In this document: positions 1-64,000 of the stretch, piece by piece | How the letters are laid out: each line of letters begins with the position of its first letter | How positions within the stretch are numbered: the stretch's first letter is position 1 | Origin: Theocolax elegans | Lineage: Eukaryota > Arthropoda > Insecta > Hymenoptera > Cerocephalidae | NCBI GenBank assembly: GCA_026168455.1 | Contig: CM047431.1 | Location: forward strand, 46,007,466-46,071,465 | Direction of reading: 5' to 3' | Length of the DNA: 64,000 bases | Made by a program: the position numbers and the translations under genes | Notes under the pieces: generated by a model | Databases searched by the model: none | What the model was told of the DNA's origin: nothing | What the model saw: the letters and a program-made list of their open reading frames with translations, nothing else

Positions 1-2398
<2,398 letters not shown>

Positions 2399-2400
2399 TA

Positions 2401-3299
2401 CAGTACCGGCCATTAATTCTGACTTCCCATGCGCATATCTTCTTCAATATTCGTCGGAAAAATTTTTGTAAAAAAGCACTGGAAAGTACTCCTCAAAAGC
2501 TTTCGTTTTGTGCAACTAATTTTCTTTAAAGCTATTTTTGAGACTATGAGGCACTCTTGCAATTAAGAAAATTTGACTATTTTTTAATTTTTGTTCAACC
2601 AGTTGCAGTCTTCTTAATAATAAAGTTGGAAAAAATCAGGAAACAAGAAAGGGCTTGAAAAATGCCATATGCAAGTATTTTTCAAAAAAATTGTAAGTCA
2701 CTTTGTTGTTAAGTTTTTACTGTGACAAGTCAATCGCTTCTTTTTTGAAAAACCCATTTGACAAACCCCTTTTTTTTGAAAACCCATTTTCAACTGATTT
2801 GTGACATAAACATTTTGAGCATTTTCACCTTTAATACCTAGAAACCGAAATCAGTAGTCAAAAACGTAAACAGACATTACTTGAACTAAAGCGTCGGAAT
2901 ATCACGTGATAGATTAATATTAGAGAAACGAACCTATACTTTTCTTTAATTGTAACATGACAACAAGGTGGCTTACAATTTTTTTGAAAAATACTTGCAT
3001 TTGGCATTTTTCAAGCCCTTTCTAAATTTGTTTCCTGATTTTTTCCAGCTTTATTATTAAAAAAGCTGCAACTGGTTGAACAAACATGATAAAATAGTAT
3101 AATTTGTTTAATTGTTTGAGAGCCTCATAGTCTCAAAAATAGCTTTAAAAATATTTAGTCGCACAAAACGAAAGCTTTTGACGAGTACTTTCCAATGCAT
3201 TTTTACAAAATTTTTTTCCGACGAATATTGAAGAAGATATGCGCATGGGAAGTCGGAGCAAAAATTGGATTCCCCATCCAGAATTAATGACCGGTACTG
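2401..3299. mobile_element. TA-flanked inverted-repeat DNA element (mariner/Tc1-like MITE)
   Basis: The left end CAGTACCGGCCATTAATTC is matched, inverted, by the right end, and the match continues for roughly 300 bases per arm with some divergence (around 2401-2700 and 2985-3299). TA dinucleotides sit at both outer edges (2399-2400 and 3300-3301), the usual target duplication of the Tc1/mariner superfamily. No transposase frame is present, so it is non-autonomous. The arm divergence suggests it is not recent. Confidence 0.8.
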
Positions 3300-3301
3300 T
3301 A

Positions 3302-6156
3302 TATATAGAGATTTAGTGAGTAATATTATCCAATAAAAGATACTTAAATAGTTTGAAATGGTTCTTAATTAATTATAAATACCATGAAAATAATTAAGAT
3401 AAATATGAAATATCTTGTGATAAAGGGGTGCTCTATTATTCGGACACTACTCCCATAAAAGACGCACCGAACATGAAACGCCGTCATTTGTAACACTCGG
3501 TTTTTATAAATAATAAAATGAAAATTGCAAATATTATCTAAATTGATATACAAACAGGTCAATACTTCTGACTGAAATTTTCCGACTGAAAATCCACAAA
3601 AAATTATGTTTACCCTTAACTGGCACTCTGGGTAAAATATACTTCAAAGTAATTTTGAGTTCGAATGAAGCGTATTAAAAAATTGCAATTTTTATTGATT
3701 TTTTTTGCTCTTATATAAATATAACTATTGTGTAACTTTTTTAAAATATTTTATGCAGTTACAAAAAAAAATAAAATGGTTTGATTATTATAATATATAG
3801 TGTTTAATTTTACCCAGAATTCGAGACTACATTTTGTAAAATAAATACCTTCTCGGTTTGGAAGCAACAATATCACAGTAATTTTTTCTTAAAAAATAGT
3901 ATTTCAAGCATGTATTGATGAATTTTTATGAATAAAATATTAAGAACTATGCAATTTACTTTAGCGTCCATATTTACTTGCTCATCCAAAGATAAAATAA
4001 CATAAAATTAAAAGTTTTGTTACTAGGAAAGTATTCAGGCTACAGAAGCCTACGGGGTCTCATTTTATTATTTATTAATTTATTAATATATACAAACGTA
4101 ACTGATCATTGATTGATACGTTTTGCCTGTCATCGCATTATAAATATTCACATATCGGTATCGAATACCGCAGAGGGTATATTTTACCTGTCTCTTACTT
4201 CGCCGGAAACTATAGGTAAATTACCCTACGTAATATTCTTACCCACCTCTGACTGAGACAATTGACCTTGGTAGGAATTTCAATCTCAGAAGTAGATGGC
4301 GAGAAGTGAGATGGCAAAATAATCAGGATTTAATGAAGCGAATATAATCTCTTTAATTTCCACGATCACGCTGTAAGAAAAAAATTAGCGCATTCGATCA
4401 AATATTTTATCGAATATACATACAAAAACTATTAAAAAAACGTTTATTTTCAAACGTTTTTTCTTCAGCGCAGTAAATATAATATAAGTACCCTACTATA
4501 AATCGAAACGATTTTTTTTGTTAATAAAAAAGCGATTTATGTAAATCGTCTTAATTTTGCTTAAATTAGCTAATTGACTCGGCAGTATACATGACACGTA
4601 CCAGCTTTTTTCAAATCATTATTTAATACCCCACTAGCAAGTAAATCAGTAACATGTCCATTCATTTTTTAAAATAAATAATTAATCATGTATATACATG
4701 CATATATCCTTCATGGTGATTAAAGATGATTTCCTAATTAGAGAGGTAAACTCATATGTAAAAGCGATATATCTCAATACCTTTCGTTGAACAGGTTTAA
4801 CTCACATTTCCAGTATTTGCGAAGATAATTCGGGTTTGACCTTAATTATTTTCAACAGCACGTTTTTATAGCTCGACACGACGAGATGTCCAATCTCGAA
4901 ATTGATCGTTAGTCATTTTCGAAAATCCTTTCCGCCAGATATATAGTCGTATTTGTTTTAAGCAGTATACACGCGAACATGTCAATTTTACCTTTTTAAT
5001 TTAAATGCTTTTGGCTCATACCTTGAGCGTTGATTTAAAGCCACAGGGTACTGAAAAATACGAAATAAATTTGATGCAAATTTGTACAAAAATTATATAA
5101 TAATAAACAATTGCTTGTTAAATTTCAAGTGATAAATGACACTAATCGCAAAATTACGAGTATTATGAGACTAATAATGAGCATATGAGAATAAATGTTA
5201 TGAGTCCATAGAAAGATAATTATTTGAAACAAAGAAGATTAAGATACAATGTGTATTAAAATAAAGAAAGATAATGTTTTTATATGCATGTCTTTTTTGT
5301 GTAAATAATGGTATCAAAAACACTTAAAATTGATATTTTAGTAATTTTTGGTCAAAGTATAATTCAGTATTCACTAGCCTTAATAATTAATAATCATTAC
5401 ATTTTTATTAAAAAAATATTATTTCTTTTTAATATTGCTGTATACCAACACGATGTTTTTAGGTTGACCCGTACGAGTACCTCAAAATACTACGAATTTT
5501 ATGTGTGGGTGTGTGTGTGTGTGTGTGTGTGTAGAGATTTCTCTCGAATTCCGCGGAAAAACGTTTGATCGGAAGGTACAAAAATTGGACCGTTCCGTTT
5601 TAAACTCAATCCCATTTATTAATTACCAAACGGAACGCGATCTCCATATTATGGAATTGGTTCAACAACAATTTGCATTTAAAATGGAATTTAAAATCTG
5701 CATATATATATTTATACGTTATGAGAGAAATAATCGATAAATACATAAAAAATACGAATACCGCACCAAGAGGCGACGATAGACCAAAATGTCTTAATAA
5801 ATTATACTATCCGAGAGCGTGCCACTTGAAGAAAAAAAAAAAGAAAAATATTGTCCACTCATCAGGGTTGATAATGTAGTCGGTTATTTATCATGTGTCC
5901 ATAGGTTATTTCGACACGCCCAATGATTATTTAAATGGCCAGTCAAAGGGTTGACGAGGAGGAGCAACGTCGCGTCGCGGAAACCGATCGATTTCGATTA
6001 ACTTCCGCATAATTGATTACCTACAATCGGCCCTAATCGCTTTTCAAATATATCAATTGGGCGAATGAAACGGCACGCTATACATTTTTATTCAGAAAAT
6101 TTTTTGTGATACAAGTTTGCTCTTTGTTTATTGACAAACGGATGAAAATTTATATT
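3302..6156. other. non-coding stretch
   Basis: No credible gene. It contains a GT microsatellite at 5502-5533, a short perfect hairpin at about 4434-4466 built on AAACGTTT, and a noticeably GC/CpG-richer patch at 5935-6075. Confidence 0.5.
5502..5533. repeat. (GT)n microsatellite
   Basis: About 15 nearly perfect GT units. Open frames running through it are artefacts of the repeat. Confidence 0.9.
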
Positions 6157-6542
6157 TCACCCTGATCATCTAAAAAGTCTACTTATTAACCTCTACGAGT
6201 GGAATAAAATTGCATTTTATTCCTTCGATCACTTTGTTCACCGTAGACTCATTTTATTCCCCGTAGACCCATTTCATTCATCTTACACCCTGTTTCTTAG
6301 TTTACCCTTTTTTTACAAATGCAAAATTAAATTTATTACGCCAAATTAAATATATCCAAAAATTATACAATACTGAAAAAAATTTAGAAATTAAAAAAAA
6401 GGAACTTTTCAAATGACGAGGGTGAAAAATTGTATATGCACTTCGGGAGTAAAAGGCTATTATTCCCTTGGATGAATGAAGCAGCAATTTTCAGCTCGGA
6501 AATAAATGCCTATTTTACTCCCTATGAGTGCATAAATAACTA
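6157..6542. repeat. dispersed MITE-like repeat, copy 1
   Basis: The start TCACCCTGATCATCTAAAAAG is mirrored at 6404-6425 by an inverted version, followed by a stretch ending in GCATAAATAACT. A second copy with the same order of landmarks lies at 8365-8706. The family is unknown to me and no target duplication is clear. Confidence 0.55.
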
Positions 6543-7027
6543 TTTAATTAAATATATAAGAATAATGCAAACGATACACGGAGAAAAATTTCTGATAACC
6601 TCTTATCTTACCTTACCCCCTACATCTTTTGTATATTATTTTTATGTAAAAGAGATTTGTTCCTTTAACTAATAATGAACAAATAAACAAATAATGCATA
6701 CGAGGAAAACCACAAAAAATCGTCCAAATTGCGTTCTCTAAAATCGAAAAAATTTTTTTTGTGGCACACTTTCCGAACCTTACATTTCTTCATCTGTAAT
6801 GTATATATAATATGTCAACCGAAATTGAACACGAAAAAAAGGTTTGTGACACATTTTTTTCAGTGTGAAGTTAAAAAATTAAACATTCGAAAAATGCATT
6901 GTTTTAAAAAAGCTTATGATATGCATATAATGTATGTACAAATGTACGAATATATATATAGTAAGATATTCCCTTATAAGTATAACAATAATGATGATAT
7001 TAAAGAGTAATACGTTCGTGAAATTTT

Positions 7028-7300
7028 ATGTTATAATAAATTTAACGGTCTGTACGAGCCAGAATATATAAATATTCTTAATCATCAGTCAATGGTGTGC
7101 TACAATTCGTAGCCTATACACCAAACTTTTTTTTATTTCCACATTAATATTTTCAATTTAATTTACTTAGTTTCCACAATTAAATGATTTATGCTCATCC
7201 AGTTTGGTCTAGAGGCTACGAATTGTAGCACACCATTGACTGATGATTAAAAATATTTATATATTCTGGCTCGTACAGACCGTTAAATTTATTATAACAT
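7028..7300. repeat. foldback (hairpin) element just upstream of an exon
   Basis: Arms 7028-7130 and 7198-7300 are inverted copies with only a few mismatches over about 100 bases. They are separated by a loop of about 70 bases. The element ends 120 bases before the exon at 7421. No target duplication is evident. Confidence 0.85.
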
Positions 7301-7420
7301 AATGATGATAATAAATAATAATGATAATGGAATGAAATAATAATAGTAGTATAATACCGAAGAAAAGAAGCCGCAAGAGGAAGTAACGGTAGTACTTAAG
7401 GATATTTTTGTTGGTTTCAG

Positions 7421-7575
7421 CGCGTCAACGGCAGAATGCAACAAACAAGAAATCAGGGGCCAGGCGCGGGCGATGGGTGGGAAGCCCGCGCCGCTCTTGC
7501 GTTCTCGAACGCTACCGGCCATCGTCGCCCCCGGTCTCAACATCCTTCAGGCGCAGATCGACGCGCGCTATCAAC
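7421..7575 (+). CDS. internal exon A of an unrecognised host gene
   Basis: A 155-base GC-rich block lies between a good acceptor (TTGGTTTCAG, ending 7420) and a consensus donor (GTAAGT from 7576). The coding frame starts at 7422, so one base completes a codon from an earlier exon outside the window or unrecognised. It ends in phase 1, its last C joining the AG of exon B to make a Gln codon. This frame was chosen because it alone stays open through all four exons: one alternative hits a stop at the end of exon B, the other inside exon C. The peptide has a basic stretch with LLRSRTLPAIV, then GLNILQAQIDARYQ, which may be a short helix. I recognise no domain. Base composition contrasts strongly with the AT-rich flanks. 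Confidence 0.7.
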
Positions 7576-8364
7576 GTAAGTCTCTTTCTTCTCTTCTCTC
7601 TATCTCCGTGTCTCCGTGTCTCAGTGTCTCCGTGTGTGCGTTTAACAGCCGGATCGATAATTTCAAGCGTCACTGATTTTTTCGACTTTCCGTAAGGAGG
7701 TTAATTGGGTATATCCTAAACTGGATTTTCTTCCTCGGATACGGGATTCGTTGAATTAAATCGCTTTTTACGGTTTAGAGGGGAACGAGATCATTTATTT
7801 ACATTTTTTTTCTTTTTTTTTTATTCGAAATGTGTCTCTGTGCATTTAATATATATATATGGATTTCCGTGGATGTTTTGATAATTGTTTTACATTATTA
7901 TGGTTATCTTTGGAATTGTATTGAGAAAAATATTTCATTGTAAATTACTATTGTGTACTTAGGTAATCGAGTTTTTTCTTTTTCGTTGTATCTTTTACCA
8001 ATTGTGCACAATGTGAATGCACAGAGAAATATATTCCATTGACAACGAACACAATTTGCTTAATAATTAAGGTATATACAGTTTAAAAGTAAAATTTAAT
8101 TAAAATTTAATTAAAAATTTAAGTAAAATTTACTGAATTATAAACATATCAATAATTACTACGAAATGTAAAACACTGAGAAATGGGGTATCTTTTTATC
8201 ATATAGTGCAACATAACGATATATACCCGAAGTAAAAACAATTTGTAAAAATTTTATAAAGATTTTATAATTTGGGCTTTATAAAAGTTGTATATATATA
8301 AACTATAGCTATTTTCGTTATGTTTTACAGTAATTATTTAAATGCATATATTGTAATCATTTTA

Positions 8365-8706
8365 TCACCCTGATCGTCTGAAAAGTCGTCTTTTTTTTAT
8401 CTCTACGAAGGGAGTCAAATCAATTCCCCAAGCGTACTTAGTTGATTCCTACCGTACACGTACTTTAAAACCTGGACTCTTAAAAAATTAGATAAATCAA
8501 AATTACGAGTACAAGTAAAAAAAAATACTTATAATTTGTAAAAGAATTATGTCAAGTACATTTAAAACGTTGTAATCGAATAAACTGTTCTTTCAAATGA
8601 TCGGGGAGGTAAAAAGTTTTATATCTACCTTGGGAGTAACGAGACAGTGTTTTCCTTTAATTACAGACTTAACGTCCACTTTATTTCCAAAGTGCATAAA
8701 TAACTG
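8365..8706. repeat. dispersed MITE-like repeat, copy 2
   Basis: Begins TCACCCTGATCGTCTGAAAAG, with the inverted counterpart near 8590-8611 and the same trailing landmark GCATAAATAACT as the copy at 6157-6542. It lies in the 3.6-kb intron between exons A and B. Confidence 0.55.
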
Positions 8707-8792
8707 TAATAACTAGAAAACATAATAAAAGTTACATTTCCTTACATAATATAGTAATTTTTCAATACAACCTACTTCTCAGTTCAATGATA

Positions 8793-9228
8793 TATCGTCG
8801 GCTGAGTGGAAGAACAGTCTATCTCGGAACTTGCTTGGAAAACGCCGTATCTCGCGATCTGCTTGAAAAACGCCCTATCTCAGAAGTTGCTTGGAAAAGG
8901 CCCTATCTCGGAACTTGCTTGAAAAACGCCCTATCTCGGAACTCGCTTGGAAAACGCCCTATCTCGCGCCTCGGTTGAAAAACGCCCTATCTCAAATGAA
9001 ATTTTTCGCTTTCAAATTTTGTAGTCGCACCACCGCGCAACTTAAAAATTCTAAGCTTAAAAATCTCCGTTCTCTCAACTTTTTTTAACCTTTATTAACT
9101 TAAAACATTATTTAAATTGCACACAGGTCGGGTGATATAATAAGTACTCGATACATCGCCGCTGATAGACAGATAAAGGCAGAGAAGTCTCTCTTTCTCT
9201 GAGGAGTCCCGATGATGCCTAAACAATT
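8793..9228. mobile_element. half copy of the 18929-19609 inverted-repeat element
   Basis: Starts with TATCGTCGGCTGAGTGG, then a run of about 28-30-bp tandem repeats (CGGAACTTGCTTGGAAAACG type), and ends near GATGCCTAAACAATT. This matches the reverse complement of the right half of the full element at 18929-19609. The opposite terminal repeat is missing, so the copy is truncated. Open frames across it simply read the tandem repeats. Confidence 0.8.
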
Positions 9229-10116
9229 ATATGATGATTATTTTTTCCTTATTATGTATTTAAAGCATTTTCAAACCTCCAGAGAGGTTTATTTTACCTA
9301 TGTCTTTATTTCTTAAGTTTTATGCAAGTATTACATATTATTATACAATCTGCAGCGAGGTATATATTTAGATTACAAATGTTTTAGAAAATTAAGTACA
9401 CATTTGCACGCAGTGATGTTAGGTTTATAAACTAGAGACTCTACTTGCAGTGGTAATTAGAGGTTGATATTTAACCAATTTTCTACTAGTTTTTTTCGTG
9501 GAACGTTATACATGTGACACTGCCATAAAACACGGTTTATATTTTTATCACTTCTTATTGCACGCACAGCTAGCATCCTTTACTATGATGATATATATGA
9601 TAATTCTGTTACTTTGAATTATACAGCGTTTTTTAATGCAACATTTTTCTAAAAGTCGGAACACATATGTATAGAATTAATTATTAGTTTTAGTGAAAAC
9701 TAACCGTTTTGAGCTGTTAGGTAAATACAATAGTTGGAGAGGTATTGCTGTAAAAACGGCTGTATGATTCTTGCTAGGTCGTATATATATCAATTGATTA
9801 ATTTCGAATCCGTTCTATTTTGTTAGTTTTTGTAGACACTGCCGGTATGCACGCCCGTTCGTCAATCAATATTTGTCATTAAGTGGATTTGATACGATAA
9901 AAATGCGTATCACTAAAAATTTTCGATCAACAAACATACGCACTTCAATGTACTTGGAATATCATCTACAAATATTTTAAATAATTTTTTTCCCTAAATT
10001 ATTGAGATTTTTGGGTATAGTTGCATATCTCAATTGTTAATACCAAATCGGTACCAACATAATGTAATTATTTATTATTTATTAATTAAAAATTGATTAT
10101 TTCTGTAAATTTGGTA
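9229..10116. other. intronic stretch, nothing recognised
   Basis: AT-rich intron between exons A and B. No repeats or coding signals that I can support. Confidence 0.5.
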
Positions 10117-10280
10117 TGTATAAGAGAAATGTTGTAGTAAAAATTACAATAGTTTATAGTACAATTTACTATAAGTTTAATATTTTTTGCTATACTTATA
10201 GTAATTTTCCTCATTTGGGCAGTCTGTCTCTTACTTACTAAAAATTATTGTAATTTTTACTATAACATTTCTCTCCGTGG
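10117..10280. repeat. small palindromic MITE
   Basis: Arms at about 10120-10160 and 10237-10276 are inverted copies built on GAGAAATGTTGTAGTAAAAA. The ends resemble the element at 42727-42956. Confidence 0.7.
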
Positions 10281-10690
10281 ATCATTTCGCCATTGCGTAC
10301 GATTTTTTATGGTCAGATTTCGTATCGTATTTGAAGGTAGATCCCCGTAATTTGACCAAACACACAGTAAAAAACGTTCAACACTAAATATCGCGATAAA
10401 TCTACAATTCCAATCGAATAATTCGTTTCCGAAAATTTCTATTCCTCTTCCCGTTAGTACGTTATTACGCGACCACAAAATATGGTAATTTTCAATTGCC
10501 CAAGTGTTGAATTGATCCAAGTACACGAGTCTTAGTATAGAATATATCCAATAACGTTGAAATTAACCAAAAAAGCAGGTATAATAGGGCTAGCTCGAAT
10601 ATACATACATATTTAACATTCGAAACGTATTGAATCGAAAGTAAAAGGGCCACGAACAGAGATTATAACGAGGTAGTCTTAAGGGATGTA

Positions 10691-11077
10691 CCGTCACATA
10701 CCCAATTGTTGATCAATTAAGGTAAATCTGTACGTTCATAGAATAATTTTATGTTAAAAAACTAATAATTGTATATATTTAGGCGGATACAGAAAGTATA
10801 AGTATTAAACTTCCTTTTAGCCATCTCAGAAAAATAAAATAGGTGCTATTTTTAAAGTAAGCAACAATCTAAGAAAAAAACGCGGGAAGTACCAATTTCT
10901 GATCAACAAATTTTCGGTACATATACCACTTTCTATTTAAGTCTACTAAACAATTATTGATTGTTTAACCTTCAAATTGTGCGTAGCAACGTTTAGATTT
11001 ATGTGAATCTTATTATTTTATTGAAATAATACACTGATCAGAAATTGGTTCATGATCAACAATTGGCTATGTGACGG
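10691..11077. mobile_element. TA-flanked short inverted-repeat MITE
   Basis: The left end CCGTCACATACCCAATTG and the right end CAATTGGCTATGTGACGG are inverted copies continuing to TGATCA. TA sits at 10689-10690 and 11078-11079. No coding capacity. It ends 86 bases before exon B. Confidence 0.75.
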
Positions 11078-11163
11078 TATTTGCTTGTATCAAACAGATA
11101 TGGCGAATCCGTAATATTTTAGGGAAGATGGGATTGTACCCGATCTATAACCTGTGATTTCAG

Positions 11164-11295
11164 AGCAAAATCCACTGGTCGCCGCGATCCCGGCATTCGG
11201 CTCGAACTTGCCAAATATGGGGAAGCGGGAAAGCAGCGTCTCGCACTGCGGCAAGTTTCTCGCTCCAAGGATATCCTTCACCGACGACACGATAG
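11164..11295 (+). CDS. internal exon B of the host gene
   Basis: A 132-base exon between the acceptor GTGATTTCAG (ending 11163) and the donor GTAAGT (from 11296). Entry phase 1 and exit phase 1 fit exons A and C exactly. It encodes a segment containing VAAIPAFGSNLPN, a basic KRESS site and FLAPRISFTDDT. It shows no transmembrane segment and no family I can name. The reverse strand also has an open frame of about 106 codons here, which I treat as a shadow because splice sites and phase support the + strand. The 3.6-kb intron before it holds three repeat insertions. Confidence 0.7.
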   Translation, partial: SKIHWSPRSRHSARTCQIWGSGKAASRTAASFSLQGYPSPTTR

Positions 11296-13532
11296 GTAAG
11301 TATCGCATGCGCGCACACGACCCATACCACATCTGAAATTCAAATTTACCGCCCTTACGTACATATACACCTGTATATACATATGTACCCTTCCGTGATG
11401 CGACATTCATTTACATTGCTTACTCGAGAACTATCCTCCAAATTACGAGACTATCCACCCAAAAACTTGATCTAATTTACCTACCATATTTTTAATCGTG
11501 TTTATTATTATTCTTCATCTTTTTTTTTTCTTTTCTTCGCGTTTCCTTAGTCGTCATTATTTGCTATTTTCGAGAGGTTCCTCAGAGCTAAAAAGACACG
11601 CTCGCGAACTATCGAATCACCAATGTTATATTTCAGCTCGATTCATCTTTTTAATTATATTTTTGATAAATCGATAATTGTAATTACTGCATATATTTGC
11701 GATTCGTAAGCGCAACGTTTCCTTCATGTTTTCTCTGTTTTAAGCATCCCTCCGAATTATACGAGTGCCGCCGATCGTTTTTGTATTCATATATATATAT
11801 ATATATAAATTCAATAAATGTATATATGTATATACTGTTCGAAACGATGAAATTTCCGCGACAACTATATTACAATATTAGTTTCCGAAAATTTTGATCC
11901 TCTGCGCGCGACGTGATGAATATATATTACGTCTCCGCGCGCAAGACGAAAATCGATGTAATTTGTATGTATCGGACTCGTAAATTCATTAAAATTTTCT
12001 CAAATCAAATATATATATATACATCGACAATGCTTTTCCCTCTTTTTTTTATTTTTTTAACTGTAATTATCACTTCGGGAAATTCATTGTTTTACTCGCG
12101 CATAAATTCGGTACCTTTTCGGTTTTCAACACGATGCGTCAAATATAAATGAAAATGTTTCTTGTTGTTCGATTGTGAATAACGCGTATATATAGGTACA
12201 TTTATACATTCTCGAAAAAATTTTCGAACGTAAAATATCGGTGTAAATAATAATAATACATTAATTTTGGAAGGAAAGAGGTGGATATATATAGATCGCG
12301 AGGAGGTAAGTATAAACCATCGTGCGACTTGTTCCCTCTTAAGATGCTAGTTTCAAAGAGGTTTCATCAATTATTTAAGTTTTAATAATCAAGTAATCAA
12401 TATCGATGACATCCACGCGTATGTGTTGAAATTCTACTCTTTAATTAATTATCTACAAGGGTTTTCATGAATTTTAAGATAACTTTTAATCTGATAAGAA
12501 TATTAGCTATACCTATGTATATATATATACATATAGACCGTTGTTTTATAATTAATAATGCACGCGTGTCAAAATAATATTTAATCAACTTTCAATTAGA
12601 TTGTTTAATCGATTAATACTATTTTTCACACTGAAATTTTAATTAAAAGTGATGTGTACGCGTAAACACAATATTTGAACGAAAAATCGTACGTCAATTT
12701 TAATGTATATACAATATATATCTATATATATCTCTATATATATATGCACAGCTTTTACTACGTATATGAACCAATTTAATAAAGAGAGAAAAAGGCAATA
12801 AATGATATTTTTTTATCCGTCATTGTCAAACCACCGATAATTAATTTATATACAAAAATGTATTGATTAATCTTAATTATTACCATCAGTGAAAATCTAT
12901 CAATAGTTATATATATATATATATATATATATTGTTCCAATTTTGTCAAAAGAAAATCTGATATGTATGTTTACTTATTTATTTACGTATTTATGTATTT
13001 GATGAGCATAATGCAATGTGGATAATATTAGAATATCCAAAGTAGGAAAAAATATAATGTTATATTTAGCTGAATATCGGTCTGGCTTTTAACTTACGTA
13101 ATTACGAAATATGTTAAACACTAATTATCTCATTACGTTACATTTTTTATATACGCGTGTCGCAAATGCATTTAAATGTAATTAATGCGAAACAAAACAA
13201 AAAGAAAATATCTCATGACATGTGTTAATTTATTTATAATATATATATATATATTTAAGAAAAACAAATACGTTAAAAGTATATAAAAGAGAAAAAACTG
13301 TTTTTTTTTCGAAATTTTTTTTTTTATAACTACTTGTTTTCTCATATAGATAAACCTCTTTTATAGCAAATTATGTGTACGAATCAAAAATATTTTTTGT
13401 TCTCGTAAATTTTCAAACTTTACAAAAAATGATTAAACTTATCCAGTTTTACGGGAAACTGTACGTTGGTACACTTAGAACATAGTTAAAAAAATAATAA
13501 AATCGAATGGATAATGTTACGTGGTATTTCAG
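11296..13532 (+). other. intron B-C
   Basis: A 2.2-kb AT-rich intron with short TA-type microsatellites (about 11786-11806, 12717-12746, 12908-12932). I see no nested gene and no clear transposon. Confidence 0.65.
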
Positions 13533-13731
13533 CGGAGCGACGTGTCTCGGACACAGGACCAAATTATCGCGAGAGCATAAGCAAGGAGTCGAGTCGCGTA
13601 GCCGGAAGGCTAAGCACATGCAGTATCGGGAGTGCTCAGCCTCTCACGAGGTTAGCCAGGCTTCTTAACCAGCGACCGAGTTTCACCCCGAGTTTCAACG
13701 ATGACATACCCAGAAGGTTGTCTTGGGAGAG
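13533..13731 (+). CDS. internal exon C of the host gene
   Basis: A 199-base exon between the acceptor GTGGTATTTCAG (ending 13532) and the donor GTGAGT (from 13732). Entry is phase 1 (GCG codon completed) and exit is phase 2, matching exon D. The peptide carries ERRVSD, repeated SR/SS motifs, a hydrophobic LTRLARLLNQ stretch, FTPSFNDD and finally PRRLSWER. RRVS and RRLS both match the basophilic (PKA-type) RRxS consensus, so phosphorylation is a reasonable inference. No catalytic domain is visible. The intron that follows is about 40.4 kb and contains nearly all the nested transposons described here. Confidence 0.72.
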
Positions 13732-13977
13732 GTGAGTCACACGTATATTTCTTTTCTGTTTTGGAGACTTGATCCTTTACAATTTACAAAGTGCAATATA
13801 TACCTAGAAACTATTGTTCACAACCTTAATATATCCAAGTATCCACAAATCTTTTAAAATTTGTTCCTAAAATGTATTTTTTTTTAAATATTTGAGCATA
13901 TTTTACTTTTAAGCTGCACACACGGTCAAATATACAGTAAAATAATAAAATATGCAATTGTTACACATAGTTACAAG

Positions 13978-14637
13978 GAGAGTCCACATCCTATGGGAAA
14001 CGGATCCTTACCAAACTTTAGGATATGATTTCTACTATAAAAATATGAAGGAACCCGGAGATTCTGTGTCCAATGCCCTTTTTTACGGTAGATATAACCA
14101 AATAACGAAAAATATAGCCAAAAAATCCTTGATTTTAATTGCTTATAACTCGGAAACAATTATAGAGACATATATCCAAACCCAAGTCCAAAAAAAATGC
14201 TAAGATCAAGTAGATACGTTTTAAAACAAAGAAGATCAAATATCATCTTAATTTGGTCAGAAATTATAGAAAAAATAATAATCAGACGAAATTTTGGCCT
14301 AAAGAAATCATCAAATTTTAATACTAAATTTCGTCTACTTCCTATTTCTTCAATAACTTTTGACCAAATCAAGATATCTAAGCTTCTTTTATTTCAAAAC
14401 ATATCTACTCAATCTCAGTTTTCTTTCAAAATTTGGTTTGAATATACACCTTTACTTGTTTCCGAGTTATAAGCAATCAGAGTTAAGAATTTTTTGGCTA
14501 TATTTTTCGTTATATGATTATATTTATGGTAAGAAAGGGCATTAGATTGTATAACTTCGGCTTTCTTCATATTTTTATAGTAGAAAAAATATCCTAGAGT
14601 CTGGTAAGGATCTATTTCCCAAAGAGTATGGACCCTC
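13978..14637. mobile_element. inverted-repeat element, family shared with 16937-17963
   Basis: The left arm beginning GAGAGTCCACATCC and the right arm ending GGACCCTC are inverted copies for about 250 bases per arm, including GGATCCTTACCA and the inverted TGGTAAGGATC. Overlapping open frames on both strands arise from the palindromic arms. No transposase frame and no sure target duplication. Confidence 0.7.
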
Positions 14638-15145
14638 ATTGTTAGTATATATTCAAAGTTAGAAGGTTAATATTAATAAAAATAGAATTTTGCATAATTT
14701 TTTTTTTAATTTAGCAACTTATAAACTACAATTTCTTTTGTTACATAATACATATATCTACGTAAAATATAATAACTGTATACATTAACGGTCAATAGTT
14801 TAAATTGACTAAAATATAATTCGAGCAAACTTCGAAGTTTCATATTTTTGATCCAAATTAATCTACAAGAACCTGTTAAAAATCGTTCGAATGGTAATTT
14901 AAAAATTTTATATAATTAAAGTCTATTTACGAATTAATTATGAAAATATTAAACAAAAGGTTAAAAGAATTTTTATTTTAAAATTGCTTTAATAACGTCT
15001 GCGCCTGATAAAGATATCTCTGTATAGATTACAATTTCGTGACATGATATTTGAAGCTTTCTGAAAAAGCATTCGATTGTTTCTTTTTGTCTTTTTTTCG
15101 AACTTTATATTTAAGGGGCGTCCGTAGAGTATAGTTGAATATATC
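14638..15145. other. intronic stretch, nothing recognised
   Basis: AT-rich spacer between two foldback elements. Confidence 0.5.
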
Positions 15146-15588
15146 ACCACCCGAAAATTTGCGAGCAGAAGTGGCGCTGCCGTCAGATAGACTGAGTTGA
15201 TATTCGACAAAAATTTTGGACAATTAAAAAAAAATAGAGTTTTTACTACACAAAATCAAAGTTAAGCGCCATAGCTATTGATGTAATGATTAATTACACA
15301 TTACTTACCTGATCGAAAAGTCAGTATTTTCGACGAAAAGTGATAAGTACGAAGTGACTTCGATATGTGTTCTTAGAATTGATTCGTACTTCTCGCTATT
15401 CGTCGAAAATACTGACTTTTCGATCAGCTAAGCAATATGTAATTAATCATTACATCAATAGCTATGGCGCTCAACTCTGATTTTGTGTGGTAAAAACTCT
15501 ATTTCCTTTAAATGTTCATAATTATTGTCGAATATGAACTCAGCTTATCTGACGGCAGCGCCACTTTTGCTCGCAAAATTCGGGTGTT
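15146..15588. repeat. long foldback element
   Basis: Arms of about 200 bases are inverted copies. The outer end reads ACCCGAA..TTGCGAGC on both arms and each arm contains GGCGCTGCCGTC. The inner arms flank a short loop and include GACTTTTCGATCAG and its complement. Two near-identical antiparallel open frames are a by-product of the palindrome. Confidence 0.85.
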
Positions 15589-16936
15589 GGATTTGGCCAT
15601 ATAAAATATTTGTACAAACAAACATTTATATAATGTTCATAGTCTTGTATACAAATAACATCATTATAAGTATTAAGTAACATCATCTTTTAACAAAAGT
15701 AAAAGAATGGGCGAGTTTGATACATTCCAAATAATCATTGATGTCAAGCAGATTGAAGAGCAGTATTTAAATTGAGGACGCTATTAATACTACGTAAGGT
15801 GAAAAAAGAAAAAAATTGTTAAGTACTGAAAATATCGAACATCACTGTACATTTACGCTACTACATGTTTGTTATAAAATAAGTAATTAGGCATTAAACA
15901 CGCTTGTAAAATAAGCATAATAAACTTGAATCTCAGATGTGCTAGTAAAAAATGTGTAATTTTTAAAGTGAATCGCGATTTGATGACTTATTTTCTTATT
16001 TTATGCATCTCAAACTTATTATTTTTTACAATATTTTAAACCCTCTTTATATGTGCGAATATTCACGTGATTATTATTATTTTGCTTCGAAAAAGGGGTC
16101 ACGTAGCCTAGAGGAATAATTAGTTATACCATTATAACAATTATCTAAATTGCTTGGAATGAGAAGGATAAGCGACACGATTGTCAAATAAACTTGTTAA
16201 TAATTGAACATTTAAAGTGGTATATATTTAAAATAACTCTAAAATAACATCAACGTGGTATTTTTTTTACTAATCTTTATACATAAAAGAAAAGAGTAAA
16301 TGACGAATTGGCAGTAGTAGATGTAACGTAAATACCTTTTCGTTCACTCCGCTCAATTTTTAAAGTTCTGTGGATTTACAGCGTACACGTATATTATTAT
16401 TAATTACGAGGTAGGTTATATCTTTCTTTGTGAACGAATAAATGGTATAGAGTTTCTACATTGAAAATACGTATATACACTACGTGTAATCTCTTTTAAT
16501 CGCTTTAAAATATCGATTACAATAAAGTCCGTTTGAATCTCTGTTCGCGATTAAAATAAAAACCCGATACCGAACTCACCGTTGTTCGTGACTAACGAAA
16601 TTTAAAATAAAATGTTTTTCGTCCGTTGTAAAATGTGTTTAGAATAAATAAATTATGCAACGTAGTTGTTACACTGAGGTGGATATTTGAAGGAAAGTCC
16701 TATATTCGAACAAATATACTTAACAAGATTAATTGTCACAAATATTTTACTTCTATCAGTGCAATAACGAGCAATATCAAAATATAAGAATAAGCGTAAA
16801 AATATAAATTGAGCATCAGGAACCGTTTTTATGTATTTACGAAGGTTTTATAAAATTCATGATTAACCTAGAGGCTGACACTTCAAGATACGCCTATATC
16901 TCATGATGTATACGAAAATAAATTATTCATTATCAG
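15589..16936. other. intronic stretch, nothing recognised
   Basis: AT-rich DNA without a credible frame or repeat. Confidence 0.5.
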
Positions 16937-17963
16937 GAGAGCATCAGGCCTTCGGAAAACGGATCTTCACCAAATTCTAGGATGTGTTTACTACTATACA
17001 AATATGAAGAAACCCAAAATTATAGATACCAATGCCTCTTTTTCGCGGAATCTATAAGCAAATAACAAAAATTCCACAAAAAAAGGGTTAAACTTCGGTT
17101 GCTTATAACTCTAAAACAAATAGAGATATGCTCTCAAACTTCAGTTCAAAAGAAAGCTGAGATGAATCTGATCAAAAGTTAGGGAAGAAAGAAGAGTAAT
17201 AAAGATAGTTTAGCCTATAATTCAATAAATACTATACTAAAAGTGTATACTAAAGATAGATAATTTTAGTCATTTTCGTTATTTTTTTTATAAATTTTCA
17301 TTTAAATCAAATTTTTTGATTGTGTTGTAATGAAAAACAAAAAATGCAGCGTTAAAGTATAGCAACCAATGTAGCTTTTGTTAACGAACAGAAGAATTAA
17401 AAAGAATTATTTATTATGAAAAAATTAATTAGAAAACGAAAATAATAATTTTTTTGCATTTTTTACCTTTAAAAAAGTATTTATACCTTTTTTTCTTAAT
17501 TTGATAGGTCAATTTGCCGACGGCATTTGAAAGAAGGTATTTAAAACTATGTAAGACAAAATCGACATTATGGTAAGATATGATGCATGCCATAAATAAT
17601 AACTAAGAAAATCGAAAAAAGTGTATCCGTTTAAGTCTTAATGGGTTAAATGCATTGATTTTTAGGCGAAACTATCTTTTTATTCTTCTTTCTTCCGTAA
17701 CTTTTGACCAAATTAAGATATTCGAGCTTTTTTTCAAATCAAATCTTCTCGATATCAGCTTTCTAGAGAGTATATTTTTATTTATTTTAGAGTTATACGC
17801 GACCAAAGTCAAACATTATGTTTGTGGAATTGTTTCTTATTTACTTATAAATTCCGTAAAAAGGGGCATTGGCATCTGTAACTTCCGGTTTTCTTCATAT
17901 TTTATAGTAGAAATCACATCCTAGAGTTTGGTAAGGATCTGTTTCTCGAAGATCTGATGGTCT
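16937..17963. mobile_element. second, longer copy of the inverted-repeat family at 13978-14637
   Basis: Terminal arms of about 300 bases (starting GAGCATCAGGCCTTCGG; inverted end at about 17930-17963) share the AAACGGATC..CACCAAA block with the copy at 13978. The centre of about 400 bases differs, so this may be a less deleted relative. No transposase frame is visible. Confidence 0.65.
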
Positions 17964-17985
17964 TCTTCTAATACATGCTTGAATT

Positions 17986-18483
17986 ATAAAAGTTGATAGA
18001 AAAATCTTAGAATTTACTATGTAATATAGTCTTCAAAAGATTGCAAACGCATAGTATAAACTTCGACGGGGTATCGCTAGGTGGCGTCGCATCGATTGGG
18101 GAAACTCGCAAACGCAGATATGTCAGATCGATTCATATATACAATCCCGATTTAGTACATTTTTCAGTATACCTATACAAAATTGTGTAGCTTATGGTTT
18201 ATTTATCTATAAACGAGTGACCCGTTTCTTCGGAATACACGAATTATAGTATGGTTTATTATAGATAAATAAACCATAAGCTACACAATTTTGTATAGGT
18301 ATACTGAAAAATGTACTAAATCGGAATTGTATATACGAATCGATCTGACATCTGCATTTGCGAGTTTCCCCAATCGATGCGACGCCACCTAGTGATACCC
18401 CGTCGAAGTTTATACTATGCGTTTAAAAACTTTTTAAGACTATATTACATAGTAAATTCTAAGATTTTTCTATCAACTTTTAT
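17986..18483. repeat. large foldback element with duplicated loop sequence
   Basis: Arms 17986-18211 and 18260-18483 are inverted copies with a few mismatches, including AGGTGGCGTCGCATCGATTG and its complement. The 48-base loop contains AAACGAGTGACCCGTTTC, and nearly the same 30 bases reappear directly after the right arm (18486-18515). Target duplication or a tandem partial copy could explain this. Confidence 0.85.
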
Positions 18484-18928
18484 TAAACGAGTGACCCATT
18501 TCTTCGGAATACGCGTGCACAACACGCGCACGTTGACTGGAAAAGCACACATTCTCGATGAAATAAATATGAGTGCTATTTTACTCGACTGGTTACCTTA
18601 CGAATCAGTAGCTGACTAGGTACGTGAGGCTTTCTTATCATGGTCTGATTGATAGCTTACTTATTTGGCTTCTTCAAGAAGTAAGATCGACTGTAACTGT
18701 AACTAACTTCTATCGAACCCCGAAACCTCAAACTCAAAGATGTAACGCAAAAATAACAATAATAATATCTAATGAGTAATGCTAAAATGAAACGTAACCT
18801 TCTGAATGTTGAAAAATACTTATTATGAAAAATAATAATTACGAGCCGTTAGCTAAATGGCAAATTCAAGCAAGATTTATCCTGTAATGCAATATATATA
18901 TTAGTGCAATCTATACATATGTACGATA

Positions 18929-19609
18929 TATCGTCGGCTGAGTGGAAGAACAGTCTATCTCAGAACTTGCTTGGAAAGCGCCCTATCTCGCGATCTGCTT
19001 GGAAAACGCCCTATCTCGGAACTTGCTTGAAAAACGCCCTATCTCGGAACTTGCTTGGAAAACGCCCTATCTCGCGCCTCGGTTGAAGAACGCCCTATCT
19101 CAAATGAAATTTTTCACTTTCAAATTTTGTAGTGGCACCTGCACTGCGCAACTTAAAAATACGGTCTTTCTAATTAAAATAAATTAATTAGTAAAGTGTT
19201 TAAAATTCGGAAAAAAATTGTTTAGGCATCATCGGGACTCCTCAGAGAAAGAGAGACTTCTCTGACTTTATCTGTCTATCAGCGGCGATGTATCGAGTAC
19301 TTATTACATCAGCCGACCTGTGTGCAATTTAAATAATGTTTTAAGTTAATAAAAATTAAAAAAAAAGTTGAGAGAACGGAGATTTTTAAGCTTAGAATTT
19401 TTAAGTTGCGCAGTGGTGCCACTACAAAATTTGAAAGTGAAAAATTTCATTTGAGATAGGGCGCGAGATAGGGCGTTTTCCAAGCGAGTTCCGAGATAGG
19501 GCGTTTTTCAAGCAAGTTCCGAGATAGGGCGTTTTCCAAGCAGATCGCGAGATAGGACGTTTTCCAAGCAAGTTCCGAGATAGACTGTTCTTCCACTCAG
19601 CCGACGATA
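18929..19609. mobile_element. 681-bp inverted-repeat element with tandem repeats inside its termini
   Basis: Both ends are TATCGTCGGCTGAGTGG, followed inward by four to six tandem units of about 28-30 bases of the GCTTGGAAAACGCCCTATCT type, then a common block ending near GTAGTGGCACC. The direct repeat TACGATA flanks it on both sides (18922-18928 and 19610-19616), giving a 7-bp (or 8-bp with overlap) target duplication. No transposase is present. A half copy lies at 8793-9228. The superfamily is uncertain, perhaps hAT- or Mutator-like by duplication size. Confidence 0.85.
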
Positions 19610-20379
19610 TACGATATTGTTTTTATTACTTCGTTAATTATATTTTCTATATCAATACAAATTATAATTATCCTTCTGTAAACTGAACGCTCCGAAATAT
19701 TTCACATAAATATTTATCTGCAGACGTGACAAAAAAATGTTAAAAACTCTTGTAAAATTATCACTTTGAATCTTAAAAAGTGTATTATTCAATTCGTACA
19801 TAAAAATAGTCAATTTATGGTAAAAAGAGCAATTTCATTCTGCTATAGCCAAAATTTCCAGAATCTTACTTCTAAACGTGGTAGTCTCTCGTTTAATAAT
19901 CTCGAGTTACCCCAAATCGTTTGTAAATCAATATCGTTATTAGCATTTTATCACAAAACAAAGACGATTAAAACTATCTAGATTTTATTTAGATTGTAAA
20001 TAGAATAATTACACGGTAAACGGTAAGATCGTTCTACACAAAAAATAAATTCTATGACCTTTCAAGGTTATCATCCATTCTTCCCTATTTATACTTGGAT
20101 CGTACGTAAAAATAGGATAGCATTAAATTTCAATCGAGCGTATAGATATATTTTGGATGGATTGAAAAATTCCTGATAAGAAAATAGTATATTTATATAT
20201 ACACATATATATGTACACAGTGCAAATTTCATTCCCATTACACCGAGTAAGCTTCGAATAATGGCGCAATGAAAAATTTCGTCGAGTGTTTAAGAACGTT
20301 TAGTACATTCGAATTTCGAAATTGAACTTTTTTTTTATTATATATAAAAAAATGATAATCCACCTCGTTTTCTCGTCTT
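19610..20379. other. intronic stretch, nothing recognised
   Basis: AT-rich. A 71-codon open frame at 19766 has no splice or start support and is not called. Confidence 0.5.
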
Positions 20380-20383
20380 TTAA

Positions 20384-20740
20384 GATGGATTACCGACTGA
20401 GCAAAAAAAGTATTTATTACATTTACTTTATTCTATGTAAACCCCGAGTACAAAAGTACTAGATAATTAGATAATAAGTCTACGAAGTTTCAGGCCAATA
20501 TAGAACAAAGATACCTTAAAATTGTGCACTGAAAAATCGCGGAAAATTGTTAGGGTGTCCTTATTATATTGACTTGGAACTTTGAAGAATAACTTATTAT
20601 TTAATTATCTAGTGCATTTTCGTATTCGGATATAAATAAAATATATATTAAAATACGTATAATTTTATGCGTATTATTTTTAAAAAAGTAATAATTATCT
20701 TATTTTGCTCGGTCGGTAACCCGCCGGGTATGCCAGTCCC
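20384..20740. mobile_element. TTAA-flanked MITE, family 2, copy 1
   Basis: TTAA lies at 20380-20383 and 20741-20744. The ends GATGGATTACCGACTGAGC and (inverted) GGTCGGTAACCCGCCGGG pair imperfectly. The homologous copy at 36232-36616 shares the order ACTAGATAA..AATAAGTC and CGGTCGGTAACCC. TTAA duplication is typical of piggyBac-like elements. Confidence 0.75.
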
Positions 20741-20744
20741 TTAA

Positions 20745-22096
20745 ATAAATTTAACAACTCGGACATTTCACTGTTTGTAAATTCGAAGAAAATGTATTGT
20801 TCGTGTATCTAATATATAGCACCGCGCATTTGTATTCCAAGTGTGTTAAAATATTAAAAGTAGATAAATATATTCAATTTAGGGTTATATATATGTAATG
20901 TAAACGGCAGTAAAAACAAGGTGCATTATGGTTAAACTTACAAATTCTTTGTGATTCTAGGGCACACACATTTTACTTTCTCTTCTTCTACTTCTTCTTC
21001 ATCTTCTTCTTTGTCATTAAAGAATTTTGTGTCTTTTATTATCGTCTTTACTTAATAAAACGGCTTTCCATGAATAACAAGTACCATTTTTATTGTACCA
21101 TTGCGCGGAATAGCCTGAATACATTTCCTCGTGTATACTCGGTGCAGAAAAGAGAGAAACCGTGGAGAGAGACAATTATTTATAAACCGCAGTGGTTTTT
21201 TTTTCACAACGGAAATTTACCGTATATTTGATTAATACACGGAAATAATTTTCTTGTAAGAATTACCGTACTTTCCTAATAAATATATGCCAGAGGTTTA
21301 ACGTGCAATAATGGTAATTGTCATTACCCGATTTTTCTGGTTACGCGTACACAAATCCGACGATCAATTACTTATTGTTCTTTTTTCTGTCGGTTGGTAG
21401 AAGATCGACGCAAAAATTTTTTCAATGTTCACCAATCATGATAATTGTCCTGTAAATATGGCGAATCGTATCTGACCGGAAAATATGGAAAAACGTGTAA
21501 TAGGATTTTTAGAAAAGGGGAAATGCTAAGTGGGCGTTTTAAAATAAAAGGGTCGCCTCTCTAAAAGTGGAAGTACCGTTGTTGTTGTTTTTGTTGTTGT
21601 TACCGTTTTTTTCTTTTTTTAAACGAAATATAAAGAGGAAACCGAAAAAGAAAAAGGAAATCAAAACTTCCGGAGCTTAATTTGCAAATGGAAGAAAGTC
21701 TCGTTGCGCAGCGAAAATAATGCACCCAACGGAGAATGAGAGGAAAATACAGTGGTATAAGCTCATACCTCCCCCTCCCTACGTTTTTTTAATACAACGT
21801 TGCAGTGTTGAAGAGACGCGTATATATACGTAAACGTTAACGAGTAGGCGTGTGTAATAGCCGCACCTTCTATATAGATTACTTTGTACTCTTTGACGTA
21901 CATGTAATATATACGACAAATTCTTTGTGATGCGATACTTCCACTTTTTCTTTTTTTTTTCTTACTTTCGGTTCAACATGCAATTTACATTGATGAACGC
22001 GTTTACTACTTTACCGATTGAGTTAAGGGTAAACCGAGAAAAATTCATTAACGTAATGTAATAATCAAAATTTACCAAACGAAAAAGCAATTTTAA
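20745..22096. other. intronic stretch
   Basis: Unique-looking AT-rich DNA with a CTTCTT-rich run near 20985-21015 and purine-rich patches near 21620-21720. No gene recognised. Confidence 0.5.
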
Positions 22097-22100
22097 TTAA

Positions 22101-22481
22101 GGGGATGTTGGACTCAGAAAATGGTTATTTTTAATATTTTTTGTAAACAAAAGAATACATTTTTTAAAATAGCCTGAACGCCATGCCCTTAGACATGTTT
22201 TAAATGGTATACTCAAATTTTTTCAAATTTTTAAATTTGTAATTTAACTCTGATTTTTGCGTTGAAAATTCATGTCTTTTTAGACCAATAATTACTGACC
22301 GAAAATTGTTTATTCAATTATTATTAACAAATTTTTTTTTCTGAATAAATAAAAACATCATGCCCTCATTTTGGTTTAAAACTACCCATATAAATTTTTT
22401 TAGATTTTTAATTCATTATTTCCAAGATAATTCTTATATGTTAAAAGGTGTAGATCCCCGTAATTTGGGTCCGACATCCCG
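22101..22481. mobile_element. TTAA-flanked MITE, family 1, copy 1
   Basis: The ends GGGGATGTTGGACTCAG and (inverted) GGGTCCGACATCCCG form inverted repeats of about 15 bases. TTAA lies at 22097-22100 and 22482-22485. It contains the family landmarks CATGCCCTYA (twice) and AAAGGTGTAGATCCC near the right end. Non-coding. Other copies are at 50154-50532, 57354-57730 and, split, at about 24290-24408 plus 36168-36227. Confidence 0.85.
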
Positions 22482-22485
22482 TTAA

Positions 22486-24023
22486 ATATCATTGCCTTTC
22501 GTCTATGGGTATCACTTTCGTTGAATTTTATACAAAAATATCAATATATTCGAAAATTGCTGCGGATGGATATTTGACTATTAAAGCAGTGATAGAAAAG
22601 TAACGGTCGAATTTCTTTCTTAGCCATATTTTTGAGTGCACTGTTACATTTGTATGAAATTTAGTATACATGGTGACAGACAACATATTGAAATGTAGTG
22701 CAGTGATGTTTCATTTTTTCATAATTTACTATGATTATTTAGCTAGAATAGATTTTTGGTCTCAATTAACTCAGTCGGTATAACAATTCAGTACATGGGA
22801 TCCCTTTAAAATTAAGTTTACAAGTTGATTAATTATTCAACTTTTATAATTCCATTAATTAATGTTGCCTTTATTGAATTATATCAATTTCCACATAATA
22901 TTTTATGTCGGTAAGGTAGGAAGGGTAAAAATTGATTACGTCATTCCCTTAAATAGAATACAATTTTTGGGGTCTAATTTAGAACACTCATGAAACATCC
23001 TCGTTTGTCGATTGCAATATACGGCATCCAAAAGTTGGGAAAAATTACGAGCAAAAGAAAGTTAGAAGAATCATGTAAAATAACTCGAGTTGTGCGTTTT
23101 TAAAAAAGAAGATGAAAAAGCGAAAAGAAACATTGTTTTAGATTTATGTAAAGTTTCGTAAATTACGAAGAAATGTGTAGTAAACGCACATATATACATA
23201 TATACACGTATACGAACATACATTTTAATTGTCAACAAATTAACATTTTTATTCCTAATAAATCCGAGTTAATGGCCAAGTTTAAACGTTTGTTTTTTTT
23301 TATCAAAACGTTCATCTCTTTAATACCAGTTGTGTGCGCATGTGAGTGTGTGTACGTGTACATGAACGTGAAAGAAGTTATTGGTGTTTACATAAACTCA
23401 ACTTTTCATTCGTTATTTTTGAAGTGTGATTTATGTAGTGTCATCTAACTTATACCAACCACTTTAGGACACTGTCTTGTTTTTCGCTCTTTTCATAACT
23501 TTTGCGCTTGCTCACCGAGAGAGTTCCCCCTGCGGATACTTTCTTTGTTAGCTAAAAGTTTTACCTTTCGTAAACCCTTTAAAATTGCTCCGAAAAAAAA
23601 AAATAAAAGAGAGTGGGAAAGGAAAAATAAACACTTAATACCGTAGAGTGTCGTTTATACTTTCCTAAGTTTATAAGATTCTTCGACAACTTTCCCGACG
23701 ATACTTACGGATGACCGCTAATTAACTTGTTCATTTCCCTCTCTCCGTCTTTTTTTGTGTCACTTTTTACTTATTTATTTACATTTTATATAAACCGTTC
23801 GTGTTTCATTGCAAGGAAGTCAAAATGGTATTTTTCTCATCGACGCGAGCGGTGACATTTGGAAATTAAATTTCTTTTATTCAAAGTAGGTTAATCCGAA
23901 AAGGAGAAAAATGCCAATGTTTCTGATTTTCCGTCATTTTTTTGTTAATATCGATAAAACGTAACGTGCATATGGTGCGAATCCACGCTGTTATACCGCG
24001 AGACCGAAAGACTGTTATGTATA
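22486..24023. other. intronic stretch with one MITE end
   Basis: Mostly unrecognised. At 22900-22948 the sequence GGTAAGGTAGGAAGGGTAAA followed by TTAA (22949-22952) matches the right end of TTAA MITE family 3, but I could not find its left end. The remainder holds no supported gene. Confidence 0.45.
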
Positions 24024-24289
24024 GGACATTCCATACGTCAAGTGGTCCGATCTAAATTTTAAAATGCACCAAATTTTAGGTATACACTGGTAATGTTTTT
24101 TAGAAAACAGAAATAAATTTTTAGATACTAGAAAATTTGTTGCAAATTATGTCTAGAATTTATTCTTCTGGGTTAGAATTTCTAAACTCAAGATCAATGT
24201 CTCAAACTATATGTCGATATTTCACTTGAAAATTGCAATTGATTTTGTCATCAAAAATTACAAAAGAAAGCTTGAAGCAATACCCTTTA

Positions 24290-24408
24290 AACGGCCTGTT
24301 TATTGAATTATTTTAACAAATTTATTTTTTCTGGAAAAATCAAAACGTCATGCCCTTGCTTTTGTTTTAAACTACATATATGAATTTTCTCAAAAATTTA
24401 ATTCAATA
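24290..24408. mobile_element. TTAA MITE family 1, copy 4, left fragment
   Basis: Matches the second half of family 1 (ATTGAATTATTTTAACAAAT, CATGCCCTTGC) and stops at 24408. The sequence resumes at 36168-36227 with the family's right end (GAAAGGTGTAGATCCC, then TTAA). The intervening 11.7 kb is inserted DNA. The first half of this copy appears to be missing. Confidence 0.7.
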
Positions 24409-25650
24409 CTAGCTAAAATCCTCACTCGCTCACGCTCGCTCGCTGAAAAATCATTATCTAATAGATAATATTAAATTAAACTAAAAAATATTTTATTATT
24501 TAACTACATTCAATTATTATTTATTAAATTGTACCCATATAGATTTATTATCATATGTATAATAATTAATGAATTTATTATTATTACACGATGAATTAAA
24601 ATGATAATATTAAAAAAATAGAAATTATCTATAAAAATAATAATTTTTGTATGAAATAGAGTTTAATTATTATTGCAATAGCACTTTTCATGAAGGAATT
24701 ATTATTGATTTTTTATTGTCTTGTGATATGTATACATCCTTTGCAAATAATTTATTTATTTATTTAGCAGTACTTATTAATTTGTGTGTTATTGGTAATT
24801 TGGTAATAGCACTTTTTATACACTTAGTAAAATATTATAAACTATATTACAAAAAATCTATATAAAATAATCTATATTAAAAATTACTATATTGTATAGG
24901 AAAAGTGTGACATCTCAGCAATATAATAATTTTTGCTATGTTATATAGTAAAATTTAGATATACTATCTTTTAATATCCAATATCGTAATTTTTGATATT
25001 CAATATAGTAATTTTTATTATATAAGTCAGCAAATTTTATTATTCAATCTGGTATTTTTTAAATGCGAATGTAAGGAAGTAAAAATGAATTATATTTTGT
25101 CTTTAATTAATTCGAAATAGAATGTATATATTGGGGGAATTCCATTTGTCAATTGAGTACTACAGAAGCATTTAATATTTGGAGATTTAATTATATACTA
25201 TTCTTACGCAGTTGATCGCAATTTTTATTCACTCGCATATATTTATTCATTACACTTATTAGTCACTAACTTAAATATTGTTTCAATCGCTATCATTGAA
25301 ATACGCTGAACGGAAGATACATTTTCGCATAATAACTAAATATTTTTTTTTTTTTTTTTTTTTTTAGAAGGGACGTGGAGGGGAAATCTTCTAAAAGACA
25401 CCCTCTAGATGGATTGAGGGTAGTGTCGGATTCACAGATGTGCCTACCGACTAAAACCCCTCCACGTAGGTTGCCAACCCGAAGGTTATAAACCATGAAA
25501 GAAGAGAAGATGGTGGGCCGACTGCAGAAGGTCGACCACTCGCGCTAAAAAGCGAAACAAGAAGAAGAAGATGAAGAGTTTTTTGAACCAGTTGGGGTGG
25601 TAGAATGAAAAGAAGCGACCAAGAAGGTAGGGGGAGTGATGAGTGTTAGT

Positions 25651-28467
25651 TTAGTTTGGATGGATTAGGTGACAGGGTCTGCTGATGAGGTCATAGGATT
25701 TGCAAGAGCAGTTGGAGAGAGGTTGGATGGTGGGATTTGGGTGGTTTTTTATGGTGTTGTGAAGGTTTTCGGAGTAAGTGCGGGCGGCTTCCTCAATAGA
25801 AGGGATGTTGGTTTCTGTAAGGATTTGCCTGTTTCGGATGTACCATGGGATGTTCAGAGCTGCGCGTAGGAGTCGCATGTAGGTGCCTTGGAGTTTGGAT
25901 ATTTTTGGAGGGCGGGCTATGCCCCAGATTGGGATAGCGTAGGAACAGATGCTTCTAATGATAGCATTAAAAGCTCTGGATTTGGTACTTTGGGAGACAG
26001 TGGGATTGTTAAAGAAGGGTTTGAGTTGGACAAAAGCTCCGATTGCTTTGTTGCGGGTTGAGGTGATGTGTTTGGACCAGGTGAGTTTGTTGTCGAAGAT
26101 GACTCCCAAATATTTTGCGGAGCTGCTCCATTTGATGCGGTGATTGTTGATGAGGATATTGGGAGGGGTGCGTCTGCGTCGGGAGAAGAAGATGGCTTCG
26201 GATTTTGTTTCGTTGATATGGAATTTCCAGGTGAGGTACCAGTTGAGAAGGATGGGAATGAATCTGTTAAGACGGGAGGCGCACGGAGCAATCTGTCTGG
26301 AGGAGTAAAGGAGAGCGACGTCGTCAGCAAATTGAGCGACCTCGATCCCCTTTTCGGTAGGGATATCATGGCAGTAGATGTTGAATAAGGAGGGAGAGAG
26401 TTTGGAACCTTGGGGAACCCCAGCAGTGATGGGATGAGGATCAGAGAGGGAGTTTCCTACGCGAACTCGTAAACTCCTGTTTGAAATGAAGGATTTTATT
26501 AGGCCGATGAGGTAGTCGGGGAATTTGAGTTGGATCATTTTGTAGATGAGTCCGTCGTGCCAGACTCTGTCGAAGGCTTGTTTGATGTCGAGGAGGAGCA
26601 TGGATGTGTGGTTGCGTCTGTTATGTTTGTCTGTTAGGAATTCGGATACGCGGAGAAGTTGGTGGACGGAGCCATGTTGTTGTCTGAAGCCGTGTTGGAA
26701 GTCGGGGAGGATGTTGTTTTCGGAGATATGGGTTTTTAGGCGAGTGAGGAGGATGTTTTCGGCTACTTTGCTGATGGAGTTGAGAAGACTAATGGGACGG
26801 TAGCTGAGTGGAGAGCTGAGTGGTTTGCCTGCTTTGGGCAGGCAGATGATTGTGGCTTGTTTCCACGCAGTAGGGAAATATTGGAATCGCATCATAGCGT
26901 TGACGATGTTACAGAGGGCAACAATATGGATGCGAGGGAGGATTTTGAGGATGCCATTGCCGATGGCGTCTGGTCCGGGAGCTTTTCTGGTTTTTAGGGA
27001 GCGGATGGAATCGTGGATTTCTTTTGGTGAAGTAGGTTTGAATGTGGAGGAGAGGCTAGTGTGGTTCAGTACAGTGTTAGAGATGTGGTTATGGAGGTCG
27101 GTGAGGTGAGGAGCGCTCTCGAAGGGGGAGCATTGCTCCTCTAGTGATCTGGCGAAGATGTCAGCCTTTTCAGAGTCAAGAGAGAAGGATCTGCCGTCAA
27201 CGGAGAGAGGAGGAAGGTGGGCTTGGCGGTTACGGAGGGCTTTGATAACCTTCCAGCAACTTTTAGGATTAGCTTCAGCTTCGGCGATGTAGTTGTCGAA
27301 AGCTGCATTGTTAGCTTTGTGGAGGAGTTTTTTGAGTTTTCTTTGGATGGAGTTAAGGACGCGGCGGGAACTGTTGTGTCTGTGAGTTTGCCAGTGTCTG
27401 CGTGCTTTGTTTTTCTTTTGGATGAGTGATTTTATGTCTGAGGAAAGTTTAGTGGAACGAGGAGTAGAGGTTTGCCACTGGGTGGCTTTTTGGACGGCGG
27501 AAGAGATTTCGTTTGTTAGGTGAGAGATTGCTGAGTCGATGTCTGAGATGGATTGTATGGTTGAGCATTTAAACTGTGAGGATTCAAGGAGGTATCTGAG
27601 GTGAAGGTGGTCTGTTTTTGGTATTAGGGGTGGTGTATGTTCAGGATTAGCTGGAATTTCTAGGAATACTGGGTTGTGGTCTGAGCTGAGCATTGGGAGG
27701 GTCCATGGATCTTTGGTTGTGGATAGATGTTTTGTGAGGAGGATGTCCAGAATGTCAGGGCGGTGGGAAGGATTTTCGGGAATGTGTGTAGGATCGGAAG
27801 GCGATTCTATGGTGATATTGTGGCGGAGAGATGACTTGAGTAGAGTGGATCCCTTTGTGTTAATTGATAGGCAACCCCAGGATGTGTGTTTGGCGTTGAA
27901 GTCACCGGCGACGATAGTTGGGAGTGTAGAGTTGAAGAGAGGAAGGAAATCTAGGATGTCGTTGACTTGGGGAGGAGAGTAGGCGGAGAAGATTCGGATG
28001 GGACCGGGCTGCGCGTCAACTTCAATGCCGACAACTTCGCAATTGTAAGTGTCGGTGCTGATGGCTTTGTGGCGAAGTGAGTTGCGGACCAGGATGGCTA
28101 CGCCTCCTCCTTCGGAGGAGATGCGGTCCTTCCTGTAGGTGGAAAAGTGAGGAGCGAAAAGTTTGTTTTTGGGTTGGAGGTGTGTTTCTGAGATGCAGGC
28201 GATGTCTATGGAGTGTTGTTCTAGGGCGTCCAGGAGTTCGAGGCGTTTGTTAGGAGGGCGGATGCTTCTGGCGTTCCAGCTGATTATTCTTAGCGATTTA
28301 TGGTTGTGAAGTGATTGATGATTGTATTGCGGTGATGAAGGAGGTGAAGAAGTTACGAAAAAGCTGTTGTATTTGTGGTGATTGAAAGGGATCAAGGTTT
28401 GTGTTTTGTGGAATAAGTGGTTTCGGGGTAGGTAAAGGTTGCCGAGTTGGTGAGGAGTGAGAAGCAT
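25651..28467 (-). CDS. LINE ORF2: endonuclease-reverse transcriptase (938 aa)
   Basis: The protein nicks target DNA and copies its RNA there (target-primed reverse transcription, known for the family). An APE-type endonuclease occupies about residues 60-270, with WNARS (64-68), SETHL with E94, GDFNAKH (188-194) and the catalytic SDH (262-264). The reverse transcriptase follows, with KAPGPD (495-500), YRPISLL (556-562), DIKQAFD with D627, GVPQGSKLSP (683-692) and the catalytic FADD (713-716). A Cys/His-containing tail (CSCKSY..CHLIH) follows and no RNase H is seen. The length is normal for Jockey. The first 56 or so codons overlap ORF1 in another frame and the endonuclease begins just after the overlap, so the true start could be this Met or a reinitiation event. 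No stop or frameshift is present, so it may be active. Confidence 0.95.
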   Translation of the reverse strand: MLLTPHQLGNLYLPRNHLFHKTQTLIPFNHHKYNSFFVTSSPPSSPQYNHQSLHNHKSLRIISWNARSIRPPNKRLELLDALEQHSIDIACISETHLQPKNKLFAPHFSTYRKDRISSEGGGVAILVRNSLRHKAISTDTYNCEVVGIEVDAQPGPIRIFSAYSPPQVNDILDFLPLFNSTLPTIVAGDFNAKHTSWGCLSINTKGSTLLKSSLRHNITIESPSDPTHIPENPSHRPDILDILLTKHLSTTKDPWTLPMLSSDHNPVFLEIPANPEHTPPLIPKTDHLHLRYLLESSQFKCSTIQSISDIDSAISHLTNEISSAVQKATQWQTSTPRSTKLSSDIKSLIQKKNKARRHWQTHRHNSSRRVLNSIQRKLKKLLHKANNAAFDNYIAEAEANPKSCWKVIKALRNRQAHLPPLSVDGRSFSLDSEKADIFARSLEEQCSPFESAPHLTDLHNHISNTVLNHTSLSSTFKPTSPKEIHDSIRSLKTRKAPGPDAIGNGILKILPRIHIVALCNIVNAMMRFQYFPTAWKQATIICLPKAGKPLSSPLSYRPISLLNSISKVAENILLTRLKTHISENNILPDFQHGFRQQHGSVHQLLRVSEFLTDKHNRRNHTSMLLLDIKQAFDRVWHDGLIYKMIQLKFPDYLIGLIKSFISNRSLRVRVGNSLSDPHPITAGVPQGSKLSPSLFNIYCHDIPTEKGIEVAQFADDVALLYSSRQIAPCASRLNRFIPILLNWYLTWKFHINETKSEAIFFSRRRRTPPNILINNHRIKWSSSAKYLGVIFDNKLTWSKHITSTRNKAIGAFVQLKPFFNNPTVSQSTKSRAFNAIIRSICSYAIPIWGIARPPKISKLQGTYMRLLRAALNIPWYIRNRQILTETNIPSIEEAARTYSENLHNTIKNHPNPTIQPLSNCSCKSYDLISRPCHLIHPN

Positions 28468-29662
28468 GTATGGGTCTGGTTTTAAGGGCGTCAGAGTAGG
28501 ATCGAGTTTTAGGAATTGGTTTTTGAGGAGCGCTTGGTGGTTTCGGAGTGTGTATTGTTTGGGTGGTTGTTTTTGATTCTAGAGTTAATGGTTTGGCTTG
28601 GATGGAATGAGCGGAATGTTTTTTGGGGACTTTTGGGCATCCACCGTAGGTGGCACGGTGGGGTCCTTTGCAGTTAGCACAGGTGGGAGAGGAGTTTTCT
28701 TTGTCCTTAGAAGGACAGGTTGCAGTTGCGTGGTTGCGGCTGCAGAAGGCGCATGTCCATAGGGCATGGCAGTAGTTTGCGGTGTGGAAAAAGGATTGGC
28801 AGCGGCGGCATTGCGGGATGGAGTTTGTTTTGCGCTTGGCTTCGACTTTAACGTTGAGGCCGGAGATGGATTTGATGTCATAGATGGATTTGGCCGAGGA
28901 GCAGGATGGGTCGAGGTAGACAGAAATGAGGGGCCAGGTAACTCCGTTCTTGCCCATGCGATGGATGCGTTTAACAGCGGGGATTTTGGTTTTGAGTTCG
29001 GAGAGGATGACAGGGTCGGGAATTGATTCGGCGATACCGCGGATGATGACGACCATGTCTTGGTCTTGACGGAGTTGGTTTTGGGTATGTAGAATCTTTT
29101 TCTTTTCAAACTGGGAGGTGATATAACGGAAGCCGTCGACGGTTTCGGGATAGATGAGGATGGCATCGGAAGTGCAGACTGATCTGCGGATGGGGATGTC
29201 CGCGCTTTTGAGAGCGGAGTGAATTTTGGGCCATAGTTCTTTTTGGAGTAGGCGGATGGGCGGTGGACTGTGTACTGGACGGTCTGGGTTTTCTTCTTCT
29301 TCTGAAGAAATGGAGAAGCTTTTATCGGAGAGATTGGAGCTTTGAGAAGGAGTTGGACTATAGGTTCGTGGACGTTTAGAGGATTTTTGTTGGAGGTCGT
29401 TTTTGTCAAAGATGAGGTTGTCTACTTGCATTTGGGTTATTTGAGGAGTGGATTGTGTCTGTGTAGGAGGTTGGGGAGAGATTGTGTTTGGTGGAAGTGG
29501 AGTTGAAGTGCAAGCAGTGTTAGGAAGGCTAGTGAGTGCGGATTCGTATGCGGAGAGAGCTGAGCGAATTTCAGAAATAAGAATTAAGAGTTGTTCGTGT
29601 GTGCAGGAGTGGGGGGGTGGAAGTTGAGAAAGGATATTGGAATTTTCTGGTGAGCTCGGCAT
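28298..29662 (-). CDS. LINE ORF1: gag-like nucleic-acid-binding protein (454 aa)
   Basis: This is the RNA-binding chaperone-type partner of ORF2. The N-terminal 140 residues are Ser/Pro/Thr-rich and probably disordered, with an acidic patch EEEEN near 121. Residues about 145-280 match the pattern of the PRE_C2HC region of insect Jockey ORF1s (RRSVCTSDAILIYP, VVIIRGIAE). Three zinc knuckles follow: CRRC..H..C (285-298), CAFC..H..C (304-316) and CANC..H..C (328-342). The Pro/Lys-rich C terminus overlaps the start of ORF2 by 170 bases in a different frame. A short upstream frame starting at 29783 overlaps the ORF1 start and could act as an uORF, which is inference only. Confidence 0.92.
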   Translation of the reverse strand: MPSSPENSNILSQLPPPHSCTHEQLLILISEIRSALSAYESALTSLPNTACTSTPLPPNTISPQPPTQTQSTPQITQMQVDNLIFDKNDLQQKSSKRPRTYSPTPSQSSNLSDKSFSISSEEEENPDRPVHSPPPIRLLQKELWPKIHSALKSADIPIRRSVCTSDAILIYPETVDGFRYITSQFEKKKILHTQNQLRQDQDMVVIIRGIAESIPDPVILSELKTKIPAVKRIHRMGKNGVTWPLISVYLDPSCSSAKSIYDIKSISGLNVKVEAKRKTNSIPQCRRCQSFFHTANYCHALWTCAFCSRNHATATCPSKDKENSSPTCANCKGPHRATYGGCPKVPKKHSAHSIQAKPLTLESKTTTQTIHTPKPPSAPQKPIPKTRSYSDALKTRPIHASHSSPTRQPLPTPKPLIPQNTNLDPFQSPQIQQLFRNFFTSFITAIQSSITSQP

Positions 29663-29922
29663 TGTCAGGGGAGTTGATTGATAAGTGTTCAGGAAAGGTA
29701 CTTATACGTGCCTGATGATACTGCACTATGGTGGTGACTACGAAATCTGGCGCTGCCAAGGGGCGTGGTGGAGCCGCGTCCAATGGAGAGGTCCAGGTGT
29801 GATTGAGAGAGAGAGAGAATGCCCTAAAAAAGGGCAGTTTTGTTAAGTCAGCGTAGCACTTACTGTCGGTAGATACGATGTTACTCGTACGACGGTCAGT
29901 ACGAGACTGTGATTTTGATTCT
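29663..29922 (-). promoter_or_regulatory. LINE 5' untranslated region / presumed internal promoter
   Basis: In - orientation it starts near ACAGTCTCGTACTGACCG and runs to the ORF1 Met. Jockey-type elements carry an internal promoter here. I infer the role from position and see no proven motif. Confidence 0.5.
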
Positions 29923-30542
29923 AATAACTAAATATCTTGTTGTTTCTTATATACTAGTTGACACATTTTTGAGCATTTGCGAGAAGAACTGGAAAAATAG
30001 AAAATTTTATACACGCCACCTATTGGACGAATGGAGTAATTAGAATATAGCGTTAAACGGTTAAATTTTTAATAGCCTTAAATTAAAAAGTCGTCTCAAA
30101 ACAATTGAATACTGAAAAAGAAATGAACGTATACGCGTATATAAAATATTTCTACAAAACATATTATACAAATTTTAATATATGTAGTATATATATTTCA
30201 CTATACATATATGATGTAAGAACTTTTGTTATTTTGATATTAAAATTTGCTATTTACGTAAGAGTAATTATAACGTTACATATTAAATATTGTAAAACTT
30301 TATTTTATAAATTTTATAAAATAACAAAATATAGTATAAAAATTTTAATAATTTTTGTCTATATATATAACTAATTTATATAAAAACTCAACCAAATAAT
30401 TAAATATTGATCATACATATATAATTATAATCTATTTATATATTAGGTAGTTTATGATATTATGTATTATGGTACTTAAAGTATTTATGGTATTTATGTT
30501 ATTTATATTATTTTATTACTATTTATTATTATTTTTATTATT

Positions 30543-30915
30543 ATCTACTGGAACGCACATTACGAAATTAAAAAAAAATCATTTCTTTCTGAAGATGATT
30601 TCCAGGTCCCTAATGTTACCTCCAGATCATCGCGGCATCATCTACTGTAACGCACATTACGAAATTAAAAAAAGAATTAATTTCTTCCTGTAGATGATGT
30701 CCAGGTCCCTTATGTTACCTCCAGATCGTCGCAACATCATCTATTGGAACGCACATTACGAAATTTAAAAAAAAATTAATTTCTTCCTGTAGATGATATT
30801 CAGGTCCCTTATGTTGCCTCCAGATCATCGCGACATCATCTACTGGAACAAACATTACGAAATTAAAAAAAAAAATTCCCTTCCTGTTGATGATATCCAG
30901 TCCTTCATGTTACCT
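30543..30915. repeat. satellite array A (about 100-bp units)
   Basis: About four units built on GTTACCTCCAGATCATCGCG, CATCATCTACTGGAACG, CATTACGAAATTAAAAAAA and TTCTTCCTGTAGATGATGTC. It ends with a degenerate unit (CAGTCCTTCATGTTACC), after which the shared tail module begins. Confidence 0.9.
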
Positions 30916-31330
30916 TTAGTTATAACTGATCGATATAAGCAAATAAATAATCGAGATAAATAATCGAGGTTTTTTTATAAAAAAATTAAGCATTATTTCT
31001 AATTAATCCGTGTGGTTTCGCGATACTTTCATTAAAAAAAATTCATTTTTTCGAAAATTCAAGAGAGATAAGAAGAGTTAAAAAATAAAAAGTCTGCCTG
31101 TACGGACATACGAACGTACGCTCAGACTTAAACTTTTAAACCATTAAAAAATTACTTAAATACCTATAAAAAATTCAAACACTAAGTCAAATTATTCCTT
31201 TGGGTGCCGCGATCATAGTGAATTAAAAAAAATTAATACTTATAAATATTTAAAATATATAACATAATTTATACTTAAATCGTCATTTAGACAGTATAAA
31301 ATTTTAATATAATGTGGATGGATGTGGATG
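30916..31330. repeat. tail module 1 following satellite array A
   Basis: Non-coding sequence with AACTGATCGA, the CGTACG-rich stretch GTACGGACATACGAACG, TTCCTTTGGGTGCCGCGATC, and the end AATATAATGTGGAT. Nearly the same module follows arrays B and C. Confidence 0.85.
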
Positions 31331-31485
31331 TGGATAATATCATTTAATATCTACTTAATGAACTGTATTTTTCTGAATTTCTGAGAATTGATCTACTACG
31401 TACATCCTACATTCTAGTAACGTTGTTAATATCTCTTAGTTTATTAACAAAATTATCATAAATTTATAATAATACTATATATATT

Positions 31486-32612
31486 GGAAGGTCCATTACG
31501 AAATTAAAAAAAATCATTTCTTTCTGGAGATGATTTCCAGGTCCCTAATGTTACCTCAAGGTTACCGGGCAACATTTACTGAAAGGCCTATTACGGAATC
31601 AAAAAAAAATATTTTCTTCTTGTAGTAGATATCCAGGTCCCTAATGTTACCTCCAGGTCATCGGGACATAATCTACTGGAAGGTTCATTATAAAAATAAA
31701 AAAACAATTTTCTTCCTGTAGATGATGTCCAGGTCCCTAATGTTACCTCCAGGTTAACGGGATAACATCTACTGGAAAGCCTATTACGAAACCAAAAAAA
31801 AATTTTTCCTGAAGATGATATCCAGGTCACTAATGTTACCTCCAGGTTAACGAGGCAACATTTACTGAAAGGCCTATTACGGAATCAAAAAAAAATATTT
31901 TCTGCCTGTAGTGGATGTCCAGGTCCATAATGTTACCTACAGGTCATCGGGACATCATCTACTGGAAGGTTCATTATAAAAATAAAAAAAAATTTTCTTC
32001 CTGTAGATGATGTCCAGGTCCCTAATGTTACCTCCAGGTTAACGGGATAACATCTACTGGAAAGCCTATTACGAAACCAAAAAAAAAATTTTTCCTAGAT
32101 AGTAGATGATGTTCAGGTCCCTTATGTTACCTCTAGATCATCGCGGCATCATCTACTGGAACGCACATTACAAAATTTAAAAAAAATTTTCTTCCTGTAG
32201 AAAATGTCCAGGTCCCTACTGTTACCTCCAGGTCGACGGGGCATAATCTACTGGCAGGCATATTACGAAATCAAAAAAAAAAATTTTTCTTCCTGTAGGA
32301 GATATGTAGGTCAGTAATGTTACCTCCAGGTCAACAGGGCATCTTCTACTGAAAGACCTATTACGAAATAAAAAAAAAATTTTTCTTCCTGTAGATGACG
32401 TGCAGGTCACTAATTTTACCTCCAGGTCATCGGGGCAACATCTACTGGAAGGCATATTACGAAATTAAAAAACAAAATTTTTCTTCCAGTAGAAGATTTC
32501 TAGGTCCCTACTGTTACCTCCAAGTCGACGGGGCATCATCTACTGGAGCCCATATTACGAAATTAAAAAAAAATATTCCCTTCCTGTTGATGATGTCCAG
32601 TCCTTAATGTTA
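31486..32612. repeat. satellite array B (about 100-bp units)
   Basis: About eleven units of the same family as array A, with variants AGGTTAACGGGATAACATC and AGGTCGACGGGGCATAATC. An open frame on the - strand reads a repeated DDLEVTLGTW-like peptide only because the unit is close to a multiple of three; variable A-tract lengths break it. Confidence 0.92.
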
Positions 32613-33054
32613 ACTTCAGTTGTAACTGATCGAGATAAACAAATAAATAATCATTTTAAATAATCGAGGTTAAACCATTTAAAAAAGTAATTAATCACCT
32701 ATAAAAAAGTTAAACACTATTACTAATTAATCCGTGTGATTCCGCGATCACTTTCATTAAATAAAATTCATTTTTTCGAAAATCCAAGAGAGATATAAGA
32801 AGGGTTAAAAAATAAAAAGTCTGCCTGTACGGACGTACGGACGTACGTACGTACGCTCAGAATTAAACTTTAAAACCATTAAAAAATTAATTAAATACCT
32901 ATAAAAAAGTCAAACACTATGTCTAATTATTCCTTTGGGTGCCGCGATCCTATTGAATAAAAAAAAATTAATTTTTACAAACTATTTAAAAAAATATAAC
33001 ATAATTTATACTTAAATCGTCATTTTGACAGTATAAAATTTTAATATAATGTGG
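32613..33054. repeat. tail module 2 following satellite array B
   Basis: Same order of landmarks as modules 1 and 3, with a longer CGTACG run at about 32828-32861. It ends in AATATAATGTGG directly against the right arm of the palindromic element (33055). Confidence 0.85.
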
Positions 33055-34236
33055 ATATGTATGATCAATATTTAATTATTTGGTTGATTTTTTTTAAATA
33101 TATATACTACATATATTAAAATTTGTATAAGATGTATTGTAGAAATATTTTATATACGCGTATACGTTCATTTCTTTTTCAGTATTCAATTGTTTTGAGA
33201 CGACTTTTTAATTTAAGGCTATTCTAATTATTTCGTTCGTCCAATAGGTGGCGTGTATAAAATTTGCTATTTTTCCTGTTCTTCTCGCAAATGCTCAAAA
33301 ATGTGTATTATGCGAAAATGTATTTTCCGTTCAGCGTATTTCAATGATAGCGATTGAAACAATATTTAAGTTAGTGACTAATAAGTGTAATGAATAAATA
33401 TATGCGAGTGAATAAAAATTGCGATCAACTGCGTAAGAATAGTATATAATTAAATCTCCAAATATTAAATGCTTCTGTAGTACTTAATTGACAAATGGAA
33501 TTCCCCCAATATATACATTCTATTTCGAATTAATTAAAAACAAAATATAATTAATTTTTACTTCCTTACATTCGCATTTAAAAAATACCAGATTGAATAA
33601 TAAAATTTGCTGACTTATATAATAAAAATTACTATATTGAATATCAAAAATTACGATATTGGATATTAAAAGATAGTATATCTAAATTTTACTATATAAC
33701 ATAGCAAAAATTATTATATTGCTGAGATGTCACACTTTTCCTATACAATATAGTAATTTTTAATATAGATTATTTTATATAGATTTTTTGTAATATAGTT
33801 TATAATATTTTACTAAGTGTATAAAAAGTGCTATTACCAAATTACCAATAACACACAAATTAATAAGTACTGCTAAATAAATAAATAAATTATTTGCAAA
33901 GGATGTATACATATCACATGACAATAAAAATCAATAATAATTCCTTTATGAAAATTGCTATTGCAATAATAATTTAACTCTATTTCATACAAAAGTAATT
34001 ATTTTTATATTTTTATAGATAATTTCTATTTTTTTAATATTATCATTTTAATTCATCGTATAATAATAATAAACATTAATTATTATACATATGATAATAA
34101 TTCTATATGGGTACATTTTAATAAATAATAATTGAATGTAGTTAAATAATAAAATATTTTTTATGTTCATTTAATATTATCTATTATAAAATAATTTTTC
34201 ATCGAGCGATCGTGAGCGAGGGAGGATTTTAGCTAG

Positions 34237-35712
34237 GTCATCCAGGTCATCGCAGCATCATCTACTTGATAGCTTATATAAAATTAAAAAAAAATTAATT
34301 TCTTCCTGTAGATGATGTCCAGGTCCTTACTGTTACCCCCACGTCGACGGTGCATCATCTACTGGAAGGCCTATTACGAAACCAAAAAAAAAAAATTTTC
34401 TTCCTGTGGAAGATGTCTAGGTCGGTAATGTTACCTCCAGGTCAACAGGGCATCATCTACTGGAAGGTTCATTATAAAAATAAAAAAACAATTTTCTTCC
34501 TGTAGAAGATGTTTAGGTCCCTACTGTTACCCATAGGTCGACGGGGCATCATCTACTGGAAGGGCTATTACGAAACCAAAAAAAAAAAATTTTCTTCCTG
34601 TAGAAGATGTCGAGGTCAGTAATGTTACCACCAGGTCATCGGGGCAACATGTAGAGAAAGACTTATTACGAAATAAAAGAAAAAATTTTCTTCCTGTAGA
34701 AGATGGCCAGGTCGGTAATGTTACCTCCAGGTCATCGGGGAAATATCAACTGAAAGACCTATTACGTAAAAAAAAAAAAAAAATTTTTCTTCATGTAGAA
34801 GATGTCTAGGTCCCTACTGTTACCCATAGGTCGACGGGGCATCATCTACTGGAAGGCATATTACGAAACCAAAAAAAAAAAATTTTTCTTCCTGTAAAAG
34901 ATGTCCAGGTCGGTAATGTTACCTCCAGGTCATTGGGGCAACATTTAGAGAAAGACTTATTACGGAATAAAAAAAAAAATTTTCTTCCTGTAGAAGATGG
35001 CCAGGTCGGTAATGTTACCTCCAGGTCATCGGGGAAATATCAACTGAAAGACCTATTACGTAAAAAAAAAAAAAATATTTTTCTTCATGTAGAAGATGTC
35101 TAGGTCCCTACTGTTACCCATAGGTCGACGGGGCATCATCTACTGGAAGGCATATTACGAAACCAAAAAAAAAAAATTTTTCTTCCTGTAAAAGATGTCC
35201 AGGTCGGTAATGTTACCTCCAGGTCATCGGGGCAACATTTAGAGAAAGACTTATTACGAAATAAAAAAAAAAATTTTCTTCCTGTAGAAGATGTCCAGGT
35301 CGGTAATGTTACCTCCAGGTTATCGGGGAAATATCTACAGAAAGACCTATTACGTAAAAAAAAAAAATTTTTCTTCCTGTAGAAGATGTCTAGGTCCCTA
35401 CTGTTACCTCCAGGTCGACGGGGCATCATCTACTGGAAGGCATATTACGAAATAAAAAAAAAACCTTTTTTCTTCCTGTAGAAGATGTCCAGGTCGATAA
35501 TGTTACCTCCAGGTCATCGGGGAAATATCTACTGAAAGACCTATTACGTAAAAAAAAAAAAATTTTTTCTTCCTGTAGAAGATGTCTAGGTCCCTACTGT
35601 TACCTCCAGGTCGACGGGGCATCATCTACTGGAACCCATATTTCGAAATTAAAAAAAAAATATTCCCTTATATTTTAAATATTCCCATATATTTGTTGAT
35701 GATGTCCAGTCC
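34237..35712. repeat. satellite array C with higher-order trimer
   Basis: About fourteen units of about 100 bases. The variant GAGAAAGACTTATTACG recurs at about 34654, 34950 and 35241, showing a higher-order repeat of roughly 290-296 bases (three monomers). It begins immediately outside the right end of the palindromic element and ends with the same degenerate unit as arrays A and B. Confidence 0.9.
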
Positions 35713-36167
35713 TTAATGTTATCTTCAGTTAAAACTAATCGACTATAAAAAATTAAAAAAAGTAAATAAAAAAGTAATTAAACACCCATAAAAAAGTTAA
35801 ACACTATTTCTAATTAATCCGTGTGGTTCCGCGATCACTTTCATTAAAAAAAAATTCATTTTTTCGAAAATCCAAGAGAGTTATAAGAAGAGTTAAAAAA
35901 TAAAAAGCCGCCTGTACGGATGTACGGACGTACGGACGTATGGACGTACGGACGTACGGACGTACGCTCGGACTTAAACTTTAAAACCAATAAAAAATTA
36001 ATTAAATACCTATAAAAAAAGTCAAACACTATGTCTAATTATTCCTTTGGGTGCCGCGATCATATTGAATTAAAAAAAATAAATTTTACAAACTATTTAA
36101 AAAAATATAACATAATTTATACTTAAATCGTCATTTTGACAGTATAAAATTTTAATATAATGTGGAT
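35713..36167. repeat. tail module 3 following satellite array C
   Basis: Same module as after arrays A and B, with an expanded GTACGGAC repeat at about 35913-35968. It ends in AATATAATGTGGAT, after which the interrupted MITE resumes at 36168. Confidence 0.85.
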
Positions 36168-36227
36168 TTCCAACATAATTGTTATGCTGAAAGGTGTAGA
36201 TCCCTGTAGCTTAAGTCCAACATTCCG
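36168..36227. mobile_element. TTAA MITE family 1, copy 4, right fragment
   Basis: Contains GAAAGGTGTAGATCCCTG and the terminus AGTCCAACATTCCG, followed by TTAA at 36228-36231. It pairs with the left fragment ending at 24408. Confidence 0.75.
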
Positions 36228-36231
36228 TTAA

Positions 36232-36616
36232 GGAGGTGACATACCCGGTGTGTTACCGACCAAGCAAAAAAGATAATTATTACATTTATTTTAAAAAATA
36301 CACATTTTTTTGAAAATTCCGAATACAGAAGCACTAGATAAATAAATAATAAGTCATTCTACAAATTTCCACGTCAATACGACAAAGCCACCCTAAAAAA
36401 TTTATGCACCGAAAAATAAGGAATAATCGTAAATTTTTGGTGCAGAAATTTTTTAGGTTGTCTATGTCGCATCGACCTGGAATTTCGTAGAGTAACTTAT
36501 TAGTTAATAATCTGGTGCTTCTGTATTCGAGTTTTGCATAAAACTGCGTATTTTTTAAAATAAATGTAATAATTATCTTTTTTCTCGGTCGGTAACCCAC
36601 CGGGTATGCCACCCCC
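36232..36616. mobile_element. TTAA-flanked MITE, family 2, copy 2
   Basis: The ends GGAGGTGACATACCCGG and (inverted) GGGGGTGGCATACCCGG continue as near-perfect inverted repeats for about 75 bases (GTTACCGACC..AGATAATTATTACATTTA). TTAA is at 36228-36231 and 36617-36620. The left TTAA is the same one that terminates the neighbouring family-1 MITE. The better-preserved termini suggest it is younger than the 20384 copy. Confidence 0.88.
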
Positions 36617-36809
36617 TTAAATAGCGATAAACACAGCTGGTGTTGAAAAAAACTAGGAAAAAATTTACTTTTTGAGGTTAGAATAACTTTTGAGCAAATA
36701 GATTCCAGTACCTAAAAATTTTTTTTTGTTTCTTCAAAAACATTTCCAGTGTGTCCTAAAATTTGGTGCATTTTAAAATTTTGATCGGACCACTTGACGT
36801 AGAATGCCC

Positions 36810-39690
36810 ATATATGTATGAAGCGCGTTAAACGCACAATTCGAATTCGATTGTTTATGGAAAAAATTTTGTTCGAAAAATACAAAATGAATTTTATAGT
36901 TTTCCCGAGTTACATTGACCTACACGTAATAGATACGTATAGTTGTAAATAATACAATGACCAAATTCGAAAGAAAAAATGTTCAAGAAAAGGCAAGTAG
37001 ATGTAACTTAAAGCTTTAAACGTCCTCGTCATACCAACAAGGAGACAACTGAAACGTATTTGACTACAATGATACAAATGCTCAGCGAGCCCAATAACCC
37101 TTGAATACTGATTATTCGCCGAGATTCTTGATTATACGAGTAATTTTGCTTTCATTCTTCAAACTGCCAGCTTAAATTTTGAAAATCAACTTCGAATTCA
37201 AGTTTATCGCGTCCTCAAAAATTAAAGATTCAAATTCAATGTTCAAAAAGTTACGTAGTCAAAAGTTTCATCTTATAACCAATTTGTTAGTGGCTAAACA
37301 ATATGGAATGAATATTGTCTCCATCTCGAATAGAGAATCTTCATCAAATCTTCATCGAAATCAGATATCATTTCCACAATTGTTTATCCAAATTATTGAT
37401 TGTTTACCATATAAAAGGCATTACAAACGGAATATTACCAATACTTGTACCCTAAATCTCATCAGATTTTTCATATTAAAAAGCCACGGTTTAAATTCCG
37501 TATTTAACTTCACAGTTGCCCGATCTTTAGCAGAACAAATAGTTTTTATTGTAAATAGCATGATGATCGCTTTCCATGTTGATAATTAAAAGTATAATTA
37601 ACTCGATCTGACGGAAGCGAAAGAAAAAAATTTGGAACACAGATTTTTTATCATTGTTTTTTTAGATTTTTCGCTAAAAACTCTGTGTTCGAGATTTACT
37701 TTTCTTCGTCTCTATCAGATCGAATTAATTCTATTTTTAATATAAAAAATAGTTGACGAACCCCCGTGGTAATTTGAGGATCACGAAGTTAGGTTTAAAA
37801 ACTTTAAAAAAAAAAAGTTACGATTTCCCAATAGGTATGCAAATAAAGATTATTACCGCGACAAAGATGAAAAGGAAAAAGGTATATTTGGTCGACATTG
37901 AGTAGGTTAATCTGTATTAATATTCCAGAGAGATGGTTAGAACGAAGTTATTAACTTATAGCCAAGAAAAATGCAAAATCCACCATAAGGAAAATATCGA
38001 TTATACGGGACACGTCGCCTAATCCTTGGTTGTACACGTGAAACGGATGGAAAATGAAGGCACAACGGAGAGAAAGAGAAGAGAAAAAATGCCGCAGCCG
38101 TTTTCCGCGTAACGAAGAGAAACCAGTTACTTAACTCGATTTTCCTGATGGCACATCACTGCGTTACTGCAATTTTTTTTATCCCCCGGTCTCTTCGTCC
38201 CTCCCATCACCAAAGACTCCGAGGAAACTTGGAACAAAAAAGAAAATCTCAATGGTTAACGTTCTCATTTACTTGGATACCTTTGCATTAATCTTATTAT
38301 GGTCACCGAGAGAGAGAGACGTTTCTTGACTACGTTATAAAATATACGTAATTAGCTTACACGAATTGACGCATTGAATTAACGGATCAATGTTTTAACT
38401 TCACTTTTTCTTTTTCTCTTATAGCCGTATACTTTCATCGATCGTCGAAAAGTGCTGATAACGCGCAATTCCATAAAGTAGTATATACCATATAAGGGGG
38501 TGTATTCAAAAGGATACCTAAAATATATAATGCGGATTTTTATTTATTTTTTTACCAATATTTCTTTCACTCCGAAATTCATCCCGGGTAAATCGAAATA
38601 CATTCCGATACTCGTACACCGCGTATATTTAATTATTTTAGCTGTACCATCGTAAAGAGTAAATGTTTAACCGTATTTTTTTGACATGATGCTTGGGAAT
38701 ATTGTACAGGGGTATTGGCGGGGTATTCAATTGTCATGGTGATTATCGTGAAAAACTTATGAAAAAATCATGGCTTATCTCGGAAAGTATTGAAAATCTT
38801 AAAATAAGGTTCTTTATAAAAGATTATACGTTTAAGGAATAAATTATGTTTTTTTTTTATACCTTAACGTTTTGTCTATTGTATTTCTACGCGCAAATCT
38901 TCCACGAGCTTCGCGCACAAATTTTTATTTCACGTATTACGTAAAAGCTTTTACATCCCAGGCACGATCGTTACATTTATTTAAAAAGGAAATGTTTGTT
39001 AAATAGGTATTGTGGTTGATTTACTTAAAAAAATAATAGAAGAAATATGTCAAACGTAAAAAAATTTTAACCCGTGACTAAAAGATGTTTAATAAAAAAA
39101 AAGTTTTTAGTTTTATATGAGGTAAAATTTATTATAAGATAGGATCAAAAAACGTTTTTTTGTACATTTTACACTTATTCAACAGTTTTCTCGTATTTAC
39201 TTTTAACGATATTCGTTTGAACGAAAAGTATTAAATACAAAATAGTTTTGCTTATGGGCATAAAACTTTACATATATTTAAACCTTATAATTTTTTATGA
39301 ATTTGGATTCAGCTATTGCCGGGACCTATCGTACTATATGTTTTCGAATTTGTTCTACACCATGTAATTGCTTAAAATACTGTAAAATAATTATTTATAT
39401 ATTGTTTTTTTCACAAATTAACACAAAAATATGCGATTTTTGAGCGATTTTTTTTAAACGTCAGGTTTGAGTTGTAAAAAATACCTTACTCATGCTAGAA
39501 ACTATGTAAACCGTGTAATTAGATCTTAAACTTCCAAAATATGTCCGTAGTTTTTTTTTTAATTTTTTTTGTGAAAATGGCAGGCTATGTGAAAAATAAT
39601 TATAATAATAAACTCATTGAAACATAAAACATAAATTATGAAGGGTTTCTTACTTTAATTAGTCTTAGGAAGTTCGAGTGTTTATAAGAT
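36810..39690. other. intronic stretch without supported gene
   Basis: Contains a 136-codon open frame (37179-37589) with AT-biased, undistinguished composition and no splice support, which I do not call. One hairpin lies at 37595-37732. The purine-rich patch near 38040-38120 looks like unique intron. Confidence 0.5.
37595..37732. repeat. short foldback element
   Basis: Arms of about 55 bases: AATTAACTCGATCTGACGG on the left, its imperfect complement on the right, with AACACAGA and TCTGTGTT nearer the loop. Confidence 0.65.
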
Positions 39691-39699
39691 TGCATTTAT

Positions 39700-40015
39700 A
39701 TGGATAATTGGGGTCGCTAATAATGAATCTGTAATCGGATGATTAAAATTCAAAATTCAAAATGGCGGATCCAATATGATAGACAAATGTATAAAAAATC
39801 GATCTTGCTAGAAAATTGGTACCTAATGGATTAGCATAATTCAACATCGCGAATTCAATATAGCGGATTAAATTTCGAAAAATTTACTACTCCTCCAAAA
39901 AATTGGTATCAAAGGGTTTTCGGTGTCGTTGATTATGAATTTGCGCTCGGATTTATAAAATTCAAAATAACGAAACCATAATATGGCGGACTAAATTAAA
40001 CAAATAAAAAATTAA
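39700..40015. repeat. degenerate tandem 'AATGGCGGA' repeat
   Basis: The motif AATTCAAAATGGCGGATC and diverged versions (AATTCAATATAGCGGATTA, AATAATATGGCGGACTA) recur about every 110-130 bases, with similar intervening words (AAAATTGGTA). Family not identified. Confidence 0.55.
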
Positions 40016-40262
40016 ATGGATAAAGAAATTATAAGCTTAAAGTAAATGTAAATTTTTATGTAATTTGGGCATTAATGTGTTAATTGAGATAAATATACTT
40101 TTTACATTTTAAAACAGTTATAGTGAAATTAATAATTAGTACACCCTTAAATGAGAAAAAAAATCGGTTTTGCCCTCCAGGCGGAAAGCGGCAACTTCCC
40201 GGCCGCTGGGTGAATTAAAGTTGCCCTTTTCCGACAACATCGGGCAGAAAAATAGTACACAC

Positions 40263-40374
40263 ACATTGGTCAGTAAAATAGAAAACCTCGGATCACATGT
40301 TCGTCCACCTCAGCTTCGCCTCGCCCGATGCACTCATATGTGATCTGAGTAATTTCTTATTTTACTGGCCATGG
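40263..40374. repeat. hairpin repeat
   Basis: Arms CAGTAAAATAGAAAACCTCG..GATCACATG and the inverted CATATGTGATCTGAG..TTATTTTACTG. It may be the core of a larger element running from about 40170 to 40490. Confidence 0.6.
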
Positions 40375-40379
40375 TATGT

Positions 40380-42726
40380 AATATACTACTGTTGAACAAC
40401 GGGTTGAAACTACCACTTTCGTTCTCTGCGCCCGAATTGAGAAGTTGCAGTTTCGGCCTCGTTGTTAAAAATATAAGTATACACACCACAGAAAGTAAAA
40501 TGGCCAATACTTTACTTCTCTAGATCTCATTGGTTTTTTAACCCATTTCTAAATAATATGACCATTTTAAATACGTTGGTTTTTATACTTATAGAGATGG
40601 GGGATTAGATCATTAAGATATCTGGGTTATTGGGTTATTTCCACAAAATTTTCAATAAATTTCGAGGTACACCAAAGAACCACGTTTTTCATGGGATTTT
40701 CATAGTAAATCTCCATGATTATTTAATTTGCCCCGAAATCCCTCTAATATTAATAATTATAATGTGAAAATACAGTTTTACACAAAATTTTATTTACATT
40801 CTCTTTACTCACTCTTTTTGACAATTCTGATAGAAATTTGATTATTTGTTAAAAGGTTTGTAGCTAAAACTAGGTATTTTATATCTTTTTTAGAAAATTA
40901 TTAGATCCATTATTATACGATTTTTTCTCACATAATTCATTGAAAATGACAAAATTATTTCACGGAGAAAAGAAATTCGATGTAAAATGGGTTTCAATTT
41001 TTAATAGAACGTTGAATATTAGTACTACAGAACTTTTTTTTGTTTTTAGAAAGTATTTTTGCAGTGATAATTGTAGATGTTGTTTTATTTAAAGTGGCGC
41101 CACCAATATATTCCGTGAAATTTTGATTCCGTAGATTGGAAAACAGACGCAATAGAGAAAAAGTGTCAAGTAGACAAAAGATATCGATGTTAGTGTTGAT
41201 ACCTAAAATTTCAGTGCTAACTTCAAAATCATCCCCTTCTTTTTTATTCTTGAGCATAAAAATAATAATTCGTATTCGTAGCACCAATTTACGAGGTGAT
41301 TTCTTTTCTCCACCTTATTTATCACCCTGAAACACGTATTACGGGCCGATTATTTGAACATCTCGTTTAATGAGAAATAGGTGGACTAAAATTTATTTAC
41401 AATTCTATACGTCTGATCCATCGGTGAGAGAGACGAGTATTTTACCGACGTATATGATATATCGATTGGCATCGCACTATTTTATCAAACCGTTTATAGA
41501 CGAGCTTTTACCCGCAGTCACTCTCTCTCTCTCTCTCTCTCTTGTTCATAGATAAAATGATTGTTGGAAATAAACAACTTGGAATATCCCGAGAATGTTA
41601 ACAATGTATCTCGTTAGGAAGGAGTGCTGCTGACCAACCGTATATATAGGTATATATTTATTTCCTCGCAAGCTCGATAGAGCTTATCGTGCAAAGTAAC
41701 CATACATATATACGCACACATATCGGAGAATAATCGTTGACTCGACGAAATGTTAAAATGACAACAAGTTATAAACGAGCAATTTATTCCAATGACTATA
41801 CGTTTTAAGAAACGAAATCGATAAACTCTCGTGCACAGTGGTAGATATGTGTATATATATATATATGTAATAAGTAAAGTTTGTATTATACGCGAAAGTC
41901 GTGTAGAATGTAAGAGAGCGGATAGAATATTGCAATATGGAATCGGACGTAAGATACGATATGCAACCTGTAGTTAAAGTTACTCTCAATTGTTATTTGT
42001 CTTCCGTTTCTATATATATATTAATTATCCGGCGTATGGTTATAGACAGATAGATCAAAACAATTTCCCGTCTATGAATAGCGCACTATCGACATCTTTA
42101 CAACTTTGTCGATGCGCACCCTTGTATATCGTAATTTTAATCCACGTTCATTCAATTGTCTCGCGTTATTATATATAGGTATTATTTACAAATATCGTCA
42201 TATAGACAATTCAATTTTCGAACGAGAAGTGTATTTTGCATTCTTTATGGACCACGTAACTCCATACGTATATCTTCCCAATTCCGTAGTGAACGGTAAT
42301 TAACTTGAATATGGTATTATATTACGAGAGTAAAAAAATGAATGAGAATTAGCGAAATATATGTTGTTTAATGATTTTATCACTCGGTATATATTTTCGG
42401 TGTATGATACACGTGAGATTAATGAATTTATCGATCTCTCGTTCAGTTTATAACATTGGTAAAAATTATTCTACTTGAAATTGCTGTAAATGGGTATGGA
42501 ACAAGTACATTATGTGACATAGGACAAAAGTTTAAGATTTTTTCCCACGTCCGAGAGAGCAGTAATCACTCGAGGGAAAAATCTGCTTTCGCCACACGTT
42601 GCGTATAGTATTTTATTCCACATTCGACTGTGACCTGAGGACATCATACCTTGAGGAAAGGGACCGATACGATTTTTATACCAACATTAATATTTATACC
42701 ATCGTGTATACATTTTATTTCTTTAC
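40380..42726. other. intronic stretch
   Basis: No gene supported. It includes a (TC)n microsatellite at 41519-41542. Confidence 0.5.
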
Positions 42727-42956
42727 GGAAAAAAATGTTCGATTAAAAATTACTATACCCTTTAGGAAAGGCAGGACAAACTGTCAGAATAAGATAAAAT
42801 TGTTATTATAGTAAAATTTAATAGAATTTCCTATATCAAAAATTAGTGTATATATATATTAAATTTTACCATACAGTATAGCAATTTTTTCTCATTCTAG
42901 CAGTTTGTCCTGTCTTTCCTTAAGAGTATAGTAATTTTTAATTGAACATTTTTCTT
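42727..42956. repeat. palindromic MITE
   Basis: Arms 42727-42782 and about 42900-42955 are inverted copies (AAATGTTCGATTAAAAATTA; GGAAAGGCAGGACAAACTG). Its termini resemble those of the element at 10117-10280. Confidence 0.75.
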
Positions 42957-43490
42957 CGTGTTGTAATTTCTTCAATTTCACTTTCTGATTTTCAGGATGA
43001 GCAAGAAGTAGCTTCTTAATTAGCATAGCATGAAACGATTGTTGTTAATTCCCTATGATCTCTCATTTGATATATAGAATGAACATACTCTCGACATTTA
43101 TTTTAATCGAGTTTCCAATACGTGTGGCTCATAGTCGGATCAGTCAATTCATTATATCTTATTATTATTTTAGCTCTTGACACCACAAATTTTATTTGAA
43201 TAAGGTCCATTTTAATTTTCATGTTGAAAGAAGTATCAACTGAAAATGGTATTTTTAAATACTTATATAAATATTCTCGAAATACTTTACACTTCTCAAT
43301 TATTCTTCTTTGATTTAAACATATTCTTTTTCTGGTAAATTTTAACTTTAGTTTATAAATATTAAATATTGAATCATTCTAAATCTTGTCTTTGATATAG
43401 AAATATATGGAAATATTGAACGTGGAGAGAAATATAAATAATCAGGTGCAGCTTCAAGTCAATAATATATATGTATATACATATATATAT

Positions 43491-43706
43491 ACACTATTTA
43501 TTGTTAGTCACTGATACATTTTAATCTCTAAGTTGCTTACAAACACAAAACAGTAGGTATAAGCAGTTATATCTGTTATATAATTGGATAAATACCTGAA
43601 ACTTTTTATAATTCCAATAAATCCAATTATATAACAGATATAACTAAAAGTATTAGACTTAAATGACAACTAAATAAAAGTATCAGTAACTAACAATAAA
43701 TAGTAT
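43491..43706. repeat. nested palindromic element
   Basis: The outer arms ACTATTTATTGTTAGTCACT / AGTAACTAACAATAAATAGT and the inner arms TTATATCTGTTATATAATTG / its complement form two successive stems in a segment of about 216 bases. Confidence 0.75.
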
Positions 43707-44437
43707 ATTTGAGTAATATTGAGGAATAATAGTGTCATATTGTTTGAATGCAAGTATACGGTTAGTCTGTTTTTTTCATAAAATGCATTTGCTCTCTTTT
43801 TTTAAGAAATTTGCCTAAAAACACCATAACTTTGTCTGAAATGCTCTGCCGCACTCAAACTTTGCATCATTTTGAAGGTAATTAATCATCGATGAATTTG
43901 ATTTTTGGATGGATAAAATATTTTTGATCGTACAACCTTTTTTTTTACTATAAAGGTTTTTATTGATTATAACTATATTCAAAGTTTAAAAATAATATAA
44001 ATGAAATATTTGAACTGATTCTTCTTGAAATTAATAAACTTTTTCAAATTTAATGTATATAAGAAAAAATTGTTAGATTTTGAGTTATTAAGTGATAAAC
44101 ATGGCCAAAAAGTCAATTTTTTCAAAAAATTCTATTTTTTGATTGGCTACAACTCTGGTACTAATTGAAATTCAGGTCTAAAAATTTAGCTACATTCTAT
44201 TCAAGTAGTTTTTTACTGATTCCATACATTAAAACAAAATTCTATTTTTTAACTGGATCACTTCACATGGAATCTCCTATATATATCTAATTGGAGCCTT
44301 ACCAGTGCAAATGTCGATGTTATGATTTCGTATATTTTGATATATTTTTATGTGTTTTGAAATGCGTTAATAATTACGATATGATAATTAATTCTATGTA
44401 CTTCAACGCAAACTATGAAAATATCTCGATGTATATT

Positions 44438-44438
<1 letters not shown>
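43707..44438. other. intronic stretch with one transposon end
   Basis: At about 44110-44284 the sequence ends in ACTGGATCACTTCACATGG..CTCCTATA, an inverted relative of the 24024 terminus. The matching left end was not found. Confidence 0.4.

Positions 44439-44488
<50 letters not shown>
44439..44488. repeat. (AT)n microsatellite
   Basis: About 25 perfect AT units. Confidence 0.95.
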
Positions 44489-44490
<2 letters not shown>

Positions 44491-46404
44491 AAAATACGTT
44501 AATACGTAACTCGTAGATTGGTTGTAGTTCCTGGTTTAAACCCAGACCAAGGCTGATTTTTCATTAAAATTTCGAGTGTTTTTTTTATCATTTTTTTGTT
44601 CTGTTACTATTAACAAAATATATAAAAATATATTAAAATATATATAAAAGTAGATTATATTATATATCAAAATATATCATAGTACATCGAAATGTATGAA
44701 AGTATATCATAGAGATCTGCACTGACCCTCTGAATATTTGTAACAATATTTGTATTGGATATACTTCCATTGGATATCTGTTGTTGACTCGAAGCTGTAC
44801 CGAGGGATTTGTATTTATCGGCATGTTTTATTTCCATGTTTCTATACAAAATATACGAACAATCTCAAAAGTTAAAACATTATGGTAAATTAAAAGTGTT
44901 TTAATATTTTATATATTAATAAATATTATTAAAATATATCGGTAATTAATATTTTATATAGTATATGTATATTTTTTTATTATATTTTCTTTTATATTTA
45001 CTTAATCCTATATACCCATTTTTTCAAGGTTTTTACGAGCTACCTCTAGCATCTATATTTGTGGGGGTGTAATTTACTTTCCTTTTTTCCACTCATAATC
45101 TTTTTCGTAAGCGCGACTCATTTACCCGGGGTTATTCCCGTGAGGAACGCCGGTGTATTGAAACATGCTGTTTGGGTATTTAGGTAACATTGCTTAGACC
45201 TAAGCATCGAAACTGAATGTTCCACACGTAACACGTTGTGGACTGTGGATCATCCGTCGAAATATCAATCGCACGAAATGCTACTCAACTTTTGTGATCG
45301 ACCGAGGTACGTCTCCGCCATTCGGTCAGATTAAACTAATACATTATGTAACGAGTGAGTAAAATGCGGGATTACAAAAAAAAACGTATGCTACTTTACG
45401 TGTGCACTGGAAAAAGAATAGGGGCTGTCTTGTGTACCTGAAATTTCCCATATTGCAATTGCAGTTTAACGCAACGACAGCTTCAAGATGTAATAGAGGC
45501 ACATTTTTAATATAAGTATTTCAAGAAAATTATATGCACAAAAGTATACATCTAAAATACATTCAGAATATGAAAAATAATATCTTGAACATAATCTTCT
45601 CTTAGTCAAGAGAAAACAACGATTTAATTAAATTTCGTGAAAACTGGATAGTCTTCCAGCAAATACAGAGCAGACACGCGATATCGCGATGTTGATAAAT
45701 ATTGGAATACTAGAAAAACACACAGAAAAGTGCACTACGAAGAAAAAAAATTGAAAAATACGATTGCTACGAAGACGGTGAAATAAATCGTTGATTGCTA
45801 TAATATACAATAATCGTTAAACAAAATAGAGGAAGCATCTTACATCATCTTAGAATTATTTTTCAGTAAAAATTAAAGATATGCGTGATCGATTAAAAAA
45901 TTAAACGAAAAATAAAAACGTTGTTCCACTAGTCTTATTTAGCAAACGGATTAGTAAGAAAAATTTTGACTATGTAGTTTGAAAACGGCAAAACAAGTGA
46001 CAGTGCTCAGCTTTTTCAAAAATGATAAAATTCTTCTATTTATTCACAATTATTGCAGTTGCAATTTAATATATTTTTTTAAATATCTACTAATTTAAAA
46101 GATCTCAATTTACTAAACTACATTCGCCCCTCGCATAGGCACATATTATGCCGTTTGCCGCTCTCGCACCTCGTATACCTGCGTTGAGTGTCGATAAAAC
46201 AAATAGCAGCGATCTATAAGCGATAATCTTAGGTACGGCATCCTCTTTCCACTATGTCTAAGTATTTAAAAGACCCATGGTCGGTTAATACCTTTTTCAA
46301 ATGAAATTCGAGTTAGCATCTTTTTGGATGCAGCTGTGGTCACGAAATTAGCCAAGAACGTTTTCAATTCCTTTTAAAAATTCGAAAACTAATTCAAATT
46401 CAAA
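44489..46404. other. intronic stretch, nothing recognised
   Basis: I tested a splice-like block at 45184-45305 as an exon; all frames compatible with the host gene contain stops. Confidence 0.5.
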
Positions 46405-46408
46405 TTAA

Positions 46409-46794
46409 GGTGGTTCTATACTCAATTTTTGATGATTAATTAATAAAAAAGTAGAACAGTATGTGAAAAAATAAGAGAAGAAGCACCTTCGTTTGTCGAT
46501 AATCTAATTGTGTGCTGAATTTCAGGTTAAAATTATGTTGCGTTTTCGAGAAAAGTCTTACCAAAAATATCAAATCTTTTCACCTCGTTGAGGTTAGATT
46601 CACATTTTTGGTAAGACTTTTCTCAAAAACGCAATATAATTTTAATTTGAAATTCAGCACACAGTTAGATTATCAATAAACGAAGGCGCCTATCTTCTCT
46701 TATTTTTTTACATACTGTTTTATTTACAAATTTATTACTAATAATCACGATTGCCGGTAAGATAGGGAGGATAAATATTGACTATGGCACCCCG
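46409..46794. mobile_element. TTAA-flanked MITE, family 3, copy 1
   Basis: TTAA is at 46405-46408 and 46795-46798. The inner arms are strong inverted repeats (GAATTTCAGGTTAAAATTAT; TTACCAAAAAT / ATTTTTGGTAAGACTTTTCT). The right end GGTAAGATAGGGAGGATAAA..CACCCCG is shared with the other family-3 copies. Confidence 0.8.
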
Positions 46795-46798
46795 TTAA

Positions 46799-49211
46799 TA
46801 TCAACTTTTCTGATTTTGAGTTGCTCGATAAAAGTCACTTTTGCAAGATAGTTTTAAAAAGTAAATATATGGAACGAGAGATACTTCATTCCAATATAAA
46901 TGAGGGGCACAAATGAAAACCAACTGTCAACATTTTGACATATTTTTATTTAAAATGTCTATTTTATAGTTATCATGTAAAATGAATTGATGCCACTAGC
47001 AATAAAAAAAGGAATTGTCACTAAAATGAAAGTGGAATAACAAGAAATTAGTTTCTTTTTTATAAATGCCACTTTCTTCGGCTCGAATAGTTTTTTATTA
47101 ATTAAATTACACATTTAACAAATTTTTCATCTTCTTGTTCAATCGTTGTTTTGAATTAGCTAAATTTTCGTTGTGTGAAACAGCTGACATTGAAGTGTCC
47201 TTATTATTATAATGAGAAAAAGAAGCTAAATACATTTAGATTTTGCGGCGAAGATAATAGTCAACATCGCAATTAAATTAAAATAAATAAAATTAAAAAA
47301 ATTGATTAATTTAAAAGAATATTGTTTAATTCTGTGATGTGCAAATTAATTAATGAAAAAATATTTGTGCAGTTTGAAGAGGGTGGTATCGATAATCACC
47401 TGTGAACATTACACAAAAAGAAAACTTTTTTCCACACTTGACTTGCAATGGTCGATAAATTCATCCATTTCACAATTAACCAAAGGTTTAAAATAAAATA
47501 TTAGCGTAATTTTTATCCAGAATTTCGTATTAAATTCGTGTGAGTATCGAATTGACAATTTTACCGTTTCAAGTATTGTAATTTTTTGCCAGTCGATGGT
47601 TTTTCGATATCACGTGTTTTCCTTCAAATTTTGTATCTAAAACATTTGAGATAAAGAATCCAATATACTTGAATAAAATGAAAATTGAGACCGATACTTG
47701 GACAGCAGTAAATAATTATATCTGCGCCAAAACGTATTTATAACATAAACTTCCAAGTCGGATCAAAATTAAGTTAATTCGACATTAAGACAGCTATACA
47801 TTTTCCAAATTTACCTGCCGCTTTAATGTTCCGCACTGAGAAAATCGATTCTTTCATTCAAAAAAATCACGATTTAAGAAATATTCCTTTATCATTACAA
47901 ACTTTTTTTTTGTAGAAGAAAAATATCCATTATCTTATATAATTCTTAATAGTTGCAAAATAATGATTCGAAGAAAAAAAATCATTTTTAGAATATTTAG
48001 AATTGCAATTGAATTTATAACTTCTCTCAGTGCATATATGTATATAAAACATTAGGTGTACACGTATTGTGCAACACATTTAAAAATTTAAATCGAAATG
48101 CATCCACACAAATTCCTCGACAGTGTACAACTACGTCAATTTTGTACGTCCATTTTTGAGCTTATACTTATTTAATACAATTTATATCGTAAGTATGAAA
48201 TCTATTTTTGTATCGATAAATAAATAAAACAGGTCCAATCAATACCGAGGTACAAAACGTTTTAATACATCCTCTCTCTCTCTCTCATTCTAAAAATATA
48301 CCGATTATTCATTAACACGTTTAAAGTATATTCAACTATCGAGCTCTTTTATACCTTAGACATTTTTTATACAACTTTTCTCTCCGTGTGCGTAGAATTT
48401 TATTTTCTTTTATAACTAGATATTTCGAGTATATCGTAAGTATATATAATCTTGCAGTATTTCCGCACCACAGTATCACCGGAGCTATCAAAGTTACTCG
48501 AAATTGTACTGTAACGAATATATAATTACGAATTGTGGGAAAAATCACCATGTTTACAATTAAAAAAACATCCCTTGAAAATTACGACATAATTTACATT
48601 TTACTCGGTATAAGGTTAGAAAGACCGTTTCTCGTTATTCTGTTATTGTCCATTCTATTAAAACAAGAATCCAATTTCTGCCGGGATAAACTACTTACTT
48701 TTGTGCTTAATATTATATATACAAGCTACTATTGTTTCATGTTCAAAGAAATAAAAAAGTTGAATAATAAAATAAAATAGTTTGCGATATCTTCATCTTA
48801 CCTTTCAGTTTCACGATCTATAAATTTCGAGTTACGATACGCTCCACAACTGAATTTATGCGGATTATCAAAAATTTAAAGATTTATAAATTTTCTTTAT
48901 GGGTAATTAATCACTTTCTCTTTCTTTCTCTCAAACTCTGTTGCTTTTTAAAAAAAAATATCCTTTCAAATACGCAATAAGGAAAAATGTAATCGAAATA
49001 CGTTGAAAATACGAATCTCCACGCGAGACAGGGATGGTCAGTTTTTATCGAGGTAAACAATAATTAGATTATAACCAGAGGTTCGACAAGCAGCTTCAAA
49101 TGGATTTAGTAGGTTTCCACCTCATAAAGCTAATGCAACTGGAATCCTCCTTCATTTACGTGAGGTAGCGTCACAATGGTAATTGCTGCTCGTGTCCTTA
49201 TACACACACAC

Positions 49212-49246
<35 letters not shown>

Positions 49247-50153
49247 CAGGCATACCTCTGCACTCTTGGAAAAGGATGATTTTAATAATAAACTTTGAAT
49301 TCATCGTTCTCGTACGGAAAATTTAATATGACGTATATATATACGTGACTCTCTTAATACGTTTACCAAAAAAAAGGGAAGAAAGGAAAAAAGTTTTACG
49401 CGCGTCAAAGGATTAAACATCTCCATTGAAATTTAATTGAGATTGTGCATAACCTAAGTTCATAGATTAGCGAAAGCGCGAAAGTTATGCAAGATGAATA
49501 TTCACTAGGTTAAGATGAACTTCCTCTTTCGAGTTCATTTTACGAAGAAAGTGTATGAACATTCCTTCTTTTTTTTATATTAAATCGAGGTACCGTTACT
49601 TACAATTAGTGCAGGTGATAATTATTATTTCACAAAAAAAAATTGATTTAAAACCAAGAATCCAAGATATGTCTTTCAAACTGAAAAAAATCGCAAACGA
49701 TGCTTATAGTTGAGTAATATCATTTTTTTATAAATAAAAAAGAAAATATTTTCATTTCTGCGTGATTATTTATTTATATTTTTTTCATTTTTCTTGACGC
49801 TTCAATAACGACTTAAAATATGATTTATTTGTTTAGAAGAGACCTCTGAAAAATGCGCACACAAATTTGAAAACAAAAAGATTGATTAGAAAACTTTTTA
49901 CGGGAAACTTAAATGAGCTGGGGTTGAAAATACAACTTGTGACATTTATGTTACTAATTGAAGATGTGACAGTTGAGTGATGTCTATACTACTTACTGGT
50001 TGTTAATGATTGAGATAGATAATTGAGTATTTATTGACAAAAAAATTTAGGGATCGAAATAAATACATCGAAAGAAATGACAGGTTTATGAACCTATATA
50101 CAGATACACTAATTTACGACAAATGTCTGTAGATAAAATATTCAGAGTTGTAA
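46799..50153. other. intronic stretch, nothing recognised
   Basis: No gene supported. It contains a (GA)n microsatellite at about 49217-49243 and a (TC)n run at about 48271-48285. Confidence 0.5.
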
Positions 50154-50532
50154 GGGGATGTCGGAATTAGAAAATGATCATTAATATTTTTTTATAAACA
50201 AAAGAATAAATTTTTGAAAAAATGCTGAACGCCATTCCCTTTAGCATGTTTTAAACAATATACTCAAATTTTTTCAGATTTGTAAATTTGTAATTTAATT
50301 CTAATTTTTGCGTTGAAAATTCATACTATTTTAGATAAATAGTTACCGACCGAAAATTGTTTATTCAAATTATTAACAAATTTATTTTTTCTGAAAAAAT
50401 CAAAACGTCATGCCCTCACTTTCATTTAAAACCACACATATGAATTTTTTCAGATTTTTAAATCGACATTGCCAATGTAATTTTTACGTTGAAAGGTGTA
50501 GATCCCTGTAACTTGGGTCAAAGTTCTTCGAA
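50154..50532. mobile_element. TTAA MITE family 1, copy 2
   Basis: Starts GGGGATGTCGGAATTAG and carries the internal landmarks GAACGCCATTCCC, CATGCCCTCAC and GAAAGGTGTAGATCCCTG. The termini and the TTAA (50533-50536 on the right only) have decayed. Confidence 0.75.
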
Positions 50533-50536
50533 TTAA

Positions 50537-52755
50537 CATAGTATATCTTATTGAATATACGGACAATTAAATATTTGTTTATAACTAATTTCTATTCTAT
50601 GGTTTTATTTGTTATATATATATATATATCTATTTTCTTATTTCAATAAAACTTTATTTATATTATAATATATCTACATATTTAAAATATATAGCTTCAA
50701 CAAATATTTTGTAGATTCAAGTAAATTTGTTTCTCGGTAATTTCTCGGAATTAAAATGATTAGCGATACGAATTACTGAGTACCAAATCTCCTTAATCAT
50801 ATAGCGTGGATAATATGAAAACGATATGCTTAGAGTGAGAGAGAAAGAAATAAAACGATAAAGAAGGAACGTGCTAACCAAGCGATATATTACGATCGCA
50901 ACGCAGTATGCAGTACCTATGTAGCTCCAACTCCACGACAAAAAAAGGTCGAGAGTAAAATTTACTTTAGTCTCTTGAGTAAACGTTTCGATTACAAATT
51001 CAAATAATCTTTGTACTGTAAGTAAATTTTACTATAAAAATTCGGAAGCAAAAATTTTGATATTTACTTATATATGTATGTCAGTATCATTATAAACTCT
51101 GTATAGTAATAGTAAGTCGCAGTAAACTTTTGAATCTTTTATATAAATCGAGATTTGTAGAATCATGTGTGCGTTTTGTCACATCACGTATTTTAAATAC
51201 TCTACTGTAACCTTCGGTAAGCTATGATTGCTTTATATAGACGACACTATAAATATTGTATGAAATCGACAAGATTTTTTTTTAACAAAGTCTATTATTT
51301 TTTTGTACGACTCGTCATTAAATACAAAAAATAATTGACTTTGTTAAAGAAAGTCTTGACAAGATATACATTTTGTAAACTGTGTTGTAGAACTAAATTT
51401 AATTATGGAAATATTTAGACTTAAGATATTACGGATACGAATTACAATTGTCTTGTAATGACTAATTTAATTTGTACCGTTTAATACAAAATAATGTAAC
51501 GCTGTATTGAATGGTATATGCAGTTAATTTATTAAAATAAATACAATACGATACTTTATCCTTTTGATGCGTAATTAATTAAACAATTTTATAAACTTCT
51601 GAAATTTGTTAGAGTGAAAAAATCACTCGAACCTGAATAATGAATATATTGTTTCAGTGGAAATTAAAAAAAAATTATTAATTTTTGGATCGAGATAGTT
51701 AAAGTTGTGGTTATGTTCGTAATAATAATGCTCCCTTTAACAGATTGATAGTTAACAATCGATTAGTATAGAATAATCTGATTCGATACCGAGTTATTCA
51801 GTGATCTCTCTAAATGAGTAATTTATTTCACTCAAACATAATTGCAATTTTATGTAAATATTGTCCTGAAATCACAAGGTTAAGCTAAACCTTAATTGCC
51901 CAAGAGTTGTAGTAATATCTATTTTTTTTATGAAATTAAACATATACATTTAACATTCACTTTAACGTTTTAAATATTATACTTTAGTATATTTAACTGA
52001 AAAAAAACTGTTTAAGAGTAGAGATAGTTTGAGAAAATATAAAATCTCTGGCATATTTCTACAGTAAAACTTTTTTCGATAATTAAGTACAACAAGATAA
52101 AATCATTTTAACCAAATCTATGCAGAAAATGTCTTAAAATAGTGTTTTCAATTTTTTCCATCAGAAAAGATATTTTTTAAAAATTAAGTGTTTTATAAAA
52201 AATAATACGTTTTAAACAATTTATATTTTTTAATAAATTATATTCGTTTTTAGATAAATAAAAAACTGTTTAAATAAAAAAATCGCTGCCTATTAATTGG
52301 CATGTAACTTCCTCAAATTAACATTTCGATCCTATACGTAATGTATTACTCCAATATAGTATTATTAGAGTATTTAAAAGAAAATGTTATAACATTTCGA
52401 AAAATATTATTCTTTTCTGAGTAAAACTTATGTAGCTAGTAATTTGCGTTATTAATTGTAAATTAAATTAAAAAAAGTGTTTTCATTAACTGGCATAGAA
52501 AATTTTAAATGTCATCAATAAAAAAATAAAAATTAAATTGTTTACTTGTCTTTAAATATTTAAAAACATTTTTTTCCAAAAATATGGCTACTACTTTATA
52601 AGTAAACAAAATTTTAATAAAATTACATTTTAAATTATAATTTTTTTCTCAAAAATTAATAAATAAATTTGTATAACATAATGTTATTATATGTTCTATT
52701 CCACGGTTTTTTAATATATTTGATGAATTATTTTCAGAGATATGAGCAATCAAAC
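50537..52755. other. intronic stretch with one hairpin
   Basis: A stem-loop lies at 51266-51364 (CAAGATTTTTTTTTAACAAAG / CTTTGTTAAAGAAAGTCTTG). Otherwise very AT-rich DNA without features. Confidence 0.5.
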
Positions 52756-53170
52756 ATTTTGTACACGGAAAGAAAAGGTTTCGTTATAGCAGCTAAACCC
52801 CTTTTGTTGCAATCGGTTTTGTCGTGATGCAAAAAAAAATTTGCTATGCTAACTAAAAGTATTTCTGTACGAACAAATGCATTTAGTTGTGAGGACAAAA
52901 GTGATTTGCTGCATGCATTTTGTTATTGTACCTATATACTTAGTTGCCCAATCTATTTACTTTGGTTGTGAGAACCAAAGGACGTACCGCAGTGCCAACT
53001 AAACGAGTATGGCCAACAAAATATTTGGTTGACACACCTAAACTCTTCTCAAAAAAATCGATTTGTTCTCACAACTATAACTTTAGTTGAGGCATATTCA
53101 TACAAATACTTTGGTTGTGACAACCAAAGTTGTGGTTGTTTCAACTAAAGATTTCTTTCCATGTACAAAA
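52756..53170. mobile_element. inverted-repeat MITE with internal ACCAAAG palindromes
   Basis: The ends ATTTTGTACACGGAAAGAAA and (inverted) ATTTTGTACATGGAAAGAAA match. The right half holds several CTTTGGTTGT..ACCAAAG palindromes. No target duplication determined. Confidence 0.75.
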
Positions 53171-53655
53171 TTATATAATGCTTAATAACTTAGGTAATAA
53201 TACATATTTTGAGCTAAAAAACAATAGGGATCGAAACTACCAAAAAGACTATTCTTTCCCAAAATTTCAAGTGGATTGAATATATAATTACTTGAAATTT
53301 TTGCAGTTTATGACTATTATGAGGTTCCTTCATTATACATTTTTACAGCACACTTGACTGTTTAATTTTCAAAATATAAAATATATTAAAAAAATACATT
53401 CTTTTAAATAACAAAAAAACTAATAGAGATAATTTGTCAATCCAAAATTGAGCAGATAGAATAACCAAAGTCTTTTCTGGAATTCGGAAAATAAAAAGCA
53501 AGCTGTTGGAGCAATTACTTCAAAAGTATTGATACAAAAAATATATGAATCCAAAATATTTTCTATGCATAACTTTAGATGATTTTGTTTTGTTGAAATT
53601 TTCCAAAAAAGTATATATTTTTATTACAAATATGCTACAAAAGTTTTAGATCATT

Positions 53656-53994
53656 GAGGAGGTACCAAAGTCAAATTTAATCGCTTCTACCTTATCAACC
53701 GAGTTAAAAAAACAATTAAATTATTATATTAATAAAGTACATGATAGTATTTGAAAAAATATGAGAAGACGCGGTTCTGTTTACAAACAATTAATTTCTG
53801 TACAAAATATCAGACTAAAATATACACACACTTTTGTAAGACCCTTTACCAAAAATGTTGATTATGTTATACTCGTTTTTTTCATAAGGGATTGAATCGT
53901 AAACTAGTTTAATGTATTTATCGACCTTGGTCGATAAGGATTAATATAGGTTAATAAAGCAATAAATTCAAATAAAATAGTCGATGTCACCCCG
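53656..53994. mobile_element. TTAA MITE family 3, copy 2 (degenerate)
   Basis: The left GAGGAGGTACCAAAGTCAAA and right GTCGATGTCACCCCG ends match family 3. The internal CTTTACCAAAAATGTTGAT matches the centre of the other copies. The flanking TTAA is degraded. It ends 142 bases before exon D. Confidence 0.65.
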
Positions 53995-54136
53995 TTTAGA
54001 TGAAAATAAACAAAAAACAATATCGTTCGATCCCGCTCGTACATCCTTAAAACATTTAGTAATTAGTAGTTATCACTTCCTTTGCCCTTTAAAGTAATAA
54101 TAGAGAGTCTGACCCGTGATGTATTTGGTGTAATAG

Positions 54137-54384
54137 GCGAGAATGCAGCGGCACGAGTTCCTGCCTGCCAAGGAGCAGCAGCATCGACAGCGTCGCCGAA
54201 TGGAGTCTCTTTGGCGGTGGTATCGGAAGCGTTTCCTCGACGACAGACACCCTCGCTCACATTCACACCGAACATCCGGTACCGAGGAGAAGTCCAAGTC
54301 CTTTGCTCGGATCTAGGGCCGAACGGCTTAGTCTCGTTTCCCCGAGTATCGGAAGGAGGGTCAAAGGTCATAGAGCCGTACTCG
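54137..54384 (+). CDS. internal exon D of the host gene
   Basis: A 248-base GC-rich exon between the acceptor TTTGGTGTAATAG (ending 54136) and the donor GTGAGT (from 54385). Entry phase 2 completes an Arg codon after PRRLSWE; exit is phase 1. The acceptor's pyrimidine tract is weak, and an in-frame alternative CAG at 54146-54148 would remove four residues. The peptide contains SSCLPRSSSIDSVAEW, a Gly-rich FGGGIGS, SSTTDTLAHIH, the proline-directed RRSPSPLL and RAERLSLVSPS. It is Ser/Arg/Pro-rich and likely disordered. No domain recognised; it could belong to a signalling, scaffold or channel tail, but I cannot say which. Reverse-strand frames here are shadows. Confidence 0.7.
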
Positions 54385-54941
54385 GTGAGTTTAAATTTCA
54401 CAGATTTTACGCTATTTTCATGTTACGTACAAATTTTCTTACACACAATCGGGCTTCTAAAGTAGAAGTATCGACAGTACGTTCTTTTCCGAAACATTAT
54501 GTTTAATATAAGTAGTCATCGTCGTCTACCAATCGCTAATCTGATATTTTATATTTTTTTTCTTTTTATATTTTTAAGTTTGTCTACACCTCTCGGGTAT
54601 GGGCGACAGACACTTTTAACTGTGTGTGCCCTTTTAATAGAAATCTCTTGCTTAACTTCGAAATTTATTTTAGCCTAAATATTGTACATGTATATAAGTA
54701 TCATTACGAATTAATCTATTCATCTTAAAAACATAAAAAGATTGTATCAAAGAGAAAATATATATACTATTACGTACACTATTATATTAAAATATACTAT
54801 TTTTTATATTTTTTATAATTTTCATTAGATTAAAATTATAACGATTGTCACAGAGTAGACAGAAAGCAGTAAATGTCAGCCCCTTTCAATCAGTATTTGT
54901 GAAAAAGTTCCCGATTTTACATTTAACAGTTCTTATTATAC

Positions 54942-56061
54942 CTAGTCGCCAATCACTCATTTTCGAATACTTTAATCATTATTTCAGTATAAAGATTGAA
55001 AACAAATCGACTTGCATAATAACATCGTATATAGCAAATGTATACCAAATAACGGTAAATTAAAAATTATTCGATCGAATACTTTTCGAATACGAGTAGC
55101 AATTTTTAATATACTTAAATTTTATATAATTGTAACTTTCATTTTTAAGAAGATTTTAACATTCATTGGCAAAACAATATAAAGAAGCAGAAATAAAAAG
55201 TATTCTGATAAAGTCTTTAATATATTTACGTTCTATCGTCGAAAATTTAATACAAAAGTTAAAAGTTGTGAGGTTTAGCGACATATTAAGTTTTAATTCT
55301 TTAGTGCCGAAACCAGTTGTATTTGCTACTTGTTTTAGTTCAGAATTCAAACTCAGTTGATTACCTAATTATAATAAAAAGGAATTAATTTCTTTAATTA
55401 AAAAATGTATCGAATACGCATCTCGATGACAATAAATTTAATGATAATACCTGCAATTCTTCTGGACATTATTCGCCTGTAACAAAAAAAAATCTGATAG
55501 AAAGGAAATATTACAAATAGAATTAGAACTTTCCTGGAAGTTTCTGTATTTCTCAAATAAAACACAAGCTTATGTTCCTCAACAGTATTGTCAAAGATTA
55601 TTCTCGATAGGAGGCTTTATTTTGTCACCGAATAGATGTCGAATTATACTGATGAGATATATTTACAATGTTAATTAAACTAAAATGTAATAAAAACTAT
55701 CGATAAAAATACTCAATAATTGTAAAAACTATTCAACTATGTAATTCTATGAAACTTAGATAATCAATTTATTTGTTAAAATTATAAATATAATTCAAAT
55801 TTAAAAAAAACATAATCTTTGTTTATTCATTATTATGTTGCATTCTAAATGCTAAAAATATCAATATTGTTCTAGTGTAATTCAGATTAAGCATTTCAGA
55901 TTATGTTTCGAATATTTTTTATTTAGCGGTAGCTGGTATATATAAATATATATGTCATACACGATGTTGTTAAGCAAGTCGATTTGTTCTTTTAATCTTT
56001 ACACTCAAATAATGATAAAGTATTCGAAAATGACTGGTCGGCGACTACTTACCCAACCCTG
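54942..56061. mobile_element. hAT-like element, copy 1 (left end truncated)
   Basis: The right end TACTTACCCAACCCTG and the inward TTTAATCTTTACACTCAAAT are mirrored on the left from AGTCGCCAATCACTC (54943). About 15 terminal bases are missing on the left. Same family as 61111-61743. The short opposing frames inside are not convincing genes. Confidence 0.7.
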
Positions 56062-57353
56062 CTTTACAGTATTACAGTAAAAGATTTATTTTTACCTTCA
56101 AAACTATTTTTAATATCAACATTTAATATCCCTTAATACCTTTAACATCAATATAATATATGTCATTTTAAGCATTTTAAGAAAAACATACAAATATTAC
56201 AATCGGCTTATTTCAAAATCTTTCATAATATAAAATGCGTCAGAGCCATTTTCTGTTTATGTTTTTCATATATTCACAGGATTCATCCAATTGAAAGTAA
56301 CTAAGAATACTTTTTAGATTTATTATAAAGATAATGTTTTATAATATTTTAAAATAATTTCAGTTTTATACAGAATTGGCCAAATAAAATTTTTATAAAA
56401 TTAATTAAATTACTTTTAGTGCTTTGGGCATTTTATCGGTAGGAAAAAAGACTTGGGTAGCAAGGGTGAAAATTAAAAAGAAATTTCCATGAACGGGATT
56501 TAAACCTTCACATATATTCGTATTTGTGAATAGATAAAAATTTGAACTTAGAAAATTTGTTCATCAATTAATGTTAATCAGTTAATATTTTTTCACCTTT
56601 AACCCAAACATTTTAAAGATGATGAGTATAATTTTGTAATTACCTTTTACTTTACACTTTTACCTTATAACATTAAAAATAATAGATTTTTCTATTTTTA
56701 TATCCGTCAATGTTTCTTTTTTTTTGTGATTATAGTGTGAATAAATAAAATTTGCCAATCACGAATAAACTTGAGAAAAATACCAAATACGACCTCATCG
56801 GACACGTACAATAAAAAAATTACCATGACCATAACGGATTACGGTAATGCGTACTTTTCATAGCCAAGTACCGTAATTTTATCCTTTTTCTCTTCTTCGT
56901 AAGTGAAAATAAAGTGACAAATCTGTTATAATTGTCGAATCAATGTTTCCACAATTGAAACAATTGATTTACCTGTACGTGTTTGTATTATATAATTATT
57001 AAAAACTGCGGCACAACAATTTTCTTAAGGAAGACTCGGACAACGTAGTACATACCTATAGGTAACGTGATGAAAGTAATTATATCAAGACGTTACAACA
57101 TGTTTATCAAAATAATTAACAAACGTTACTTTGTTTCTCCATTAAATGTATACACATATATTTCGATTGATTTTACAAAAATTTTGTACGGAGAAAAAAT
57201 TGCAGTAAATTATATATTACTGTGTTATCGAATAATCGTCAGACACACTTGATAAATTATTATTACTATTAAGAAAATTTAAAAAATTTATTTATATATG
57301 TTAAATTATACGCCGAAAATTGTAGTCGATTTTAATATACTAAGGGGATGTCG
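56062..57353. other. intronic stretch, nothing recognised
   Basis: AT-rich. A 61-codon frame at 57067 lacks support. Confidence 0.5.
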
Positions 57354-57730
57354 GACCCAGAAAATGGTCATTTTGTACTTTTTTTTATAAACAATTGAAT
57401 AAAGTTTCTAAAAAACGTCGAACGTCAAGCACTTGGGCATGTTTTAAATAATATACCCGAATTTTTCCAGATTTTTAAATCCATAATTTGTTCACGATGT
57501 TTGGGTTGGAAGATTATGCTTTTTTTGACTAACAATTACCGACCAAACATTGTTTACTCAATTATTATTTAAGTAATGTTTTTTCATTATAAATTCAAAA
57601 CGTCAAGCACTTTCTTATGTTTTCAGCTATCCGTATGAATTTTCTCAGATTTTTAATGCAATATTTTAAATATAATTTTTGGGTTGAAAGGTGTAGATTC
57701 CTGTAATTTTTCTACATCCCGGACATCCCG
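57354..57730. mobile_element. TTAA MITE family 1, copy 3
   Basis: Starts GGGGATGTCGGACCCAG and ends near ACATCCCGGACATCCCGG, with internal GAAAGGTGTAGATTCCTG. Left flank is CTAA rather than TTAA, so the site has mutated. Confidence 0.78.
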
Positions 57731-57864
57731 GCGGGCAAAACGTCATAGTAAGTAATTCCAACTTCGACGCTCCTTGTTAATAAAATACATAGATCGAATT
57801 AATTTTTTTACAAGTACCTATCCTACTATTTACGGGGGTATTTTATCTCACTTACAAAAATTAA

Positions 57865-58312
57865 CGAGGTGTCAAAGCCAAATTTTATCCTCCCTGCCTT
57901 ATCGACCTCGAAAATCACATAAAATTAGTTATAATTAAAAAGGGAAGTGGGTTTACGTAAATCTAGGAGAACAATGCCCTTCCTTTATTAATGATCGATT
58001 TGTCTTTGAAATTTGATGGAAAAATATTGTCTAGTTTACGAGAAAACCCTTACCAAAAATCTTGACATGCTTTTTAATTAGACGAGCGTATAACCTCAAA
58101 TTGCACGAAATTCTTTTAGACTTTGGTAAGGGTTTTCTCGAAAACTAGTTAATATTTTTTATTCAAATTTTAAAGACATAGATTATTAACAAAGAAAGGG
58201 AACTGTTCTCCTAGATTTACATAAATTGACCACCTTTTTTAATCATAACTAATTTTATGTGACTTTTGAAGCTGGTAAGGTAGGGAAGATAAAACTTGAG
58301 TTCGGTACCCTC
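57865..58312. mobile_element. TTAA-flanked MITE, family 3, copy 3
   Basis: TTAA is at 57861-57864 and 58313-58316. The ends CGAGGTGTCAAAGCC and (inverted) GAGGGTACCGAACTC are followed by long inverted arms (CCTCCCTGCCTTA / TAAGGTAGGG; CGAGAAAACCCTTACCAAA / its complement). Confidence 0.85.
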
Positions 58313-58374
58313 TTAAGAATAAATGTTAAGTTTTACAGCTTTTTATGAAATTAATGATAATAATTAATGATAAT

Positions 58375-58394
58375 AATCAATCAATCAATCAATC
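58375..58394. repeat. (AATC)n microsatellite
   Basis: Five tandem units abutting the next foldback element. Confidence 0.85.
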
Positions 58395-58566
58395 TAACGA
58401 CTCTAAGAACTCCAAGTTGCTCGCTCGAAAAGGCACGACAATTCGCCGCGTATCAATCCCGAGGACAACATTATGAAGGCCACAAGCCGCCAAACATAAA
58501 CCAAAAGAAGAAGCAAATAAAATACTAAGTTATAAAATTGAAAATATTTTAATAAGAAAGAAAGAA

Positions 58567-58603
58567 ATCAGTGGGGCGCAGACGGTCCCTGCCCCAGACA
58601 CAC
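58567..58603 (-). ncRNA. hammerhead ribozyme, 5' half (incomplete)
   Basis: On the - strand this reads GTGTGTC (cleavage triplet GTC, complement of 58597-58599), then stem I TGGGGC, a 13-base loop, stem I GCCCCA and CTGAT, after which the core is lost. Its GTGTGT strand would pair with the CACAT strand at 58738-58742, which shows that both are parts of one ancestral ribozyme. Confidence 0.6.
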
Positions 58604-58683
58604 AAGACAATATTATTGAATCAAAATAATGATAAACTTAAAATTTTGGTATCGTAAGAACGAATGAACGGAGCCTATATAAG

Positions 58684-58745
58684 CAGGGACCGTCTGCGCC
58701 CCACTGATGAGTTCTGGCAGACGGTCCCAAGACGAAACACATGGA
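58684..58745 (+). ncRNA. hammerhead ribozyme, 3' half (incomplete)
   Basis: CTGATGA (58704-58710) is preceded by the stem I strand GCCCCA (58698-58703). It is followed by stem II, whose closing G58711 pairs with C58733, then GAAA (58734-58737) and a stem III strand CACAT. The partner strand with the cleavage triplet is absent upstream on this strand, so self-cleavage in cis is not expected. Confidence 0.65.
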
Positions 58746-58928
58746 CTTAAAATTTCTTTCTTTCTTTCTTATTAAAATATTTTCAATTATAACTTAGTAT
58801 TTTATTTGCTTCTTCTTTTGGTTTATGTCTGGCGGCTTGTGGCCTTCATAATGTTGTCCTCGGGATTGATACGCGGCGAATTGTCGTACCTTTTCGAGCG
58901 AGCAACTTGGAGTTCTTAGAGTCGTTAG

Positions 58929-59782
58929 ACGTTAGCTCAGCAAGACCGACAATATTCTATATTAATTTAAAAACTTTTGCCTGGGCGAGAAAAATTATAT
59001 TTTTAATGAGAATGATTTTATTAAATAAATAAAAAATACAACAATAGATATTTTATGAAGAAACCTGTAAAATAGTGTATTGTTATAGAGATATAATGCA
59101 CAATGTGATACCAAGATTGAACAATATCAATCGTTTGTAAGGAACGCTGCAAATAATAAAAATTGTTCGCGAGTGCAAAACTTGTGTAAGAATTGGTAAT
59201 AAAAAATCGTAATTACTAATTTTGACTTATGCATGGCGTGGTTCGCGTTCCCAATTTCACTGTACCAAAGTAGAAGCGTTCTAGCAATACGATTCCATAA
59301 AAAATGTAAGTCTATGTATTAGCTAATTTTGTTATCTTATATGAAAAGACCAATATTCTATTATTATTAATTCGTTACGTAAAAGATAAAAGTTAAATAA
59401 CATTTCGCATAAAGTAATTGCAATTTTCATGATAATTGAATATACGATCGTAAATAAAGATATTTTAAATAACTGTTTAATATTGTTATTAACCAGAAAG
59501 GATCCCGTTCGATTAACACGTTATAAATGTAAATGATGGCTAACATTTCTAGCACGGTAATTGCAGAATATATTATCAAAGCTTTAGAAAATTTCGCAAT
59601 TAATAGTATTTTTTTATCTCACTTGCGATTATTAATTGCATAGTTTTTGCGGAGAATTTTCGTTAGAGCACCCCCAAAAAGAGCAAGGTAGGTGTGTACT
59701 TGTAAAAAATGAATTCGATCTATACTTGTCAGGTATAATCGTCAAAGTTGGAGTTACCTACTGCACACTGCGGAGCATTTTT
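58929..59782. other. stretch between ribozyme elements
   Basis: No gene supported. A possible 21-base micro-exon of the host gene lies at 59667-59687 and is discussed as a finding. Confidence 0.45.
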
Positions 59783-59909
59783 CATTTTTTTTTTTAAATA
59801 AAATTTATCGGGCTTTGCGAACCAATATGCTTTATTAAGCAAGGTTTTTACTCTTCGTCCACTATGGTTGGTGGAAGTTCTAGAGTAAACCTTTGAAATT
59901 TATAAAATT

Positions 59910-59978
59910 GGCGTTTCGACCACAGCACTCTAGCTTTGGTCTCCTCAGTAAGGAGCTAGAGGCCTTCCTTAGACGCCC
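59910..59978 (-). ncRNA. hammerhead self-cleaving ribozyme 1
   Basis: The sequence is the same as in ribozyme 2. Stem III is GGCG/CGCC, the cleavage triplet is GUC (complement of 59972-59974), stem I is UAAGGA/UCCUUA with an 11-base loop, then CUGAGGA, stem II GACCA/UGGUC and GAAA. All invariant core positions are present. Strand order is that of a type III hammerhead. Confidence 0.88.
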
Positions 59979-60296
59979 GTCGCAGATAGAAAGCGACGAC
60001 AAATGAAAGAAGTGCGGCTATATATATGCCTTGTTATCGACTGTTTCTCTAACGGGTAGAGAGAACAGTCGTATCCTCCTGGTGGTAAGAACTCCCGCCA
60101 ACCAAGAGCGCGACGTTTTTCACCCGAAGTCGCGAGTTTTAAGAAAAAACAAAAAATTAAACGTTCGCTACAGGTTATTTCAAAATAAAATTTATCGGGC
60201 TTTGCGAACCAATATGCTTTATTAAGCAAGGTTTTTACTCTTCGTCCACTATGGTTGGTGGAAGTTCCAGAGTAAACCTTTGAAATTTATAAAATT

Positions 60297-60365
60297 GGCG
60301 TTTCGACCACAGCACTCTAGCTTTGGTCTCCTCAGTAAGGAGCTAGAGGCCTTCCTTAGACGCCC
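60297..60365 (-). ncRNA. hammerhead self-cleaving ribozyme 2
   Basis: Intact core and three stems as in ribozyme 1. Predicted cleavage is between complements of 60359 and 60358. Together with ribozyme 1 (cut between 59972 and 59971) it would release a 387-base RNA from a - strand transcript. A TATATATAG box lies about 40 bases upstream on the same strand (complement of about 60404-60416). Confidence 0.88.
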
Positions 60366-60541
60366 GTCGCAGATAGAAAGCGACGACAAATGAAAGAAGT
60401 GCGGCTATATATATGCCTTGTTATCGACTGTTTCTCTAACGGGTAGAGAGAACAGTCGTATCCTCCTGGTGGTAAGAACTCCCACCAACCAAGAGCGCGA
60501 CGTTTTTCACCCTTCATTTGTCGTCGCTTTCTATCTGCGAC

Positions 60542-60610
60542 GGGCGTCTAAGGAAGGCCTCTAGCTCCTTACTGAGGAGACCAAAGCTAGAGTGCTGTGG
60601 TCGAAACGCC
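60542..60610 (+). ncRNA. hammerhead self-cleaving ribozyme 3 (inverted copy)
   Basis: Stem III GGCG (60543-60546) pairs with CGCC (60607-60610). The triplet GTC ends at 60548 (predicted cleavage after it). Stem I is TAAGGA (60549-60554) with TCCTTA (60566-60571). CTGAGGA is 60572-60578, stem II is GACCA (60579-60583) with TGGTC (60598-60602), and GAAA is 60603-60606. Every conserved core base is present. The unit's promoter half is missing here. Confidence 0.9.
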
Positions 60611-60775
60611 AATTTTATAAATTTCAAAGGTTTACTCTGGGACTTCCACCAACCATAGTGGACGAAGAGTAAAAACCTTGCTTAATAAAGCATATTGGTT
60701 CGCAAAGCCCGATAAATTTTATTTTGAAATAACCTGTAGCGAACATTTAATTTTTTGTTTTTTCATTTTTTTTTT

Positions 60776-61102
60776 ATTTAAAATAAGTGTTATTATTAGG
60801 TACCTCACACACGCTTATTATACTACGTGTTTGCAATATATTAATTGTACGAAAATTAAATAATTCCACCTTGTTCGTGAATATAATTAATACGCGCACA
60901 TTTCCGGGGAGTTTAAATGAACTCTAAATCACTTTCGAAGTAATATATTTCGGCGCGTCGAAGTAATATCTTAGATTAGAAAACTATTTGGGACTATCGA
61001 TAGTTCACCGTTTACGAGCGAAAAGTAGATTTTTGTTTTAACACCGAGAACGCGTAGTTATGCCAAAAGGAAATTGACCGACAAGAGTGAAAAATTACGT
61101 TA
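60776..61102. other. short unrecognised stretch
   Basis: AT-rich with moderate CpG content and no repeat or gene identified. Confidence 0.5.
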
Positions 61103-61110
61103 GTATAGAT

Positions 61111-61743
61111 CAGGGTTGATTGAGTATAAGTCGTCAACCACACATTTTCGAATACTTATTCATTATTCGAGTGTAAAGATTAAAAGAATAAATCGACTTG
61201 CATAACAACATTGTATATGGTAAATGGTACCGAGTACCGAGTAGCATTATTAAATATAATTATATTTTATATATAATTGTAACTTTCATTTTTGAAAATG
61301 AAAATTGTAATCCTAATTGTAATTATAATTGTAACCGTCATTTTTAAAAATGAAAATTACAATTATATATGTGATTACTTTTTCGAATACTTTTTATTTA
61401 GCGTTATTTGGTACTTGCATTTTTAAAATCGTCGAATGTATCGAAAATAAGAAAGATCTCAAATACTCTATCTTAGATTTAGTTGAATTCTGCCTTAGAG
61501 TTATTTTAATTTAACTCTAAGTAGATCCAATACCTCAACTCTAACAGAGTTAAAATAATTAATTCAAACCTTAGAGTTTATTTTACTCTATTAGAGTTAA
61601 AATTAACTCTACCAGTTTAAGCGTGTATATATATATCATATACAATATTGTTATGCAAATCTACATGTTTTTTTAAATCTTTAAACTCAAATAATGAAAA
61701 AGTATTGGAAAATGGGTGATTGACGATTACTTACCCAACCCTG
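61111..61743. mobile_element. hAT-like MITE, copy 2, with 8-bp target duplication
   Basis: The ends CAGGGTTGATTGAG and (inverted) CAGGGTTGGGTAAG begin inverted arms of about 120 bases (TTGCATAACAACATTGTATA). GTATAGAT is duplicated at 61103-61110 and 61744-61751. An 8-bp duplication and CAGGG termini are typical of hAT elements. The centre contains repeated TTAGAGTTAA-type words. Confidence 0.88.
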
Positions 61744-61751
61744 GTATAGAT

Positions 61752-63187
61752 TATGGGTTTATACGACGTTCATAGACAGTAGAATAATAATGGTGTGTGT
61801 TTGTGTCTATACCGCATTTCAAATTACTGATCTCCGAAATAATTATTTACCGCGTACGTCATATCTTTATGTTGTATTTTCTTTTATACTTTTCATGATT
61901 TATCCTGCAATTTCAATAAATTTTTTTTGCAACTGTACTATATTAACGACAGGTGATAAAAATACTCGATCGATCGATTGAAAATCGTTTTGAGTTAAGC
62001 TATATACGCATGAATTTTCCTTCAGGAACCCCGAAAATTACTATTTTTATAGAATAGATTCAAGAAATTCGTTTTCTTTTTTTTTGGGTTTTTAAATCCT
62101 TCGGATTATAATACGTATTAATCTTCTCTCGCGAGAGGATAAAAGATAAAGTAGTTTCATAGATATGGATCTTACTTTTTTTTAGTTAGTGCACGAGGAA
62201 ATTCACTTTGAAAATTTAAGAAAACTGTGTGAGTACAAAAGAAAACGAATTTTGAATTCGGGTCGTTAAAAATTGAATATGTATGCCCCGTATAATCGGT
62301 ATTATATATTGATCTGAGCCCCCAATTCTAGGCAACCTTTTATCCGCAGACGTCTAAATATTTCTCCGATCACTTAAAGGATACTAGGATTCTCGTTAAA
62401 TCTTTCCAATTTATTTATCGAAATTATACGTAATATACGTAATTAAAAAATTAGCTAACCTTTTTAATTACAATACTATATGTGAATATTATTTAATTTT
62501 AATAGCTAACAAAATATTTTTAACTAATCTTTAGCTATAAACATCATCGTCATAAATATTATTATAAACGTAAATTCTCTAGTAGAAAACTTTGTGAATG
62601 AGATATAAATGTAGCGATTTTACTTAATTAATTATACCGTAATATTTTGTATAATAATGAAATGACAGACTGGCAAATTTAAAAAAATGACTATAATTTC
62701 TATAAACGTTATATTTTCCGATAATCTTTTAAATTTTGACAGTCTGTGATTTCATTACTAAATTCTATGGCAGTTATTAATTACACGTCATTTTTCATGT
62801 ATACGCAATAACAATATTTACGCTATATTATATAGTTTTGGTTAACCACCAAATTCTTAAATTACTATTGTAAGTCTGTTTAAAAAAATAATATTTATTA
62901 CTAATTAAATATTGTTTTTCTCACTAATTAAACGATAATTATTATTATCGAAAAAGTAAAATACATCGAAATTGAAAGGAATATTTCAGACGATCGACAT
63001 TTTCTAACTGCTAAAACCTAGTGACTTAAGTATGAGCAAATGAATATTTTTGTAGAGCTAAGTATAATAAGTTCTTAATAGTTGAACTTTTGTTCATTTC
63101 CATGTTGCTAAAATTTTATAATAGTTAATAATTATACAAGTGTTAATATCAAAGTAATCATAAATATTTATGTCTCTTATTTCATAG
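61752..63187. other. stretch without recognised feature
   Basis: AT-rich; no gene supported. A 63-codon frame at 61790 is low-complexity. Confidence 0.5.
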
Positions 63188-63271
63188 CAGGGTTGGGTAA
63201 GTAGTCGTCAACCACTCAATTTCGAATACTTTTTCGTTATTTGAGTGTAAAGATTAAAAAAACAAATTATT
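63188..63271. mobile_element. solo hAT-like terminal repeat
   Basis: CAGGGTTGGGTAAGTAGTCG and the following arm up to AAAGATTAAAAAAACAAAT match the family at 61111. No opposite end is present before the window ends. Confidence 0.7.
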
Positions 63272-64000
63272 TAAATTAAATATATTTTATTTAAAACAAA
63301 TGACGCATTCTTAAATCTACAAAATGTTTAATCAGTTTAAAATGAATAGTTCTTCAGATATAGTCAAAGAAATTTTTTTTTAATATAGTATATTTAGTTT
63401 CTGGGTAGACTGAATAAAATTATTGATTTAGTACGGACAACTAAATATCATTTTTCGTCCAAATTTGTATGTGAAAATCACAATTGTCCTTTTTAATTAA
63501 ATTAACTTAAAATTGTAGGTTTCATTCAACTTTATACCTATAACAAATTAGCTTTATAAAAAAGTTTGCCAAAATTTTTATCAGGGTTATTTTTTGTAAT
63601 AGTGTTATTTACAATTTTTATTTTCATAAATATTTCCATTGCAATAATTGCATAATCTGCAGTTGTTCCAGGATTTTATAAAATTATTCACATAGGTATA
63701 TATATTTATACATAATTTACGTAAGCAAGGGTGCGCCTAATTATAGGATATAAAATTATAAATATTCCTAAAAATAATACGAAAGTTGCACAAACAAAGA
63801 TACAAATAGGTAAGTTTATTAAAAAGAAGTTTGTTCGTGATAATTAAATAAAATAATTACCCAGATACACTTTCGATCGATTAAATATATATAATAATAC
63901 ATTTTTCGAATAATCGATGTGATTCGATTAAATATCTGCAGTCTCTGGTAAAGTAAATATTAATTTAGCGCGGTATTTTAGTTCGACGGCCGTTTCATTT
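63272..64000. other. stretch without recognised feature
   Basis: AT-rich to the end of the window; nothing supported. Confidence 0.5.

Follow-up and report, generated by a model that had tools for sequence, protein, structure and literature searches.

The repeat cluster in the window (the whole 64-kb stretch of DNA that was analysed) is probably one insertion of a 387-bp non-coding retrozyme, which carries predicted type III hammerheads and is likely copied by a Penelope-like enzyme. Judged by its sequence, the cluster is one retro-insertion with two arms. The 387-bp element is not a Penelope-like element by membership, yet its ends behave like those of one. The initial annotation had offered "retrozyme or Penelope-like"; the connection to Penelope was upheld, but the two are not necessarily alternatives, as the unit is non-coding while its ends look Penelope-made.

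Layout and hammerheads of the window insertion

The first arm (59796..60512, sense on the minus strand) consists of 1.85 head-to-tail units with a period of 387 bp, located at 59796-60174 and 60175-60512. Its outer 3' end is of the S type (see below) at unit position 176, and an A-run extends the alignment to 184. The second arm (60513..60764, plus strand) runs in the opposite direction, comprises 0.65 unit (252 bp) and has an outer 3' end of the L type at unit position 216. The 17-bp target-site duplication TTTTTCATTTTTTTTTT is repeated exactly on either side of the insertion, with its left copy at 59778..59794 and its right copy at 60759..60775; the latter overlaps the arm end by 6 bp, which makes this junction ambiguous. 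The A-rich flank of the window copy is part of this duplication. The copies in the window are 98-99% identical to each other. Two direct units and an inverted truncated one had been annotated initially. This layout stands, but the inverted unit is a second arm and not an extra repeat, given that the arms are arranged head to head at all 28 two-arm loci compared below.

Type III hammerheads are predicted at 59910..59977 and 60297..60364 on the minus strand and, in the inverted arm, at 60543..60610 on the plus strand, with cuts expected between 59972 and 59971, 60359 and 60358, and 60548 and 60549, respectively. They are identical over 68 nt. Stem III is formed by GGCG/CGCC plus U-A, stem I by UAAGGA/UCCUUA and stem II by GACCA/UGGUC, followed by GAAA; the core reads CUGAGGA and the cut site GUC. 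Since stem III is the open helix, the order is that of type III. Loops I and II are complementary in sequence (CUCUAGC and GCUAGAG, respectively). A strict type III descriptor (CUGANGA, GAAA, a UH cut site, stem I of at least 5 bp, stem II of at least 4 bp and stem III of at least 5 bp with A15.1-U16.1 counted in) yielded exactly these three matches on both strands of the window and none on both strands of 40 dinucleotide shuffles. This bears out the three full hammerheads in type III order that had been annotated, and at the level of sequence the three predictions are confirmed as genuine and beyond chance. The antisense of the unit contains no hammerhead by the same descriptor.

The covariance-model match on which the initial annotation had also staked its reading was not obtained, and on this point the result counts against it: Rfam reported no hammerhead in the window at the gathering score, and at a loose threshold only type I fitted, with 16.8 bits against a cut-off of 34. 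Likewise, a search of 20 sources with E up to 1 gave no Rfam hammerhead at two loci of the related family B (L076 and L086). That Rfam misses this hammerhead is putatively due to its long paired loops. Nested folding favours a hairpin over the hammerhead, and the loop-loop pairs also form in a nested hairpin. The hammerhead with its loop-loop duplex comes within about 1-1.4 kcal/mol of this hairpin by a simple sum, which is not a pseudoknot calculation. The whole monomer folds better than all of 100 of its own shuffles (z -4.1). A Rfam match to MIR5638 (217 bits; own cut-off 500) was attributed to the inverted arms folding back on each other and dismissed as an artefact.

The unit has a GC content of 42.6% and is non-coding, with a longest ATG frame of 18 aa in the trimer examined; a frame for reverse transcriptase and GIY-YIG endonuclease was not found in it. 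As annotated initially, a TATA-like sequence is present in both minus-strand units (GGCATATATATAGCC at 60403..60417 and a second copy at 60016-60030). It lies approx. 40 nt upstream of the predicted cut and may act as a promoter. The inverted part-unit is without the stretch that holds it, and the family B unit has the similar sequence TATATATA. The annotated AATAAA was also found in all three window copies, inside a GCUU/AAGC hairpin; we do not regard it as a poly-A signal in use because none of the printed ends of the examined insertions carries a poly-A tail. Between the hammerhead and the S end lies a hairpin-forming stretch (60237..60273 and 59850-59886 on the minus strand, 60634-60670 on the plus strand), which is kept in family B and in more distant relatives of the L063 type, and which is a possible recognition element for the enzyme. 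The U-rich tract TTTTTTGTTTTTTC immediately precedes the L site (60143..60156, minus strand; also 60751-60764, plus strand).

Several other features were observed in the window. A two-frame LINE with strong GC skew lies at 25374-29662 on the minus strand and encodes a 454-aa ORF1 with PRE_C2HC and a 938-aa ORF2 with endonuclease and reverse transcriptase; its nearest named relative is from Ranatra chinensis (34%). Rfam matched R2_retro_el directly 3' of ORF2 (43.6 bits, 25374-25468), although the endonuclease of this LINE is of the APE type. An inverted repeat at 58393-58929 has 143-nt arms, which are 99% complementary and 251 nt apart. At 2300-2365 (minus strand), a decayed relic of a hammerhead region of the family B type was found (74% over 65 nt).

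Copies and families in the genome

The genome searched comprises 658 Mb in 1277 contigs. It is likely that of an insect; its COX1-like nuclear fragments contain TGA codons in frame. The exact 37-nt core occurs 214 times in it, dispersed over many contigs, compared to 0 matches for the reversed control. The mobile repeat with many near-identical copies proposed at the outset is thus present, and the absence of any other genomic copy, which would have spoken against it, is contradicted by dozens of loci. Viral contigs gave 0 exact matches to two patterns.

A second family, B, was reached via the sole match to RF00163, which at 32.4 bits is below the cut-off (best 73 of 80241 candidates). Its 393-bp units are about 69-70% identical to those of family A, to which the window copy belongs. 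Among the complete hammerheads in the fetched loci, 110 of 129 are intact in family A and 16 of 24 in family B. Pairing was counted over 30 distinct hammerheads (16 from A and 14 from B): 594 of 630 cells are paired, a value reached by none of 1000 shuffles, though kinship inflates such counts. Between the families, both sides have changed in three pairs, namely pair 2 of stem II (A-U to U-A) and two loop-loop pairs (one from U-A to C-G, the other from C-G to U-A); each of the three may reflect one event. One further double change, in stem III, was seen in a single sequence. Family B keeps the predicted hammerhead through these compensatory changes in stem II and the loop-loop pairing. The change in stem II is specific to the predicted hammerhead fold, unlike those in the loop-loop pairs, which also fit the nested hairpin.

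A more distant relative was found at L063, a Penelope locus, where a 71-nt stretch within 205-330 matches the unit at 74.6%. It corresponds to unit 74-141 and lies beside a Penelope fragment. Including itself, 40 matches of this kind occur genome-wide, the others at 73-87%, and they probably represent a third, older family.

Insertion ends, arms and mode of copying

For the comparison of insertions, 36 stretches (L009-L044) were fetched from clusters of the best 40 of 793 candidates. The loci are therefore the best-scoring ones, and older and odder insertions are under-sampled. L017 and L018 show a segmental array (periods of roughly 3 kb) in which the same retrozyme insertion occurs five times; they were left out of locus counts, which leaves 34 family A loci. 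Two arms are present at 28 of these, in head-to-head orientation in every case. At 26 of the 28, the two outer ends fall at unit 175-184 (termed S) and at 211-222 (termed L), one at each; the remaining two (L024 and L025) each have one outer end off these sites, and pairs of two S or two L ends are absent from the 28 two-arm loci. At the six loci with one orientation, the sense 3' end is always at S or L. The inner ends are scattered over the unit; of the 56, 5 fall within the windows of S and L, where 5.5 are expected. The arms overlap by 0-5 bases at 18 of the 28 junctions and by 15-16 at two, and are separated by a gap at eight. The gaps of L017 and L023 were considered as autonomous elements and rejected, the former having no frame of at least 100 aa and the latter several short frames. 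Target-site duplications of 12-17 bp were found at 27 of the 34 loci, while seven are without one of at least 12 bp; only 0.5% of 1639 mismatched flank pairs reach even 10 bp.

Family B (22 loci) follows this rule less strictly than family A. Its ends cluster at 197-202 and 225-239, and its six two-arm loci are all arranged minus-then-plus. Four of them (L079, L082, L088 and L096) have one end of each type and, by eye, direct repeats of about 13-16 bp. Of the two exceptions, both ends of L083 are of the S type, one of these belonging to an arm of 30 nt, while a single end of L095 lies off-site.

Such ends are known from Penelope. In the lizard element, reverse transcription starts at two internal sites next to each other, and the sequence that separates these sites corresponds to the 30-40-bp tail of genomic copies; AT-rich DNA is cleaved and extended on both strands, according to the parts of PMC11167929 available. 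Rotifer copies show inverted pLTRs, one of which bears a 31-bp tail, and duplications of 8-10 bp (excerpts of PMC3846280). The two hallmarks, start sites 30-40 nt apart and head-to-head arms, were observed here at 26 of 28 and 28 of 28 two-arm loci, respectively. As the insertion ends resemble those of Penelope-type retrotransposons, a Penelope enzyme is the likely copier.

The initial annotation had suggested looking for autonomous relatives with GIY-YIG and reverse transcriptase. Penelope loci are resident in the genome, but 30 GIY-YIG loci contain no hammerhead of the retrozyme kind. As a source of the hammerhead these loci were rejected, with one weak type I-like match (L055) among the 30. 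At least 98 GIY-YIG matches were obtained from the best 150 of 1713 candidates, and two frames tested also match RVT_1 below the curated cut-off (E 1e-4 and 5e-6). Among the matches listed, neighbours within 6 kb are oriented -/+ in 13 cases, -- in three, ++ in two and +/- in none. Most ends of one resident Penelope family fall at 801-808 and 832-834 of its reference and most of another at 1043-1052 and 1084-1086, with some elsewhere in both; the end clusters are about 26-31 and 32-43 nt apart in the two families. No resident Penelope family with the start-site region of the retrozyme was found, the 71-nt stretch at L063 being the only notable similarity.

The sequences of the arms bear on the template. 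At five diagnostic sites outside the T tract, the two arms disagree at none of 118 locus-sites readable in both, and none of 298 arm-site cells is mixed. Private variants, each restricted to a single sampled locus, are fixed in the two arms alike: 167T at L013, 65G at L015, 26A at L023 and 354G at L033, the latter in 11 of 11 units. From this agreement, both arms were probably copied from one RNA or a clone of it, and an RNA circle would account most simply for both the agreement and arms of up to ten units. However, two observations count against a circle: 34 variants are of intermediate frequency, compared to 142 single and 19 fixed, and two forms of the tract occur within L040. At L023, the core is mutated to CUAAGGA in all seven readable units of both arms, one of them in a separate downstream segment, and the insertion is nonetheless multi-unit and two-armed. 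Its template would thus not have been cut by its own ribozyme, which argues against a self-cleaved circle. This core has 11 matches at five places genome-wide; these do not demonstrate a mobile lineage with a dead ribozyme, as the copies at the four places other than L023 have diverged (77-97% identical).

For the element as a whole, the following course is proposed. Tandem copies would be transcribed, and cleavage at the hammerheads would release monomers of 387 nt from the RNA, to be circularised by a host ligase. At the target, a Penelope-type enzyme would cleave one strand of AT-rich DNA at about 12-17 bp from its cut in the other. Both 3' ends set free in this way would serve as primers on one RNA, at the adjacent sites S and L. 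Copying might then run around the RNA for up to about ten laps until the two cDNAs stop at scattered points and are joined head to head, often at short microhomology. That both ends of one Penelope-type cut prime on the same hammerhead-made 387-nt circle, a twin rolling-circle integration, is put forward tentatively, at slightly less than an even chance. If true, each insertion would descend clonally from a single RNA molecule and have an S end and an L end, and animal retrozymes would be tied to Penelope enzymes by mechanism. Two results for lizard Penelope in PMC11167929, as far as excerpted, count against parts of this model: no difference in start sites between the strands was seen in vitro (Frangieh 2024), and hammerhead mutants still inserted.

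Somewhat unlikely, but the nearest competitor, is the same Penelope machinery acting on a long linear multimeric transcript of a homogeneous array, with the hammerhead as a passenger or active at another step. The multi-unit arms of L023 with a mutated core in every hammerhead fit this reading, and the existing arrays are homogeneous, as their transcripts would then be too. On the other hand, the fixation of 354G in all 11 units of L033 would need an unsampled source array or a bottleneck of one monomer, and arms reach about 10 units even though 110 of 129 hammerheads look intact. Target-primed reverse transcription by an L1-type LINE with twin priming was the initial reading of the window copy, which on its own resembles a twin-primed 5' inversion, and the window does contain a seemingly intact LINE (25651-29662). 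The comparison across loci disfavours it and makes it very improbable: the printed ends have neither a poly-A nor a simple 3' tail, the outer ends are two preferred internal sites and the inner ends are not adjacent, with 5 of 56 in the end windows where 5.5 are expected. Still less probable is a satellite that was generated from DNA directly, through tandem duplication with inversion and without retrotransposition. While the array of L017 and L018 repeats one insertion five times and the intermediate-frequency variants suggest some duplication of units after insertion, dispersal over many contigs, target-site duplications with preferred ends and the compensatory changes in the ribozyme speak against it.

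Comparison with known systems

The element shows the features of a retrozyme, namely a hammerhead motif per unit, non-coding tandem units and dispersed insertions with target-site duplications. Metazoan non-LTR retrozymes are described as 170-400-nt non-coding tandem units with type I hammerheads and less than 50% GC, for which a circular RNA intermediate has been proposed (Cervera and de la Pena 2020, PMC7229834, in part). The unit resembles them in size, in GC content and in target-site duplications longer than those of plants, but its hammerhead is of type III with loop-loop pairing. In the available text of that paper, Penelope-like elements are a strong candidate for the mover, and so far only that; family A now offers direct insertion anatomy at dozens of loci.

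Plant LTR retrozymes share the type III hammerhead and the non-autonomous state. A circular RNA intermediate is described for them and is putative for the present element. They differ in their circles of 600-800 nt, LTRs with primer-binding and polypurine motifs, a GC content above 55% and 4-bp duplications instead of mostly 12-17 bp (excerpts of PMC7229834 and PMC7761336). Ribozymes on both polarities, as expected of viroid-like or HDV-like RNA, are not found here. Some satellites carry a ribozyme on one polarity only.

Type III hammerheads with a loop-loop pseudoknot have been described in Drosophila pseudoobscura, other flies and termites, and type III hammerheads also in HDV-like RNAs of termite and toad (PMC7936874, in part). 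The present ones are alike in type, loop-loop pairing and occurrence in what is likely an insect genome. Those in termite genomes are isolated motifs with a longer helix I and an extra hairpin; retro-inserted tandem arrays do not figure in the available parts of that paper, according to which hymenopterans, hemipterans and a cockroach yielded no hammerhead of its type. PMC3088659 describes pseudoknotted hammerheads of each of the three types, and a review refers to a study in preparation on insect elements whose hammerheads are of type III (PMC7761336), both as excerpted. No report of the present combination was found in the literature covered, subscription papers and preprints being outside its scope.

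With Penelope-like elements, the retrozyme shares two adjacent start sites with a tail, head-to-head copies, AT-rich targets and duplications (PMC11167929 and PMC3846280, in part). Unlike them, it has no reading frame, and its duplications of 12-17 bp exceed the 8-10 bp of rotifers (PMC3846280). Many Penelope-like elements carry hammerheads as well, which the same excerpts describe as minimal type I variants. As each insertion resembles the copy of a single RNA molecule, the circle step can be put to the test, and the element adds a loop-paired type III hammerhead to a group whose animal members have been described with type I.
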